The translations under genes and the position numbers were made by a program. A stretch of 60,209 bases of DNA from Thermoguttaceae bacterium (GTDB lineage Bacteria; Planctomycetota; Planctomycetia; Pirellulales; Thermoguttaceae): the NCBI GenBank assembly GCA_017557195.1, contig JAFZAL010000034.1:1-60209 (forward strand), in the 5' to 3' direction. This document shows positions 1 through 60,209 of this stretch, in pieces. The notes under the pieces were generated by a model. The model was not told the origin of the DNA and made no database searches. It saw only the letters and a list, made by a program, of their open reading frames with translations. Numbering within the stretch: the first letter of the stretch is position 1; every line of letters begins with the position of its first letter.

Positions 1-2
1 CG

Positions 3-194
3 CCGGACGAGCTGGAAGAAACGGACTCGCTGGAAACGACCCTCGCCCCGGTTGCGGACGCCGACGATTCCGACTACGTCCCGATCCAGTTCCATTCCGT
101 TGTAACAGAACTGGGCATGTTCGAACTGTGGTGTCAGTCCGTCAACTCACCCGATAAATGGAAACTGGAATTCTCCGTTCGGGAAGACGAATAA
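3..194 (+). CDS. C-terminal end of an Hsp70-family (DnaK-like) protein, partial
   Basis: The window opens inside an ORF read from position 3 and ending at TAA 192-194, about 63 residues. The visible tail is an acidic linker followed by a segment with VPIQFHSVVTELGMFELWC and then WKLEFSVRE. The TELG..ELWC...W.LEF.VR pattern is what I recall from the C-terminal extension of planctomycete Hsp70-like proteins, which carry an actin-type ATPase domain followed by this extra beta-rich domain. The ATPase domain would lie upstream of the window and is not seen, so the family call rests only on the tail. It converges on the rubrerythrin gene. Confidence 0.6.
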   Translation, partial: PDELEETDSLETTLAPVADADDSDYVPIQFHSVVTELGMFELWCQSVNSPDKWKLEFSVREDE

Positions 195-197
195 ACG

Positions 198-230
198 TAA
201 AAAAAGACGCTGTCGTTGTAACAGCGTCTT
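198..230 (-). terminator. Intrinsic terminator of the rubrerythrin gene
   Basis: A perfect 10-bp stem (204-213 with 221-230, AAGACGCTGT/ACAGCGTCTT) with a 7-nt loop is followed on the minus strand by a run of Ts (complement of the A run at 198-205). It lies 34 nt past the rubrerythrin stop. On the plus strand there is no T-run, so it should act mainly for the minus-strand gene. Confidence 0.8.
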
Positions 231-263
231 AATGAACGAATCATTTCAAGGCAAAAGCGTCGA

Positions 264-818
264 TTATTTTTCGAAGAATCGCTTGAGCAATCCGGCGAAA
301 CCGGCTCCGTGACGAGCTTCGTCCTTTGCCATTTCGTGAACGGTGTCATGAATGGCGTCGAATCCGAGCTGCTTGGCGCGTTTCGCCAATTCGAACTTAC
401 CCGCGCAGGCGCCAGCTTCCGCTTCAGCGCGCATCTGAAGGTTCGTCTTCGTGCAGGGAACGAGGACTTCGCCCAGCAGTTCCGCAAACTTGGAGGCGTG
501 TTCCGCTTCTTCAAAAGCGTAACGCTTGAAGGCTTCGGCGATTTCCGGATAGCCTTCGCGTTCCGCCTGACGGCTCATCGCCAGGTACATGCCGACTTCG
601 GTGCATTCGCCGGTGAAATTGGCGCGAAGTCCGTCCATGATTTCCTGATCGTCAACTTTGCCGTCGCCGATCGAGTGAACGGTTGCATAGCTGGCGCCAG
701 TTGAACCTTCTTCCATCTTGGTGAACTTGCTGCCGGGAACGCCGCACTGCGGGCATTTTTCCGGAGCTTCGTCGCCTTCGTAAACGTAACCGCAAGCTGG
801 GCATACAAATTTAGCCAT
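264..818 (-). CDS. Reverse-type rubrerythrin (N-terminal rubredoxin, C-terminal diiron domain)
   Basis: 184 residues. The N-terminus is a rubredoxin-like FeS4 site ([10 protein letters not shown] at about residues 6-15, CPQCG at about 22-26), followed by a ferritin-like four-helix diiron domain with Glu/His ligands in EEAEHA and DEARHG. In classical rubrerythrin the rubredoxin part is C-terminal; the reversed order is known in anaerobes, where such enzymes reduce hydrogen peroxide (and oxygen) to water. The start is supported by AAGGAG 8 nt before the ATG. It is monocistronic, with its own terminator at 198-230 and a long A+T-rich upstream region. Cytoplasmic. Its presence suggests an anaerobic or microaerophilic host cell. 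Confidence 0.93.
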
Positions 819-1199
819 AATCTAACTCCTTGTAAAATTAGGGGGTCAAAACGATTATTGGAATAATGTACCGAAACGTCTTCCAATTTTATAAACTAAT
901 TATTTTGAACTTTTTGATAAAGTTTCTCAAAATCTTTTTTAAATTATATCCCTCATTTGAGAAAAAACAAGGGGGAGGAAAGGATAGAATAGACCTAATC
1001 GCACGCAAATTTTCCTGACGTCAAACGACTCCTCCCGAAAGGGGCGGCTCGACGTCCTTTTCGCCTGTTTTGCAGCGAAATTCTGTTATCGCCCGAGCAA
1101 GAGGGGGAAAGTTGAAGAAATTGGACGCAGGAATCGAGAACAATGAGCGTTTTTTAGTGAGTATTAGTAGAATTCTGCATAGTCCGTAATTTTTTCATC
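819..1199. other. Intergenic region between divergent rubrerythrin and the small membrane protein
   Basis: No gene is seen. Around 900-960 the sequence is A+T-rich. At 908-924 there is an inverted repeat AACTTT-N5-AAAGTT upstream of rubrerythrin that could be an operator (peroxide or iron control would fit, but no family consensus is clear). Positions 1001-1013 (GCACGCAAATTTT) are identical to 13 bp of the terminal inverted repeat of the element at 7586-7936, with no partner nearby; this may be a relic end. Confidence 0.4.
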
Positions 1200-1227
1200 T
1201 TGACTAAACGAATTACTTGAGTACAAT
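1200..1227 (+). promoter_or_regulatory. Sigma70-type promoter for the 1351-6129 gene pair
   Basis: TTGACT at 1200-1205, a 16-nt spacer, and TACAAT at 1222-1227. It lies immediately before the first heptamer-repeat hairpin (1231-1345), which would therefore be transcribed as the 5' leader. Confidence 0.5.
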
Positions 1228-1230
1228 ATA

Positions 1231-1346
1231 TAGGAAATAGGGAGCAGGGAATAGGGAATAGTAATTCGCCTATGACGAATTTAATGCTACTCCCTACTCC
1301 CTATTCCCCCCCCCCTAAACCATTTCCTATTCCCCATTCCCCTTTA
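1231..1346. repeat. Heptamer-period hairpin repeat, locus 1
   Basis: The left arm is GGAAATA/GGGAGCA/GGGAATA/GGGAATA units. The centre is an inverted repeat AATTCGCC...CGAATT. The right arm is CTACTCC/CTACTCC/CTATTCC-type units, extended by an imperfect second run to within a few bases of the ATG at 1351. The two arms are reverse complements, so the whole locus can fold into a long hairpin. The same architecture recurs at many junctions in this window. Confidence 0.85.
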
Positions 1347-1350
1347 CTCC

Positions 1351-1790
1351 CCATGCCACGTAAACGGATATTCCTTCGACGCGCTACGTTTTTGCACGCA
1401 GGCAGTTTGTTCCTGATGCTGATTGTATTTATATTCCTTTCAGTTCATCTTGCAAACCGGAGTCTGGAAGAACTCGTTCCCTCGGGCGGTCAGGCGACGA
1501 CAACGCAAAACGGGGAATCGGTTTCAAAAGAACTCAATGCGGCGCAAGCGATGCAGATCGCGAAGATTATTGATTCCGCGCCGTACGAGAATTTACAGAA
1601 CAAAACCGAGCTGGCGAAGATCGAACTGGCATACGTCAAAGCCGCTCACGATACATTTACGATTACTCCCGATGGCGTTATCAGCCGACGGGGTTGGTAT
1701 AATCAAAGAAAGCTCGACGCTGATCAGGTTGAGCAGATTATACAAATCGCGTTCCCGAAAACAGAAGAGGCAGTAGGCAATAGGCAGTAG
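1351..1790 (+). CDS. Small single-pass membrane protein of unknown function
   Basis: About 146 residues from ATG 1351 (MPRKRIFLRR...). An in-frame ATG at 1272 exists, but the extra N-terminus would be translated repeat DNA rich in Pro, so I reject it. A basic N-terminus is followed by one hydrophobic segment (about residues 16-34), then a soluble domain (about 45-140) that is presumably outside the membrane. I do not recognise a family. The last residues (EEAVGNRQ) and the TAG stop are encoded by the next heptamer repeat, so the native C-terminus may have been altered by repeat growth. It is probably co-transcribed with the helicase starting at 1888. Confidence 0.6.
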
Positions 1791-1880
1791 GCAGTAGTGA
1801 TTCGCCTGACGGCGAATTTAAAACTACTCCCTACTCCCTACTCCCTACTCCCTAAACTACACCCTATCCCCTACTCCCTT
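1767..1880. repeat. Heptamer-period hairpin repeat, locus 2
   Basis: Left arm (TAGGCAG)-type units starting inside the upstream gene and supplying its stop codon; core ATTCGCC-TGAC-GGCGAAT; right arm (CTACTCC)-type units continuing to 8 nt before the ATG at 1888. The two arms use different variants (GGCAGTA left, CTACTCC right), so the hairpin has mismatches at the G/C positions. No Shine-Dalgarno sequence fits before the 1888 start because the repeat fills the gap. Confidence 0.88.
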
Positions 1881-1887
1881 TAACACA

Positions 1888-4800
1888 ATGTCCGATTTGC
1901 CTTCTAACAATCGAATTACCCGTTGGGTTCAGAATTTATTGGACTTGACGCTTCGCAACCGTCTTCTTAACCTCAAAGACGCGTCGTTTACCATGGAGCT
2001 GATCTGTACCGACGCGGCGGATATAGAAGACCGCCTTGTTTCGGGATCGCTGCCGTTAAAAAACTTCAAGGAAAGCGAATACGATACGCGTCAATACCGC
2101 TCTGCTAAAACAGACCCGGATTCCGGCGAAGTTGTAGAGGACGAGCCCTCAGACGCATCTTCCAGTTCGAAGGCGAAAAAACTCCCGTCGACGGCGCTGT
2201 TTGTCAACCAGACGAAAAAGGAGACGGACAGACGTCTGCTTAAACTGTATCGTCAGACGAAAACCGACATCAGCGAAGGCGGCGTCAATACGCTCTTCCT
2301 GACCATCGGAACGCTGCATTGGCGTGACAAGTCCAAATCGGAAAAGGAGTATCTGGCGCCGATTATTCTTCTGCCCGTTGAACTGATTCGCAATTCTGTC
2401 AAGGCGGAATTCCGCGTTCAGCGCACAGACGACGACCCGTTTGTCAACCCGACGCTGTTGGAAGCCCTCCGCCGCGATTTCCAATTGAAAATCACAGACC
2501 TGTCGGAGCAGGTAGTCGAAGAGAAAGAGGACATCAACGTCAAAACGCTTTTGGACTCGTTTACCGAACAGATTTCCTCCATGACTGGCTGGAAAGTTGA
2601 ACCGACCTGCTGGCTGGGGCGGTTCTCGTTTGACAAGTTTATCATGTATACGGATTTGAATAACCGTTGGAAGGAACTGGCGGCGAATCCGGTTGTTAAA
2701 CAGCTTATCAACCTCACGGACGAACAGGTCCAGGAGGGAACGGAAGCCAGTCAGGGAGGAACAATCGGCGTTGACGTCGAGCAAACTAGCGCGTTCAACG
2801 AACCGCCTGCCGACACCCCGCTGCCGATTGCGGATTATCTCAATCTGTTCCTGCCGATTGCCGCAGACGCGTCACAGCGTTCCGCCGTTATTGAGTCTAC
2901 CAAAGGACGCAGCTTCGTTCTCTACGGCCCTCCGGGAACGGGCAAATCGCAGACGATTACTAACCTGATCGCCTACAATCTTGCGATGGGCAAGAAGGTT
3001 CTGTTCGTTTCCGAAAAGCGAGCGGCTTTGGAAGTTGTGTACAATCGTCTTTCCAAAATTGGACTGGGTCCGTACTGTCTGGAACTCCACTCCAACAAGG
3101 CGGTGAAGAGAAAGGTTCTCGACCAGTTCCAGGAAGTCTACGAAATGGGCAAAACGAAAGACGTTAACGCCGATTGGACCAGAACGTGTTCAGAACTGAC
3201 TGAGACGGAACAGACGCTGGACAACTACGTCCGCCAAATTCACAAGCCGATTGTTGGAAACATCTCGGCTTACGACTGTTTCGGCTGGCTGGCGTCGCAT
3301 GGGTACAGCTGGACGACCCGTATTCCGCGTCTTTACGACGGCGAAATTGAAGAGCAGGAACTGCCGGATTTGATTAACGCTGCGGAAGAGCTTCAGTCGC
3401 ACGCCGCAGAAATGGATCCCGCTATGCTCAAAGCTCTTTCTCCGCTGAAGCGGTTTAAGTGGAATCCAGAACTGGAATCCCAGATGATCGAAAGCGCGTC
3501 GGCGTTCCGTCCGGCTGTTGAAGGCGTGAACCAAGTCTACAAACAGGCGGAAGAAGTTTTGTCGCTGCCGGATATCAAAGACGCGTCTGCCAAGATCACG
3601 CTGGCGTCACAGATTTTGGAGTTCCTCCAGAATTCCGGGCCGCTGCCGTCCAACCTGCTTTCCGAGGCGTTTGGGAAATTCATGCCGCTGGTTGACATGT
3701 TTGTCGAACAGGCAAAGCAGTACAAAGACGCTCTTGACGCTCTGAAACTGTTTGACATCAATCGGGTTCTCAACCTCCGCGTCGTTCAGCTTAACGACCA
3801 TATCGAGTACGTTAAAAAGTCGTTCTTTATGTTCCGGTTCATGAAGAAACGGAGCGTTGTCAAAGAATACGCCAGCCTCGTTCCGCCGACTAACGGCAAG
3901 CTGACGTTTGAAATGCTGGAAGCGGCAGCGCCGAAAATCGCCGCGCTTCAGGAATCGTACAAACTCCTTTCGGAACACGGGGACGAAATCCTTGCCGCGG
4001 TCGGCGACTGGAACGGCGAATCCGCCAATCTGGAAGAACTGCTTCCGTCTGTTCAGCGCGGAAAGGCTCTTCGAGAAATCCTGTCCGTTGACTGCTTGAC
4101 CGCGGCCGACCGCAAGCGTCTGTTCGATTTCGTCTGCGAGCAAACCGCCAATCCCAACGCGAATTTCGCCGCTCTCAACGCGGAATTCCAGGCGGCGGTT
4201 AAAGAATATCGCATGGCGATGGAAACGTTCAACCAGACTGTTCCCACTCGCACGATGACGCCCATTGAAGCAATGGCTCTTATTGACGCTCTGCCGCAAG
4301 CGGGTCGTTCCCTGCGTCAGTTCTCGTTCTGGACGGACGTCCGAAATGACGCCAGAAGAATGCACCTCGGACCGTTGGCAAAAGCGATTGAGCAGGGCAA
4401 AATCGATATTGCCAAGCAGTCTGCGGCGGAAGCCATGGAAGCGTCTTATCGATGGCAGCTGATTTACAAAGAGCTGGAATTCAACGACGCCTTGAACCGT
4501 TTTGACGGCGTCAGTCAAAACCGCTGCGTTGAACGATTCTGCTCGTTGGACGACAGTTTCTCGAAGCTGTCGATTCGCAAAATTCTCCTTGCGCTGTCGA
4601 CGGAAGCCACTCGCGCGGCTGCAGAATCAACCACTGCCGGGTCGCCTTTGAGAGCGGAGGGCGATTTGCTGCGTCGTGAAATGAACAAGAAGATGCGCTT
4701 CCTGCCTATTCGTTCTCTGCTGGAACGCGCTCCGAATTTAACGCGTCGGCTCAAGCCGTGTTTTCTCATGTCGCCGCTGTCGGTCGCTCAATATCTGCCG

Positions 4801-6129
4801 ACAAACGACGCGGGATTTGACCTGGTCGTCTTCGACGAGGCGTCGCAAATTCCAACGTGGGACGCTGTCGGCGTTATCGCCCGCGCGAAAAACGCGATTA
4901 TCGTCGGCGACCCCAAACAGCTGCCGCCAACCGCATTCTTCCAGCGTCAGGACGCCGTTGCAGAAGAAATTACCGAACAGAACGAAGACGAAGTCGAAGA
5001 CATGGAAAGCATTCTCGACGAATGCATCGCCATCGGCATGGACGGCATGAAGCTCAACACCCACTACCGAAGCAAGAACGAGTCCCTTATCGCCTTTAGC
5101 AACCATTACTATTATCAGGACGAACTGGACACGTTCCCGTCTCCGGATAGGAATTTAGGCAGTAGGCAAGAGGCAGTAGGCAGTAGTGATGATTCTCGCA
5201 ACTCGCAACTCGCAACTCGCAACTTTACAGGGGTCCATTTCGAATACGTTCCCAACGCGGTTTACGACAAGAGCAAAACGCGAACCAACAAAGCGGAAGC
5301 GCAGCGCGTTGTCGAGATTGTTCTCGACCGCTTGAGCAATCCCAAAACGTCGGGGCGGTCGATGGGCGTTGTAGCGTTTTCCGCTCAGCAGAAAGACCTC
5401 ATTGAAGACATGCTCGATCAGGCGGCGGACAGCAATCCGGAACTGGCAAATGCGATGTCCGAAGCGATGGCGGAACCGCTGTTCGTGAAGAACCTGGAAA
5501 ACGTTCAGGGCGACGAACGCGACTGCATTATTTTCAGCATCGGATACGCGCCGGACGCCACCGGGGCGTTTGCCATGAACTTCGGCCCGCTCAACAAGAG
5601 CGGCGGTCAGCGTCGTCTGAACGTTGCCGTTACCCGCGCCAAGGAAGAGATTATCGTCGTGTCGTCCATTTACGCGTCACAGATTGATTTGAACCGCACT
5701 AGCGCCGTCGGTCCGGCACATCTCAAAGCGTATCTGGAATTCGCCCAGTCCGGCCGCCCGACCTGGTCAGACGCCTCCGGCGCGGGGTCGGATTCCTCTG
5801 CTGATAAAAACCGCTTTATCCAATGCGTTGCCAATTTCCTCCGGGAAAACGGCTACGAAGTGGACTGCGGAGTCGGCTTTTCTGACTACAAGATCGACAT
5901 CGCCATCGTCGACCCGAAGAATCCCAACCGTTACTGTCTGGCGGTCGAATGCGACGGCGCGGTTTACAAGAACGCGAAGATCGCCCGAGATCGTGAAAAG
6001 TCTCGTCCGTCCATGCTGGAAGGCTTGGGCTGGAAACACTGCCGCGTCTGGTCGACGGAATGGTTTACCGACCCTGAGAAAACCAAAGAGGATTTGCTTA
6101 AATGCCTCAAGCCGGGGAAAAAAGACTAA
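1888..6129 (+). CDS. DUF4011-type SF1 helicase with C-terminal Vsr-like (MTES_1575) nuclease domain
   Basis: 1413 residues. The N-terminus (RITRWVQNLLDLTLRNRLLNL, about 10-30) matches DUF4011. The AAA_11/AAA_12 SF1 helicase core has Walker A GPPGTGKS at about 346-353 and Walker B VVFDEASQIP at about 979-988, then GDPKQLPPT (motif III), HYRSKNESL (motif IV) and VAVTRAKEEI (motif VI). From about 1306 on there is a restriction-endonuclease-fold domain (FLRENGYEVD, KIDIAIVDP, AVECDG), resembling DUF559/Vsr. Large members of this family usually continue into a DUF3320 domain, which is absent here. Related proteins have been reported among single-gene phage-defence systems; that role here is inference. 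Residues about 1090-1112 are translated heptamer repeats inserted in a loop before GVHFEYV. Confidence 0.88.
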   Translation: MSDLPSNNRITRWVQNLLDLTLRNRLLNLKDASFTMELICTDAADIEDRLVSGSLPLKNFKESEYDTRQYRSAKTDPDSGEVVEDEPSDASSSSKAKKLPSTALFVNQTKKETDRRLLKLYRQTKTDISEGGVNTLFLTIGTLHWRDKSKSEKEYLAPIILLPVELIRNSVKAEFRVQRTDDDPFVNPTLLEALRRDFQLKITDLSEQVVEEKEDINVKTLLDSFTEQISSMTGWKVEPTCWLGRFSFDKFIMYTDLNNRWKELAANPVVKQLINLTDEQVQEGTEASQGGTIGVDVEQTSAFNEPPADTPLPIADYLNLFLPIAADASQRSAVIESTKGRSFVLYGPPGTGKSQTITNLIAYNLAMGKKVLFVSEKRAALEVVYNRLSKIGLGPYCLELHSNKAVKRKVLDQFQEVYEMGKTKDVNADWTRTCSELTETEQTLDNYVRQIHKPIVGNISAYDCFGWLASHGYSWTTRIPRLYDGEIEEQELPDLINAAEELQSHAAEMDPAMLKALSPLKRFKWNPELESQMIESASAFRPAVEGVNQVYKQAEEVLSLPDIKDASAKITLASQILEFLQNSGPLPSNLLSEAFGKFMPLVDMFVEQAKQYKDALDALKLFDINRVLNLRVVQLNDHIEYVKKSFFMFRFMKKRSVVKEYASLVPPTNGKLTFEMLEAAAPKIAALQESYKLLSEHGDEILAAVGDWNGESANLEELLPSVQRGKALREILSVDCLTAADRKRLFDFVCEQTANPNANFAALNAEFQAAVKEYRMAMETFNQTVPTRTMTPIEAMALIDALPQAGRSLRQFSFWTDVRNDARRMHLGPLAKAIEQGKIDIAKQSAAEAMEASYRWQLIYKELEFNDALNRFDGVSQNRCVERFCSLDDSFSKLSIRKILLALSTEATRAAAESTTAGSPLRAEGDLLRREMNKKMRFLPIRSLLERAPNLTRRLKPCFLMSPLSVAQYLPTNDAGFDLVVFDEASQIPTWDAVGVIARAKNAIIVGDPKQLPPTAFFQRQDAVAEEITEQNEDEVEDMESILDECIAIGMDGMKLNTHYRSKNESLIAFSNHYYYQDELDTFPSPDRNLGSRQEAVGSSDDSRNSQLATRNFTGVHFEYVPNAVYDKSKTRTNKAEAQRVVEIVLDRLSNPKTSGRSMGVVAFSAQQKDLIEDMLDQAADSNPELANAMSEAMAEPLFVKNLENVQGDERDCIIFSIGYAPDATGAFAMNFGPLNKSGGQRRLNVAVTRAKEEIIVVSSIYASQIDLNRTSAVGPAHLKAYLEFAQSGRPTWSDASGAGSDSSADKNRFIQCVANFLRENGYEVDCGVGFSDYKIDIAIVDPKNPNRYCLAVECDGAVYKNAKIARDREKSRPSMLEGLGWKHCRVWSTEWFTDPEKTKEDLLKCLKPGKKD
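5157..5225. repeat. Heptamer repeat inside the helicase ORF
   Basis: GGCAGTA/GGCAAGA/GGCAGTA/GGCAGTA units are followed by four CGCAACT-type units. They are translated as GSRQEAVGSSDDSRNSQLATRNF. The unit GGCAAGA replaces a unit that would have given an in-frame TAG. The flanking protein (FPSP... and ...GVHFEYV) remains in frame. Confidence 0.9.
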
Positions 6130-6192
6130 ATCGGCAAATGTCTGCTGAATAAAACGGATATAAGTTTTGTCAACAGCGTCGCCACCCAATAG

Positions 6193-6231
6193 AAAAAGAG
6201 AGCTTCTAAAACTGTTAGAAGCTCTCTTTTT
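6193..6231. terminator. Bidirectional intrinsic terminator between helicase and DUF1559 gene
   Basis: A perfect 17-bp stem (6193-6209 with 6215-6231) with a 5-nt loop, A-run on one side and T-run on the other. It separates two convergent genes, and both directions end in a U-tract. Confidence 0.9.
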
Positions 6232-6262
6232 GTTTTCATACATTCAACCCGTTTATGACAAA

Positions 6263-7414
6263 TTAGAACTTCGTCGTGTCGAAGTTGTAGGCATCTTCGC
6301 GGTTGCCGAGTGCGGAGTAAATGAGCGGATCAATATTAAAGGAGATTTCTCGAGTAGAACCGTCGCACATGCAGACGTTAAATCCGACGCGGTGCGCGCT
6401 GCCCATGGCGTATCGGAATTTGCCGTCATCGTTGCGTTTGTCCTGATACGGTAAATACTCGTTTGGATTGGTTCCGATTCTTGTAGCGTTCTGAATTGCA
6501 TCCTTGTTTGACCACGACTTAACGCCATTATTTGCGGTTACCGGTTCAAATTTCAACCCTGTACCAACCATTCGGACATTCGAGCAGGAAATCCCGGTAA
6601 ACATACAGACGTCTTCGCCAAATTGGCAGCCGCCCTGATAGTTGTCTTTATCGAGAAACTTCTCGCTGAACATGATTGTAGACGTCATACCGTCTCGAAC
6701 GTAGTCAGGAGAAACTTCGCTGCCGGCAAAACAAATCCCGAAAGACCGCCACTGAATCAGTTTGAATTTCTTAGTCCAGCTTGAACTGGAACCTTCAATA
6801 TAACTTTGAGGATAGCTCGATCCGTCAAAGGCTAAAGTTTCGTAACATTCCGTTGTGTTTCCTCCGTTAGCCGCGTAATCGCTCTTGGCAACCATCGAGG
6901 CGATTGTAATGGAGCTGCTTCCCGTCTCGCCACCGAAAAAAACGGTCTGAGAGTTACGCAGCGGATACGACTGCGAACGACGGCGAGATGGACAATTGCA
7001 AACTTTTAACGGGGATTCCACCAGGTCTTTGACGCTTTGCTGAGCGTTGGCGTCGTTGAAGGCGGCGGAGTTGTTCGCCAAATGGTTGTAGTTGAACAAT
7101 CGTTCCTGATCCAGATACGGCAAAATGGAATAAAGCCATCCGCCTGGTTGAGTGCGTCCGAAACCGTAGTCCGGAAAACCAACCCATTTCGGTCCCCAGC
7201 CGCCGGTAGGAAAGAACTTCTGTCGTTCCAGATGAGCGCTCGCAGCAGTCCCCATCTGTTTCAGATTGTTCATGCACTGCGCTTTATTCGCCGCTTCGAC
7301 AGCCATGTTGACAGCCGGAAGCAGAAGCGCTACCAATACTGATATAATAGCGATAACAACCAAAAGTTCTACAAGCGTAAAAGCGCTATGAACGTTTTTG
7401 AATTTACGTGCCAT
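6263..7414 (-). CDS. DUF1559 (SBP_bac_10) protein with pseudopilin-type N-terminus
   Basis: 383 residues. The prepilin-like signal ([24 protein letters not shown], split here as [12 protein letters not shown] and [12 protein letters not shown]) at about residues 12-35 is followed by [16 protein letters not shown] and a long beta-rich domain with CNCPSRRR, and it ends in [18 protein letters not shown]. This is the family found in large numbers in planctomycetes, usually called DUF1559, with a G/H-x-G cleavage region and a C-terminal 'DGS' motif. Members are thought to be exported pseudopilin-like proteins; the exact function is unknown. It is monocistronic. The terminator at 6193-6231 lies 30 nt past the stop, and a degenerate heptamer repeat lies upstream. 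Confidence 0.93.
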
Positions 7415-7435
7415 GGGAATAAGAGGGTTAAAGGT

Positions 7436-7535
7436 GAATTAGGAGTTCGGAGTCAGGAGTGAGACAAGAGACATTAGATAAGAGCTATTGCTTAATAACT
7501 AATCCCTTAACCACTCGCTTCTCTCCACTAATTAT
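7436..7535. repeat. Degenerate heptamer-period repeat upstream of the DUF1559 gene
   Basis: AGGAGTT/CGGAGTC/AGGAGTG/AGACAAG/AGACATT/AGATAAG keeps a 7-nt period although the units have diverged. The opposite arm (CTTAATAACTAATCCCTTAACCACT) is weaker. I read it as an old or divergent member of the same repeat class. Confidence 0.45.
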
Positions 7536-7576
7536 AATTATACTCCAAATTCAATTATTTATCAACCCCCTTCCAA

Positions 7577-7945
7577 TAAAATTATGGGTGCACGCAAATT
7601 TTTCTTGTGAAGATTGGTGAAGTTGGAATATTGAATCGCGTCCTGGAGGGACGCAACCCTTGTAACCGTGGGCTTCAGCCCACGGAATACTCGCAATAAT
7701 CTCCCCCTATCGCTTTAACCGCTTTTCCTCCCGCGCCCCCGTTGGGGGCGCGGGAGGAAAAGCGTATTCTTCGATATTCTATATATTCATGTTCTCCCTC
7801 CGGCGGTTGAAACCGCCGGTTATAGGAATATCGTCCCTTCGGGACTTTAGCGGACTATCGTCCGCTGTCGCTACCGCGACGTTTCGTATCTCATTTGGAC
7901 AAATCTTCTAAGCGCAGGAAAAATTTGCGTGCACCCTAAAATTAT
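7577..7945. mobile_element. 351-bp non-autonomous transposon-like element built of hairpins
   Basis: Perfect 19-bp terminal inverted repeats (7586-7604 GGGTGCACGCAAATTTTTC and its complement at 7918-7936) are flanked by a 9-bp direct repeat TAAAATTAT (7577-7585 and 7937-7945), the mark of a transposition event. There is no coding capacity. The interior holds seven separate palindromes: 7638-7654, 7666-7685, 7720-7764 (perfect 21-bp stem, 3-nt loop), 7800-7819, 7832-7844, 7851-7864 and 7867-7880. It fits a MITE mobilised in trans by a transposase elsewhere; the transposase family cannot be told from this window. Confidence 0.88.
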
Positions 7946-8092
7946 TTCTTCGGAGACGTAATCATATTTTTCTCGAATGAATATTAAAAAGAGCGCCTGT
8001 TTGAATCTGTTTATCTATTTTCACAAACCCAAAGCCTCATGCTCTCTGGCAAGCGGTAATTTTTAGGCGAAAAGCGTTTAGCCAGGCCATTC

Positions 8093-8159
8093 ACGGGGGG
8101 CGGGTATTACCCGCCTAAAAATCTTACATTATCATTTTCGCGGACAATGTCCGCTCCCC
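8093..8159. repeat. 67-bp dispersed double-palindrome module, copy 1
   Basis: ACGGGGG followed by GGCGGGTATTACCCGCC, TAAAAA, a variable ~19-nt spacer, TTTCGCGGACAATGTCCGC and TCCCC. A second copy of identical length lies at 51491-51557 with only the spacer differing. Just after copy 1 there is another short hairpin (8169-8186, CCCGCTCCCGTTGGCGGC) that reappears in part at about 31536-31554. Confidence 0.85.
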
Positions 8160-8220
8160 GGAAACATTACCCGCTCCCGTTGGCGGCTTTTTAATCTTAA
8201 CAAATTCCAGACTTTACAAA

Positions 8221-8253
8221 AAATCCCCTTCCGCCGAATCATTCGTAGGAAGG
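8221..8253 (-). terminator. Intrinsic terminator of porin 1
   Basis: CCCCTTCC...GGAAGGGG inverted repeat downstream of the porin 1 stop, followed on the minus strand by a T-run (complement of the A run at 8217-8223). The same hairpin family follows porins 2 and 3. Confidence 0.8.
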
Positions 8254-8297
8254 GGAACACACAGGCAAGGGTATGATAGCTGTCTTGCGTTGATGTA

Positions 8298-9557
8298 TCA
8301 GAAAGAATAGTCCAAAGCAATGCCGCCGGAGAACTGGTAGGATTTTGTTTCGTCGTTAAATCCGTTAGCGCCGTTCCAGTTGTCGTAACGAATTTCCGGT
8401 CGAATAACCAGTTCGCCAGACATCATGCGGCAGGCAGACAGGCAGCTGCGCTTGTGGCGCGGCGTGCAGTCTTTGAACGGGTTAATCGAATAACCGAGAG
8501 TAACTTCAAATCGTCCGACAACTTCATCGGCAACCAGCTCTTCCTGATATTCAATTCGAAGACCCGCCTGGACTTTTTCGTTGATTTCATAAATAAAGCT
8601 GTTGTTCAGGCCCCACAGTTTGGAATTGGGGTCGTCGCCGTTAAACATGCTCATGAAATCGTATCCGAGGTAATATGTCAACTTATCTGACAGCTTCGTT
8701 TCCAGAACGAGGCAGTGAGAGTACGAATCTTCATAGCCTTCCATGGAACCAGTAAACATTATATACGACAGTCGAATAGCTTTGGTAAACTGTTTGCTCA
8801 TACCAAACCAGATCAGCGAGGAGTCTGAATCGGGGTCAAACGCTTCGTTCCCGCCTTGAGTCCAACCAGCGGTAAAATTGACGTCATCGCAAGGTTCCCA
8901 CTTCGCTAAAACGCCCATGTGAGTGTCGTGCCACGGGTTATAGGAATTGCTGAAGAAGAATCCGTCGCCAGGGTTGTCAACGGGACAAACAAATTTACCA
9001 ACAACGACGTTGAATTTATCCGTTCCGATTCCCGCATACAATTGAGCAACCGCGAAACCGTATTGTCCTTTCGACAGCGCCATATAATCGAACCGGTTGC
9101 AGGACTGATAGAACTGGGCGTTAGCGCCGTACATGAAGTCCGACTGAACGATAAACTTCCAATCGCTGTTGAGCTTGTACTCGCGGCTTCCAGCAACATA
9201 GAACTCGTAGAGCTGGAATCCGGTATTGTCAATATTCAGCCCGGCGACAGAGTTACCTTTCTGACCGAAATAATCCCAGCCGCCAGCAAGACCGTATTCC
9301 TGAACCCCGCCGGTCGCGCCCCACTGATTAGCCCAGAATCCGCTTTGAACGGTGAATTCCCAGTTCCATTTGTCTTCGTCTTCTTCATTTTCCGCTTCTG
9401 GAAGCGCTACGACGGCAGGCATTTCCGGGGCATTCATTGCAGCTTGAGCCAACGCTTGCGCCGAAAAAGACGAATCGACATATTCCTGCGCACAGACTGG
9501 CGCCGCTAACAATGCCGACACAACAAGAGCCAGCAGCTTTGCGAAGCTCTTTTTCAT
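8298..9557 (-). CDS. BBP2-like outer-membrane beta-barrel porin, paralogue 1
   Basis: 419 residues. A Sec signal peptide (MKKSFAKLLALVVSALLAAPVCA) is followed by an acidic linker rich in Glu/Asp (ENEEDEDKW), and then a barrel with alternating polar/aromatic strands and a C-terminal Phe (ALDYSF), the classic outer-membrane targeting residue. The order and spacing of WNWEFTVQSGFWANQWGATGG, KFxCPVDNPGDGFF and GELVIRPEIRYDNWNG resemble the BBP2/OmpL-like porin family common in planctomycetes. A conserved Cys cluster (CTPRHKRSCLSAC) sits in a loop before the last strands. Two close paralogues lie at 9886-11145 and 23216-24472. Start supported by GGAGA 9 nt upstream. Confidence 0.82.
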   Translation of the reverse strand: MKKSFAKLLALVVSALLAAPVCAQEYVDSSFSAQALAQAAMNAPEMPAVVALPEAENEEDEDKWNWEFTVQSGFWANQWGATGGVQEYGLAGGWDYFGQKGNSVAGLNIDNTGFQLYEFYVAGSREYKLNSDWKFIVQSDFMYGANAQFYQSCNRFDYMALSKGQYGFAVAQLYAGIGTDKFNVVVGKFVCPVDNPGDGFFFSNSYNPWHDTHMGVLAKWEPCDDVNFTAGWTQGGNEAFDPDSDSSLIWFGMSKQFTKAIRLSYIMFTGSMEGYEDSYSHCLVLETKLSDKLTYYLGYDFMSMFNGDDPNSKLWGLNNSFIYEINEKVQAGLRIEYQEELVADEVVGRFEVTLGYSINPFKDCTPRHKRSCLSACRMMSGELVIRPEIRYDNWNGANGFNDETKSYQFSGGIALDYSF

Positions 9558-9600
9558 AATACTTTCTCCGTTTCCGAGTAATATTTTAGAAGAAATATTT

Positions 9601-9687
9601 GCTGAAATTCCCTTTAAGTGGATCGCCGACTTAATATCGGAAAGAGAGTTTCAACAAAAATTTGACGCTATCCGTTAATCGCGTCAA
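9601..9687 (-). promoter_or_regulatory. Structured leader motif upstream of porin 1 (copy A)
   Basis: On the minus strand, a hairpin TTGACGC-N12-GCGTCAA (9662-9687) is followed by the motif GTTGAAA-CTCTCTTT-CCGA(T)...(A)GTCGG-CGATCCACTTAAAG-GGAA-TTTCAGC (9601-9655). Three helices can form: GYTGAAA/TTTCAGC, CTTT/AAAG and CCGAC/GTCGG (shorter here), with a conserved bulge CGATCCACTT. The same arrangement precedes porins 2 and 3. I match it to no riboswitch class I know. It lies in the leader 44 nt before the ATG, so translational or transcriptional control is possible. Confidence 0.6.
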
Positions 9688-9725
9688 TCTCAGTTAGATA
9701 TTAATATTAATATCTGTTTGAGATG

Positions 9726-9762
9726 GTATTAGAATCGGAATATTAACGAAATAGCTTTAGGA
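9726..9762 (-). promoter_or_regulatory. Conserved upstream block of porin 1
   Basis: On the minus strand CTAAAGCTATTTCGTTAATATTCCGATT followed by TAATACCATCTCA is nearly the same as the blocks before porins 2 (about 11293-11334) and 3 (about 24734-24770). TAATAC/TATACC may be a -10 element; no good -35 is seen, so an alternative sigma factor or an activator site is possible. It is followed by a further inverted repeat ATCTCA...TGAGAT. Confidence 0.45.
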
Positions 9763-9809
9763 GATTTAAATGTCGGGCTCATTCGGTAAGCTGGCGCTAA
9801 CTTACAAAA

Positions 9810-9844
9810 AATCCCCTTCCGACGATTCATTCGTGGGAAGGGGA
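9810..9844 (-). terminator. Intrinsic terminator of porin 2
   Basis: CCCCTTCC-N14-GGAAGGGG stem downstream of porin 2, with a T-run on the minus strand (complement of AAAAAAT before it). Its sequence is almost the same as the porin 1 terminator, consistent with duplication of the whole unit. Confidence 0.8.
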
Positions 9845-9885
9845 ACACACAGGCAAGGGTATGGATGTGATTTAGCGATGGTGTA

Positions 9886-11145
9886 TCAGAAGATGTAGTC
9901 CAGGATAACGCCGCCGGAAAACTGATAAGGCTTTGATTCGTCGTTGAACCCGTTAGCGCCGTTCCAGTTGTCGTAACGAAGTTCCGGTCGAATAACCAGT
10001 TCGCCAGACATGAGGCGGCAAGACGACATACAACTGCGCTTGTGGCGTGGCGTGCAGTCTTTGAACGGGCTGATTGAGTAGCCGAGAGTAGCTTCAAAAC
10101 GTCCGACAACTTCATCTGCAACCAGTTCTTCCTGATATTCAATACGAAGACCCGCCTGAACTTTTTCGTTGATCTCGTAAATAAAGCTGTTGTTCAAGCC
10201 CCACAGTTTGGTATTGGGGTCGTCGCCGTTGAACAAGCTCACGAAATCGTATTCGAGATAATAGGTCAGCTTATCGGACAGCTTTGTTTCCAGTACGATG
10301 CAGTGAGAGTACGTGTTCTCGTAACCTTGCATATTGCCAGCGTACATCATGTACGACAGTTTAATTGCCTGGGTGAGCTGTCTGCCGATGCCAAACCAGG
10401 CAAGCGAGGAGTCGGAATCAGGATCAAACGCTTCATCCCAGCCTTGCATCCAGCCGCAGGAGAAACTGACGGCGTCGCAGGGGTCCCACGTCGCCAAAGC
10501 GCCCATGTGAGTGTACGCCCATGGGTTGTAGGATGTGCTAACGAAGAATGCGTCGCCGGGGTTGTCAACCGGACAGGTGAATTTACCAACGATTACGTTG
10601 AATGTATCCGTTCCTATTCCAGCATACAGTTGAGGAATCGCAAATCCGTACTGTCCTTTCGACAACGCCATGTAATCGAATCGGTTGCCGGATTGATAGA
10701 GCCGAGCGTCCGTGCCGTACAGGAAGTCTGCCTGAACGAGGAAGTTCCAGTCGCAGTTGAGCTTGTACTTGCGGCTTCCAGCAGCGTAGAGTTCGTACAG
10801 TTGAAACCCGGTATTGTCAATGTTTATACCAGTAGACGAGTTCCCGCCTTGCCCAAAGTGTTCCCAACCGCCGGCAACGCCGTATTCCTGAACCCCGCCG
10901 GTTGCGCCCCACTGGTTAGCCCAGAATCCGCTTTGAACGGTGAATTCCCAGTTCCATTTGTCTTCGTCTTCCTCGTCTTCCGCTTCTGGAAGCTCTACAT
11001 GTACAACTGCTTCCGGGGCGTTCATTGCAGCTTGAGCCAACGCTTGCGCCGAATAGGATGAATCGACATATTCCTGCGCACAGACTGGCGCCGCTAACAA
11101 TGCCGACACAACAAGAGCCAACAGCTTTGCAAAGCTCTTTTTCAT
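9886..11145 (-). CDS. BBP2-like outer-membrane beta-barrel porin, paralogue 2
   Basis: 419 residues, closely similar to its neighbour over the whole length, including the signal peptide, the acidic linker (AEDEEDEDKW), the CTPRHKRSCMSSC Cys cluster and the C-terminal aromatic residue (ILDYIF). The two genes are in tandem in the same orientation, 328 bp apart, each with its own leader motif and terminator, so they look like a unit duplication rather than an operon. Differences concentrate in predicted loop segments (for example GWEHFGQGGN against GWDYFGQKGN), which would be expected if surface loops are diversifying. Substrate unknown. Start supported by GGAG ahead of the ATG. Confidence 0.82.
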   Translation of the reverse strand: MKKSFAKLLALVVSALLAAPVCAQEYVDSSYSAQALAQAAMNAPEAVVHVELPEAEDEEDEDKWNWEFTVQSGFWANQWGATGGVQEYGVAGGWEHFGQGGNSSTGINIDNTGFQLYELYAAGSRKYKLNCDWNFLVQADFLYGTDARLYQSGNRFDYMALSKGQYGFAIPQLYAGIGTDTFNVIVGKFTCPVDNPGDAFFVSTSYNPWAYTHMGALATWDPCDAVSFSCGWMQGWDEAFDPDSDSSLAWFGIGRQLTQAIKLSYMMYAGNMQGYENTYSHCIVLETKLSDKLTYYLEYDFVSLFNGDDPNTKLWGLNNSFIYEINEKVQAGLRIEYQEELVADEVVGRFEATLGYSISPFKDCTPRHKRSCMSSCRLMSGELVIRPELRYDNWNGANGFNDESKPYQFSGGVILDYIF

Positions 11146-11189
11146 AATACTCTTTCTCCGTTTCCGAGTAATATTTTAGAAGAAATGGC

Positions 11190-11275
11190 GCTGAAACACC
11201 CTTTAAGTGGATCGCCGACGGAAACGTCGGAAAGAGAGTTTCAGCAAAAATTTGACGCTATCCGTTACTCGCGCC
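11190..11275 (-). promoter_or_regulatory. Structured leader motif upstream of porin 2 (copy B)
   Basis: Minus strand: GCTGAAA-CTCTCTTT-CCGAC-GTTTCC-GTCGG-CGATCCACTTAAAG-GGTG-TTTCAGC at 11190-11245, preceded by a hairpin with loop containing GAGTAACGGATA (11252-11275). Compared with copy A, the inner hairpin has changed on both sides so that pairing is kept (CCGAC/GTCGG), which supports selection on RNA structure. The bulge CGATCCACTT and the CTCTCTTT strand are unchanged. Confidence 0.65.
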
Positions 11276-11432
11276 AAATCAAAATATTATTTGGTATACT
11301 ACATATCGGAATAATATATAAAATTACTTTAGGAGGTTGTTCAACGACTTAACATCAGACGCCTTGGAGTAGGCTGCATTAGTTTTTACTGCTTGTTATT
11401 GCAATAATTATTATCAAAAAAAGTAAAACATC

Positions 11433-11461
11433 TTGCATAAAACTGTTTTTTTTGATAAACT
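11433..11461 (+). promoter_or_regulatory. Candidate promoter of the metal-efflux operon
   Basis: TTGCAT at 11433-11438, a 17-nt spacer, TAAACT at 11456-11461. A long T-run in the spacer is unusual. A long leader (about 110 nt) would follow to the ATG at 11576. Confidence 0.4.
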
Positions 11462-11575
11462 ACTATATATTAATCCCCAAATAGCCCAAAGCTGTTATTG
11501 TGAATTGGCTTTGAAACATTTATCCAGGCGTTTTTCTTTCGAGAAAGATCCTTGATTTCCCCCCCACTTGAAAAA

Positions 11576-13171
11576 ATGAAAAAAATAATTATCGGAATTG
11601 TGGCGCTGTGCATTGCAGCCGTTTTAGTTTATTTTTTCGTCCCGGCTGTTCATGGAAGCGTCAATTCATGGTTCCATTCTACAAGCGGCGAGAAAGATCA
11701 TGACGACCATGATGGACATGACGACCACGATGGACATGACCATGCCAAGCATGACGACCACGACGATGACGACCACGATGGACATGATAAAGCCAAGCAT
11801 GATGACCACGACGATGCCAAGCACGACGATCATGACGATGACGACCATGATGGGCATGACGGTCATGATGACCACGATGGGCATGACCACGCCGGGCACA
11901 ATCACAGCGATCACGACGGGCATAATCACGAGCAGGTGATGACGCTTGAGTTGTCTAATCAGGCGTTGGCTAATATTGGAATCGAGAAGGATTCTGATTT
12001 TGGCGAGATAAAAACGAGTGAGTTCGATAAAACGATGACGTTTCCCGCTATTCTGGAAGAGCGTCCTGGAGAAACGCTGACAAAAATCCCGTCGCCGGTC
12101 AGCGGGGTTGTCGAAAAGATATATTTTCATCCCGGACAGATGATTCAAAACGGTCAGGCGTTGTTTGATATTCGCTTGACGCGCGAAGACGTTATTAACG
12201 CGCAGTCGGATCTGCTGGCGTTGATTCAAAAACGCGATATTATTCTCAAAGAGGAACAGCGGCTGTCCGGTTTAGAAGACGGTTTGGCGCCGCAGGCAAA
12301 GCGAGACGTCGCTTTTCAGAAAATGGAAAACGATGCGGCGTTGAAGGCGAAAACCAGCGTATTGCTTCTTAACGGCTTGCCCGCCGACGAGGTGGAAAAC
12401 AAGCTCATTAAAAATCGGGAGATTATTTCCATGGTAACGGTGTACGCCCCGGCAACTAACGACGATTGCGTCAATGGTAAACGAGAAGCGGAAGAACAAT
12501 GCGCCCATCATCAGCAGATGGACGCCATTTACGTTCAAAAAGGACAGAGCATCAATCTTGGCGAACCTCTGTGCCAAATATCCGATATGGACGAGCTGCT
12601 TATTCGCGGCAGCGCGTACGCCTATAACGAACGCGATCTGGCGGCGGCTATGGAAAACGGATCGAGTGTAACAGCGATGTTTACACAGTCAGGACGCGAC
12701 ATTGAAAAAGTTACGGATTTGAAAATCCGCAATATCAACAACCGCGTCAACAGCGATGATCGAACTCTGAATTTTTATATCGAACTGGACAACGAACTGG
12801 AACAGCACAACGAGAAAACGACGTCTGGCAACCCGTTTTTGTCATGGCGATTCAAGCCGGGGCAGCGATGTCAGCTTTCCGTTCCGTACGAAAAGATCGA
12901 GAACTGTATAATCGTTCCGGTTTGGGCGGTTGCGCGTCAGCAGGCGGACTGTTACGTATTTGAGCTTTCAGACGTGGAAGAAGGACACAAGACGTTTATT
13001 CGCCGTCCGGTTCACGTCCTTTATCAAACGCAGACCGAGGTCGTTCTTGCCAACGACGGCTCGATTGCTCCGGGCGTTAAAATCGCTCTTCGCGGCGCGT
13101 CGCAGCTTCAAATCGCTCTGGACGCCGGCGGCGGAAAACTGCAGTCTGCCTGCCCATGCGGAGATCACTGA
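11576..13171 (+). CDS. Periplasmic adaptor of an RND heavy-metal efflux pump (CzcB/CusB family)
   Basis: About 531 residues from ATG 11576 (MKKIIIGIVALCIAAVLVYFF), an N-terminal membrane anchor. A TTG 24 nt upstream could extend the frame but would put a non-signal peptide before the hydrophobic segment. Residues about 40-120 are a low-complexity tract of DDHDGHD/HDHAKHDDHDD units, probably metal-binding. It is followed by the adaptor body: beta-barrel and lipoyl halves (LTKIPSPVSGVVEKIYFHPGQMIQNGQALFDI), an alpha-hairpin (about 215-270), and the membrane-proximal domain. In the pump it bridges the RND protein and the outer-membrane factor encoded next. His/Asp richness suggests Zn, Co or Ni; copper is not excluded. 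Confidence 0.88.
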   Translation: MKKIIIGIVALCIAAVLVYFFVPAVHGSVNSWFHSTSGEKDHDDHDGHDDHDGHDHAKHDDHDDDDHDGHDKAKHDDHDDAKHDDHDDDDHDGHDGHDDHDGHDHAGHNHSDHDGHNHEQVMTLELSNQALANIGIEKDSDFGEIKTSEFDKTMTFPAILEERPGETLTKIPSPVSGVVEKIYFHPGQMIQNGQALFDIRLTREDVINAQSDLLALIQKRDIILKEEQRLSGLEDGLAPQAKRDVAFQKMENDAALKAKTSVLLLNGLPADEVENKLIKNREIISMVTVYAPATNDDCVNGKREAEEQCAHHQQMDAIYVQKGQSINLGEPLCQISDMDELLIRGSAYAYNERDLAAAMENGSSVTAMFTQSGRDIEKVTDLKIRNINNRVNSDDRTLNFYIELDNELEQHNEKTTSGNPFLSWRFKPGQRCQLSVPYEKIENCIIVPVWAVARQQADCYVFELSDVEEGHKTFIRRPVHVLYQTQTEVVLANDGSIAPGVKIALRGASQLQIALDAGGGKLQSACPCGDH

Positions 13172-13192
13172 GAACCGTTTCAGCATATTTAT

Positions 13193-13233
13193 AAATCCTC
13201 TCGCAACTCGCAACTCGCAACTCGCAACTAACT
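13193..13233. repeat. CGCAACT heptamer repeat between adaptor and RND genes
   Basis: ATCCTCTCGCAACT followed by CGCAACT units up to 9 nt before the ATG at 13242. The leading AATCCTCTCGCAACT is also found inside the giant ORF at about 48918-48932, so the module has moved or been copied. There is no opposite arm. Confidence 0.85.
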
Positions 13234-13241
13234 AAAGAGTA

Positions 13242-16200
13242 ATGTTTAATAAAATAATCAGCTTTTCGCTGTCGAATAAAGCGTTAATCCTCGTCCTTGC
13301 CGCTTTGTTAATCGGCTACGGAGGATACAAAACCATAAATCTTCCGATTGACGTTTTGCCCGACTTGAACCGTCCCCGGGTTACCGTTATGACGGAGTGT
13401 CCCGGCATGGCTCCCGAGGAAATCGCCGTTCAGATAACGCGCCCGATTGAAACGGCTCTTAACGGCGCGGCTGGCGTGGAAGCGATTCGATCTCAGTCTT
13501 CCGCAGGGCTGTCCGTTGTCGTCGTCGATTTCGACTGGAACGTCGAGCCGTATCGAGCGCGTCAGATTGTTTCGGAGTGTTTGTCTTCAACGGGCGACGC
13601 TCTCCCGGAAGGCGTTCTGCCTCGAATGACGCCGTTAAGCTCTGTTATGGGTCAAATCCTCATGCTTTGCATTTGGGATGAAAGCGGTCAGATGTCGCCG
13701 ATAGATTTACGGACGACGGCAGACTGGGTTATTCGACCGCGTTTGATGGGAATCGAAGGCGTTGCGGAAGTCTATCCAACCGGCGGCGAACGCAAACAGT
13801 ACCAGATTCGCGTTCGGACAGACGACCTGCTTTCGTATAACGTGACGCTGGATCAGGTCGTCTCCGCCATCGAGCAGTCCAACAGTAACGTTACCGGCGG
13901 ATATCTGGTTAATCAAGGTCCCAATCAGTATCTGGTTCGCGCTGTAGGGCGAATTGAAAAAATCGAAGACCTTCAGCAAATCGTCGTTGACGGCTCGCGT
14001 CAGCCGGCGCTGCTGCTGGAACAGGTTGCAGACGTCGTCGAGGCGGGCGCGGTGAAAGTGGGCGACGCCTCTGCTCACATCCATGGAGAACAGCGTCCGT
14101 GCGTTGTGTTGAACATCGGCAAACAGCCGGCAAAAGACACCCGCGCTCTGACCGCTCAAATTCACAAGGAGATGCAGAAGATTCAAAGCATGCTCAATCG
14201 CCAGTACCCCGGTTTGACGATCGAGACGCTCTACGAACAGCAGACGTTTATCGATCTGGCGGTGTCGAACTGCATTGAAGCCCTTTGGATAGGCGCGGCT
14301 CTGGTCGTGGCGACTCTGGTTTTGTTCTTGATGAATTTCCGGACAACGCTTATTTCCGTTATCGCCATGCCGTTGTCGATTATCGCCGCGTGTCTGGTTT
14401 TCTCATGGTTTGGACTGTCCGTTAATACGATGACCCTGGGCGGGTTGGCGGTTGCAATTGGAGAACTGGTCGACGACGGAATTGTTGACGTCGAAAACGT
14501 CTTCCGCCGGTTAAAGCTCTTTTACGCCAACAGGAGCGAATCGACGCCTGCGGATTCCAAGACAATTCGCGACATCGTCTTTAACGCCTCGGCAGAAATC
14601 CGAAACTCGATTGTTCACGGGACGATGATCGTTGTGCTGGTATTCCTCCCGCTGTTCTTCCTGGTTGGAATTGAAGGGAAGCTGTTCTCCCCGCTGGGAA
14701 TGGCGTATATCGTTTCGATTTTGTCGTCGTTGATGGTTTCTGTAACAGTTACGCCTGTTCTGTGCTACATCCTTTTGCCCGGCGCGGCAAGGCGTCAGGC
14801 GGTTCAGGGCGACGTCGACGGGCGGAAGTCGGTCGGATTCGTTCTTCGATTCGTGCAGTGGGTCGCCGAAGGGCTGATTCGGTTTTCGATGACGTTTCCC
14901 AAAACCATCATGGTTTTATCGTGCGCTCTGGTTTTGTGGGCGGGCTGGGCGTTTTTCAATATGAATCGAGACTTCATCCCGCCGTTTAACGAAGGCGCGC
15001 TGCAGGTCAATATGGACCTCATGCCCGGCTCTTCGCTGGAAACGACGGCTGCCATGGCGGACAAGCTCTCCGCCCAGCTGCTGAAAATCCCCGGCGTAAA
15101 ATCCGTGGTTTGCCGCGTTGGACGTTCGGAAATGGACGAACACGCCGTTCCGGTTAACACGTCGGAAATGATTGTTACTCTTGACCCCAACTCCGGCAGA
15201 AAACTCAACGAGATTATCGACGATACGGTTAAACTCATCGACCCGAAATCCATTCCCGGAACCGTCGCCTTTTACGACCAGCCGCTGCAGCATTTGATCA
15301 ACCATCTCCGAAGCGGCACGCGATCCAAAATCGCCATTAAAGTTAGAGGCGACAGCCCGAGCGTGATTCGTCAGCGAGCCAAACGAATTCAGGAACTCCT
15401 CAAGGACATTCCAGACGTCGGGTCGCTGCGCGCCGACCCCATTCAGGTTGACATCCCGCAAGTCAGAATTACGCTCAAACGCGACCAGCTGGCGCAGTAC
15501 GGGCTGCGTCCCGGCGACGTCAACGATATTATTTACACCGCCATGAACGGACGCGTTGCGACGGAAATTATCGAAGGGCAGCGGTCGTTTGAAGTTCTCA
15601 TCCGCCTGGCGGACAAGTACCGCGAGAACCTTCAGGAGCTGTCGCAAATGCCTATCGGAACGCCCGGCGGAGGTCGAATTCCGCTGGAAAGCGTTGCTCA
15701 AATTGACACCCAGTCCAGCGGACCGAGTCAAATCGACCACGAAAAAGGACGCCCTCAGATTATGATACAGTCCAACCCGAGAACCCGCGGCGCCGTCGAC
15801 GTCAAAGAGGACATCGAAGCCGCGTTGGCTCCGTACATGAAAGAGCTGACGGAAGACAACGTCGAAATTGAACTGGCGGGGCTGTTCGAGTCGGAACAAG
15901 CCGCGTCCCGACAAATCATGCTTTTGACCTGCCTGTCTCTGGTCGGCGTGTTCATGGTCTTGTACAGCATGTTCAAAAGCGTCAACCTGAGCCTGCAAAT
16001 CATGTCGATTCTGCCTCTGGCTTTGGTCGGCGGCGTGGCGGCTATGCTCATCACCGGGCAGGCGCGAACGGTTCCGAACCTCGTAGGGATGATCTCTCTG
16101 TGCGGCATCGCCTCCAGAAACGGAATTCTGCTTATCGACCATTATCTGCATCTTGTTCGCTACGAAGGGGATACGTTCTGCAAAGACATGATAGTTCGAG

Positions 16201-16424
16201 CGGGACGACAGCGCGTCGCCCCTATGCTCATGACGGCGTTGACGTCCGCGATCGGCTTGCTTCCGCTGACGTTCGCCGCCAACGAACCCGGCAGAGAAAT
16301 TCTGTACCCGATTGCAACCGTCGTCGTAGGCGGGCTTCTGACCTCAACTCTCATGGAATTCCTCGTCCGCCCGGCGCTGTTCTGGGAGTTCTACGCCAAG
16401 AGAAGAGAAGGGAATAGGGAGTAG
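13242..16424 (+). CDS. RND heavy-metal efflux transporter (CzcA/CusA family)
   Basis: 1060 residues, the usual length for the HME-RND family. TM1 (about 8-28) is followed by the signature INLPIDVLPDLNRPRVTVMTE, which matches the N-terminal periplasmic region of CzcA/CusA proteins. The TM4 relay motif is GGLAVAIGELVDDGIVDVEN (about 402-421), with the acidic residues required for proton coupling. Two periplasmic porter halves lie at about 40-340 and 575-865. It exports metal cations from periplasm or cytoplasm through the adaptor and outer-membrane channel. Its stop codon TAG is the first part of the following heptamer repeat, and the last residues (REGNRE) are also repeat-encoded. Confidence 0.93.
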   Translation: MFNKIISFSLSNKALILVLAALLIGYGGYKTINLPIDVLPDLNRPRVTVMTECPGMAPEEIAVQITRPIETALNGAAGVEAIRSQSSAGLSVVVVDFDWNVEPYRARQIVSECLSSTGDALPEGVLPRMTPLSSVMGQILMLCIWDESGQMSPIDLRTTADWVIRPRLMGIEGVAEVYPTGGERKQYQIRVRTDDLLSYNVTLDQVVSAIEQSNSNVTGGYLVNQGPNQYLVRAVGRIEKIEDLQQIVVDGSRQPALLLEQVADVVEAGAVKVGDASAHIHGEQRPCVVLNIGKQPAKDTRALTAQIHKEMQKIQSMLNRQYPGLTIETLYEQQTFIDLAVSNCIEALWIGAALVVATLVLFLMNFRTTLISVIAMPLSIIAACLVFSWFGLSVNTMTLGGLAVAIGELVDDGIVDVENVFRRLKLFYANRSESTPADSKTIRDIVFNASAEIRNSIVHGTMIVVLVFLPLFFLVGIEGKLFSPLGMAYIVSILSSLMVSVTVTPVLCYILLPGAARRQAVQGDVDGRKSVGFVLRFVQWVAEGLIRFSMTFPKTIMVLSCALVLWAGWAFFNMNRDFIPPFNEGALQVNMDLMPGSSLETTAAMADKLSAQLLKIPGVKSVVCRVGRSEMDEHAVPVNTSEMIVTLDPNSGRKLNEIIDDTVKLIDPKSIPGTVAFYDQPLQHLINHLRSGTRSKIAIKVRGDSPSVIRQRAKRIQELLKDIPDVGSLRADPIQVDIPQVRITLKRDQLAQYGLRPGDVNDIIYTAMNGRVATEIIEGQRSFEVLIRLADKYRENLQELSQMPIGTPGGGRIPLESVAQIDTQSSGPSQIDHEKGRPQIMIQSNPRTRGAVDVKEDIEAALAPYMKELTEDNVEIELAGLFESEQAASRQIMLLTCLSLVGVFMVLYSMFKSVNLSLQIMSILPLALVGGVAAMLITGQARTVPNLVGMISLCGIASRNGILLIDHYLHLVRYEGDTFCKDMIVRAGRQRVAPMLMTALTSAIGLLPLTFAANEPGREILYPIATVVVGGLLTSTLMEFLVRPALFWEFYAKRREGNRE

Positions 16425-16500
16425 GAAGTAGGGAGTAGTTTTTTATTTCGCCGAAGGCGAAACTCTATTCCCTATTCCCCGTTCCCTATTCCCTAAAGTT
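16411..16500. repeat. Heptamer-period hairpin repeat, locus 5
   Basis: GGGAATA/GGGAGTA/GGAAGTA/GGGAGTA, then TTTTTTATTTCGCC-GAA-GGCGAAACT, then CTATTCC/CTATTCC/CCGTTCC/CTATTCC units. It can form a long stem capped by the GAA loop. It begins inside the czcA-like gene and provides its stop. Confidence 0.9.
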
Positions 16501-16540
16501 CTGTATCGATTATTCCGATTATAACGAATAATCCGGAAAA

Positions 16541-16611
16541 AGGGAGTAGTTTTTTATTTCGCCGCAGGCGAATCCCTACTGCCTACTGCCTCTTGCCTAC
16601 TGCCTACACAA
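16541..16611. repeat. Heptamer-period hairpin repeat, locus 6
   Basis: A second copy directly after locus 5: GGGAGTAGTTTTTTATTTCGCC-GCA-GGCGAATC, then CTACTGC/CTACTGC/CTCTTGC/CTACTGC units. The shared GGGAGTAGTTTTTTATTTCGCC (read in two parts) shows tandem duplication of the left half with a switch of the right-arm unit from CTATTCC to CTACTGC. Ends 4 nt before the ATG at 16615. Confidence 0.9.
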
Positions 16612-16614
16612 ATC

Positions 16615-17817
16615 ATGACTCGCGCCCTTAAATTAGCCATTCTCATCGCAGCGTTATGCGTAACGACGGCGGATGCGTACACTCTGTCGGAGTTGGAAGT
16701 GCAGGCTCAGAGTTTCCATCCCGCTCTGAGGGCGGAATTGCAAAAAATCCAGGCGCTGCAAGGCAAACGACTCCAGGCGGGGTTGGGTCCGAACCCGGTT
16801 TTCAGCTATACCGGGGCGGAAATGGGCAACGACGGCAAAGCCGGCTTTCAGGGCGGAACGATTAGTCAGGAATTCGTTACAGCAGACAAACTCCGTAAAG
16901 ACCAGCATGTCGTCGATCAGGAAATTCTCGCCGCTCAATACGACTATTCTGTAATGCGGCTGATGGTAATTAAAGAAGTCCGTCAGGCGGCGTACGAGGT
17001 CATGCTGGCGCGCCGAATCGTCGACTTCAACGAAAAAATATGCGATATCGTCCGGAATCAGCTCGAAAAATCCGAGTCGTTATACAAAAGTGGGCAGATT
17101 ACTCTGACCGACGTTTACCAAATTCGGCTGGAAATGAAAAACGCTGATCTGGAATGTCAGCAGTCGAAGATTCAGTACTGGAAGGCGTGGAAGCGCTTGG
17201 CGTGTTGCGTCGGGAACCCGGATTTGCCGGCGGACGTCATGGAAGACGTTCTCGACGACCCGGCTGAAAAACTGGAATGGGAAGACGTCGCCTCGCGGCT
17301 GGAAAGCCAGTCGCCGGAACTGGCGCGAGCGCAAACGAATTATCTTATCGCCAGCGCCCAATACCATGCGGAAGTCGCGCGAGCAAAGCCCAACGTTACC
17401 GTCGAGGCGGGCGTTCAGTACGACTGCTCGTCAAATTATACTACAGGTCTTGTAACCGTTTCCGTCCCGTTCCCGTTCCGTAACAAGAATCAGGGGGCAA
17501 TCGCTCAGGCGCAAGCCCAGATCTGCCAGGCGCAGTCCGAAACGGAATCGGCGGCGCTGTCAATTCAGAAAAAACTCGTCGACGCCTTTATCAGCTACAA
17601 AGCCGCGTACGAACAGCTGGAATACTACAAAACTAATATCGAACCGGATTTGCAGCAGACGCTTGACGCGCTTCAAAAGGGAAACGAACGCGGAGAAGTT
17701 ACCGTCATGCAGCTCCAGACGTTTAAGAAAAATATCCTGACGCAGCAAAAAAATCTGCTCCAAATCAAAGCGCAGCTCAAATCCAGCAAAGCAGAAATTG
17801 AAGCGTTTTTCCAGTAA
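16615..17817 (+). CDS. TolC-family outer-membrane channel of the metal pump (CzcC/CusC-like)
   Basis: 400 residues with a signal peptide (MTRALKLAILIAALCVTTADA), then the OEP repeat structure: two long alpha-hairpins and short beta strands (LTLSELEVQA at the start, SGQITLTDVYQIRLEM near residue 160, GEVTVMQLQTFKK near 360). It lacks a lipobox Cys, unlike many CusC proteins. Together with the two preceding genes it completes an efflux complex spanning both membranes. The gene order adaptor-transporter-channel, each separated by heptamer repeats, points to one operon. An intrinsic terminator follows at 17849-17885. Confidence 0.87.
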   Translation: MTRALKLAILIAALCVTTADAYTLSELEVQAQSFHPALRAELQKIQALQGKRLQAGLGPNPVFSYTGAEMGNDGKAGFQGGTISQEFVTADKLRKDQHVVDQEILAAQYDYSVMRLMVIKEVRQAAYEVMLARRIVDFNEKICDIVRNQLEKSESLYKSGQITLTDVYQIRLEMKNADLECQQSKIQYWKAWKRLACCVGNPDLPADVMEDVLDDPAEKLEWEDVASRLESQSPELARAQTNYLIASAQYHAEVARAKPNVTVEAGVQYDCSSNYTTGLVTVSVPFPFRNKNQGAIAQAQAQICQAQSETESAALSIQKKLVDAFISYKAAYEQLEYYKTNIEPDLQQTLDALQKGNERGEVTVMQLQTFKKNILTQQKNLLQIKAQLKSSKAEIEAFFQ

Positions 17818-17848
17818 ACCGAATAATTAAATATAAAGAAGAATCAAA

Positions 17849-17885
17849 AAGGGGAACGACGTTTAGACGCTCCCCTTAATTTTTT
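17849..17885 (+). terminator. Intrinsic terminator of the metal-efflux operon
   Basis: AAGGGGA (17849-17855) pairs with TCCCCTT (17871-17877), extended by ACG/CGC-type pairs, then a T-tract at 17880-17885. It lies 32 nt past the stop of the channel gene. Confidence 0.75.
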
Positions 17886-17918
17886 CTGTATTCTATCTAT
17901 CATTTTATAAGAATACTT

Positions 17919-18110
17919 TTAGTCCTTGAGTTGCTTGTTCTCCATTTCAGAGCAAGGTTTCGTGCAATGTTTACAACAGCATTCGCACCTGGACGGCTTA
18001 CAGGAGCCGGAACAGCAGGAGGACTTCCCGCTGAATACCAGATACGCGCGGCGGATAATATACAAAACCGCCGCGGCACAAATGACAACTACAATAATCG
18101 TTTCTGACAT
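17919..18110 (-). CDS. FeoB-associated Cys-rich membrane protein
   Basis: 63 residues: one N-terminal membrane helix (SETIIVVVICAAAVLYIIRRAYLVF) followed by a cytoplasmic Cys-rich tail with nine cysteines (SSCCSGSC, SRCECCCKHC, PCSE). The layout matches the FeoB-associated protein family (TM helix plus Cys-rich tail), typically encoded immediately after feoB and thought to act as an accessory in ferrous iron uptake, in the position of FeoC in enterobacteria. It lies 68 nt downstream of feoB in the same orientation. Confidence 0.85.
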   Translation of the reverse strand: MSETIIVVVICAAAVLYIIRRAYLVFSGKSSCCSGSCKPSRCECCCKHCTKPCSEMENKQLKD

Positions 18111-18178
18111 GATCGTTTTGCTTTTATGCTTGGTCGAGAGGCAAAGCTTGCCCCTCGACTTGCTACTTCAAAATTCTG

Positions 18179-20332
18179 TTACATGAGCATATTTGTTCCA
18201 ATCTGAAGCCAGCTTCCAATCTGGAATATCAGCGTGGAAATTGTCCAGGCGACAATCGTACAGGTAATAAACTGAGCGAACGCCCAGCCCCAGCCCGCTT
18301 CTTTTACCATGATGGAAAACGTCGCAACGCACGGCGCGGACAGCAGGCAGAAGACCAGAATCGACAGACCGACCAGCGGCGGGTAGTTCTTTTTCATGAT
18401 GTCGCGCAGCGATTCCGATTCCTCGTCCGCTTCGCCAATGCTGTAAACGATGCCCATCTGAGCGACAAAGACTTCTTTCGCTGCCAGAGCGCCGACAATT
18501 GCCGTTCCAATCTTCCAGTCGAATCCCATCGTCCGGATTACCGGTACCATCGCTCGACCCAGACGTCCGGAATAGGAGTACGCCAACTGCACTTCCGCTT
18601 CCTGGTTGTCGATTTCTTCAATCTGACCGGTCAAGTCGTCGAACGTTGCAAGCTGTTCGTTGAATTTCGCCAACTGACTATCCAGTTCTGCCAGTTTCTT
18701 TTCCTTTTCTGCGTCCGCCAGAGCGGAGTCTTCTTCCACGCCGTCACGCTCTTCCTGAACGCCGTCGCGATCCTTCGCCAGCGCTTCCAGTTCTGGATTG
18801 GCTTCTTTGAGTTCGTCCAGCTTTTGAGCGATTGGGGCGCGCTGGGCTTCGAATTTCTCAGATTCCGATTCCGGCAATACCGGGAACGTCGCCAACGCCC
18901 ACAGGACGATTGAAATTCCCAGAAGAATCGTACCGGCTTTTTTCAAGTACATCCAGCCGCGTTCAATCGTGTGAATTCCCACCGTTCGGAACGTCGGGAA
19001 TCGATACGGCGGCAGCTCAATAATAAACGGAGCGTTTTCCTCGCGAATAACAAAGACGCTCATGATCTTCGCAACAATAATCGCGACGATGATGCCCAGC
19101 ACGTACAGTCCCCACATGACCCACGCCTGATACGCTTCCGGGAAGAAAGCGGGAACGAGCAGCATGTAAATCGGAATTCGCGCGCCGCAGCTCATCCACG
19201 GGATAATAAACATGGTAATCAGACGCTCTTTTCTGCTCGACAGCGTTCTGGTTGCCATGATAGCGGGAATGCCGCAGCCGAACCCGATAATCATCGGGAC
19301 GAAGCTCTTGCCGTGCAAGCCGATGTACTTCATGAAGTTGTCCGCCAGGTACGCCGCGCGCGCCATGTATCCGGAGTCTTCCAAAAAGGCGATCGCCAGG
19401 AACAGTATGAGAATATTAGGCAGGAAGACAAGCACCCCGCCCAATCCGCCGATTATGCCGTCAACGATCAAAGACTTCAGCAGGCTTTCTTCGCCCTCCG
19501 CCCAAAAGCTGCTGACCCAGTCGCCGAGCCATTCAAATCCCGCTTCGATCCAGTCCATTGGGTACTGTCCCAACGTAAAGGTGAGCTGGAATACCAGATA
19601 CAACAGGAACAGGAATATCGGGATTCCAATCCAGACGTTGGTCAGAACGGCGTCGACTTTATCCGACCCGCTGGGACCTTCTTTCGGACGGCTTGCAACA
19701 GCGGCTGAACACATCTTTTTGATTTCTTCCAAACGCGCCGTTGTAACAGCGACTTCCTCTTCCGTTGACTTCGGCTTCGTCAATTCCTCCGCATTGAGTT
19801 TAAGAGCGGATTTACTGTCCTTTTCTCCCAAGGCGTCAAACAGACTTTCCGCCGCGTCGAGAATTGCTGCAACCGCGCCGGACTCGTACCCGACGCATTC
19901 CACGATCGGCATTCCCAGCTGAGCGGACAGCGCATCTTTGTCGATGTTCATGCCGTTCTTTTTGGCAAGGTCGATCATGTTCAACACGACCAGAACGGGA
20001 ATTCCCAACTCTTTAAGCTGAAGCGTCAAAAGCAGATTTCGTTCCAGGTTGGAGGCGTCGACAATATCGATAACGAAATCGTAATCGCCGTTGATGATAT
20101 AATCCCGCGCCACGCGTTCTTCGTCTGAATACGCCGACAAACTGTACGTGCCCGGCAAGTCCGTCAGTTCAAAGGTTGTTCCTTTATACTTGCGGCTTCC
20201 AGTATGCCATTCAACCGTAATGCCCGGATAGTTCCCAACGTGCTCGTGCGCGCCGGTAAGGTTATTAAACACAGTCGATTTTCCGCTGTTGGGCTGACCA
20301 GCCAAAACCGCTCGGATAGTTTTATTGCTCAT
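18179..20332 (-). CDS. feoB: Ferrous iron transporter FeoB
   Basis: 717 residues. The N-terminal GTPase domain has G1 GQPNSGKST (about 9-17), G3 DLPGTYSL (about 59-66) and G4 NMID (about 119-122). It is followed by a helical GDI-like spacer and the membrane core from about 232, with two Gate domains (GYMARAAYLADNF... and KAGWGWAFAQF region). Charged coiled-coil-like sequence at about 490-580 separates the gate halves, with many E/K residues (KDRDGVQEERDGVEED). It imports Fe2+ across the inner membrane. A palindromic operator lies just upstream at 20350-20365, and feoA precedes it. Confidence 0.95.
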   Translation of the reverse strand: MSNKTIRAVLAGQPNSGKSTVFNNLTGAHEHVGNYPGITVEWHTGSRKYKGTTFELTDLPGTYSLSAYSDEERVARDYIINGDYDFVIDIVDASNLERNLLLTLQLKELGIPVLVVLNMIDLAKKNGMNIDKDALSAQLGMPIVECVGYESGAVAAILDAAESLFDALGEKDSKSALKLNAEELTKPKSTEEEVAVTTARLEEIKKMCSAAVASRPKEGPSGSDKVDAVLTNVWIGIPIFLFLLYLVFQLTFTLGQYPMDWIEAGFEWLGDWVSSFWAEGEESLLKSLIVDGIIGGLGGVLVFLPNILILFLAIAFLEDSGYMARAAYLADNFMKYIGLHGKSFVPMIIGFGCGIPAIMATRTLSSRKERLITMFIIPWMSCGARIPIYMLLVPAFFPEAYQAWVMWGLYVLGIIVAIIVAKIMSVFVIREENAPFIIELPPYRFPTFRTVGIHTIERGWMYLKKAGTILLGISIVLWALATFPVLPESESEKFEAQRAPIAQKLDELKEANPELEALAKDRDGVQEERDGVEEDSALADAEKEKKLAELDSQLAKFNEQLATFDDLTGQIEEIDNQEAEVQLAYSYSGRLGRAMVPVIRTMGFDWKIGTAIVGALAAKEVFVAQMGIVYSIGEADEESESLRDIMKKNYPPLVGLSILVFCLLSAPCVATFSIMVKEAGWGWAFAQFITCTIVAWTISTLIFQIGSWLQIGTNMLM

Positions 20333-20349
20333 TTTATTATTCTAAAAAG

Positions 20350-20365
20350 ATTAGATTAATCTAAT
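20350..20365. promoter_or_regulatory. Iron-box-like palindrome before feoB
   Basis: ATTAGATTAATCTAAT is a perfect 16-bp palindrome in the 81-nt gap between feoA and feoB. It shares the TTAG...CTAA half-sites with three further palindromes in this cluster. The likely binder is the DtxR-type regulator encoded at 20656-21423. Confidence 0.7.
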
Positions 20366-20413
20366 TTTATAAACAAAAAAAAGGAATGGAATGAATAATA
20401 AGAAATAACTAAA

Positions 20414-20629
20414 TTATTTGACGTCAATCTTATTCGGCAAATTGCGACCAAGAATCATTCGGGAACCCATGCAGTTGACGTGGGACGCCCCAACAAGGTT
20501 GTTGTTGACGATTTGGACGTCAGAACCGGGGAGAATTCCCATGGAACACAGACGGTTCACGTTGGCGTCGGAGGCGTTGACGGAAACAACCTTGACGGTT
20601 TCGCCATTTTTAGCTTCTTTCAATGACAT
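20414..20629 (-). CDS. feoA: FeoA, SH3-like accessory protein of ferrous iron uptake
   Basis: 71 residues, a single FeoA domain: MSLKEAKNGETVKVVSVNA followed by CSMGILPGSDVQIV and GRNLPNKI at the end. FeoA is a small cytoplasmic SH3-fold protein that interacts with FeoB and is required for full transport. It starts 26 nt after the regulator stop, with AAGGAAGG-type purine-rich sequence before the ATG, so regulator and feoA are one transcript. Confidence 0.9.
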   Translation of the reverse strand: MSLKEAKNGETVKVVSVNASDANVNRLCSMGILPGSDVQIVNNNLVGASHVNCMGSRMILGRNLPNKIDVK

Positions 20630-20655
20630 AGTATAACCTTCCTTTCAGTAAAGGA

Positions 20656-21423
20656 CTACTCAATTAAATCAATTAAAACCTGCTCGGCGTCTTCGACTGT
20701 CATGGTCAAAAACGAGCCTTTTAAACGAAAAAAGAGGGAGCTTCCCTGAACAGGCGCCTTATCCACTTCTACAGGCGTGCCCAGAGTCGCTCCCGTTTGC
20801 AGCAACCGGTGAAGCGAGTCGCCGGATAAATTAATCCGGGCAATTGTTCCCTTCTGCCCTGGCTGAAGCTGGCTGAGCGGGATGCACTTTGCTTTCCGTT
20901 CCGCAAGCTCTTTTTGCAGCGTTTCAAATCTGGTTTGAACTTCCTGCAGGCAATTGACGCAATCTTTGCAGTCGTTATCAAAACAGCAAGCGAACTCAAA
21001 CCTGGAAATCCATTTTTTGCCCCCGCGAGGACATTCCTCAATAAACTTGGCGAATCGAACCAGTTTGTCGATGATGTCGTTGGGCATGGCGTGCTCCATG
21101 CGGCAAGCCACCTGATTCGCTTGATCCGGCTCCACCTGGAGGACGTCTCGCAGGAACGAGCGCAGCCGAACGTGCCGGCTGTAGACGTCCTGAGCGATCT
21201 GCTCGCCCGCCGCGGTAAACGTTATAAACTCATACGGGGCATAGTTTATGAGCTTTTTTTGCGCCAGGCTTTTCAACGCTACTGTAACCGACGGCCCAGT
21301 TACTTTGAGCATATCCGCAATATCTTTTGGACGAACGCCGCCTTTGTCGCGAGTCAAAATCAGAATCGCTTCCAAATAATCTTCAAGGCTTTCCGACAGG
21401 TCGAGGGAAGTGTCAAACGTCAT
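20656..21423 (-). CDS. DtxR/MntR-type metal-dependent regulator with C-terminal FeoA domain
   Basis: 255 residues from ATG 21423, chosen because GGAGGAAAC lies just ahead of it; an in-frame ATG at 21456 would add 11 residues and overlap less well with an RBS. An N-terminal winged helix (LEDYLEAILILTRDKGGVRPKDIADMLKVTGPSV, in parts) is followed by the dimerisation/metal-binding helices with HVRLRSFL and CRMEHAM (Cys/His/Glu ligands), then a Cys-rich insertion (CCFDNDCKDCVNC, about 160-172) that is not usual for MntR, and a C-terminal FeoA/SH3 domain (PGQKGTIARI). It probably senses Fe2+ and represses the Feo genes, flavodoxin and DUF3793. The Cys-rich insert could bind an Fe-S cluster or extra metal (inference). 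Confidence 0.85.
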   Translation of the reverse strand: MTFDTSLDLSESLEDYLEAILILTRDKGGVRPKDIADMLKVTGPSVTVALKSLAQKKLINYAPYEFITFTAAGEQIAQDVYSRHVRLRSFLRDVLQVEPDQANQVACRMEHAMPNDIIDKLVRFAKFIEECPRGGKKWISRFEFACCFDNDCKDCVNCLQEVQTRFETLQKELAERKAKCIPLSQLQPGQKGTIARINLSGDSLHRLLQTGATLGTPVEVDKAPVQGSSLFFRLKGSFLTMTVEDAEQVLIDLIE

Positions 21424-21467
21424 AGCGTTTCCTCCAAAAGCGGTTTTCAAATTCAAATACTCAAAGT

Positions 21468-21487
21468 AATTTAGTTTAATCTAAATT
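21468..21487. promoter_or_regulatory. Iron-box-like palindrome before the regulator
   Basis: AATTTAG-TTTAAT-CTAAATT, perfect 7-bp arms, 45 nt upstream of the regulator ATG and 32 nt past the flavodoxin stop. It would let the regulator control its own expression together with feoA. Confidence 0.75.
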
Positions 21488-21519
21488 ATAGCAATTGATC
21501 TGAATTTGAAAAGGGGGGA

Positions 21520-22014
21520 CTACGCCATTTCGTTTAAAATTTGTTTGACCCAGGCGTTGATTCGCGCCTCGGTTTTGTCTGCCTCGTTGACGTCGTCCAG
21601 AGCCAAGCCGCAAAACGCTCCGTCGACAACGGCGCGGGATGCGTTGTGATTATAACCCTCGACGCTGGTTTTCCCAACGATTTTTGCCGCCTTGGACGCG
21701 ATCGCCTCGTAAAGAATCCCCATGGCGTCCAGGTACGTATCGCTAAAGGATTCCTGATCTCCAAAGCCGAACAGCGCCACCGTCGTATTGGACAGGTCAG
21801 CCGCCTGAAGACGAGCGATTCCAGACTGCCAGTCGTCCTGAAGTTCGCCGAATCCCCAGGTTGACGTTCCCAGAATCAGGGTGGACGCCTTGAAATCGTC
21901 TGCCGTCGCCTTTGCAACGTTGACGCAGTCTGCATTGAGAGCTGCTGCGATTTTATGAGCGGCGCTTTCCGTCGAGCCGGTTGAGCTGCCGAAAATTACT
22001 TTTATATCTGCCAT
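21520..22014 (-). CDS. Flavodoxin (long-chain type)
   Basis: 164 residues with the FMN phosphate-binding loop GSSTGSTESAA near the N-terminus (about 9-19), the 50s-loop GTSTWGFGELQDDW (about 49-62) and the 90s-loop region FGFGDQESFSDTYLDAMG (about 81-98). The flavodoxin fold carries FMN and replaces ferredoxin as an electron carrier under iron limitation, which fits its place among the iron-uptake genes. The start lies 15 nt after the DUF3793 stop, with AAAGAGAAAAG as a probable ribosome binding site, indicating an operon. Confidence 0.92.
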   Translation of the reverse strand: MADIKVIFGSSTGSTESAAHKIAAALNADCVNVAKATADDFKASTLILGTSTWGFGELQDDWQSGIARLQAADLSNTTVALFGFGDQESFSDTYLDAMGILYEAIASKAAKIVGKTSVEGYNHNASRAVVDGAFCGLALDDVNEADKTEARINAWVKQILNEMA

Positions 22015-22029
22015 AGTCTTTTCTCTTTG

Positions 22030-22653
22030 TTAAGCCAGCGCCAAATTCAGAGCGCAAATTTGCTGGACGCACGCCTCCCAGCTTTCCGATTGGGTTATAA
22101 TTCGTTCCGCCTCGCGAGCGCCTCGGCGGAACAGGTCCATGATTTTCAGCGATTCCTCAACGTCTCCGTAAACCATCCACGCCCCACGATACGTAGGAGT
22201 GGATTGCCCGCAGGTAAACCCGACCACGTCTTTGAGAGGATAACCAAGAAGCAGCCCTATTTCGTGCGGGAATTCACATTCCTCGAATCGGCGGCACAGA
22301 CTGTCGAGCGTTCCTTCAACCGTTCGAATGTCGTAACCGCAGCCGGACAGAAAATCCCATTTTTCGTCGTCGGCTATTACGCGGTTCATAGCGTCGACGT
22401 CGTAAAAGAGAATCAGACTTCTGTCTTCGGCAGTTCGCAGAACTCGCCACGGAAGACCGAGTTTTTCGAGAACCTCACGCTGACTGGCGCATATCTCCTT
22501 AGCTCCAGCCAGAACCTGGGCGCGATAGCATCGCTTGACGAAAAACGTTTCCGCCGGTTTGAGTTTCATTCTCACCAGCGCCGTTTTCAGAGTCAGGCTC
22601 CGCATGAGTTCCATCTTTTTCGCGCCGCAGCCAACCTGTATTAGTTCAGTCAT
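22030..22653 (-). CDS. DUF3793-family protein
   Basis: 207 residues. The C-terminal half has HEIGLLLGYPLKDVVGF...GAWMVYGDVEESLKIM, which matches DUF3793 as I know it, a family of unknown function common in Firmicutes near flavodoxin and iron genes. I see no catalytic motif or membrane segment. It is the first gene of the flavodoxin transcript. A palindrome of the iron-box type (22654-22673) abuts the start codon, so the message may be nearly leaderless or start further in (ATG at residue 14 is an alternative). Function unknown; a link to iron limitation is inferred from regulation. Confidence 0.75.
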   Translation of the reverse strand: MTELIQVGCGAKKMELMRSLTLKTALVRMKLKPAETFFVKRCYRAQVLAGAKEICASQREVLEKLGLPWRVLRTAEDRSLILFYDVDAMNRVIADDEKWDFLSGCGYDIRTVEGTLDSLCRRFEECEFPHEIGLLLGYPLKDVVGFTCGQSTPTYRGAWMVYGDVEESLKIMDLFRRGAREAERIITQSESWEACVQQICALNLALA

Positions 22654-22673
22654 ACTTTAGTCAAGTCTAAAGT
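22654..22673. promoter_or_regulatory. Iron-box-like palindrome at the DUF3793 start
   Basis: ACTTTAG-TCAAGT-CTAAAGT, perfect 7-bp arms, directly before the ATG at 22653. Same TTTAG-N6-CTAAA design as at 21468-21487. Confidence 0.75.
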
Positions 22674-22682
22674 TAAGTTTTC

Positions 22683-22727
22683 AAAAAAGACGTTTCTGCG
22701 TATGTCGGTACCCATACGCAGAAACGT
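22683..22727 (-). terminator. Intrinsic terminator of the candidate iron-responsive RNA
   Basis: A perfect 15-bp stem (22690-22704 with 22713-22727, ACGTTTCTGCGTATG and complement) followed on the minus strand by CTTTTTTG. It lies upstream of the DUF3793 start, so it must end a transcript that began further upstream, such as the one from the 22939-22966 promoter. Confidence 0.85.
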
Positions 22728-22933
22728 AAGGAGTCAGTAACTGTCATGTATGCCAAATCGTGAGGGAACTTCTAATAATTCAATTTTGAGTCAAGCTTGT
22801 TCTTTTTTCCGTCCGCTTTGAGTCGAAAAGCCCACTCGTATGTCTAATACTGGGGCTTTTCTCCTCTGTGCGGACGAAAAAAACTCCATCGCTTGACAAC
22901 AAAAGCAATTATTTGAAGTCCCCTTGACATTGA
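22683..22933 (-). ncRNA. Candidate iron-regulated small RNA with a 159-nt rod hairpin
   Basis: A strong promoter at 22939-22966 (minus strand) predicts a start near 22933. The transcript at once enters a long imperfect duplex (22764-22922): GGGACTTC pairs with GAAGTCCC-side bases, then AATAATT/AATTATT, GTCAAGC/GCTTGAC, a CGTCCGC/GCGGACG stem with an A/T run, and GAAAAGCCC/GGGCTTTTC at the tip, separated by small internal loops. After the rod a single-stranded stretch (about 35 nt) leads to the terminator at 22683-22727. Total length is about 250 nt. No ORF is seen. An iron-box covers the promoter. It could be a free small RNA or a terminated leader of the DUF3793/flavodoxin transcript. Unrecognised family. 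Confidence 0.6.
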
Positions 22934-22938
22934 GATGC

Positions 22939-22983
22939 AGTATAGCGCTTTTTGAAATCTTGTCAATTAGACAAGTCTAAATT
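22939..22983 (-). promoter_or_regulatory. Promoter with overlapping iron-box for the candidate RNA
   Basis: Minus strand: TTGACA (22961-22966), a 16-nt spacer, TATACT (22939-22944). The palindrome AATTTAGACTTGTCTAATT (22965-22983) overlaps the first two bases of the -35, an ideal place for a repressor. This is the strongest sigma70-type promoter I find in the window. Confidence 0.8.
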
Positions 22984-23215
22984 ATTTAGAAATATCTCGA
23001 AAATTTTAAAAAATTTTTTGAAAAGAGGGTGGAAAAGCTCTTGAAAGGCGGTAACGGAGAGAGCGAAGCGAACGTAGTTACGCTTTAAAATAAAGATGAG
23101 GGGTTATCGCTAGAATACAAGTTCATTCCTGACTTCATTAAAAATTCCCTTCCTGAGAACCGTTCGCAGGAAGGGGATTGAGGCAATGGGTATTTTTTAT
23201 TAACAGTTACTAAAC
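22984..23215. other. Remaining intergenic sequence before porin 3
   Basis: No gene is seen. It contains A+T-rich sequence and, at 23136-23178, the porin 3 terminator on the minus strand. 23041-23100 is not recognised. Confidence 0.4.
23136..23178 (-). terminator. Intrinsic terminator of porin 3
   Basis: CCCTTCCTG...CAGGAAGGG inverted repeat (about 23147-23177) followed on the minus strand by T-rich sequence (complement of AAAAATT at 23139-23145). It belongs to the same hairpin family as the terminators of porins 1 and 2. Confidence 0.75.
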
Positions 23216-24472
23216 TCAGAAGGAATAATCCAGGGAAACGCCGCCGGAGAACTGATAGGACTTTGTGCAGTCGTTAAAGCCGTTGTCTCCATTCCAGTTG
23301 TCGTAACGAATTTCCGGTCGGATAACCAGTTCGCCAGACATCATGCGGCAGGGAGCCAGGCAGCAGCGCTTGTGGCGAGGCGTGCAGTCTTTGAACGGGC
23401 TGATCGAGTAGCCGAGAGTTACTTCAAATCGTCCGACAACTTCATCAGCAACCAGTTCTTCCTGGTATTCAAGTCGAAGACCCGCCTGAACTTTTTCGTT
23501 GATTTCGTAAATAAAGCTGTTGTTCAAGCCCCATAGTTTGGTATTGTCGTCTTCGCCGTTGACAAGACTCATGAAATCGTATCCGAGGTAATAGGTCAGC
23601 TTATCCGACAGCTTTGTTTCCAGTACAAGACAGTGAGAATATGTATTCTCGTAGCCTTCCATGTTGCCGGCGCACATCATATAGGACAGACGAATTGCAT
23701 TGGTAAGTTGTCGGCTCATGCCGAACCAGACCAGCGAGGAGTCGGAATCGCCGTCAAACGCTTCGTTCCAGCCTTGAGTCCAGCCGAGTGTGAAATTGAT
23801 AGCTTCGCAGGGTTCCCACGTCGCCAAGACGCCCATGTGAGTGTCCGGCCAAGGGTTGTAGGAATCGCTGAAGAAGAATCCGTCGCCCGGGTTGTCAATC
23901 GGACAGCCGAATTTACCGACAATGACGTTGAATTTATCCGTCCCGATACCTGCGTACAGTTGAGCAATCGCGAAACCGTACTGACCTTTCGACAGCGCCA
24001 TGTAATCAAACCGGTTACCGGACTGATAGAACTGGGCGTTTGTACCATACATGAAGTCGGATTGAACGAGGAACTTCCAGTCGCCGTCGAGCTTGTACTC
24101 GCGACTTCCAGCAGCATAGAATTCGTAGAGCTGGAATCCGGTGTTGTCAATGTTCAAACCGGCAGCCGTGTTTCCGCCTTGACCGAAATAGTCCCAACCG
24201 CCGGGAACGCCGTATTCCTGAACGCCGCCGGTGGCGCCCCACTGGTTAGCCCAGAATCCGCTTTGGACGCTGAATTCCCAGTTCCATTTGTCTTCATCTT
24301 CTTCCTCTTCTTCGGGAAGTTCTACATCTGCGACAGCTTCCGGGGCGTTCATTGCGGCTTGAGCAAGAGCTTGCGATGAATAAGGCGAACCAACGTATTC
24401 CATTGCACAGACTGGCATAGCAAGAGTCGCCGTTACGATAAGAGCCAGAAGCTTAGTGAAACTCTTTTTCAT
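23216..24472 (-). CDS. BBP2-like outer-membrane beta-barrel porin, paralogue 3
   Basis: 418 residues from ATG 24472 (MKKSFTKLLALIVTATLAMPVCA signal peptide). An ATG at 24514 would add 14 residues derived from the leader and is rejected. The acidic linker (EEEEEDEDKW), the barrel, the Cys cluster CTPRHKRCCLAPC and the final aromatic residue (LDYSF) are shared with paralogues 1 and 2. It is separated from them by about 12 kb but keeps the same upstream block, leader and terminator, so the whole expression unit was copied. Its leader motif is present twice. Confidence 0.82.
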   Translation of the reverse strand: MKKSFTKLLALIVTATLAMPVCAMEYVGSPYSSQALAQAAMNAPEAVADVELPEEEEEDEDKWNWEFSVQSGFWANQWGATGGVQEYGVPGGWDYFGQGGNTAAGLNIDNTGFQLYEFYAAGSREYKLDGDWKFLVQSDFMYGTNAQFYQSGNRFDYMALSKGQYGFAIAQLYAGIGTDKFNVIVGKFGCPIDNPGDGFFFSDSYNPWPDTHMGVLATWEPCEAINFTLGWTQGWNEAFDGDSDSSLVWFGMSRQLTNAIRLSYMMCAGNMEGYENTYSHCLVLETKLSDKLTYYLGYDFMSLVNGEDDNTKLWGLNNSFIYEINEKVQAGLRLEYQEELVADEVVGRFEVTLGYSISPFKDCTPRHKRCCLAPCRMMSGELVIRPEIRYDNWNGDNGFNDCTKSYQFSGGVSLDYSF

Positions 24473-24540
24473 AATACTCTTTCCGTTTTGAGAAATCCAC
24501 AAAATTGCATCCATGCGACCTGTTCGCAGAGGATGAAATG

Positions 24541-24694
24541 GCTGAAAAGCGCTTTAAGTGGATGCCGACAAGGAATGTCGGAAAGAGAGTTTCAGCAAAA
24601 ATGGTTTTACGAGCTGAAAACCGCTTTAAGTGGATGCGCCGACCAGAGGTCGGAAAGAGAGTTTCAGCAATGACGCTATCCGTTACTCGCGTCA
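24541..24694 (-). promoter_or_regulatory. Tandem structured leader motif upstream of porin 3 (copies C1 and C2)
   Basis: C2 (24613-24668) and C1 (24541-24596) follow each other on the minus strand, 16 nt apart, both matching GCTGAAA-CTCTCTTT-CCGAC-N6/7-GTCGG-C-ATCCACTTAAAGCG-N-TTTTCAGC (read in parts). The upstream hairpin GACGC...GCGTC with loop GAGTAACGGATA (24671-24694) is present only once. Inner stems differ only in the loop. A doubled aptamer-like motif resembles the arrangement of tandem riboswitches, where it sharpens the response. Confidence 0.65.
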
Positions 24695-24733
24695 ATCTCA
24701 ATTTGATTTTTTAAAATCTGTATCCGCTTGAGA

Positions 24734-24770
24734 TGGTATACAAATCGGAATATTATCGAAATTACTTTAG
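24734..24770 (-). promoter_or_regulatory. Conserved upstream block of porin 3
   Basis: CTAAAGTAATTTCGATAATATTCCGATTTG followed by TATACCATCTCAA on the minus strand; the same block precedes porins 1 and 2. TATACC may be the -10. Confidence 0.45.
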
Positions 24771-24881
24771 AAATTTCTTAAATTTAGAAAAACAATACGT
24801 AATAACATATTTGCGAACAATTGAAACGCGGAACGTGATAATACGCATTACGAATTTAGAATGATCTTCTCCCCGCGCCTC

Positions 24882-24909
24882 TTGTAAAATATTCTCATCT
24901 GATTATAAT
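24882..24909 (+). promoter_or_regulatory. Promoter of the phosphoribosyltransferase gene
   Basis: TTGTAA at 24882-24887, 16-nt spacer, TATAAT at 24904-24909, 24 nt before the ATG at 24934. Confidence 0.65.
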
Positions 24910-24933
24910 ATTGTATATGAAAGGAGAAAAGCC

Positions 24934-25467
24934 ATGGAACCGAAAATCCTGTATTCCGCTAAAGAGATAGCTGAGCACGTTTCGAGTTTGGCGCGGCAGA
25001 TTGACGAATGGTATTCCCCCGTCGGAGTCTGTACGCCGGAACGGCCGCTGTTGGCGATCGCCATTTTGAAAGGCGCTGTTATTTTCGCCGCCGACCTCGT
25101 CCGCGAAATGAAAACGCCGCTGGATATCGATTTCATTCGAGCGTCCAGTTACGGAAACGCCACTCATACCAGCGGGACGGTTACCATTCAACATTCGTCT
25201 TCCATAAGCATGGAACGGCGTCACGTCCTGCTCATCGAAGACATCGTCGATTCCGGCTGGACGATTAACAAGTTGCGGGAGTACTGTATGCGAAACGGCG
25301 CGTCGTCCGTTAAGGTTGCCGCTTTGATTGACAAGCCTGAACGGCGGGAAGCCGACGTCGTGGTCGATTTCCCTGGAATGCCCGCTCCCGACCGGTTCCT
25401 CTACGGCTACGGCATGGACGCTGCAGAACGGTACAGAAATTTACCGGATATTTGGATGCAAGATTAG
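24934..25467 (+). CDS. hpt: Hypoxanthine (guanine) phosphoribosyltransferase
   Basis: 177 residues. The PRPP-binding motif is VLLIEDIVDSGWT (about 99-111), with ILKGAVIFAADL upstream (the PPi loop LKG) and DFIRASSYGN in the flexible-loop region; the C-terminal end with FLYGYGMDAAERYRNLPDIW is typical of HPRT. It salvages hypoxanthine and guanine to IMP and GMP in the cytoplasm. Start supported by AAAGGAG ahead of the ATG. The stop codon TAG begins the following heptamer repeat. Confidence 0.92.
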   Translation: MEPKILYSAKEIAEHVSSLARQIDEWYSPVGVCTPERPLLAIAILKGAVIFAADLVREMKTPLDIDFIRASSYGNATHTSGTVTIQHSSSISMERRHVLLIEDIVDSGWTINKLREYCMRNGASSVKVAALIDKPERREADVVVDFPGMPAPDRFLYGYGMDAAERYRNLPDIWMQD

Positions 25468-25635
25468 GGAATAGGGAGTAGGGAGTAGTTACAAGTTTTT
25501 AGTGGTTAGTGGTTAGTACGCAAGCGTTCATCAAACTTACCACTTACCACTTACAACTTACCACTCTCTAAACCATTCCCTATTCCCTGTTCCCTCCTAT
25601 TCCCTATTCCCCATTCCCTACTCCCTATTCCCTAA
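25464..25635. repeat. Compound heptamer-period repeat, locus 7
   Basis: Three nested families in one locus: TAGGGAA/TAGGGAG/TAGGGAG, then TTAGTGG/TTAGTGG with the inverse TTACCAC/TTACCAC/TTACAAC/TTACCAC separated by a ~25-nt loop, then CTATTCC/CTGTTCC/CTATTCC/CCATTCC/CTACTCC/CTATTCC. The inner arm pair lies inside the outer pair, so a hairpin within a hairpin can form. The repeat starts at the upstream stop codon and ends 2 nt before the next ATG (25637). Confidence 0.9.
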
Positions 25636-25636
25636 C

Positions 25637-26680
25637 ATGCGATCAATACTTTTTACTCTGCTGACGTTATTCTCGACGATCCTGTTTGCTCAGGAGGGAA
25701 CTTTTAACGGCAAAGACGCCGCGTACTGGACGGGTCGATTGACCAAAACAGAATCGACGGAAAACCTTCAAAACAGAACGCGATGGTATGCGGGATACGC
25801 TCTGGGAGAAATTGGGGCGCCGGCATCGTCCGCCGTAGACGCGTTGTGCGAACGGTTGCTGGATATCAAAGAATACGAGTATACGCGAGCGGTCTGCGCT
25901 TGGGCTTTAGGGCGAATTCAGGACAAAAAGGCGATTCCCGCTTTGACCGAAGCGCTCAAATCCAAAATGGACGCCGTTCGCATCTCAACCGCTCAGTCGT
26001 TAGGCGCTTTTGGAGCGGACGCAGAATCGGCAGCAGAATCGTTGTCTGCTCTGCTGGACGGAAAACCGCTTGACGGGTCAGAACCGGAATCCGGCGACGC
26101 TCCTCAATCGGAATTGATAGAACCCGTCAAGGCGGCTGTCGCAGCGGCGTTATGGAAAGTCGCCCCGACTGATTCGCCAAACGCTCAGAAGGGAAAAGAC
26201 GCTTTGTTGGGCATGCTCAAAAAGAACTCAACTCTCAATCGTATCGCCGCGCTGTCGGAACTGATTTCCTTGGCGCAGGACGACGACAAAGATTTATCCG
26301 ATTTCTATCGAACGATGGCGATTCTTTTGGAAAAATCCGGTTCAGACGACATCGCTCGCGACTGCGGAACGATTCTTATGCTCAAAAAGCAGTACGACGC
26401 TGTTCACGATTTGCTGGCAAATGAAAACGACGTCGCCCGCCGCCGCGCCTTGCGCGCTATTTGTCTGTATAAAGAAAAGGGAATTGCCGACGATTATACA
26501 ATTCCCGTTGAAAGCGTTCTGCCGCTGGCGGAAGCCGAAAACGATTTAACTCGCGTTTGGGCGATTCGCGCTTTAGGGCTGGCAATGGATAACACAGACG
26601 CAGAATCCGCCGTCGTCAAAGCGGTTGAAGACGAAAACGTCTACGTTAAAAAAGCGGCAAGAAAAGCGCTGAAGAATTAG
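25637..26680 (+). CDS. Secreted HEAT-repeat protein
   Basis: 347 residues: a signal peptide (MRSILFTLLTLFSTILFAQ) followed by tandem HEAT-like helical hairpins (for example RWYAGYALGEIGAPASSAVDAL, AVCAWALGRIQDKKAIPALTEAL, AVRISTAQSLGAFG, and a final VWAIRALGLAM...NVYVKKAARKAL). HEAT solenoids mediate protein-protein contacts; partner and process are unknown. Downstream of hpt and separated from it only by repeat DNA, so co-transcription is likely though function is probably unrelated. The stop AAT-TAG joins the next repeat. Confidence 0.75.
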   Translation: MRSILFTLLTLFSTILFAQEGTFNGKDAAYWTGRLTKTESTENLQNRTRWYAGYALGEIGAPASSAVDALCERLLDIKEYEYTRAVCAWALGRIQDKKAIPALTEALKSKMDAVRISTAQSLGAFGADAESAAESLSALLDGKPLDGSEPESGDAPQSELIEPVKAAVAAALWKVAPTDSPNAQKGKDALLGMLKKNSTLNRIAALSELISLAQDDDKDLSDFYRTMAILLEKSGSDDIARDCGTILMLKKQYDAVHDLLANENDVARRRALRAICLYKEKGIADDYTIPVESVLPLAEAENDLTRVWAIRALGLAMDNTDAESAVVKAVEDENVYVKKAARKALKN

Positions 26681-26824
26681 GCAGTAGGCAGTAGGCAATA
26701 GGCAGTAGTGAGGCGCTTCGCGCCAATTACTATTAGGGAGTAGGAAATCGGGAATAGGGAGCAGTTTTTAAATTCGCCGCAGGCGAAACACTACTGCCTA
26801 CTGCCTCTTGCCTACTGCCTTCTG
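26678..26824. repeat. Heptamer-period repeat, locus 8
   Basis: TAGGCAG/TAGGCAG/TAGGCAA/TAGGCAG, then the palindrome GGCGC-TTC-GCGCC, then GGGAGTA/GGAAATC/GGGAATA/GGGAGCA, core AATTCGCC-GCA-GGCGAA, and right arm CTACTGC/CTACTGC/CTCTTGC/CTACTGC. It looks like two elements fused head to tail. It separates two convergent genes. Confidence 0.9.
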
Positions 26825-28225
26825 TCAGTCCTTGGGCTTATTTACCAGCTTGGATAAGCTCTTGCCGTAACTGCCATCGGGATGAAGGGCGTTCGCCCAA
26901 AAGTTCTGTTCGCTCAGCGGCGTTGTTTTGACAAATTCCCAATGACGCTTGACCTGTTCCGAAGCGTCGTCCTGTGCAAAGAATTCGTTGAGCTTCTGAC
27001 CGTCCGTCATCTTTTGCCCTCCGAAACTAAACCGAGGGTTGATAAACTTCTCAAACTCTTTGACGGTCTGTTTTCCGCTCGAGTTAATCAGCTTTTCTTT
27101 AATGAGCGTATCGAGAACGGCTCCGGAAAAAGTGTTACAGTTAATCGTTTTGACGTTATTGTCTGTATACGGTACGGGGCTGTAAACCATGCCGTCTGGA
27201 AAGCGATCGTTAAACGTCTGCTTGAATTCCACAATGCGATTCCATGCTTTGTTGACGTCTGTTACAGGAATTTGTTTCAGCTGCAGCGCAGGGGCTGGCA
27301 AGTCGTTGGACGAATGACCGGCAAGATAGTTCTTCAATGCGTTGACGTCAAAATCGTATGCGTTTTCCCGAGGATAACATCGGCTTTGGTAGTTGGTAAA
27401 GCCGTCTACGTCAGGAACCGCCATGCTGATCATGTTGACGTAATAACCACGCTGGAGTTTGGTAAACCGCAGCGGTTTCAGCCCCAGCTTTTCCCGCTGG
27501 GCGTTGTCTCCTCTCGGGTCTTTGGTTATCAAACAGAACCCGGAATGGGAAAACCCGCCGCAGCGCGACGAATAAATATTGATCCCTGCTACATTATAGG
27601 TGGTGTTGTTTGTATAAAGATAAACGCCGCATTCCAGTTCCTTGTCCTTATAGGGAATTGAGGGACGGCACAAAACGGCTGTTCCGATGCAGGTTATAAA
27701 TATCGGGAACAGAATCAAAACGATTCCTGTACGAAAACGAATATCGCGATGTCGTTTAGAGTGTATCACGCGTTCGCTTTTTCTCAACAACAACGTAATC
27801 AATATTAAAATAAAACTGATTACAAGAATGGCTTCCAGCAAAAGCCAGATTTGAAAATCCGGGTTCTTTTTGAGATGACAGGTATAATAATAGTCGTCAA
27901 ACGAAAGCCCCTGGAAGAAACCGCTTAAAGCAGCGACCAGTATTATCAACGCTATCCAGAGCAGAGGAAAAAGAATGTATCCTAACAGACATTCTATTAA
28001 CCAGCTGAGCTTTGATGGCGAGGCTTTTGTTTCTTCGTTGGGAACGTTTGGCGTTTTTTCTGTTACGTCCTCTTCGTTCTTTTTACGTGAAAAACAGAAA
28101 TTGATTATTCCGAATCCTGTCAACGCGATTATTGCGCTTAGAAGTCCGAGAATCGCCCCCAAGCCAACGCCGAAATAGCGGGCTAACAGGTCTGGTTCGT
28201 ATGAAGATAACAGGGAATTGAACAT
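26825..28225 (-). CDS. Multi-pass membrane protein of unknown function
   Basis: 466 residues. Four hydrophobic segments lie in the N-terminal half: about 12-42, 75-108, 128-147 and 168-188. The rest (about 190-466) is a soluble, presumably extracytoplasmic domain with GGFSHSGFC and TINCNTFSGAVLDTLI, where Cys and Asn/Thr residues could be part of a hydrolase site but no known catalytic triad is convincing. I do not recognise a family. It stands alone between convergent and co-directional genes with repeats on both sides. Confidence 0.6.
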   Translation of the reverse strand: MFNSLLSSYEPDLLARYFGVGLGAILGLLSAIIALTGFGIINFCFSRKKNEEDVTEKTPNVPNEETKASPSKLSWLIECLLGYILFPLLWIALIILVAALSGFFQGLSFDDYYYTCHLKKNPDFQIWLLLEAILVISFILILITLLLRKSERVIHSKRHRDIRFRTGIVLILFPIFITCIGTAVLCRPSIPYKDKELECGVYLYTNNTTYNVAGINIYSSRCGGFSHSGFCLITKDPRGDNAQREKLGLKPLRFTKLQRGYYVNMISMAVPDVDGFTNYQSRCYPRENAYDFDVNALKNYLAGHSSNDLPAPALQLKQIPVTDVNKAWNRIVEFKQTFNDRFPDGMVYSPVPYTDNNVKTINCNTFSGAVLDTLIKEKLINSSGKQTVKEFEKFINPRFSFGGQKMTDGQKLNEFFAQDDASEQVKRHWEFVKTTPLSEQNFWANALHPDGSYGKSLSKLVNKPKD

Positions 28226-28227
28226 CT

Positions 28228-28262
28228 TCGGGAGTGGGGAATAGGGAGTATTTTCTGAGGCG
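28228..28262. repeat. Short heptamer repeat remnant, locus 9
   Basis: GGGAGTG/GGGAATA/GGGAGTA followed by TTTTCTGAGGCGCTTTGC. The complement of TGAGGCGCTTTGC occurs again inside the repeat insertion of the 1481-residue ORF (about 48898-48910), showing that modules are shared between loci. Confidence 0.7.
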
Positions 28263-28267
28263 CTTTG

Positions 28268-29329
28268 CTATCCTAAAATTCTTTTCGATCCTTCGCCGGG
28301 GATTTCTCGCGCCAGACGGGGAACGGCGTAGCCGGGAAGCCGGTTGCGTATCTCTGCGATTAGCTCCAGCGCGGTTTTGTCGTCGACGACGAAATGCGCC
28401 GCGCCGGCGACGTGGTCTAACAAATGCAGGTAGTACGGAACGACGCTGCAGTCGATGAGCTTTTCGTACAGCGCGCAAAGGGCGTCGGCGGAATCGTTGA
28501 CCCCTTTGAGCAGCGTTCCCTGTTGAAGCATGACGGCGCCGGTGGCTCTCAAGCGGTTAAACGCCCGGACGACTTCGTCGTCGATTTCGTTGGCGTGGTT
28601 GACGTGCGAGACGAAAACCAGCGTTCTCTTTTTCTCGACGACTTCCGAAAAAATTCTCAAAAGCTCGTCGTCAATGCGGGGCGGATAGTAAATCGTCATT
28701 CGGGAATGGATGCGGATTCGCTTTACATGCTCAATCGCCAGCAAGCGGTCGAAAAGTTCGCGAAGCTGTCCGTTGTCCAGCCGAAGGGGATCGCCCCCGG
28801 AAAGAATGACCTCGTTGACGTCTGACGAATTTTGTATAAAGTCAATTGCAGAAAGTAGATGTGGAATCTGGCTATCCGACGTTTGACAGCTGGAAACGCC
28901 GTTTTGAGCGGTTTCTCCAGACTCGTTTTCTTCGCTATTTTTCAACGAAAAGCGTCGAAAACAGAACCGACAGGCGCCTCCGCAGGCGTTGGAAGCGATG
29001 AGCAAAACCCGTCCGGAATATTTTGCCAGTAAATTTTGCCCCCTATACTGTTCTTTTAACGGATTTCTGGTATAATCAGGAGGACTGGAAAGCTCATCGG
29101 CAGACGGAAGCGTCTGCAAGAGGAGCGGATCGCGCGGGTTTCCCGGCTCAATTCGCCTTGCGAAACAGCGGGTAACTCGCACCGGCTGAACCTCCGCCGC
29201 AGCGTCTAATACGGCTAATGCGTCAGGCGCGCCGGGAAGCTGGCAAATCTGGTCGGCTGATATGCGCGCAAACGCCAGCAGTTCAGCCGGAGAACTCAGA
29301 ATTTCATCAGGATGCGGGAATTGGTACAT
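28268..29329 (-). CDS. epmB: EF-P (R)-beta-lysine forming enzyme EpmB (radical SAM, KamA family)
   Basis: 353 residues. The radical-SAM cluster motif CGGACRFCFRR (about 113-123) is followed by SGGDPL (SAM binding, about 178-183), and the C-terminus REIPGEGSKRILG matches the EpmB/KamA ending. EpmB converts (S)-alpha-lysine to (R)-beta-lysine, which EpmA attaches to a conserved Lys of EF-P. It is divergent from efp with 51 nt between the start codons, so the enzyme and its target share a control region. PLP-binding Lys is expected but not verified here. Confidence 0.9.
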   Translation of the reverse strand: MYQFPHPDEILSSPAELLAFARISADQICQLPGAPDALAVLDAAAEVQPVRVTRCFARRIEPGNPRDPLLLQTLPSADELSSPPDYTRNPLKEQYRGQNLLAKYSGRVLLIASNACGGACRFCFRRFSLKNSEENESGETAQNGVSSCQTSDSQIPHLLSAIDFIQNSSDVNEVILSGGDPLRLDNGQLRELFDRLLAIEHVKRIRIHSRMTIYYPPRIDDELLRIFSEVVEKKRTLVFVSHVNHANEIDDEVVRAFNRLRATGAVMLQQGTLLKGVNDSADALCALYEKLIDCSVVPYYLHLLDHVAGAAHFVVDDKTALELIAEIRNRLPGYAVPRLAREIPGEGSKRILG

Positions 29330-29348
29330 GATTCACGCATATTATAAT
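29321..29348 (+). promoter_or_regulatory. Candidate efp promoter
   Basis: TTGGTA at 29321-29326, 16-nt spacer, TATAAT at 29343-29348. It overlaps the 5' end of the divergent epmB gene. Confidence 0.5.
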
Positions 29349-29380
29349 CAATATTTTTTTTAAGAAAAGGACTACTTACC

Positions 29381-29950
29381 GTGACAACGTACAATACCAG
29401 CGACTTCCGTAAAGGATTGAAGGTTCAAATTGACGGCGACCCGTACATCATGACTGAATGCAACTTCGTCAAGCCGGGCAAAGGACAGGCTCTCTACAAG
29501 TGCAAGCTCCGCAACCTCATTCGCGGCACGATTCTTGACCGCACCTGGAAGAGCGGCGATACCATCGAAGGCACCGACATCGAAGAAATCGACGCCCAGT
29601 TCCTCTACACTCAGGGCGACACCTACGTCTTCATGAACAACGAAACCTACGATCAGTACGAGCTGACCAAGGATTTGGTTGACGACGCCTGGAAGTATCT
29701 CAAAGAAGGCATGGTTTGCACGATGATGCTCCACAACAACAACCCGCTGGGAGTTACGCCGCCCAACCACGTCGTTCTGGAAATCGCCTTTGCGGAACCC
29801 GCCGTTCGCGGAAACACCGCTACCAACGTTACCAAAACCGCCAAGCTCGAAACCGGCGCTGACATCATCGTCCCGAACTTTGTCGAACAGGGCGAAAAGA
29901 TCAAAGTCGACACCCGAACCGGCGAATACATTGAAAGAGTTAAGGAGTAG
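29381..29950 (+). CDS. efp: Elongation factor P
   Basis: 189 residues with a GTG start at 29381 (TTYNTSDFRKGLKVQIDG). The three beta-barrel domains are present. The modification loop is KPGKGQA (about residues 30-36), where Lys in the second K position is the known beta-lysylation site when EpmA/EpmB are present. EF-P relieves ribosome stalling at poly-Pro. The final residues ERVKE and the stop TAG run into a heptamer repeat. AAGGAC lies ahead of the start. Confidence 0.95.
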   Translation: MTTYNTSDFRKGLKVQIDGDPYIMTECNFVKPGKGQALYKCKLRNLIRGTILDRTWKSGDTIEGTDIEEIDAQFLYTQGDTYVFMNNETYDQYELTKDLVDDAWKYLKEGMVCTMMLHNNNPLGVTPPNHVVLEIAFAEPAVRGNTATNVTKTAKLETGADIIVPNFVEQGEKIKVDTRTGEYIERVKE

Positions 29951-30066
29951 GCAATAGGGAATAGGGAATAGAGATTCGCCTTCGGCGAATTTAAAAACTA
30001 CTCCCTACTCCCCACTCCCTACTCCCTAAACCTCTCGCAACTCGTAACTCGCAACTCGCAACTTAA
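29945..30066. repeat. Heptamer-period hairpin repeat, locus 10
   Basis: Starts at the efp stop: GGAGTAG/GCAATAG/GGAATAG/GGAATAG, core GATTCGCC-TTC-GGCGAATT, right arm CTACTCC/CTACTCC/CCACTCC/CTACTCC, then CTCGCAA/CTCGTAA/CTCGCAA/CTCGCAA units and ATG at 30068. It joins the three unit types in one locus, with no space for a Shine-Dalgarno sequence. Confidence 0.9.
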
Positions 30067-30067
30067 A

Positions 30068-31405
30068 ATGTACATTCCTTACACTCATTCAGACGAACAG
30101 AAGATGCTCGAAGCGATTGGCGTTTCGAGCGTAGAAGAACTCTTTGCTCATATTCCGGACGCGGACAAGCTTCATCGACCGCTCGACCTGCCGGAAGGCA
30201 TGACGGAAATGGAAGCGGACGCGGACATTCACCGTCTGGCAGCGAAAAACGTCGGGGCGTCGAAGGCGACCTGTTTCCTCGGGGCGGGCTGTTACGACCA
30301 CTTTATTCCCGCTGTGGTCGATTTCGTCGCCAGCAGAAGCGAGTTCCTCACGTCTTATACGCCCTATCAGGCGGAAGTCGCTCAAGGCAACCTGCAAGTC
30401 ATTTTTGAATACCAGACGATGGTCTGCGACCTGACCGGCATGGACGTTTCCAACGCGGGCATGTACGACGGCGGAACGGCTTTTACAGAAGCGGCTCTGC
30501 TCACCGCGGCAGGGAACCCCAAGGCGAAAACGCTCGTCGTGGCGGGCACGATTCACCCGGAATACATGGAAATTCTCAAGACGTACACGTCTGGACTGGA
30601 TTTGACGCTGGACGTTGTCGGTTGCAAAGACGGCGCGATTGACATGGACGAACTGAAAAGCAAAGTCGTCTCCGGCGTCGCCGCCGTTTTGGTTGCCAGC
30701 CCCAACTTCTTCGGGATTCTGGAAGACGTTCCCTCCATTGCAGAACTGGCTCATGCCGTTGGCGCGGCGCTGGTCGTTGCGACTGAACCGACGTCTTTGG
30801 GATTGCTCAAACGTCCCGGCGACATGGGCGCGGACGTTGTAACATGCGACGGTCAGCCGCTGGGCAACCCGATGTCCTACGGCGGTCCCCATCTGGGAAT
30901 TCTTGCCGTTAGAGAGAAGTACTTGCGCCGCATGCCGGGCCGACTGGTTGGTCAAACGACAGACCGCAACGGAAACCGTTGCTGGGTCTTAACGCTTCAG
31001 ACGCGTGAACAGCACATTCGTCGAGAAAAGGCGACGTCCAACATCTGCTCCAACCAGGCTCTCATGACGCTCCGCACGACGGTTTATCTGTCCCTGCTGG
31101 GGCCGGAAGGACTGAAAGAACTCAGTACTCAAATCGCCTCCAAGGCAGACTACGCAGCAAAGAAACTCGCTGCCGTCGACGGTTTGGAACTGCGCTTCCC
31201 GAACCAGCCGTTCTTCCAGGAATTTGTCGTTCGCGTCAAAGACGGCGATGTTCAGAAACGTCTTTCCGCCGCGCTGGACAAGGGCATTTTCGCCGGCGTC
31301 GATTTAGGGCGATGGTTCCCGGACCTGTCCGACTGCTTCATGGTCGCCGTTACAGAAAAGCGCACCAAAGAGGAAATTGACGCTCTGGCTGAGGCATTGA
31401 GGTAG
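30068..31405 (+). CDS. gcvPA: Glycine dehydrogenase (decarboxylating) subunit 1
   Basis: 445 residues, matching the N-terminal half of GcvP in organisms with a split P-protein: MYIPYTHSDEQKMLEAIGVSSVEELF, FLGAGCYDHF, TPYQAEVAQG and NAGMYDGGTA are typical of the PLP fold family in subunit 1. Subunit 2, which carries the PLP Lys, is not in the window. Together they decarboxylate glycine and pass the aminomethyl group to GcvH. The gene follows efp with a repeat between them; a functional link to EF-P is not expected. Confidence 0.94.
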   Translation: MYIPYTHSDEQKMLEAIGVSSVEELFAHIPDADKLHRPLDLPEGMTEMEADADIHRLAAKNVGASKATCFLGAGCYDHFIPAVVDFVASRSEFLTSYTPYQAEVAQGNLQVIFEYQTMVCDLTGMDVSNAGMYDGGTAFTEAALLTAAGNPKAKTLVVAGTIHPEYMEILKTYTSGLDLTLDVVGCKDGAIDMDELKSKVVSGVAAVLVASPNFFGILEDVPSIAELAHAVGAALVVATEPTSLGLLKRPGDMGADVVTCDGQPLGNPMSYGGPHLGILAVREKYLRRMPGRLVGQTTDRNGNRCWVLTLQTREQHIRREKATSNICSNQALMTLRTTVYLSLLGPEGLKELSTQIASKADYAAKKLAAVDGLELRFPNQPFFQEFVVRVKDGDVQKRLSAALDKGIFAGVDLGRWFPDLSDCFMVAVTEKRTKEEIDALAEALR

Positions 31406-31890
31406 TTAGTAGTCTAATTTATTCCCTACCTAAAGTTTTTTGGAAAGGGGAGTTTGAGGGGAAGAACCTTTTTTTCAAAAAAGGGCGGCGAGGCGCCGCT
31501 CCCAATCCGCGCTGCCGCGCGAGACGTATTATAACCGCTCCCGTTGGTCGCTTTTATTATTCCCTTACTAAAGTTTTTTGGAAAGGGGAGTCTGAGGGGA
31601 AGAACCTTTTTTTCAAAAAAGGTTTTCCCCTCATATTATTTACTTTTTATTTACTTTGAAAAAACTTCTACAATAGGGAGCCAGCTTGCTGGCGACCGAA
31701 AGTTTTTTCAAGGTAACTCATTTGTCAACCCTCTCTGTTTTAAATTCCAAAAGTTTTCGAAAAAACTTGTACTTATCTTCGATAAAAATGATTTTTATGC
31801 TATAATATATAGAAAAGCAATAATAGTATAAGTGTAATTGTTGCAATATCTATCCGATTTAATTCCCCCCATATATTTATACGAATCAAA
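31406..31890. repeat. Mosaic intergenic repeat region downstream of gcvPA
   Basis: No gene is seen. A 62-bp direct repeat lies at 31421-31482 and about 31560-31622 (CTAAAGTTTTTTGGAAAGGGGAG plus GAGGGGAAGAACC and a T-run, about two differences). The second copy continues into a hairpin (31594-31632), while the first is interrupted by GC-rich palindromes (31483-31545). A further imperfect 17-bp inverted repeat (31651-31667 with 31700-31716, TTACTTTGAAAAAACTT) encloses a small GCCAGC/GCTGGC hairpin. The plus-strand promoter of the next gene is at 31798-31806 (TGCTATAAT). Confidence 0.6.
31798..31806 (+). promoter_or_regulatory. Extended -10 promoter of the LamG PEP-CTERM gene
   Basis: TGCTATAAT (TGnTATAAT) 85 nt before the ATG. 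No good -35 is seen. The giant PEP-CTERM gene at 53453 has an identical type of element (TGTTATAAT at 53367-53375). Confidence 0.5.
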
Positions 31891-34800
31891 ATGAAAGTTA
31901 CACAAACAAACAAGGGCGCGGCATTTTTCGCCATATTGGCGATTGCGATCGCAGCGTTTGGATTTTTCGCGTCGACCGCTCAGGCGGATCCGGTATTGTA
32001 CGGATACTGGACGTTCGACTCCGATACGACTGAAGGCGGGACTATTAAAGAATCCTCCGGCTATCAGGCGGCGGGAACGCACGACGGAACGTTGGTTGGC
32101 TCAGGGATTACATTCCAGCCTGTTGCTGATGAACCCGGCAACCATCTGACTTCCGGAAATTACATCTCCTTTACCTCTGATTCCTACGCGTATATCAATA
32201 ATTCGAGAGAATCTGACAGCAATTACAAAAACACCTTTGACCCCGCTGGAAAAACATTTTCAATTTCCGCCTGGGTGAAGGGTTTGCCAGACGGCAACTG
32301 GGAACCGTACATTGCGAAAAACGGCGAAGGCGGATACGGCTGGCAGCTTCGACGACGCGAAACCGGCAACACGCCCACGTTTACGTATCGAATTTCCGGC
32401 GGCGACGACGACCCAGCTGTGAACATTCCTGGCGTTAACGCCGCGTTAGACGACGGCAATTGGCACAACCTCATTGCCGTTTACGGCGGAACGTATCGCG
32501 AACTGTACATGGACGGTCAGCTTGTAACGCGAATTGTCGACACTGCAACCTCGGCAGGCGGACAGGGCGAACACGTGGTCTTTAGCGGTCGATATACAGG
32601 CGGCGCCTACACTGGCTTTGCCAACATCTCCATGGACGACGTCGCGATTTACTCCGGCGCGCTGCGTAACAATCAAATCACGTACCTCAACAACGGCGGA
32701 AATCCCAAAACGCTGGAAGCGGTGAAAGCAGAAACCATTAACATTGACATGACCTCTGAGAAAGGCGACAAGGCGACAGTACTCACCCGTTCCGGTTTAA
32801 CCGCTCATTCCTGGCTTAACGGCGAAGCGATTTTCTATGGCGGTCCTGGATACTTCCAAACCAATCTTCCTGTTGGGTCAGCGGGATTTAACGGGGCGTT
32901 TACCGCGTCCGCCTGGATTTACATGAACGACGTTTCCGGCGATCAGGCGATTTTCGGCAACTCCACTCAGGCAAACGATCAAGGTTTGCATTTGATGGTT
33001 CGAAGCGGTCAGCCTCATTTGGGATTTTATGGCAACGACTTGCGCGCCAGCCAAACTCTGGATGCAAACACGTGGTATTATTTGACTTTTCAATACGATG
33101 CAGACAGCAAAACCCAGAGAATTTTCGTTAACGGCGAGCAAATTGCAACTCAAACGGTCTCGAAGGGTTTTAGCGGAGGAAAAACGCTGGATATCGGTAA
33201 AACGTTTGACTCTGCACCCTCGTACTTCAATGGTCGAATGAAGAGCGTTTCCATAACAGACGGCGTTTTGACCCAGTCGGAAATTCAAGACATGATGACC
33301 GCTGACCGCAGAACGACGCGCGTTGAGAATTTTTCAATGGGCAAAAATACCGAAGAATGGTACGCCGGCGGCGGGTCTACGGTAGGCGTTCTTTACTCAT
33401 ACCAGGGTAAAAACTGCTTGCATACCTATTACGGCGCCAGTTCGGACGGGACGGCGTCTAATGTTAACGGTCAAGGCAACAGCGATGGTATGACTACAGT
33501 TATCTGGGGACCGCAGTTCACCGTTGCTGACGATATTCCAGACGACGCGGCAATTACGTTTTCCGTTGCTGGGTCTCCGAATGCATTAACTCTTGGCAGC
33601 CGCAGTTCCGGCGGAGCGGGCGTATCTTTGTGGGATTTGACAACTGGCGACTATGTTCGAGACAGCAGTGGAAACGTTCTTTCTGCAAACGGAAGCGGTA
33701 CAGCAACCTGGTTAGACGGGTCGTTCTCTTTGAAGGGGCTGGAAGGACACAACCTGATGGTTATCGCAGCAGACCGTCACACCAGCTCTTGGGGTTGGAT
33801 TGCTCTTACCGACTTAACCGCAGACGTAACTCAAGTCAGTCCGATTGCCAATGCGGCGCAGCATCATCTTGTTCTCAACGACTTCAACTTCGACAAAGCC
33901 GGCGATTTCTGCGGCATGTACGAAATCGACAGCGCCGGAAACAGGCTTGATTCGATAAATCATTTTATCAACGGAAATTTAAGCAAGAACGTTGAACGAG
34001 GCACACTTTTCGTTGATGAATCCGGTCTTGCAGACAACAAAGGATTCCTCAGTTCCGGCAATCCAACGGGCGACAGCAACGGTTCGATGGGCATTCTTCG
34101 TTCTGATCCGTTCCTCGTTCAGGGCGACATTTTGGAATTCTTGATTTCCGGCGGAAATCCTGCTGAACTGCATTTTGATTTAATCGATGCCGATTCCGGC
34201 GATATTTATTACACGGCTCGCGGAGAGAGCGTCAATACCTTCCGTTACGATTTCTGGAATCTGAAAGACCTTCAAGGCAAGTCCGTTTATATTCAGTTGA
34301 CAGATCAAACAACGGGAAGCTGGGGACACCTTGAACTCGACCAGATTCGTCAAATCAAATTCGCTCCGACGGAAGCCGAAGTCGCCGCCAGCGAAAACGC
34401 GCTTAAAGCCGCGGCTTTGGAATACAACAGCGGTCTTCCGGGTATGAACATGGAAGCGTATAAGCTTGATGGAACCGGCATCGATTCCCTGGACGAATTA
34501 GTCAACTACATTACCAGCGGGGCGGAACCGGACGATAAGCTTTATCGAAACTATTTAAGCAACTTTAAAGCCTCTGGCGAAGGCGTTGGCGTTGACGTCT
34601 TCTCAACGTTAAACGTCGATTCCGCTGGACAGTACACGCTGGCTGTTGCTAACGATGAACCATACAGAATTATGCTCAACGGCGAGACGGTCTTTGAATC
34701 CGAAGAAGGTTCAGTCGGTTTGGAATTCATCCCGTTGACGTTAAGCGAAACAGGTCAGTACGCCTTGGAAATGTTTTATCTGGACGAATCCGGCAAAGGC

Positions 34801-34995
34801 GTTTCCCTTTATGTGGCAGAAGGCGCATTTGACGCATGGAACAGCGCTTTCGGATTGCTTAACGGCTATGGCGCAGGATACTTAAACAGCTTTGCCGACT
34901 ACTTTATTCCAGGCAACGAAGTTCCGGAACCGACAACGTGGACGCTGCTCGTTCTCGGCGCGGCGGGAATGTTGTACTTCCGGAAACGAAAGTAG
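31891..34995 (+). CDS. Secreted PEP-CTERM protein with two LamG-like domains
   Basis: 1034 residues. A signal peptide (about 1-32, ending in STAQA) is followed by two concanavalin-like LamG domains (about 36-260, YGYWTFD to AIYSGALRNNQ; and about 325-470, FTASAWIYMND to ITDGVLTQSEI). Further beta-rich repeats (about 480-830, twice with TTGSWGHLEL/HTSSWGWIAL) and a PA14-like segment (about 870-1000) follow. The C-terminus is the PEP-CTERM signal VPEPTTWTLL, a hydrophobic helix and RKRK, which is processed by an exosortase and places the protein on the surface or in an extracellular matrix. Carbohydrate binding is likely. No sortase gene is in the window. A stem-loop terminator follows at 35027-35054. 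Confidence 0.88.
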   Translation: MKVTQTNKGAAFFAILAIAIAAFGFFASTAQADPVLYGYWTFDSDTTEGGTIKESSGYQAAGTHDGTLVGSGITFQPVADEPGNHLTSGNYISFTSDSYAYINNSRESDSNYKNTFDPAGKTFSISAWVKGLPDGNWEPYIAKNGEGGYGWQLRRRETGNTPTFTYRISGGDDDPAVNIPGVNAALDDGNWHNLIAVYGGTYRELYMDGQLVTRIVDTATSAGGQGEHVVFSGRYTGGAYTGFANISMDDVAIYSGALRNNQITYLNNGGNPKTLEAVKAETINIDMTSEKGDKATVLTRSGLTAHSWLNGEAIFYGGPGYFQTNLPVGSAGFNGAFTASAWIYMNDVSGDQAIFGNSTQANDQGLHLMVRSGQPHLGFYGNDLRASQTLDANTWYYLTFQYDADSKTQRIFVNGEQIATQTVSKGFSGGKTLDIGKTFDSAPSYFNGRMKSVSITDGVLTQSEIQDMMTADRRTTRVENFSMGKNTEEWYAGGGSTVGVLYSYQGKNCLHTYYGASSDGTASNVNGQGNSDGMTTVIWGPQFTVADDIPDDAAITFSVAGSPNALTLGSRSSGGAGVSLWDLTTGDYVRDSSGNVLSANGSGTATWLDGSFSLKGLEGHNLMVIAADRHTSSWGWIALTDLTADVTQVSPIANAAQHHLVLNDFNFDKAGDFCGMYEIDSAGNRLDSINHFINGNLSKNVERGTLFVDESGLADNKGFLSSGNPTGDSNGSMGILRSDPFLVQGDILEFLISGGNPAELHFDLIDADSGDIYYTARGESVNTFRYDFWNLKDLQGKSVYIQLTDQTTGSWGHLELDQIRQIKFAPTEAEVAASENALKAAALEYNSGLPGMNMEAYKLDGTGIDSLDELVNYITSGAEPDDKLYRNYLSNFKASGEGVGVDVFSTLNVDSAGQYTLAVANDEPYRIMLNGETVFESEEGSVGLEFIPLTLSETGQYALEMFYLDESGKGVSLYVAEGAFDAWNSAFGLLNGYGAGYLNSFADYFIPGNEVPEPTTWTLLVLGAAGMLYFRKRK

Positions 34996-35026
34996 GCGTT
35001 CTCATTTGTCGCTTTTGAGTTAAGAA

Positions 35027-35061
35027 CGGGAGTTTCGCACAAGTGAAACTCCCGCTTTGTT
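35027..35061 (+). terminator. Intrinsic terminator of the LamG PEP-CTERM gene
   Basis: CGGGAGTTTC (35027-35036) pairs with GAAACTCCCG (35045-35054), 8-nt loop, then CTTTGTTT. Confidence 0.8.
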
Positions 35062-35110
35062 TAGCAGTATTTGTTTCTTGAAATTCTAAAGGACAAAATT
35101 TGCTATTCTC

Positions 35111-35138
35111 TTGACAAAATAGTCAGTTCTGGTTTAAT
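35111..35138 (+). promoter_or_regulatory. Promoter of the Sel1-repeat gene
   Basis: TTGACA at 35111-35116, 16-nt spacer, TTTAAT at 35133-35138, about 60 nt before the ATG at 35199. Confidence 0.55.
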
Positions 35139-35198
35139 ATTATAAGGCGATATTTAATTATCGCCATGTAATTTCTTGAAACAGCCTATACAGGGAAA

Positions 35199-38100
35199 AT
35201 GACGATGTCAACTCGCCAATTCGCGATTACCGTATTCCGTTTGATTATATTCGTTTTAACGTCTCTGGTTGTCTTTGCTGACGAACCCGTTGCAGAGATG
35301 GACGAACTGCCGCCGGTTCCGACGTTTAAGCTTCCTCCTGAGTCAAAAGGCGAGGCGAAAGAGCAGAGTGGAAAGATCGCTGACAAACCAGATGATAATG
35401 AAATAGAAGATTGGGATAAACTGCCGCCCGTTCCGACGTATAAACCTCAATCTCCGCCAAAAGACGCAGAGAATTCTCAGAACAATAATTCAAATGACAA
35501 GCAGTCTGGCGAGAATATCGTTGAGTTGATGAAAGAAGCAGAATCCGGCAGTGTGGAAGCGGCAATGAAATTAGCAGAGGATGCGGAAAACAACAATATT
35601 CCTGCCGCTGTTGAAAAGTGGCTCAAAATTGCGGCGGAGTCAGGGTCGGCAGAAGCCTGGTATAAGCTGGGACTCAAAGCAATCGAGAAAGACGATGACA
35701 AGACCGCGTTTGAATGTTTGAAAAAGTCGGCGGACGCTGGATATGAAGACGCTAAAATCTACCTCGCTTTTGGATACATGGAAGGGTTGGGAACGAAAAA
35801 AGACGTCGAGAAGGGCAAGGCGTTATTGCAGTCTGTCGCCGATTCCGGAAACGTTACAGCAATCCGAAAACTCGCCAACGCCTATCGTCTGGGAATTGGT
35901 TTTGAAAAGAACGAACAGAAATCGCGGGATCTGTTAAATCAATTATACCAAAATGCAAAGGACGACGCTGCGAGAATTATGATAGCGGCAAATCTGTGGG
36001 GGGTGAACGACAAAGACGGACTAAAACTAGCAGACGAATTGTTGGATAAAGTCGATTTTTCCACGACAGAATGCCGCGAAAATGCGTTATCGCTATTGTC
36101 CGTATCTCTTTTAGAGCATTGTTCCAAAAATACGGATAAAGATAAAACGGTTGCTCAAAAACGATTTTCCCGTCTGATGGACATCCTCCTTAACGCTGGG
36201 AATGAGGGGATTGATGAAGGAACGTTATATGCAGTTGTTAAAGTCTGTGAAGACAATACCGTTGTTCCCGATTCGGAAAAGACGAGGCTGTTTCAAGCAA
36301 TGGAGCGCTTGGCAAATCTCGACAATCCTGTCGCCATGCTGTCTCTAGCTTATTTGTATATCAAAGGAATAGGAACGGAGAAAAATCGTTACATGTTTGA
36401 ATACTGGCTGGATAAGGCCGCCGGCAAAGGATACGCACCCGCTCAGTTTTACGCGTTTCTTTTTTTAAGCGACGATGGGGCTGTGGTAAGCAAGAGAAAA
36501 GCAGAATACTTAAAACTCGCCTGTGAAGCCCAATTCCCCAATGCGGTTTACCTGTATTTAATTGCCTGTCTGTGTTGCAACGACGATTTGCCAGAGATTC
36601 TTGAGAAGCAAAAAGTTGCTATCGTAGAATCAGAAGGATTAATCGACCGGTATCTAAAGGTCCGGAAAGAAAATAATCATGCAGAAAAAGACGCCAACGA
36701 CGCGGCTTTGCCCATTTCTGACGAGTATCTCAAATGGGGACGGGGCCGCTTGGCTATAGATTATAACAAAATCCACAGTACAGAAATCAAACGTCAAAGC
36801 GGCGTCGACGAGCTCAATCCAGATAATATGATAAGCGATCTGTGTCAGTACGATTACTATATCAATATGGGCGATTTAATTTTCGAAACGGCTTTATGTT
36901 ATAAAAGAGAGATTGCAGGCTGTTCGTATGACAAGACGAAAGTGCACGAGCTTTTTCTGCTGGCGAACGAATTGGGAAGCGAGCGCGCCAGGAAATCCAT
37001 TATAGACGACTACTGGATGGCAAACGAAGATGAAAAAGCGTTTGAAGAGCTCAAAAAGGCTATGGACGACAACATTCCCTGGGCTTTTTTAGCGCAATTC
37101 AAAAATACGTGTTACAATCCTGACGGAACGGAGAATTTCGAGCAGGCGTTTCCGTATCTTCAAAAAGCGGTTGAATTAAACGCTTGCTTCGCCAATAAAT
37201 ATCTTGGAATGTGTTATGTTTTAGGCAAAGGCGTTCAACAGGATATTGAAAAGGGGGTAAAATTATTAGAAGATAATAAAGAGTATTTATTGTTAATGCT
37301 CTTGTATGGAAAAGGGCTGGGCGTTGAACGCGACACAGAGAAGTCAAAACGCTATTTTGCCATGGAATTGGCAAAATACGATACGCCAAACGCCAGAAAT
37401 ATAGTTCACCGCAGCGTGGATTGCGAAGCGGATTTATGTATTAAATGTTTCAATTACGAAGAAGCTTTGATTTGCGCCGAGTATTATTTGTATTTCAATA
37501 AATATTATCTTAAGCGGATGGAAAGAGAAGGCGTTTCTCATGCTGCGACGTTTTGGGGATTATATCAAACAAATGATAAGTCCATAAGAACAATTTTGCG
37601 TCAAGCGGCGCAGCAGGGCGACGCTTTTGACAAGGCGATGGCAGGCTATGTACTGCTGACCAGATGCAGCGATCGGCAGTTGAATCAGGAAGGGCGGGAA
37701 GCGCTTCTCAAAGCGGCGCAAGCCGGCATGTCAATGGCAATGGTTGTTTTGGGAGCTCAATCAATCAAAGAAGGGAAGAAAGAGGACGACCCTGTCAAGA
37801 AATTGAAATCATTAGAAGAAGGACGACAATGGCTTAAGCAGGCTGCTGACAAGGGGAATATGCTTAGCTATTTGAACGTAACAGAGATGTTTGTTGATTC
37901 AGGCATACCCGTTGATCTCGAAGAATATCATCGTTACCTGGATTTATCTGTCGAACTTAACTATACCCATGCGATGATTCTTAAAGCGATATTTTTGATA
38001 CGCAATTCCAAGCCAGAAGATTCCGACGACCTTCATCAAAAAATTGTTAAGCTCTTCCAAAACGCCTCCAATTTAGGCAGTCCAGCGGCAAAAGAATTTC

Positions 38101-38363
38101 TCCAGCAAATCGATAATTATTCTAAAAACAATCAGACGACAGAGCAAAACTCCGGGATTTTGGGGATTAAGAATAAAGATTCCAGTTCGTCTAATTCGAA
38201 TTCCGATGGCTGGTATTATAACGAAATTCAAAAAAAGTATTTTCCGTCCTCTCCATACGATTCCATTAAAAATGACATTCCATACGACGCTATTAAAAAG
38301 CGCATTGAATATAATTCGATAAAAGATCAATTCCCTCAATTTAACTCAAACGGCGGGAATTGA
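35199..38363 (+). CDS. Secreted Sel1-repeat protein
   Basis: 1054 residues. A signal peptide (about 1-30, ending LVVFA) and a low-complexity Pro/Glu region with two copies of the motif LPPVPTxK (about residues 35-45 and 72-80) are followed by many Sel1-like TPR units of about 36 residues (for example AAMKLAEDAENNNIPAAVEKW, AEAWYKLGLKAIEKDD, AKIYLAFGYMEGLGTKKDVEKG, AMLSLAYLYIKGIGTEKNRYMF). Sel1 repeats form scaffolds for protein assembly, often at the cell envelope. The C-terminal 60 residues are Asn/Ser-rich with repeated PYDSIK/PYDAIK and may be disordered. The start follows GGGAAA; a second ATG 6 nt downstream is possible. Confidence 0.85.
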   Translation: MTMSTRQFAITVFRLIIFVLTSLVVFADEPVAEMDELPPVPTFKLPPESKGEAKEQSGKIADKPDDNEIEDWDKLPPVPTYKPQSPPKDAENSQNNNSNDKQSGENIVELMKEAESGSVEAAMKLAEDAENNNIPAAVEKWLKIAAESGSAEAWYKLGLKAIEKDDDKTAFECLKKSADAGYEDAKIYLAFGYMEGLGTKKDVEKGKALLQSVADSGNVTAIRKLANAYRLGIGFEKNEQKSRDLLNQLYQNAKDDAARIMIAANLWGVNDKDGLKLADELLDKVDFSTTECRENALSLLSVSLLEHCSKNTDKDKTVAQKRFSRLMDILLNAGNEGIDEGTLYAVVKVCEDNTVVPDSEKTRLFQAMERLANLDNPVAMLSLAYLYIKGIGTEKNRYMFEYWLDKAAGKGYAPAQFYAFLFLSDDGAVVSKRKAEYLKLACEAQFPNAVYLYLIACLCCNDDLPEILEKQKVAIVESEGLIDRYLKVRKENNHAEKDANDAALPISDEYLKWGRGRLAIDYNKIHSTEIKRQSGVDELNPDNMISDLCQYDYYINMGDLIFETALCYKREIAGCSYDKTKVHELFLLANELGSERARKSIIDDYWMANEDEKAFEELKKAMDDNIPWAFLAQFKNTCYNPDGTENFEQAFPYLQKAVELNACFANKYLGMCYVLGKGVQQDIEKGVKLLEDNKEYLLLMLLYGKGLGVERDTEKSKRYFAMELAKYDTPNARNIVHRSVDCEADLCIKCFNYEEALICAEYYLYFNKYYLKRMEREGVSHAATFWGLYQTNDKSIRTILRQAAQQGDAFDKAMAGYVLLTRCSDRQLNQEGREALLKAAQAGMSMAMVVLGAQSIKEGKKEDDPVKKLKSLEEGRQWLKQAADKGNMLSYLNVTEMFVDSGIPVDLEEYHRYLDLSVELNYTHAMILKAIFLIRNSKPEDSDDLHQKIVKLFQNASNLGSPAAKEFLQQIDNYSKNNQTTEQNSGILGIKNKDSSSSNSNSDGWYYNEIQKKYFPSSPYDSIKNDIPYDAIKKRIEYNSIKDQFPQFNSNGGN

Positions 38364-38396
38364 TCAGAAACGCAGATGGCTAAATAAAATGGAATA

Positions 38397-40133
38397 TTAC
38401 GTCGTCTTTACGGGCAGGCGAAACTGCTGAAGCTCTTTCCAGCCGGGACGAAGCTCTTTCGCCTTGTAAATCAACGCTCGGGCTTTGTCGAGGTCGGATT
38501 TCGGCGCCGTGCCGGTTTTCACCTGAAGAATAACGTACAACGCCTGACCGAAATAAGATTCCGGCGATTCCGCGCCAAACGTCTTTTGAACTTTGCCCAA
38601 CTGCTGTAACAGCGTCTCTGTATCGTTGGCGGCAAAGGCGACTTTCAGGCGGAAAAAGGGAATTGTTTCGTCTTTGGGGTTGAGCTGTTCCACTGTTTGC
38701 AGCAAATCCTGCGCCCGATCGTATTCTTTGAGAAGAATGAGCGCCTCTGCAACCGTTTTAAACGCCAGAGCTTTCTGGTCTGCCGGCAGATAAACGAGTT
38801 CTTTAACCAGTTGGTTAATTTTCTCTTTGGCGACGGTTTTATCCTGACTTAAAATGAGCTTCAATTCAACGTTGAGTATCGCGGGAGAGAAACCGACTTT
38901 ATTCTTCCCGTCGGTAATAACCCGTTCTGCGGCGTCACGATTTTGCGCCTTGAGTTCGACCATCGCCAGAGCCGCCCAATACGCGGCTTTCTGAGAGTCT
39001 TTATCCAACGCCGAAGTCAGCAGATTTCTGGCTTCATCAACTTTATTTTGACGAATGAGCAGCTCGCACTGCGCCAAAATTGATACGGGATCGTCTGGAT
39101 TGTCTTCATCGATGCCGTGTTTAGCCAGTTCTTCCTGCGCCTTGAGCCGTTCTTCAGGAGACAACGAATTCTGACGTTCCAATTCCAGTTTCATATACAA
39201 AACCCGAATTCGCGTGTCGCTGAAAAAAGCAGCGTCGCCGATTGTCGCTTTAATCTCGTTGAAAACCGCCAGGGCGTCCGCGTTGCGTTTAAGATGATAC
39301 AACGCCATTGCGCGCCCCAACTGCGCCGACATGGACGACGGGTTGTAGTCCAACGCCTCGTTGAAACATTCCAACTGACGGTCGTATTGCGTCAAATGCT
39401 CGCAGCAAGATCCCATGAACTCATACGTCTGCGCGGCAATGGGCGCTAACTCCGGCTTCGATTCCGTTTCTTTAAGAACGTCTTCAAACTTGCTCAGCGC
39501 TTCCGCCCAGTTCTTTTTCGCCATAAGAATCTGAGCGTCAAAGAAGTTCATCATAAACGGCGCGAACGGCGCTTTTTTCAATTCCGCCAACGCCTTTTCC
39601 GCTTCTTCGATTTTATCGGCTTTGATCAAAATCTGTAACAGACGCAGCGCGCTGGCGGGCGATTTATCCAGCTGAACCATCTTCCCGGCGGCGGCTAACG
39701 CTTTATCTTTTTGTCCCCACTGAAGCAGAAATTGCGCCTTGAGAGCATACGCCTCCGCCGATTCCGGGTTGGCGTCTGTCATTTTATCGAGAATCGCCTG
39801 AGCGTCTGCGACGTTGTGAAGCTGGACGGCGTTGAGCTGCGCCAGTTTGACGTATGCCGGCAAGACCGTTTTGTCTTGAGCGATTACAGAATACAGAACC
39901 ATCAACGCTTCGGAATAATTCCGATTCGCCAGATAACAGTCCGCCAGACCAATCTGCAAGTTGACGTTTTCGTCGTCGTTTTCTATGAGCTGTTTATAGA
40001 CCTCAATCGCTTCCGAGTATTGTCCGCGCTGCTGAAGACTTTTCGCCTGTTCCAAAGTTGGAGCAGATTGCGCCAAAGCGAAAGAAGAACAAACAAGAAT
40101 CGCTAACAACTGAATAATCGAAAATATACGCAT
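38397..40133 (-). CDS. Secreted tetratricopeptide-repeat protein
   Basis: 578 residues: signal peptide (MRIFSIIQLLAILVCSSFALA) then tandem TPRs with the usual pattern (AKSLQQRGQYSEAIEVYKQLIENDDEN, GLADCYLANRNYSEALMVLYSVIAQD, PAYVKLAQLNAVQLHNVADAQAIL, and more up to about 560). No enzymatic domain. Likely a periplasmic scaffold or part of a secretion/assembly complex; partner unknown. It converges on the Sel1 protein with only 33 nt between the stops. Confidence 0.82.
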   Translation of the reverse strand: MRIFSIIQLLAILVCSSFALAQSAPTLEQAKSLQQRGQYSEAIEVYKQLIENDDENVNLQIGLADCYLANRNYSEALMVLYSVIAQDKTVLPAYVKLAQLNAVQLHNVADAQAILDKMTDANPESAEAYALKAQFLLQWGQKDKALAAAGKMVQLDKSPASALRLLQILIKADKIEEAEKALAELKKAPFAPFMMNFFDAQILMAKKNWAEALSKFEDVLKETESKPELAPIAAQTYEFMGSCCEHLTQYDRQLECFNEALDYNPSSMSAQLGRAMALYHLKRNADALAVFNEIKATIGDAAFFSDTRIRVLYMKLELERQNSLSPEERLKAQEELAKHGIDEDNPDDPVSILAQCELLIRQNKVDEARNLLTSALDKDSQKAAYWAALAMVELKAQNRDAAERVITDGKNKVGFSPAILNVELKLILSQDKTVAKEKINQLVKELVYLPADQKALAFKTVAEALILLKEYDRAQDLLQTVEQLNPKDETIPFFRLKVAFAANDTETLLQQLGKVQKTFGAESPESYFGQALYVILQVKTGTAPKSDLDKARALIYKAKELRPGWKELQQFRLPVKTT

Positions 40134-40199
40134 AATAAAATCGAGTTAAGGCGGCGAGATCGTATGTTGCGAAAGAAAAGTTATTGAGACGCATTGCGA

Positions 40200-40233
40200 T
40201 TTCTCGCAACTCGCAACTCGTCTCTCGCTACTC
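40200..40233. repeat. CTCGCAA heptamer repeat, locus 11
   Basis: CTCGCAA/CTCGCAA/CTCGTCT/CTCGCTA units between the TPR gene and the MqnA-like gene. Confidence 0.75.
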
Positions 40234-40244
40234 TATATATACGT

Positions 40245-41281
40245 CTACTCAGCGTCAATTTGTTCGATTTTATTCTGTTCCTGCCACATCGACTGTTCCT
40301 GTTCCCGTCGTCGAAGCCGATATTGATTGTTGAACGGAATCGGGGCGCCAATATCGAGAAGCAAATGCTTTTTCGCCAGCCGGCAGAAGATTTCAACGCC
40401 TTTTCGCTGACGTCCGCCCAAACGAAATGACAGTTTGGAACTGAAATAGTCGTTACAGAATTCCGGATCAATCTTCAAACGACGCGCCTCCTGCAGCGCC
40501 AGAATCGGCAGTTGTTCCATGCCTTTATCGCGAGTCTGCGACAACGTTGGGGCTATGTAACGCCCCAACGCCTTGTCTTTCGCCAGCCAGAAGTAATAAA
40601 TAAACGGAATGCCCGTCCACTGAGTCCAGCGCTGCCCCATGTCCCAGACAAAAGAAAAGCGATCGCCGCGGGAGGGCTGTCGAAGGGCGCGCTCTCCAAC
40701 TAAAAGAACGGCGTCTGCGTCTGTCAGCTCCCATTTTTCCTTTTCGTCCAAAAGCAAAAATTCCGGGTGAATGTCGAAACGCTCCGCCATCAAAATTTTT
40801 GTCATAAGAACAAACGTCTCGGACGTCGGATACAGGGCAATCGTTTTAATCTGATTGGGCTGCTGAACCCGACCGTAAAGCAGAACCGAACGAACCAGAC
40901 CCTCGCTGCAAACGCAAACGTCTGAAGAAATGTACGATTCCGGACGCTGAAAATAGTCTGTCATCGCGACAAAAGCCAAGTCCAATTCGTCGTTAAAAAA
41001 CTTCTGACGAATCTCTTCCATTGACCCTTTGGCAATTTCAACGGGGATATCGTTTTCTTTTGCCGTCTGCTCCAGATTGTACGTAACCGGAATGAAACTT
41101 ACTAACGGACTGAAACCAATTCGAATCGTTTTGCCTGCCCACGGATTAATATCTTCCTCCGCTGACGAAGGAACGTCTGAAAGCGTTGGCGCAGAAAGAA
41201 CCGGAGATGCGTTTGAAACGCTCTTCGTTATAACCGTATTGACAATTCTTGACAAAGCGATTCGCTGGGGACGAGTTCTCA

Positions 41282-41282
<1 letters not shown>
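40245..41282 (-). CDS. MqnA/MqnD-type protein (futalosine menaquinone pathway), MqnA-like
   Basis: 345 residues. After an N-terminal extension of about 50 residues, the fold of periplasmic-binding-protein-like MqnA is visible: IRIGFSPLVSFIPVTYNL, DLAFVAMTDYF, VCVCSEGLVRSVLLYGRV, TIALYPTSETFVLMTKIL, WTGIPFIYYFWLA and a C-terminal YFSSKLSFRLGGRQRKGVEIF. MqnA (chorismate dehydratase) makes 3-enolpyruvyl-benzoate for menaquinone. The N-terminus has no clear signal peptide. No other mqn genes are in the window, so the assignment is by resemblance. The start follows a heptamer repeat; a later start (for example near the IRIGF strand) is possible. Confidence 0.65.
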
Positions 41283-41415
<133 letters not shown>

Positions 41416-41434
41416 AGCTAATTGCTTTTACAAC

Positions 41435-42748
41435 TTATTTGATGTACTTGTTGAAAACGTTTTCATACAGTTCCTGTCGACCGCTGGACAACGGAGCAAC
41501 TTCGCCCTTTTCGAGCATGTACTTTTCCAGACAGTTGAAACAGACTTTGCCGGCTTCGATATCGGCTCCGATTCCGGAATCCCAGGAGCTGTAACGTTCC
41601 TTGACCATGTTTTCCAGTTCGCCGGACTTGCGGATTTCAGCCGCAATCTTCAGACCGCGAGCGAACGTGTCCATGCCGCCAATATGGGCGTAGAACAGAT
41701 CCAGCGGCTGGAAGCTTTCGCGTCGGCGTTTGGCGTCGAAGTTCAGACCGCCGGTGGTGAATCCGCCGTACTTGAGAATTACGAGCATCATCTTGGTCGT
41801 CAGATAGACGTCCGTTGGGAACTGGTCGGTATCCCAGCCGAGAAGCATGTCGCCGTTGTTGGCATCGACAGAACCGAGCATACCCTGAGAACCGGCGTAA
41901 TCCAGTTCGTGTTCAACGGCATGACCAGCCAAAGTCGCGTGGTTGGTTTCGATGTTCATCTTGACGTCGTTTTCCAGACCGTTGGCGCGGAGGAAGTTAA
42001 TGCACGCGGCAGAATCAAAGTCGTACTGATGCTTGGTCGGTTCCTTCGGTTTGGGTTCAAAGTAGAACTGACCCTTGAATCCGATTTCCTTGGCGTAATC
42101 AACCGCCATGTGCATGAAGATTGCCAGATGATCCAACTCGCGCTTCATGTCGGTGTTGAGCCAGGACATGTATCCTTCTCGACCGCCCCAGAACACGTAG
42201 CCTTCTCCGCCCAGTTCTTTGGTAACTTCAATAGCCTTTTTAACCTGAGCGGCTGCGTAAGCGAAGGAATCAGCATGGCAGGAAGTTGCTGCGCCATGCA
42301 TGAATCGGGGATTGCCGAACAGATTCGCCGTACCCCAAAGGAGCTTTTTGCCGGTACGAGCCATTTCGTCTTTGAAGACCTTGACGACTTCGTCCAGATT
42401 GGCGTTGGTTTCCTTGAGCGTGTCGCCTTCCGGAGCAATGTCGCGATCATGGAAGCAGAAATACGGCATCTGCAGCTTTTCCAGCATTTCAAAGAAGACG
42501 GGAACGCGTTTCTGAGCGTTCGCGACGCTATTGCTGCCATCGTCCCACGGCATGTACATCGTCGGGGCGCCAAACGGGTCAGAACCATTGGCTCGCATAC
42601 AGTGCCAGAAGGCAGCGCTGAACCGCAAATGATCTTTCATCGCTTTGCCTTCGACGAGTTCGTCTGGATTATAATAGCGGAACGCCAGATTGTTGTCAGA
42701 ATCGGGTCCTTCGTACTGAATTTTTTCTACTTCGGGAAAATAGGCCAT
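41435..42748 (-). CDS. xylA: Xylose isomerase
   Basis: 437 residues, the long (class II) form. Catalytic/metal residues are visible in [25 protein letters not shown] (the catalytic His and metal ligands of the first metal site), [31 protein letters not shown] and [18 protein letters not shown]. It converts D-xylose to D-xylulose in the cytoplasm, feeding the pentose phosphate pathway. Upstream is a probable promoter region with a CTCGCAA repeat at 42850-42875. Xylulokinase is not in the window. Confidence 0.96.
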
Positions 42749-42847
42749 GAACGTTGCACTCCTTGTTTTGGGGACCAGGGAAACAGGTTAAAAAGTTACC
42801 AACGGTAAGCAGTAATTGAAAGATACATCAAGCAAACAACTTGCTTC

Positions 42848-42875
42848 AAAAACTCGCAACTCGTAACTTACAACA
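42848..42875. repeat. Short CTCGCAA heptamer repeat upstream of xylA
   Basis: CTCGCAA/CTCGTAA/CTTACAA units on the plus strand between xylA and the tRNA gene. Confidence 0.65.
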
Positions 42876-43018
42876 CTTTACGATATTATAGCGCTTATTT
42901 AAAAAGAATAATAGCCCCTGAGAGAAAAATTAAAGCAGAAAAAGCAAAATTCATAACAATTTTTTAGGAATTAGCAGACAACTTTTTACAAGAGATAATT
43001 CTACAAGAAATAAAAAAG

Positions 43019-43091
43019 CGCCCGAACAAGGACTCGAACCTGGGACCCAGCGGTTAACAGCCGCTTGCTCTACCAACTGAGCTACTCGGGC
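43019..43091 (-). tRNA. tRNA-Asn (anticodon GTT)
   Basis: 73 nt on the minus strand. Acceptor stem GCCCGAG/TTCGGGC (one G-U pair), D-arm GCTCAGTTGGTAGAGC, anticodon loop CTGTTAA with GTT at 43056-43058, T-arm around GGTTCGAGT. Discriminator G; CCA is not encoded. One T-stem mismatch. It decodes AAC/AAU. Confidence 0.95.
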
Positions 43092-43203
43092 GTTTCTTAT
43101 TGGAAACGATGTTTCGCAAAAGATATAGACAATATACCACATTCCATCTCTCTTGCAAGAGGGGGTGGAAAGAATATCCCCCTTTTTTACAAAAAAATCT
43201 GGA

Positions 43204-43260
<57 letters not shown>

Positions 43261-43261
43261 A

Positions 43262-44302
43262 TTACAATGGTCTCGTAGTCGTAATCCAGAAAAACGGTTC
43301 GCCGTTCTCGTCCATGCGGAGTTCCGCCTTGAGCTTATGCGTTCTCAAAATTCTGTTAAGCAGGGATAAATAGGTTATTTTTTCTGCTGCAACGGTAACC
43401 TTAGCCGTGTCGAGGTCAATGCCGTACCGCGCCATGGCGTTGAGGTCATAGAGAACAGGAACGTCAATGCGCTCGGAAATGGAGTCCACCGCGTCGCGAA
43501 GCGGAACCGCCCTCATGTTGGCGGGAATCTTTTTGAGGATGTCCGGCAAAACCTCCGCTTCCAGCTTGTCGACTTTCGTTCCGATTGGCCATTGCTTGAC
43601 ATTGCGCTGCCCCGTTTCGATGGAATAGTACAACCGCCCGTTCGACTCGCGGGGGATCAAAGCCAGCCCCGCCGGGCGCAGAACGTAGGCCATTATCGTG
43701 CCCTTGGAAAGCGACGAAAGCTCTTCGTCAATGGGATCCAGCTCTTTCAAGGCTTTCACCTGTGCGGGAGAGATTTTAAACGGAGCCGACAGCCCGCGAG
43801 CGCATTTCTGAAGGATTTCCACCGGGGTAAGACCGGCGGTTTCCTCTTGCAGATTCTGCTTCATATCGATTAACAGCTGCTGCTGAAGCGGAATCGACAG
43901 CCCAAAGTCGCCCTGAACCGGCGCATTTTCAGCCTGTTTTTTCGCTTTCATCTTGCCGGGAAGCTCCCGAATCCACGTTGCCAACCCGGCGGAATCGCCG
44001 CAGCGAAACTGAGCGCCGTCCGGCATGAGAATCGTCCCGTAGGCGTCCATTGTTCCGATAACTTTCCAAACCGGCATGGCTTCCGTTCCCGATTCCGTTA
44101 TCGAAACTGCGTCGCCCGGTCGCTGATTGCGAAACTGAACAGCGGGCGCGTCTGTTTTAATCAGTTCCCTGCCCCAGGTATGCGGATGCTCTATCGACGC
44201 CCCGTCAAGCTGGATAATTTCCACCTGGACGACGTCCGCGTAAACGCTGGGAAGGACAAGCGTTAAAAATAATAACGATAAAACAATTCTATGGAATTTC
44301 AT
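43262..44302 (-). CDS. Exported protein of unknown function
   Basis: About 346 residues from the ATG at 44302 (MKFHRIVLSLLFLTLVLPSVYA signal peptide); an ATG 9 nt upstream is also in frame. The N-terminal domain (about 25-110) resembles short SH3-like sequences seen in planctomycete secreted proteins (QLDGASIEHPHTWGREL, QFRCGDSAGL). The C-terminal part (AVPLRDAVDSISERIDVPVLYDLNAMARYGID...) resembles secretin/STN-like beta-alpha segments. I do not recognise a named family. It lies 30 nt downstream of coaE on the same strand, so it is probably co-transcribed. Confidence 0.6.
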   Translation of the reverse strand: MKFHRIVLSLLFLTLVLPSVYADVVQVEIIQLDGASIEHPHTWGRELIKTDAPAVQFRNQRPGDAVSITESGTEAMPVWKVIGTMDAYGTILMPDGAQFRCGDSAGLATWIRELPGKMKAKKQAENAPVQGDFGLSIPLQQQLLIDMKQNLQEETAGLTPVEILQKCARGLSAPFKISPAQVKALKELDPIDEELSSLSKGTIMAYVLRPAGLALIPRESNGRLYYSIETGQRNVKQWPIGTKVDKLEAEVLPDILKKIPANMRAVPLRDAVDSISERIDVPVLYDLNAMARYGIDLDTAKVTVAAEKITYLSLLNRILRTHKLKAELRMDENGEPFFWITTTRPL

Positions 44303-44332
44303 AGTCGTCATAAATGGTTTGATTAATTGACG

Positions 44333-44929
44333 TTATACGCGCTTAAGCAGTTCTTCAACCGCTTTGACGGCGTCCTCTTTTTTGGCTAAACCGTCGAGCG
44401 TGAACTGGCAGCGCTTCTTTTTCTTTTTGATCGAAAACTGAGACGCTTCGCGCGCCCGGAATTCGGCTTCTGTCCAGCCGCGAGTCGTTTTCGCCCGTTC
44501 CAGACGAATTTCTTCCGGCGTGTCGATAAAGACAATCGCGTCGCACATCTTGTCCCAGCTTGCCTCGAGAAGCATAGCCGCGTCCAGAATAATATAGTAT
44601 ACGTCGTTGGACTCGCACTCGTCCAGAAAACGCTCAAAACGCTTTTTCAGAGGCGGGTAAATCAACGATTCCAAATACAGACGCTCCATGTCGGAGTCCT
44701 CCGTTCCCTGAAAAACGATTTGCGCCAACTTCGGTCGATTGACCGTTCCGTTGTCGTTGATAATTTCATCTCCCCAACGCTGACGGATTTTCTCTTTGAT
44801 AGTCCGCTCGTTGAGGACGTCGTGGGCAACCTCGTCCGCCTTAAACGTAACCGCGCCTTCAGACTCAAATATATCTGTATAAAATGACTTTCCGGACGCA
44901 ATGCCGCCGACAATTCCGATAACTTTCAT
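44333..44929 (-). CDS. coaE: Dephospho-CoA kinase
   Basis: 198 residues. The P-loop GGIASGKS (about 8-15) is followed by the CoaE signature FKADEVAHDVL (about 31-41), DAAMLLEASWDKMCDAIVFID (about 114-134) and RxxR-type motifs at the end of the lid (ERAKTTRGWTEAEFRAR). It phosphorylates the ribose of dephospho-CoA in the last step of CoA synthesis. Divergent from the lipoprotein gene at 45114. Confidence 0.93.
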   Translation of the reverse strand: MKVIGIVGGIASGKSFYTDIFESEGAVTFKADEVAHDVLNERTIKEKIRQRWGDEIINDNGTVNRPKLAQIVFQGTEDSDMERLYLESLIYPPLKKRFERFLDECESNDVYYIILDAAMLLEASWDKMCDAIVFIDTPEEIRLERAKTTRGWTEAEFRAREASQFSIKKKKKRCQFTLDGLAKKEDAVKAVEELLKRV

Positions 44930-45113
44930 AATTTATTAAAATTGCTCTTGTCTGTTTAGGGAAAAATCGCTACAGTATCAACATTGGTTAATTATATGTT
45001 AAGAGGTGAGAACCCTAAATTCCTCGTCTCTTATAACCGCCGATGGCGATAAATCAAAACTAACCATGGGGCGTGAAACGCTTCTATTATTACATATATC
45101 GAGATAAAAAGCA

Positions 45114-45785
45114 ATGGTAGAACACAAAAATTTTCCTCGAAAATGGTCAAATCCATTGATTTTGGCATTTGCCAGCTTTATGCTGATTTTAGGCGGATGT
45201 CAGCTTGTAACGACAGCGGTTATCCTCTTTAAAGGAACAGACGTACCCCCTCCCTGTAAAGAAAAACTGACCGGCAGGGTGGCTGTTCTATGCTGGACGG
45301 ATCCGTCGTTGACGTATACCGACAGCGACAACGCGAACGCGGTTGGTTCCGAGCTGAGTAAAAAAATTGATCTGAAACTTAATAACAAGAAAAAGAGTAA
45401 AATCACAATGGTTTCCCAACAGGAAGTTCGCAACCGATTGGATAACTATCCAGACAACATTACCGGTGAAGAGGATCTCATTGCGATTGCCAAAGACCTC
45501 GAGGCAGACTATCTCATCGGCGTCTACCTGATGTCTTTTGAATATCAGGAGGGCATAGGCGTCTACCAGGGCAAAGCTACCTACGCCGTTACGCTCATTA
45601 ACGGCAAGACGGGAGAAGTCGTCTACGACAACCAGGTTATTCCGCAGTACGTTTACCCGCCCAACAGAACCGTCAGTTCAGACGCGGTTAACGGAGCGCA
45701 ATTCCGCCGCGAGTACATTCAAAAACTGGCAGAACGCATCGGTTGGGAATTCTATCCTCACGATCGTTACGACATAGACATCTGA
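45114..45785 (+). CDS. Putative lipoprotein of unknown function
   Basis: 223 residues. A basic N-terminus and hydrophobic stretch (LILAFASFMLILGGC) end in a lipobox-like LGGC (about residue 26-29), so the mature protein may be lipid-anchored. The rest is a compact alpha/beta domain (about 45-215) with RVAVLCWTDPSLTYTDSDNANAV and LEADYLIGVYLMSFEYQEGIGVYQG, similar to short lipoproteins that carry a GNA1162/penicillin-binding-activator-like fold, but I cannot name it with confidence. It precedes the giant gene at 45852 by 66 nt and is probably in the same operon. Confidence 0.6.
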   Translation: MVEHKNFPRKWSNPLILAFASFMLILGGCQLVTTAVILFKGTDVPPPCKEKLTGRVAVLCWTDPSLTYTDSDNANAVGSELSKKIDLKLNNKKKSKITMVSQQEVRNRLDNYPDNITGEEDLIAIAKDLEADYLIGVYLMSFEYQEGIGVYQGKATYAVTLINGKTGEVVYDNQVIPQYVYPPNRTVSSDAVNGAQFRREYIQKLAERIGWEFYPHDRYDIDI

Positions 45786-45851
45786 TTTTAGGAGAATGGA
45801 AATATAATTCAGGGGCGGCGTCGTATTGCCGCCTGTTTCAGGAAAGAGGAC

Positions 45852-48800
45852 ATGCACAGCAGCTTTGACTTTCACATTTCGCGCGCGCGCGTATTAATAC
45901 GCGAGAAAACAGTCGCGGCGATTTTTGCAATCGCCGCGGCCGCGTTGTTTATGTTTGGAAGTCAAACGCGTTCCGTCGTTGAAGCTCAACAGACGCCTGC
46001 GTATTCGTACGCCGACAATAACGCGCTGTCTGACCTGGAATCGTCGTCGGCAGAAAACGCCAACTCGACAGCGTCGTTTCTTTCGCAATCTTCCCAGCCC
46101 GTGCCAAACTTCACGCCTTCTGAAGGCACAAGCGTTCCAACGGGTTTGCAAACGTGTACGTTTCGCATCGTCTGGACAGGACCGCGTCACACATGGCGGG
46201 GGCAGATTGAAGTCGTCAATCCGACCAACCCTTCCGCGCCGGGAACGATCACAGAAGCGACCTCGCTGGGACTGGAAGGAGATCAGGGCGCTGCCTATTC
46301 CCTTCGACAGGGCGTTCTGTTTATTCATCACCCGTCAGCGCAAGACTACAATGGATACCACGTTTGTGCAACCGGTCAGCAAGGCTGTGTAGTCCGAATC
46401 ACGCTTGCCGCTGACGATCAGGCGCCGCAATCCTTTGATATTCGTTGGGACGACCTGTTCTATCAGGCGCTGCAGTTCAACGTTTTTGACGCCAAAGCGA
46501 CCCTTTGTCGGACGTCAGGAGACTACCTGCGTCTTAATATCAATCGCGACAACATGGTTTACTCTCCGGGAGAAATCTTTACCGCCAGATTGACGCCGTA
46601 TAAACTGACTGCAGAGAGAATTACAAACTACAATCCGGCAACAATCAAGGTGCGATTGCAGCATGCGCGAGAGAATTTCGAGTTCTACGAAAAAGAATAT
46701 GTCTGGACTCCGGAAACCGGCGGAGACATCCTTCTCAATATTACCCTGCCGCAGGAAGAAGGCGTTTACAACGTCGTTATAACAGCCAGCTGCAGTAAAA
46801 CCGGACCGATTCTGCCCCGCGTAACGGGAGCCTTCAACAAGCAGCTGGAAAACGCGCATTTGCAGACTCCGCGAGAACTGGCGTCTCGCAAGGTTCAGCT
46901 GGCGATTATTGACCCGACGAACGCGCCCTCGGAACAAACCGGACCGATGGAAACGCGTCTGGTTGCGGAAATCGACCCGGCAAACCCTCGATGGTGGGAA
47001 CCGCTGGAGCGCTTGTCCCAATTCCCTTTAGGTCTGCGCGGAAAGCAGTGGGAATATCCGCTGGGAAATGGAAGCGCGCGCGTTTCGCAATGCGAGCTGG
47101 GTTCTGTCACAGAATTGGCGGCGAACCGTCCCGGCGAAAATCCATGCTGGGAAGCGTACACGTTCCCGGTGGAAAGAATCGGCGTTCCGCATATTCTGGA
47201 AATTGAATACCCTTCCGATTCCGAACAGACAACGGGAATCAGCATTATCGAGCCCAACGCCGCCGGCGCGATTACATCCGGCAACGTCGATTCGGGATTT
47301 CATATTTCATCCGATTCGTTACAGTCGTTAGACAGGCCGTCATGGAAAACGCATAAAATCGTCTTCTGGCCTCGAACGAAGTCGCCCGTCGTTGTAATCT
47401 ACAACCTTCGGGAAGACGTCGTTTCCCGATACGGCAAGATTCGGGTCATGTCGGTTGCCGGGAAACTGCCGCAAATGTATTCTGGAACCGCTCCGCGACT
47501 CTTGGCGGCGTATCTGGACAGACCGCAGTTTCCAGCAATGTTTTCCGCAAAGAAATCGGCGGAAGAAAATGCAAGCATGGCTCTGGACAGCTGGGAAACG
47601 TTCTATGAAGGCGCCTCGCGCATGGTGGAATACCTCAATTACGTTGGATACAACGGCGCGATGATTTCCGTCAACAGCGATGGAAGCGCCATCTGGCCCT
47701 GCCCTGAACTGGTTCCAACTCCTCGATACGACACCGGCGTCTTTTCACAAAGCTGTTCAGACCCCGTCAAAAAAGACGTTTTGGAAGCCCTGCTGAGAAT
47801 GTTCGACCGGCAAAAAATGCGTCTTGTTCCTGCTATGGAAATAGCCCAGCCGGTTCCGGATTTGGAAGCCAAAGTTCACGCCCGCGATGCGCAGACGTCT
47901 GGACTGCAATGGATTGGTCCGGACGGCAAATCGATTTTGTCCGCCTACCCGCCGGAAAACGGCGCGGCAATGTACTATAACATTTTACATCCGGAAGTTC
48001 AGCAGTTCGTTCTGGATTTGGTTTCGCATCTGACGACTCGTTACAAGAACCACCCGTCGTTCACAGGGCTGGGGCTGCAATTGACCGACAATTCCTGGCT
48101 GGTTCTTCCGCCGCCGCAATGGGGAATGGACGACGAAACCATTCGACGCTTTTCCGCCGAAACCGGCATTAACGTTCCCGGCGAAGGCGCTCAGCGATTT
48201 CAGGTTCGAGCGCGCTACCTAAACGGACCGGCGCAGCTGCAATGGCTTAAATGGAGAAGCGACAAACTGTCTGAATTCTATTGCAAACTTCGCGACAGGC
48301 TGCAAGCCGACGGCGTCAATCGAAAGCTGTATCTTTCAGGAGCAAAGCTGTTTACTCGCTGCCATCGTCCTGTACTGCTGCCGAGAATTCCTCAAACAAC
48401 GGGCGTTGAAAACGCGATGCTTCAATGCGGATTGGGACCGGACTTTGGTCTTGGCCTGAAGCATGATATTGTACTTATGTACACACAGCGCGTCATCAAC
48501 GGGCAAACGCTTCGGCAATCGGCGACAGAACGGCAATGGAACGTCCTGCCAAACGTCGACGCCTTTTTTGATTCCCGCAGCGGACAACGAATTCAAGCCA
48601 GTCTGTTTTATCATCCCAGTCACACAGTTCGGCTGACGGACTTCGAAAAGAAATCTCCGTATACGCCAACGACCGCTCTTCTCAACAGCGTCCCGACTCC
48701 AGCGGGAATTGAAAACCGAAACCGGTTTATTCAAAGTCTCGCTTTGTGGGACACGCAGGAGTTTTTCGACGGCGGCTGGACGTTAGCCATTGGCGAAGAA

Positions 48801-50297
48801 GAATCTGTCGTCAACACGATGGCGGCGTTTCGATGTTTGGCAAACCGTCCGTATAATGAGGCAATAGGCAGTAGGCAAGAGGCAGTAGAAGAAATGTCGC
48901 AAAGCGCCTCACAAAATCCTCTCGCAACTCGCAACTCGCAACTCGCAACTAGTCGAGCCATCGTTTGCCGCTGGATTTCCGACGGACAATCTACGTGGGC
49001 GTACGCCGTCAATACAACGCCATATCGAATTGCCGGAAAGATCAAGCTCAATCCTGTCGCATCTAACGGAATGACTCCGCCTGCACGGTACGCTCTGGAT
49101 AACGTCCTTTATCGATTTTCTGAACTCAGCAACAAAGGCGCCGCCTGTATCGATAACGTCCCGGAATTGATTTACGAAAACAATCAGCTTGTTTGGCGAA
49201 GTTCATTCGCGCCTTTTGAAACGCAGGTCGTTCGATTCAATGCGCCAATTCAGCCTGACCGACCAAATGTCGCCTGGAGCGAGCAAACTATCAATCAGAT
49301 TAAAAAGAATCTTATCGATCTTGCCAATCGGGCGAACGCTCTCAAGACGGCAAAGACGATGAGAATTCTCGACAACCCGGACTTCGAACTTCCCGCCAAC
49401 AGTTCAGAGCCGATTCCCAAATGGTTCGTTTGGAAAAGCCCAAATCAACCGGAGAATTCAGCGTCAGGCGCAACGGTCGATTACCGAACGGCAATGAGCG
49501 GAAAGAGTTCTCTGCACCTTGTCTGCGACGGCTGGCCGACCGCGGTTTACAGTAAAGAAATCGCCGCTGACGCCACAGGACGATTCACCGTGAGCATATG
49601 GGTCAAAAAGAATCCAAACGTTCCCCTGAAATGCTTTATTCGCGCCAAATGCGGGAATAAAAACGTCTATCGTGAAATGCTACTTTATCAAGAGCCCGAA
49701 AACTCCGGCGTTAATCAGCAGGGAGAATGGCGGCAGTTTATTTTCCATGCCAACGATTTGCCGTTGGAAAACATGGATAATATGTGCATTGGATTCGAAC
49801 TCTCCAAACAGGGAGAAGCGTGGATTGACAACCTCAATATTTCCGACCTCTATTTTTCAGAGTACGAACAACAGGAACTGTACAAATTCCTTCTTCCGCT
49901 CAACGCTAAATTCACTCAGGGAGAATTGGAATACTGCTGGCAGTATCAGAAAGGTTATTGGTCGCAATTCCTCAAAGACTGCGTCGAATTGAGAAACGTT
50001 CCCAGCGCTCCGATAGCGGCTGTCGCTCCGTACAATGGCGCAGTTGGACAATCCGCCAACGCGTTTGGTTCAAATTCAATTCCCGCTCCGGCAAAAACGC
50101 AGTCTGCTGCGCCGCCCATTCAGGTCAGCGGAACGCCAAAGAAAAACCTGTTTGGCTTGGGGAAGAATCAGAACGTCGCCGTACCGACGCCAAACCAGTC
50201 TGCGCCGACGTCAGAATCGCCAGCCCCACAATCCAAAAAAGAACCGGAAAAGAAAACGCTTTGGCAGAAAGCAACCGATTTGTGGCCGTGGAAATAG
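45852..50297 (+). CDS. Giant secreted protein with glycoside-hydrolase-like (family 10-like) barrel
   Basis: 1481 residues with a long N-region and membrane/signal segment (about 16-45). After beta-sandwich-like domains (about 70-560), a TIM-barrel-like region follows (about 590-850), with YVGYNGAMISV, HPSFTGLGLQLTDNSW and WLKWRSDKLSEFY, resembling planctomycete glycosyl-hydrolase-like proteins. Further beta-rich domains include a carbohydrate-binding-like one (about 1180-1340), and the tail is Pro/Ser/Gln-rich (about 1400-1481) ending in KKTLWQKATDLWPWK. Residues about 1003-1034 are translated heptamer repeats. Start supported by GAGG before the ATG. Substrate unknown. Confidence 0.7.
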   Translation: MHSSFDFHISRARVLIREKTVAAIFAIAAAALFMFGSQTRSVVEAQQTPAYSYADNNALSDLESSSAENANSTASFLSQSSQPVPNFTPSEGTSVPTGLQTCTFRIVWTGPRHTWRGQIEVVNPTNPSAPGTITEATSLGLEGDQGAAYSLRQGVLFIHHPSAQDYNGYHVCATGQQGCVVRITLAADDQAPQSFDIRWDDLFYQALQFNVFDAKATLCRTSGDYLRLNINRDNMVYSPGEIFTARLTPYKLTAERITNYNPATIKVRLQHARENFEFYEKEYVWTPETGGDILLNITLPQEEGVYNVVITASCSKTGPILPRVTGAFNKQLENAHLQTPRELASRKVQLAIIDPTNAPSEQTGPMETRLVAEIDPANPRWWEPLERLSQFPLGLRGKQWEYPLGNGSARVSQCELGSVTELAANRPGENPCWEAYTFPVERIGVPHILEIEYPSDSEQTTGISIIEPNAAGAITSGNVDSGFHISSDSLQSLDRPSWKTHKIVFWPRTKSPVVVIYNLREDVVSRYGKIRVMSVAGKLPQMYSGTAPRLLAAYLDRPQFPAMFSAKKSAEENASMALDSWETFYEGASRMVEYLNYVGYNGAMISVNSDGSAIWPCPELVPTPRYDTGVFSQSCSDPVKKDVLEALLRMFDRQKMRLVPAMEIAQPVPDLEAKVHARDAQTSGLQWIGPDGKSILSAYPPENGAAMYYNILHPEVQQFVLDLVSHLTTRYKNHPSFTGLGLQLTDNSWLVLPPPQWGMDDETIRRFSAETGINVPGEGAQRFQVRARYLNGPAQLQWLKWRSDKLSEFYCKLRDRLQADGVNRKLYLSGAKLFTRCHRPVLLPRIPQTTGVENAMLQCGLGPDFGLGLKHDIVLMYTQRVINGQTLRQSATERQWNVLPNVDAFFDSRSGQRIQASLFYHPSHTVRLTDFEKKSPYTPTTALLNSVPTPAGIENRNRFIQSLALWDTQEFFDGGWTLAIGEEESVVNTMAAFRCLANRPYNEAIGSRQEAVEEMSQSASQNPLATRNSQLATSRAIVCRWISDGQSTWAYAVNTTPYRIAGKIKLNPVASNGMTPPARYALDNVLYRFSELSNKGAACIDNVPELIYENNQLVWRSSFAPFETQVVRFNAPIQPDRPNVAWSEQTINQIKKNLIDLANRANALKTAKTMRILDNPDFELPANSSEPIPKWFVWKSPNQPENSASGATVDYRTAMSGKSSLHLVCDGWPTAVYSKEIAADATGRFTVSIWVKKNPNVPLKCFIRAKCGNKNVYREMLLYQEPENSGVNQQGEWRQFIFHANDLPLENMDNMCIGFELSKQGEAWIDNLNISDLYFSEYEQQELYKFLLPLNAKFTQGELEYCWQYQKGYWSQFLKDCVELRNVPSAPIAAVAPYNGAVGQSANAFGSNSIPAPAKTQSAAPPIQVSGTPKKNLFGLGKNQNVAVPTPNQSAPTSESPAPQSKKEPEKKTLWQKATDLWPWK
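48858..48953. repeat. Heptamer repeat inside the giant ORF
   Basis: GAGGCAATA/GGCAGTA/GGCAAGA/GGCAGTA, then a 33-nt segment with GCAAAGCGCCTCA (also at 28244-28258, opposite strand), then ATCCTCTCGCAACT plus CGCAACT units. It is translated without a stop (NEAIGSRQEAVEE, then NPLATRNSQLATS). As in the helicase, GGCAAGA replaces a unit that would give an in-frame TAG. Confidence 0.9.
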
Positions 50298-50351
50298 CTG
50301 CAAAACAACAATTCGACAGATTCTCGCAATCCGTTATTCCTCAACTTTATC

Positions 50352-51473
50352 ATGACATCTCAGAATTCCCCTGTTTCCTGGCGTCCGTCCGGCTCGATTG
50401 AAGCGTTAAAACTGCGCGCTGAACTGCTCAAACGGGCAAGAAGCTATTTCGATTCCCTGAACTACACAGAAGTTCAGACGCCGGTCATTTCTCGCGATAC
50501 AACCATCGACCGCTGGCTGGAACCGATGACGATAAAAACGGACGTTGAGATTTCCGACGCCCGCCCCGCCTCGCCGGTTTTTCTGCAGACGTCGCCGGAA
50601 TTCGCCATGAAACGGCTTTTGGCGGCAGGCATGGGATCAATCTACCAAATCTGCCCCGCGTTTCGAGACGGGGAATACGGTCAGCGTCACAACCCGGAGT
50701 TCACGATTATCGAATGGTACGGCGTCGGCGACGATTTCGACGCCGGCATGACCGTTCTGGAAGGGCTTTGTCAAACGCTGCTCAAAGAGCGATTGACCGT
50801 TCAGACGCCCCAGCGGATTTCCTATCGAGACGCATTTCTCCGATACGCCGGTCTTGACCCGTTTGTCGCGTCCATGGAACAGATTCGAAATTACTGTCAG
50901 ACGGAAAACCTGGGCATTCCAGAGGGCTTCGACCCGGACGACCGCGATTCCTGGCTGGACGTGATTCTGTCGGAAAAAGTTCAGGTCAAGCTGGGATTCA
51001 ACAACGACGCCCCGGATCAATGGCGTCCGACGGTTCTGTACCATTATCCGGCGACGCAGTCCGCATTGGCAAAAGTGGTTGACGCGCCGTACGGGGCGGT
51101 TGCCGAACGATTCGAGCTTTTTGTCGGCGGGGTGGAACTGGCGAACGGGTATCACGAACTGGCGGACGCAGACGAGCTGGCGCGGCGTCACGAATTCACC
51201 AACCGTCAGCGCGTCGCAGACGGACACGCGCCCCTGCCGCCGAACTCAATACTCCTCGACGCCCTCCATGCCGACAGGGTCGGCTCCCAATTGGAAGAGG
51301 GTAACGCCGAAAACGGCTTGTTCGGAAGCAAAACATCATCCTCTCGCCCGTGTCCAGCGCCCGGCTTCCCCCCCTGCGCCGGCTGCGCGCTGGGCTTCGA
51401 CCGCGCCGTCATGCTCGCCTTTGGAACCCGCGACCTGCGCGACGTCCTCGCCTTCGACTGGGGGAGAGCGTAG
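50352..51473 (+). CDS. epmA: EF-P lysine aminoacylase EpmA (GenX/PoxA family)
   Basis: 373 residues, a class II aminoacyl-tRNA synthetase core without an anticodon-binding domain, as in EpmA. Motif 2 is FRDGEYGQRHNPEFTIIEWY, and the active-site segment ELANGYHELAD and the motif 3 region CALGFDRAVMLAFG are present. It activates beta-lysine and ligates it to EF-P. Between LDALHAD and PGFPPCAGCALGFDR it has about 30 extra residues (RVGSQLEEGNAENG...SSRPCPA), which shorter homologues lack. It lies 20 kb from efp and epmB. The 67-bp palindromic module (51491-51557) follows the stop. Confidence 0.92.
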   Translation: MTSQNSPVSWRPSGSIEALKLRAELLKRARSYFDSLNYTEVQTPVISRDTTIDRWLEPMTIKTDVEISDARPASPVFLQTSPEFAMKRLLAAGMGSIYQICPAFRDGEYGQRHNPEFTIIEWYGVGDDFDAGMTVLEGLCQTLLKERLTVQTPQRISYRDAFLRYAGLDPFVASMEQIRNYCQTENLGIPEGFDPDDRDSWLDVILSEKVQVKLGFNNDAPDQWRPTVLYHYPATQSALAKVVDAPYGAVAERFELFVGGVELANGYHELADADELARRHEFTNRQRVADGHAPLPPNSILLDALHADRVGSQLEEGNAENGLFGSKTSSSRPCPAPGFPPCAGCALGFDRAVMLAFGTRDLRDVLAFDWGRA

Positions 51474-51490
51474 CCAATTCGGAATTACAT

Positions 51491-51557
51491 ACGGGGGGCG
51501 GGTATTACCCGCCTAAAAACAATCAACCTTTGATTTCGCGGACAATGTCCGCTCCCC
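51491..51557. repeat. 67-bp dispersed double-palindrome module, copy 2
   Basis: Same sequence as 8093-8159 apart from the central spacer (about 19 nt, 51520-51535). Located between epmA and the alpha/beta hydrolase gene. Confidence 0.85.
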
Positions 51558-51578
51558 AGATAAGTCCATTACGAATTC

Positions 51579-52283
51579 ATGAAACTGTTTTTATTTCCCG
51601 GACTGGGGTGTACTGAAGATTTGTTTGTCTTGCAGAAGCAGGCGTTGAGCGACGTCGTTGACGTGGTTGTCCCGAAATGGATTGAGCCGCAGCGGGGGGA
51701 GACGCTCAAAGAGTTTGCTCTGCGGTGGGCGGAGGAAGTCTATAAGCAGTATTTTGACCCGGAAAACGGGGCGGCGGAAAACGCCTGTTACGTCGGCGGG
51801 CTGTCGTTTGGCGGAATGGTCTCGCCGATTATCGGAGGGTATCTGGCTGAACGCGGCGTCGACGTCCGCGGCTGTTTTCTTCTGGCGTCAATTCGCGGCG
51901 GAACGGAAATCCCGCCGGTTTCCCGAGCCATTTGGAAGTTCTCCTGCTGGCTGCCCAACGGCAACTGGGATTTGGTAAAACTCTGGGCGCGATACCAAAT
52001 CTGGGTTCGAGGAAAACGGATTACTTTTCTTGCTCAAAATCTTCTCACCCAGCTTATCGACAGCCCGGTGCAGCGCAGTTATTACGTTTTAAGGATGATC
52101 TGCGCCTGGCACGACCAGCCAGTCGATTACCCGTTTCCGATTTGGCATTTGCATGGCTCGGCTGACCGTCTTCTGCCAGTTCGATACACGCACCCGGACG
52201 AAATCGTCAAAGGCGCCGGGCACGTCCTTGCCCTGCTCTGCCCGGAAGAAGTCAATCGGTTTATCCGTCAGCGTATTTCCTGA
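51579..52283 (+). CDS. Alpha/beta hydrolase
   Basis: 234 residues. Nucleophile elbow GGLSFGGM (about 69-76, GxSxG), N-terminal strand KLFLFPGLGCTEDLF (oxyanion-hole region), Asp near DRLLPVRY (about 194-201) and His near GAGHVLALL (about 211-219) complete the triad. Cytoplasmic, no signal peptide. Substrate unknown; an esterase or thioesterase is likely. Confidence 0.8.
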   Translation: MKLFLFPGLGCTEDLFVLQKQALSDVVDVVVPKWIEPQRGETLKEFALRWAEEVYKQYFDPENGAAENACYVGGLSFGGMVSPIIGGYLAERGVDVRGCFLLASIRGGTEIPPVSRAIWKFSCWLPNGNWDLVKLWARYQIWVRGKRITFLAQNLLTQLIDSPVQRSYYVLRMICAWHDQPVDYPFPIWHLHGSADRLLPVRYTHPDEIVKGAGHVLALLCPEEVNRFIRQRIS

Positions 52284-52362
52284 TTTTCGAGTATTTAATT
52301 TACATCCCCCCTCTTTTATCTCAAATCAGAGCTTGTATAATACGAACTAAAAGCTAACTGTC

Positions 52363-52386
52363 CAAATACTACTGCCTACTGCCTTC
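52363..52386. repeat. Short heptamer repeat before the TIM-barrel gene
   Basis: TACTACTGCCTACTGCC in front of the ATG at 52389; a single arm without its partner. Confidence 0.6.
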
Positions 52387-52388
52387 CC

Positions 52389-53228
52389 ATGAAATTCGCC
52401 TACAGTACAAACGCCTACCGTAATTTTACTATAGAACAGACCGTTTTGAAGGTTTCCCGGCTGGGATATCACGCCATTGAGCTTCTGGCGGACGTCCCGC
52501 ATGCGTGGCCCGCCGGGCTGTTGCCGGTTCAGATTGACAACATCCGCGACGCTCTGGAACGCTGTCGGCTTGCTATTTCCAACGTCAACGCCTTCATGAT
52601 GAACGCCGTTGCCGACCCCCGTCAGCCGTATTGGCACCCGTCCTGGATTGAACCGTCTGCCGACTACCGCGCCATTCGTCGAGAGCATACAAAGCGTTGT
52701 CTGCGATTGGCGGCGCAGCTGGGCGCGAAGAACATCCAAACCAATCCCGGCGGTCCGATTCCCGACGGCATGACCCGTCAGGCGGCGTACGATGTCTTCT
52801 ACGAAGAAATCATGCCCTGCATTGAGGTTGCGGAAGAAGTCGGCGTTGACCTGCTCATCGAACCGGAACCGCAACTGCTGATCGAGAAGTTTGAACAGTA
52901 CCTGGAATTCGCCGACCGCATCGACAGCCCCCGCCTGGGTCTGAACTTCGACATCGGGCACGCTTTCTGCGTCGGACAGAACCCCGTCGACTGGATCGAA
53001 CCGCTCAAAGAGCATACGCGCCATTACCATATCGAGGACATCAACGAACAGCGCGTTCATCACCATCTCGTTCCAGGAGAAGGAGTTATAAACTTCCCCC
53101 CCATCTTGAACGCCATCGAAAAGTCCGGCTACAAAGGCTGGGTTACCGTCGAACTCTACCCCTACGTTGACGACCCCGACAGCGCAGGTCGAGAAGCGTT
53201 GAGAGTTCTAAAGGGGTTTGGGAATTAG
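52389..53228 (+). CDS. Sugar phosphate isomerase/epimerase-like TIM-barrel protein (AP endonuclease 2 fold)
   Basis: 279 residues. Xylose-isomerase-like TIM barrel: MKFAYSTNAYRNFTIEQTVLKVSRLGYHAIELL, LLIEPEPQLL, LNFDIGHAFCVGQNPVDWIE, HYHIEDINEQRVHHHLVPGEG and GWVTVELYPYVDDP. The metal ligands Glu, Asp, His and Glu are in the expected order. Members isomerise or epimerise sugars; exact substrate unknown. The stop (GGGAAT-TAG) opens into the next heptamer repeat. Confidence 0.85.
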   Translation: MKFAYSTNAYRNFTIEQTVLKVSRLGYHAIELLADVPHAWPAGLLPVQIDNIRDALERCRLAISNVNAFMMNAVADPRQPYWHPSWIEPSADYRAIRREHTKRCLRLAAQLGAKNIQTNPGGPIPDGMTRQAAYDVFYEEIMPCIEVAEEVGVDLLIEPEPQLLIEKFEQYLEFADRIDSPRLGLNFDIGHAFCVGQNPVDWIEPLKEHTRHYHIEDINEQRVHHHLVPGEGVINFPPILNAIEKSGYKGWVTVELYPYVDDPDSAGREALRVLKGFGN

Positions 53229-53312
53229 GTCCTGTGGAATAGGGAGTAGGGAATAGGGAGTAGATTAATTCAACATAATATTCTGTTAAATTCCCTATTC
53301 CTTTCTGCCCAT
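53226..53312. repeat. Heptamer-period repeat, locus 17
   Basis: TAGGTCC/TGTGGAA/TAGGGAG/TAGGGAA/TAGGGAG/TAG, then an AT-rich loop, then CCCTATTCC. The first TAG is the upstream stop codon. Confidence 0.8.
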
Positions 53313-53366
53313 ATTTTAAAAATTTTCGGAAAATTTTATCTATTCTATTCATTTTTTGAAAAAACG

Positions 53367-53375
53367 TGTTATAAT
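53367..53375 (+). promoter_or_regulatory. Extended -10 promoter of the giant acetylesterase gene
   Basis: TGTTATAAT, 78 nt before the ATG at 53453. No clear -35. Confidence 0.5.
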
Positions 53376-53452
53376 ATTAAATTAGTGGAAAATATAAACT
53401 CGAAGTATTGTCGAGTTTTTGCATATTCATTATATTAATTTTATAACACAAA

Positions 53453-56400
53453 ATGAAAACATACATTTCCGGCGTTGTGGGAGCCGTTGCGCTCGCGTTT
53501 AGCATTATCGCGTTGTCGTCCGCTCAGACGTTCAAAACGAACGAAGATATTGAAGCGATGGGGTATTCCCACATCTATTCGCTTTCTATTCCGGACTACA
53601 CGAACTTTAAGGTCAATGGAGTTCCGTATTCCGTTAACAATTCTAATTTGAATCTGGGTCCAATTGAATCGGTTGCCTATCGGGTGAATTTGGGCGAGGA
53701 CAATTTCTGCTATGCGTCTTTTGGCGCATTTACCAGCGATTTGACTCGCATTGGCGTTCCGGTGCATGCTAATCAGTACGTTCAGCAGAGATACGTTCAG
53801 AATCTGTATTACGAAGCCAAGTCTCCTTTGCTCAACACGGCAGGAACGTCTGTTTCGCAGGGCAATATCGAATTCTGGTATAATAATTACGAGCAGAACA
53901 ATGAATTGAGCATTCCTAACGCCAGCAGCGGCACAGACCGCGCAGGCTACGACTTCGGCGACAAGATGACGAATGGGACTCATGGTTCCATGCAGTTGCA
54001 TGACTATCAAAACAGAACGACGATTTTTGCGTTCAATAACTGGAACAACGCTTCCGAAGACGCGGCTCTGGGAGTTGGTAACAGCAATATTGCCAATACG
54101 GGAACGGACTGGACTTTCGCCGTTAATTCACAGTCTTATAACGTTAAGCAGATGGACATCTTCGCCAAGCCCGTCTTTTCTCAGATGAGCGAGTCGGACT
54201 ACTCCGCCATTTCCGGCGAAGTTTCCAATATGAAGCTGCTCTATAAGCTCGACTGCCCGCTTCAGGGAACGTACAGCGCCAACAATTACATTATCAATAA
54301 CGCAACCAATTCCGATCTTTCCGGCATGCCGCTCAAACGAGTTGGATATTACATGGTCTTGGACAAGGGGAACGGATCGGTCGATTACGCCTATGCGGGC
54401 TACGACGCAACGACCAACGACTTGATCCAGCTCGGTCTGCCCTTTGACGGCTCGGTTCGTCAGCAGACGGTTTCCAACATGACGGTTCAGTCCAACGTTT
54501 CGGGCGTTGTCAACGGCAAGAACATCGCCACTGGCAACATCGAAATGTGGAATTCTGACTACACACAAACCAACTCCGCCAACGTTCCCAACGCCAGCGG
54601 AAGTGAATACGATTTCGGCGACCAGCCCAGAAGCGGCACCTACGCCAGTTTCCAGATTCACAACTACGGCGCCGGTCAGACTGTCATGGCTCTCAACAAG
54701 TGGAACGGACAGGCGTCTGGAACCAAGACGATTGACATCGGAATTGGAAACAACACCGGCTCCGGTTCTCCCGACTACACGTTCAACGGGGATCAGGGAA
54801 CAAATTCCAACGCGTCACAGTATCAAACCCGTTCGCTTTACGTACTGGCGGAAGCCGCGATTGCGCCCGGCATGGAACACGTTGCTGACGCCTCCAAGTA
54901 CGTCCTCGTTCAAGGCGCGAAGCTGACCACTCAAATGGGAACCGAATGGCGGGCGGATTATCAGGGCGTTGATTACAATATTGCGAACAACGTCGCCCAG
55001 CTGCAAAAGACGCTCGGTCCGTTTGACCGCGTCGGATATTATATGGAATACGCTCAAACCGTCGACAGCGATCTGAAATACGTCTTCGCGTCCTTCGATA
55101 CGATGACGGCTGACATCTCCAAAATCGGCGTCCCGGTTTACGGAACGGGCGAATTCTATCAGCAGACCGTCAAGAATCTTCAGGTTACGACAAACGTAAC
55201 AGCGGCAGACGGTTTGATTAACGATCCCAGCACGGGAACGCAGGCTGTCGCCAATACGACGGTAAAGCACAATACCGGTTATCTGGAATTTTGGCCGTCC
55301 AACTACGGAGCCGGAAAGGGAACGGTTATTTCTCAAGGCGACGGCAATACCTTCGACATCAACGACTCCGGTTCAGACATGGGTTTTGGACACGGCTCAA
55401 TGCAAATTCATTCGCTTGATACGGAACAAACCATCTTTGCGTTGAATGCGTTCAAGGCGACAAAACAATATGGAATCGGTACAAATCCCAGTCCTTCCGG
55501 CAACAGCAGCGGCAGTCAGAAAGACTGGACTTTTGATACGTCCAAGAGTGGATACGCCATCGCTAACATCTACACGTTTGCCAAGCCGGTTTTGTCCGAC
55601 ATGGACGCGGAACATTTCTCGGCTATTCAGTCTGAAGCCGCCAACATGCACCTGGTTTACAAGCTGGACTGCCCGCTCTACGGAAATTACAGCGCAGACA
55701 ATTACACCGTCAACAACCTCAACAATCTGGGCGACCTGGCGGGCATGCCTCTTAAACGAGTTGCGTATTACATGACGCTGGAAAAAGCCGATGGTTCCGG
55801 CACGGATTACGCCTACGCATCTTATGATGCTTTAACCAACGACGTCAATCAGATTGGCATGCCGTTCGACGGAACGATTCGTCAGAGTACAGTCAACAAT
55901 TTAACGGTTTCGTCCAACGTTGCCGGCGTTGTCAACGGAACGGGGCTGTCTGGCAACATTGAAATGTGGAAGCAGACATACGAAAAGCCGAATACAGCCG
56001 GCGTACCTGGAGGCAGCGATTCAACATACGACATTGGCGATAAACCGACAACCGGCAATTACGGCAGCTTCCAGATTCACAACTACGGAAACCAGCAGAC
56101 CGTTATGGCTCTTAACGCCTGGAATGGAATCGCCAGTACTTCTACAGGCAAAACAATCGATATCGGAATTGGAAACAACAATACGGGCGCCGGCGATCCG
56201 GACTTTACGTTTAACGGCGAACAGGGAACAAACTCCAACGCGTCACAGTATTCCAACAGAACGCTGTACGTCATGGCGGAAGCCGCTTTGGCGCCAGGCA
56301 TGGCAAACGTTACAAACGGATCGGAATACACGATGGTTCAGGGCGCGCGTCTGACGACTCAAATGGGAACAAACTGGCAGTCAAACAACGTTAATTACGA

Positions 56401-59020
56401 TATTGTCAACAATGTTGCCCAGCTTCAAGGTCAGGGCGTTCTCTTTGACCGCGTTGGATATTACATGGAATACGCTAAAAACGCCAGCGATCCGCTGACG
56501 TACGTCTTCGTTTCGTTCGACGCCATGACGACCGACATTTCCCGGATTGGCGTTCCCACAAACTTGTCCGGCGAGTTCTATAACCAAACGGTGAACAATC
56601 TGGAAATCACAACCAACGTTGCTTCAACTCAAGGGCGCATTACCGACCCGAGTACCGGAACGCAAATCGCCGCCAATACGACCATTTCTCAGAAACAGGG
56701 CTATTTGGAATTCTGGCCTCACAGCTATAATCAAAACAAGAGCAATGTCATTGAGGCAGGAACCAGCGATTTTTACGACATCAACGACACGTATACGTCG
56801 ACGGGCACCAACGCCTATGGATCCATGCAGGTTCATTCGCTGGCAACCAATGAAACGATTTTTGCTCTGAACCGTTTTTCCGGGACTAAATGTTACGGCA
56901 TTGGAACCAACCCGAATCCTTCTGCAACCGCCAGCAACGCTCAGCGGGACTGGACATTCGACGAAAGCAAAGCCAATTACGCCATTGCCAACATTTACAC
57001 GTTCGTTCACGAAGTTGACGCCTTGCTGACCACAAGCGCGTATTCGCTCTTCCAGAGAAATCTCAACAACACCGCCGACGTCAAACTTGGCTGTACGTTG
57101 AAGACTGCCAACGGCGTTACAATTGACGCGGTTCAGGCGTCCGTCGACGGCGGAGACTGGATTGCTTTGGCGATGAATTCAGACGGAACCTTTACCGGAA
57201 CGACGTCTCTTGTCGCCGGCATGCACAACGTTGACTATCAGGCGTTAGACGCTAACGGAAACGTCATTGCGACGAAGTCTGGACAGGTTGGCGTAGGAGA
57301 AATCTTCATCACCGCCGGACAGTCCAACTCGACCAACTACGGCGACGTTCGTCAGGCGTCCACGTCGCCCATGGCGTTAGCGTACAATCCCAAGACGGGC
57401 GAATGGCAGCTCAACGCCGACCCGCAGCAAGGACCGCTCGACAACAGCTCCAAGGGATCCACCTGGCCGTCCTTTGCCGATACGATGGTTGACCTCGAAG
57501 GCGTTCCCGTTGGAACGTACACCGTTGGCTACGGCGGAACGAGTCAAACGCAATGGGCTAACGACTGGAACGGCATCTACAGCAACCTCAAGGCGGCAAT
57601 GGAATTCCTCAATGAAAACGCCGACGGCTTTGCTGGCATCCTCTGGCATCAGGGCGAATCCGACAAGGGTACGTCAGAGGATAATTATTACAACATGCTC
57701 AACGCCTTGATTGAACGGACTCGAACCGATTCCGGCAACGAGGATTTGCCGTGGGGCGTCGCGATTGCCTCTGCCGATTCCAACGGCACCGCATACAGCA
57801 ATGTTACCAACGCACAGCATCGCGTTATTGCGGACGATCCGCTGGTCTTCGAAGGCGTCGATACCGATGTGTTCCCGCGCGAACTTCGCGGCGAAGGCAG
57901 CAACTCCATTCACCTCAGCGACGCCGGCTTGAAAGAAGCAGGCAGACTCTGGGCGACAACCGCCGGCGAAGACATCGTTGGTCTTCGCAAGTACTGGCGC
58001 GCCGATTCCAATGAAGCCCTTGCCGTTTCTGATTGGGAAGTCAACGGCGGATACAAGCTGGGCATCAAGCTCGATTCCGGCGACAATCATTCTGTCGAAG
58101 CTGATAACAACGTTCAGATGGTTGCCGACGGTACTGTCGAAGTTGGCGAAGGTTATTCGCTGACTCTGACCGGTAACGTTACCGGTTCCGGCGAGATGGT
58201 CAAAACCGGCGCAGGCGATCTGACGCTTTCCGGAGACCGCTCCAGATTCACCGGCAAGACAACCGTTTCTGAAGGAACTTTGGAACTGACAGGAGACGCA
58301 GTCTACACGAACGGTCCAATGGAATTTGACAACAACACGACTTTGGTTTACAACGTCGACGCTAACGAGGAGCCAAAGCAGGTAACGTTCTCCGACGAAG
58401 TAACGCTTACTGGTGGAAACGTCCTCAAGACAGGCGGCGGCAAGCTCAAGATTAAAGCGTCTGGAACGCAGTTTGCTATCAATGACTTTGCTGTCGAAGC
58501 TGGCGAGCTGGACTTCCTCGGCGACCTCACCGGCAATCTGGAAGTCAAGCCGGGCGCGAAATTCTCGCCGGGCAACTCCGTTGGAGATTTGACCGTCTAC
58601 GGCAACGTCACAATCGACGCCGGCGCGACGGGGCTGTTTGAATTCAAAGCGTACAATCCTGAAGATTTAGAATACGATACGCTGACCATTGCGGACGACG
58701 ACAACTCTTTTGAACTGGCTGACGGTTCGATGATCGAACTTTCCTTTGCAGGCAACCCTGCTCTTTGGGCGGAAGAAGGCGCCACATATCAGCTGGTGTT
58801 CGATAACGGTTTTGCCGACGAGGAAACTTTCCTGGACGGCGTCCTTGGCAACTATCAAAATATGTTTGCTTTGCTGGGAACGCCGCAGGGTCTTTTCCTG
58901 GTCGGCTTGGGCGCTCCTGAAAGTACCGGCGTTCCAGAACCGTCCACCTGGGCGCTGCTGCTTCTCGGAACAGCCGGTCTGTTCTGGCTGAGAAGAAAGA
59001 ACTCGTTACAAAAAAATTGA
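53453..59020 (+). CDS. Giant PEP-CTERM protein with SASA-type acetylesterase domain and repeated N-terminal modules
   Basis: 1855 residues, signal peptide about 1-24. Residues about 25-1190 are five tandem modules of about 235 residues, each with FDRVGYYMEY/RVAYYM, a GVPV/GxPF segment, GNIEMW/YLEFW and a DFGD...GSxQIH...TVxAL pattern. About 1282-1500 is a sialate O-acetylesterase (SASA/SGNH-like) domain (GQSNSTNYGD block I, ILWHQGESDKG block, IHLSDAGLKEAG with the Asp/His end), so it probably removes acetyl groups from sugars. Then one autotransporter-like strand repeat (TKTGAGDLTLSGDRSRFTGKTTV, read in parts) and the C-terminal PEP-CTERM signal VPEPSTWALLLLGTAGLFWLRRKN. Surface or matrix localisation is expected. 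Confidence 0.85.
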   Translation: MKTYISGVVGAVALAFSIIALSSAQTFKTNEDIEAMGYSHIYSLSIPDYTNFKVNGVPYSVNNSNLNLGPIESVAYRVNLGEDNFCYASFGAFTSDLTRIGVPVHANQYVQQRYVQNLYYEAKSPLLNTAGTSVSQGNIEFWYNNYEQNNELSIPNASSGTDRAGYDFGDKMTNGTHGSMQLHDYQNRTTIFAFNNWNNASEDAALGVGNSNIANTGTDWTFAVNSQSYNVKQMDIFAKPVFSQMSESDYSAISGEVSNMKLLYKLDCPLQGTYSANNYIINNATNSDLSGMPLKRVGYYMVLDKGNGSVDYAYAGYDATTNDLIQLGLPFDGSVRQQTVSNMTVQSNVSGVVNGKNIATGNIEMWNSDYTQTNSANVPNASGSEYDFGDQPRSGTYASFQIHNYGAGQTVMALNKWNGQASGTKTIDIGIGNNTGSGSPDYTFNGDQGTNSNASQYQTRSLYVLAEAAIAPGMEHVADASKYVLVQGAKLTTQMGTEWRADYQGVDYNIANNVAQLQKTLGPFDRVGYYMEYAQTVDSDLKYVFASFDTMTADISKIGVPVYGTGEFYQQTVKNLQVTTNVTAADGLINDPSTGTQAVANTTVKHNTGYLEFWPSNYGAGKGTVISQGDGNTFDINDSGSDMGFGHGSMQIHSLDTEQTIFALNAFKATKQYGIGTNPSPSGNSSGSQKDWTFDTSKSGYAIANIYTFAKPVLSDMDAEHFSAIQSEAANMHLVYKLDCPLYGNYSADNYTVNNLNNLGDLAGMPLKRVAYYMTLEKADGSGTDYAYASYDALTNDVNQIGMPFDGTIRQSTVNNLTVSSNVAGVVNGTGLSGNIEMWKQTYEKPNTAGVPGGSDSTYDIGDKPTTGNYGSFQIHNYGNQQTVMALNAWNGIASTSTGKTIDIGIGNNNTGAGDPDFTFNGEQGTNSNASQYSNRTLYVMAEAALAPGMANVTNGSEYTMVQGARLTTQMGTNWQSNNVNYDIVNNVAQLQGQGVLFDRVGYYMEYAKNASDPLTYVFVSFDAMTTDISRIGVPTNLSGEFYNQTVNNLEITTNVASTQGRITDPSTGTQIAANTTISQKQGYLEFWPHSYNQNKSNVIEAGTSDFYDINDTYTSTGTNAYGSMQVHSLATNETIFALNRFSGTKCYGIGTNPNPSATASNAQRDWTFDESKANYAIANIYTFVHEVDALLTTSAYSLFQRNLNNTADVKLGCTLKTANGVTIDAVQASVDGGDWIALAMNSDGTFTGTTSLVAGMHNVDYQALDANGNVIATKSGQVGVGEIFITAGQSNSTNYGDVRQASTSPMALAYNPKTGEWQLNADPQQGPLDNSSKGSTWPSFADTMVDLEGVPVGTYTVGYGGTSQTQWANDWNGIYSNLKAAMEFLNENADGFAGILWHQGESDKGTSEDNYYNMLNALIERTRTDSGNEDLPWGVAIASADSNGTAYSNVTNAQHRVIADDPLVFEGVDTDVFPRELRGEGSNSIHLSDAGLKEAGRLWATTAGEDIVGLRKYWRADSNEALAVSDWEVNGGYKLGIKLDSGDNHSVEADNNVQMVADGTVEVGEGYSLTLTGNVTGSGEMVKTGAGDLTLSGDRSRFTGKTTVSEGTLELTGDAVYTNGPMEFDNNTTLVYNVDANEEPKQVTFSDEVTLTGGNVLKTGGGKLKIKASGTQFAINDFAVEAGELDFLGDLTGNLEVKPGAKFSPGNSVGDLTVYGNVTIDAGATGLFEFKAYNPEDLEYDTLTIADDDNSFELADGSMIELSFAGNPALWAEEGATYQLVFDNGFADEETFLDGVLGNYQNMFALLGTPQGLFLVGLGAPESTGVPEPSTWALLLLGTAGLFWLRRKNSLQKN

Positions 59021-59029
59021 TTTATTTCC

Positions 59030-60209
59030 ATGAATAAAACTCGATTTTTTGCTCTCGCAATCCTTTTCCTTCAATTGACCGTTTGTCAGGCGCAGGAAAA
59101 GGATTGCGTTATTTATCGCTGGACGCAAATGGACGGCTCAGTCAGCTTGTCGTTCGTCTCCCCGGTTCATCAGGAGGACTTTTATCGGATCCGAATCACC
59201 CCTGCGGAAGTGGGGACGGATATAAAGTATCTGGACGTCTGCTCGCCGTTTGCCAAAGCGTCTGTCGGCGACGACGGCTTTTTCGTCCTGTCGCAAGGAC
59301 AGCTCATCACGTTTCACGATCAGCCGGAAGGACTGTATTCGCCGGGCGTCGTGCCCATGCCGGCGCTGGGACTCAAAACGCCGAAAGCCGGCTGCTGTCT
59401 GGTTGTCGTTAAGGGGATGCAGTACGATTACCGCCCGCGGGTTCAGCTCAAAGACGGGAAATACTCGCTCAGCCTGCGCTTTACGTTCAATGGCGTCAAG
59501 CCGTACGAGGACGTTATTATTGACGTCTATCCGCTTGGACGTGAAGGGTCTTATTCCGACGTCGCCCGGCGGTATCGGCAATATCAGCTTGATCGCGGGG
59601 AATGTTGCCCGTTAGCGGAACGAGTCAAAAACAATCCGGAATTGCAGTACGCCGTCGAGTCGGTTGAAGTTCGGCTCCGTCTGGGCTGGAAGCCGGTTCC
59701 CTCGCCGGTTGCGGAGCAGACGCCGGAAACCGAGCCGGAAATGAAAGTCGCAATCGACTTCGACCGCGTTGCCGACATCCTCGACGAGTTCAAGCGTCAG
59801 GGAATCGACAAGGCGGAGTTCTGTCTGGTCGGCTGGAATATCGGAGGGCACGACGGCCGATACCCGCAGATTTTCCCCGTCGACGAGCGCCTTGGCGGCG
59901 AGGAAAAGCTCAAAGCGCTCATTCAAAAAGCGCAGTCGATGGGCTATCAGATAACGTGTCACACCAATTCCACCGACGGGTACGCTATCGCCGATACGTG
60001 GAACGAGGATTTGTGCCTTGTCAATCGGGACGGGTCGCTCAATCACCCGCTGACGACCTGGGGCGGCGGACGAATGTACAATCTGTGTCCCCAGCCGGTC
60101 TATGAACGCTATACGCAAAGCGACTTGCCCCGCATAGCGCAGCTGGGATTTCGCGGCGTGCATTACATCGACGTCATTTCGACCGTTGCGCCGCGCGAAT
60201 GTTGGGACA
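59030..60209 (+). CDS. Secreted DUF5696-like (glycoside-hydrolase-like) protein, 3' end outside window
   Basis: Start ATG 59030, 10 nt past the preceding stop; the frame is open to the end of the window (about 393 residues). Signal peptide MNKTRFFALAILFLQLTVCQA. An N-terminal beta-sandwich (about 25-175) with YRWTQMDGSVSLSF is followed by VARRYRQYQLDRGE and then RLGWKPVPSP and a barrel-like region (FKRQGIDKAEFCLVGWNIGGHDGRYPQIFPVDERLGG in parts, CHTNSTDGYAIADTWNEDLC). This resembles DUF5696/GH101-like proteins in my memory. It probably cleaves or rearranges glycans. Immediately downstream of the acetylesterase gene, so one glycan-processing operon is plausible. Confidence 0.65.
   Translation, partial: MNKTRFFALAILFLQLTVCQAQEKDCVIYRWTQMDGSVSLSFVSPVHQEDFYRIRITPAEVGTDIKYLDVCSPFAKASVGDDGFFVLSQGQLITFHDQPEGLYSPGVVPMPALGLKTPKAGCCLVVVKGMQYDYRPRVQLKDGKYSLSLRFTFNGVKPYEDVIIDVYPLGREGSYSDVARRYRQYQLDRGECCPLAERVKNNPELQYAVESVEVRLRLGWKPVPSPVAEQTPETEPEMKVAIDFDRVADILDEFKRQGIDKAEFCLVGWNIGGHDGRYPQIFPVDERLGGEEKLKALIQKAQSMGYQITCHTNSTDGYAIADTWNEDLCLVNRDGSLNHPLTTWGGGRMYNLCPQPVYERYTQSDLPRIAQLGFRGVHYIDVISTVAPRECWD

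Follow-up and report, generated by a model that had tools for sequence, protein, structure and literature searches.

Organization of the locus

The window, that is, the whole 60,209-nt stretch of DNA that was analyzed, corresponds to contig C4 of genome G000 and is part of a 4.18-Mb metagenome assembly; the relatives of the same genus were derived from goat gut and similar samples. Its minus strand carries a cluster that consists, in order, of box 1, the promoter P1, the rod, the terminator, and the genes for a DUF3793 protein, a flavodoxin, a DtxR/MntR-type regulator with a FeoA domain, FeoA, and FeoB. The features of the cluster are as follows.

22965..22983, minus strand: box 1, a palindromic operator, AATTTAGACTTGTCTAATT, that overlaps the -35 of P1
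22939..22966, minus strand: promoter P1, TTGACA-N16-TATACT, promoter-like score 11/12
22684..22932, minus strand: predicted RNA of this genome, ~249 nt including the insertion, deduced from P1 and the terminator
22924..22927: target site duplication, one side, TTGA
22764..22923: MITE-like insertion (the rod), 160 bp, an imperfect inverted repeat from end to end, recognized from other copies, empty sites, and its fold
22760..22763: target site duplication, other side, GTGA; the empty site in the sister genomes is ATAA
22690..22759, minus strand: conserved RNA body 3' of the insertion plus the terminator hairpin, whose loop GGUACCGA is invariant
22728..22741, minus strand: single-stranded linker and putative seed GUUACUGACUCCUU, anti-Shine-Dalgarno, unpaired in the minimum free energy structure and mostly so in the ensemble
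22683..22727, minus strand: intrinsic terminator, 15 bp followed by CUUUUUU, pairing kept through most changes
22657..22670, minus strand: box 2, TTAGACTTGACTAA, just ahead of the DUF3793 start and within the spacer of TTAACT-N16-TATGAC, a weak promoter-like site
22030..22653, minus strand: DUF3793 protein (PF12672, E 6.5e-34), start codon M1 or M14
21520..22014, minus strand: long-chain flavodoxin (PF00258, TIGR01752)
21471..21484, minus strand: box 3, right behind TATAAT and ahead of the regulator gene
20656..21456, minus strand: DtxR/MntR-family repressor with C-terminal FeoA domain (PF01325, PF02742, PF04023)
20414..20629, minus strand: FeoA
20351..20364, minus strand: box 4, TTAGATTAATCTAA, before feoB
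18179..20332, minus strand: FeoB

The hexamers of P1 (TTGACA at 22966-22961 and TATACT at 22944-22939, minus strand, with a 16-nt spacer) formed the top-scoring promoter-like site within 8 kb and were found without change across the sister loci. An earlier reading made from the sequence only had proposed this promoter, a perfect 15-bp terminator hairpin with a U-run, and the position of that terminator just upstream of the DUF3793 and flavodoxin genes, and all of these were recovered in our analysis (22966-22939 with a score of 11/12; 22727-22683 with CUUUUUU; DUF3793 at 22653-22030, then flavodoxin). The same reading placed the start of the RNA at the base of the rod; the rod is real, but the predicted start at ~22932 lies about 9 nt before it. 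The porin gene upstream closes with its own terminator-like hairpin, which makes the RNA a separate unit. In the sister genomes the predicted RNA, folded computationally, was ~90 nt. In one of these genomes, G003, the whole feo locus is present in duplicate (contigs C80 and C241), reflecting either a mixed assembly or two loci; in DUF3793 and flavodoxin one version is identical to that of G002 and the other is close to that of G001.

The rod is a mobile element

The most conspicuous feature of the locus is the rod, which folds at -76.9 kcal/mol (z = -11.5 against shuffled sequences); together with the terminator the value was -107.9 (z = -10.8). The sequence-only reading had taken it for part of a long rod-shaped RNA and suggested a search in relatives. 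When the rod and its flanks were searched by DNA comparison in 60 relatives, the rod alone was found at unrelated places, namely on contig C27 of its own genome, on C14, C110, and C17 of G003, and on C13 of G002, with 94-98% identity (2 copies in its own genome, 3 in G003, and 1 in G002). Conversely, the flanks were found without the rod where G001, G002, and G003 carry the orthologous DUF3793 locus (twice in G003), so that 4/4 loci in the three sister genomes were empty, and in the alignments positions 65-231 of the query were replaced by 3 bases. The insertion is bordered by GTGA and TTGA, a target duplication with one mismatch, and other copies are bordered by the 4-bp duplications GTTA/GTTA, ATTA/ATTA, and TTAA/TTAA. 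The copies are 160-161 bp long (250 bp in G002) with the ends GGGRA..../....YCCC, their terminal inverted repeats read GGGRA-TTC...GAA-TYCCC, and they are short and without a transposase. The copy at G002:C13:11863-12112 contains about 90 bp of extra internal sequence.

Terminal repeats, target duplications, empty sites in relatives, and several dispersed copies, which are hallmarks of a MITE, were found; the rod is a separate mobile MITE-like element, which occurs at this site in this genome only. Its extreme folding energy and its position inside the transcript would fit a functional, long rod-shaped, iron-responsive sRNA. The fold, however, is explained by the inverted-repeat nature of the element, none of the four orthologous loci in the three sister genomes contains it, and copies flanked by target duplications sit at unrelated places, so that we give this explanation next to no credence, and the claim of a long rod-shaped RNA was dropped.

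Bacterial MITEs such as RUP, ERIC/RU, and QMITE are likewise short non-coding inverted-repeat elements with target duplications. The present element differs from them in that no parent transposase was found, only 2 copies are present in this genome, and an existing sRNA-like gene was invaded. A search of the genus for a parent insertion sequence or transposase with matching ends yielded nothing but single ends or MITEs. Coxiella has sRNAs that derive from MITEs (PMC10969869).

In this genome the 160-bp element entered the 5' hairpin of the predicted RNA, left promoter, linker, and terminator intact, and would thereby convert the RNA to a rod-headed form of ~249 nt, which is probably still functional with altered stability. 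The mean unpaired probability of the linker was 0.73 in this genome vs 0.79-0.82 in the sister forms; since the linker is still mostly unpaired despite the MITE, the function of the RNA may persist. The locus is a cautionary one: the near-perfect rod (z = -11) that first catches the eye is a mobile element, and it is the unremarkable 90 nt on either side that form the functional candidate.

A conserved predicted RNA of about 90 nt

Leaving the insertion aside, the unit common to the genus consists of P1, a 5' hairpin, the 14-nt single-stranded linker, and the terminator, ~90 nt in total. Conservation, assessed among four close species, was strong in a core of ~40 nt, the stretch CAAUGUUAUGAUUUGGCAUACAUGACAGUUACUGACUCC, which was invariant in the three empty-site lineages, and of which this genome retains 30 nt unchanged on the 3' side of the insertion. 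At four-fold sites of the DUF3793 and flavodoxin genes 39% vary among the four lineages, and the probability of an invariant core of this length under neutrality was of the order of 1e-9. The first 12 nt of the linker were invariant in all four lineages, and its final U's differed by one deletion in G001. In the terminator, which has 15 perfect pairs in this genome, 5/15 pairs varied: one change was compensatory (U-A/C-G), three were kept by G-U pairing, and one pair was broken in two sequences. Covariation in the stem, calculated from four sequences, was not above that of shuffles. The invariant terminator loop (window 22690-22727) contains the self-complementary GGUACC and could therefore form kissing dimers.

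The RNA was not found outside the genus with a covariance model in 296 genomes of the order, and the DNA search agreed. No Rfam family matched the locus, even at a relaxed threshold. Known families considered for the RNA were set aside as follows: no covariance-model match to 6S RNA (RF00013) was obtained in the whole genome, and the rod is an insertion; no Rfam match supported homology to the RyhB family (RF00057); and no cis-regulatory family of Rfam, riboswitch or leader, matched.

Operator boxes and the predicted repressor

Four boxes of one palindrome family were found in the cluster. Box 1, a sequence unique in the genome, overlaps the -35 of P1, and its position is conserved in 3 sister genomes. 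The exact operator consensus TTTAGAYNNRWCTAA occurred in the feo cluster only in each of the four genus genomes (4.1-4.4 Mb); this genome contained 3 exact sites, and a slightly looser pattern gave the four boxes. The version of the cluster in G002 and on C80 of G003 had all four boxes, and in G001 and on C241 of G003 only two or three matched. These comparisons bear out the sequence-only reading, which had noted a palindrome over the -35 with three boxes of the same family (now at 22657-22670, 21471-21484, and 20351-20364) and had proposed to compare it between strains. Confinement of the boxes to the cluster is the trace expected of a local cluster repressor. The sequence TTAGACATGGCTAA, which resembles a box and is conserved across the four genomes, fell in the start codon region of groES and was rejected as a coding coincidence.

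The protein that reads the boxes is most likely the DtxR-FeoA protein encoded in the cluster. Its nearest curated models are MntR, and it scores closer to MntR than to DtxR, so manganese is possible as the metal; from feoAB and the flavodoxin, we infer that the signal metal is iron.

Candidate targets of the linker

The linker contains CUCCUU, an anti-Shine-Dalgarno sequence, extended by UUACUGA. Targets were ranked by the duplex energy between the linker and translation-initiation regions in about 2.2 of the 4.4 Mb of the sister genome G002, in which 1530 genes were called. Pyruvate:ferredoxin oxidoreductase (PFOR) ranked 2, desulfoferrodoxin 8, and rubrerythrin 15, compared with median ranks of 198, 168, and 256 for decoys that kept CUCCUUACG and had the rest shuffled. 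None of the 300 decoys put all three iron enzymes in the top 15, the trio having been picked after ranking; the base rate of iron proteins among random genes was 1/50.

The pattern AAGGAGTYAG followed by 3-8 nt and ATG, whose C/T wobble was set after rubrerythrin had been seen, gave 3-6 hits per genome of the genus, including the complement of the RNA itself. With this post hoc wobble, the 10-nt complement of the linker lay on ribosome-binding sites of rubrerythrin in 4/4 genus genomes, and it lay on those of desulfoferrodoxin in 3/4; a desulfoferrodoxin with the site was not found in G003, which is 87% complete. Among the pattern hits in ~58 genomes of the same family and other genera, rubrerythrin and desulfoferrodoxin were absent, the hits being read without regard to whether those genomes encode either gene. 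This genome has two rubrerythrin copies with the pattern, one at G000:C37:215 and the other in the window:

267..818, minus strand: rubrerythrin, predicted target (PF02915 and PF21349)
822..831, minus strand: AAGGAGTTAG, rubrerythrin ribosome-binding site, pairing with the linker with one G-U

Judged from this complementarity, rubrerythrin, desulfoferrodoxin, and PFOR are good candidates for targets of the linker. The top-15 ranks and the genus-wide sites speak for targets among iron enzymes, where the sequence-only reading had suggested testing for them; on the other hand, the number of genes with long complementarity to the linker showed no excess over decoys, and a crude motif-based test for iron proteins on the screen showed no enrichment. 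A BLAST search for targets returned short matches at chance level only.

Proposed function and alternative explanations

We consider it reasonably probable that the locus encodes a trans-acting, iron-sparing sRNA of ~90 nt resembling RyhB, FsrA, and MrsI, which would be transcribed from a promoter of its own under iron scarcity. With ample metal, the DtxR-type repressor with the FeoA domain would sit on box 1 over the -35, and the cluster would be off; this repressor would also govern DUF3793-flavodoxin, its own gene, and feoB through boxes 2-4. When metal is poor, the RNA, DUF3793-flavodoxin, the regulator, and feoB would be switched on. The linker would then pair with the Shine-Dalgarno region of the mRNAs of rubrerythrin, desulfoferrodoxin, and perhaps PFOR and block their translation, and iron sparing by the RNA would accompany the switch to flavodoxin and the uptake of Fe(II). 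The iron-box promoter, the predicted short terminated RNA beside the feo and flavodoxin genes, the conserved core, and the complementarity of the linker all agree with the RyhB-like sRNA of the sequence-only reading; the long rod of that reading is not supported.

The alternative named in that reading, a leader that ends transcription before the operon, would act in cis on DUF3793-flavodoxin by attenuation, with signal-dependent read-through. In its favor, the terminator immediately precedes the operon and shares its strand, the leader shows sequence conservation, and variation is greater in the right arm of the terminator than in the loop and the left arm, as would be seen if the latter had a second partner. 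However, inspection by eye revealed no alternative anti-terminator longer than 5 bp, Rfam gave no riboswitch match, the conserved linker complements the Shine-Dalgarno sites of other genes, and the MITE lengthens the leader and leaves the terminator untouched. Because the terminator is very strong and is followed by a separate operator with a weak promoter-like site directly before DUF3793, an attenuator appears rather improbable.

The RNA may also be real with a linker that is a generic anti-Shine-Dalgarno or protein-binding sequence, the matches to iron enzymes being ordinary Shine-Dalgarno sequences. Any strong Shine-Dalgarno sequence matches CUCCUU, the number of matching genes equals that of the decoys, and high expression by itself may keep the Shine-Dalgarno region of a gene conserved. 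Against this, the ranks of the iron enzymes, genes chosen post hoc, beat those of decoys that keep the anti-Shine-Dalgarno sequence, and same-family genomes that lack the RNA yielded no hit in which the extended site precedes these genes; we regard this explanation as unlikely while leaving it a real chance. A short leader peptide or small protein in place of an untranslated RNA is very unlikely: in this genome a 24-codon frame that starts with ATGACAGTTACT... runs through the hairpin, but a 1-nt deletion in G001 shifts the only ORF across the RNA, the changes in other lineages are not coding-like, there is no clear Shine-Dalgarno sequence, and nucleotide conservation continues beyond the frame.

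Relation to known iron-responsive sRNAs

The predicted sRNA shares with RyhB of E. coli (Rfam RF00057) and with PrrF1/2 a length of ~90 nt, its own promoter overlapped by an operator (iron-repressed there and predicted to be so here), an intrinsic terminator, and the repression of iron enzymes, here predicted. It shows no sequence similarity to them, and Fur acts there whereas a DtxR-type repressor would act here; RyhB, PrrF, FsrA, and IsrR are all Fur-controlled. RyhB represses sodB, which belongs to superoxide defence, and the counterpart here would be desulfoferrodoxin. With FsrA of B. subtilis and IsrR of Staphylococcus the RNA shares a single-stranded C-containing region; theirs binds the Shine-Dalgarno sequences of iron enzyme mRNAs, FsrA via a C-rich motif (PMC9410917), and such binding is predicted here. 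They differ in their control by Fur, in the several C-rich regions of IsrR, and in having no sequence relation to it. The likeness to MrsI (ncRv11846) of Mycobacterium tuberculosis lies in the iron-sparing role, which is predicted here, a length of ~100 nt, and a promoter box for IdeR, a DtxR-family regulator (PMC8628891), but MrsI belongs to Actinobacteria, has a 6-nt seed and the targets hypF, bfrA, and fprA, and is not related in sequence. A 2022 review (PMC9294342, Table 1) names no sRNA under an iron-sensing DtxR regulator, and MrsI with its IdeR box is a mycobacterial sRNA under a regulator of this family (PMC8628891).

The papers searched contained no iron sRNA of Planctomycetota, and the RNA, new by its sequence, would apparently be the first iron-sparing sRNA in the phylum. 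Iron-sparing sRNAs arose repeatedly without sequence relation, and the RNA described here would be an unrelated addition to this functional class. More tentatively, as a possibility that we favor less than the sRNA itself, it may be the first in Planctomycetota under a DtxR-FeoA fusion repressor; the direct regulon of the repressor would be this one cluster, the sRNA would therefore be the sole channel to the rest of the genome (the oxygen-defence iron enzymes rubrerythrin and desulfoferrodoxin, and PFOR), and the MITE would have reshaped the RNA into a long rod in one species with its seed kept. If true, the MITE-reshaped RNA with an intact seed would be a natural experiment in sRNA evolution. 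Because its candidate targets are named, the case can be tested directly, although the rumen planctomycetes concerned are uncultured.

Other features of the cluster and its relatives

A homologue of the DUF3793 protein in another genus (G020) was 39% identical. Downstream of feoB, a gene at 17919-18110 of the window (minus strand) encodes a cysteine-rich membrane protein of 63 aa with no Pfam or NCBIfam match. A methyltransferase-like gene lies between the porin gene and the RNA at two loci (L045, 1646-2302; L046, 2436-3092) and is absent from the window. G120, a genome of the same family and another genus, carries a dispersed repeat starting AAGGAGTTAGGGAAAATGGCAAAAGTCGAG in about 57 copies.
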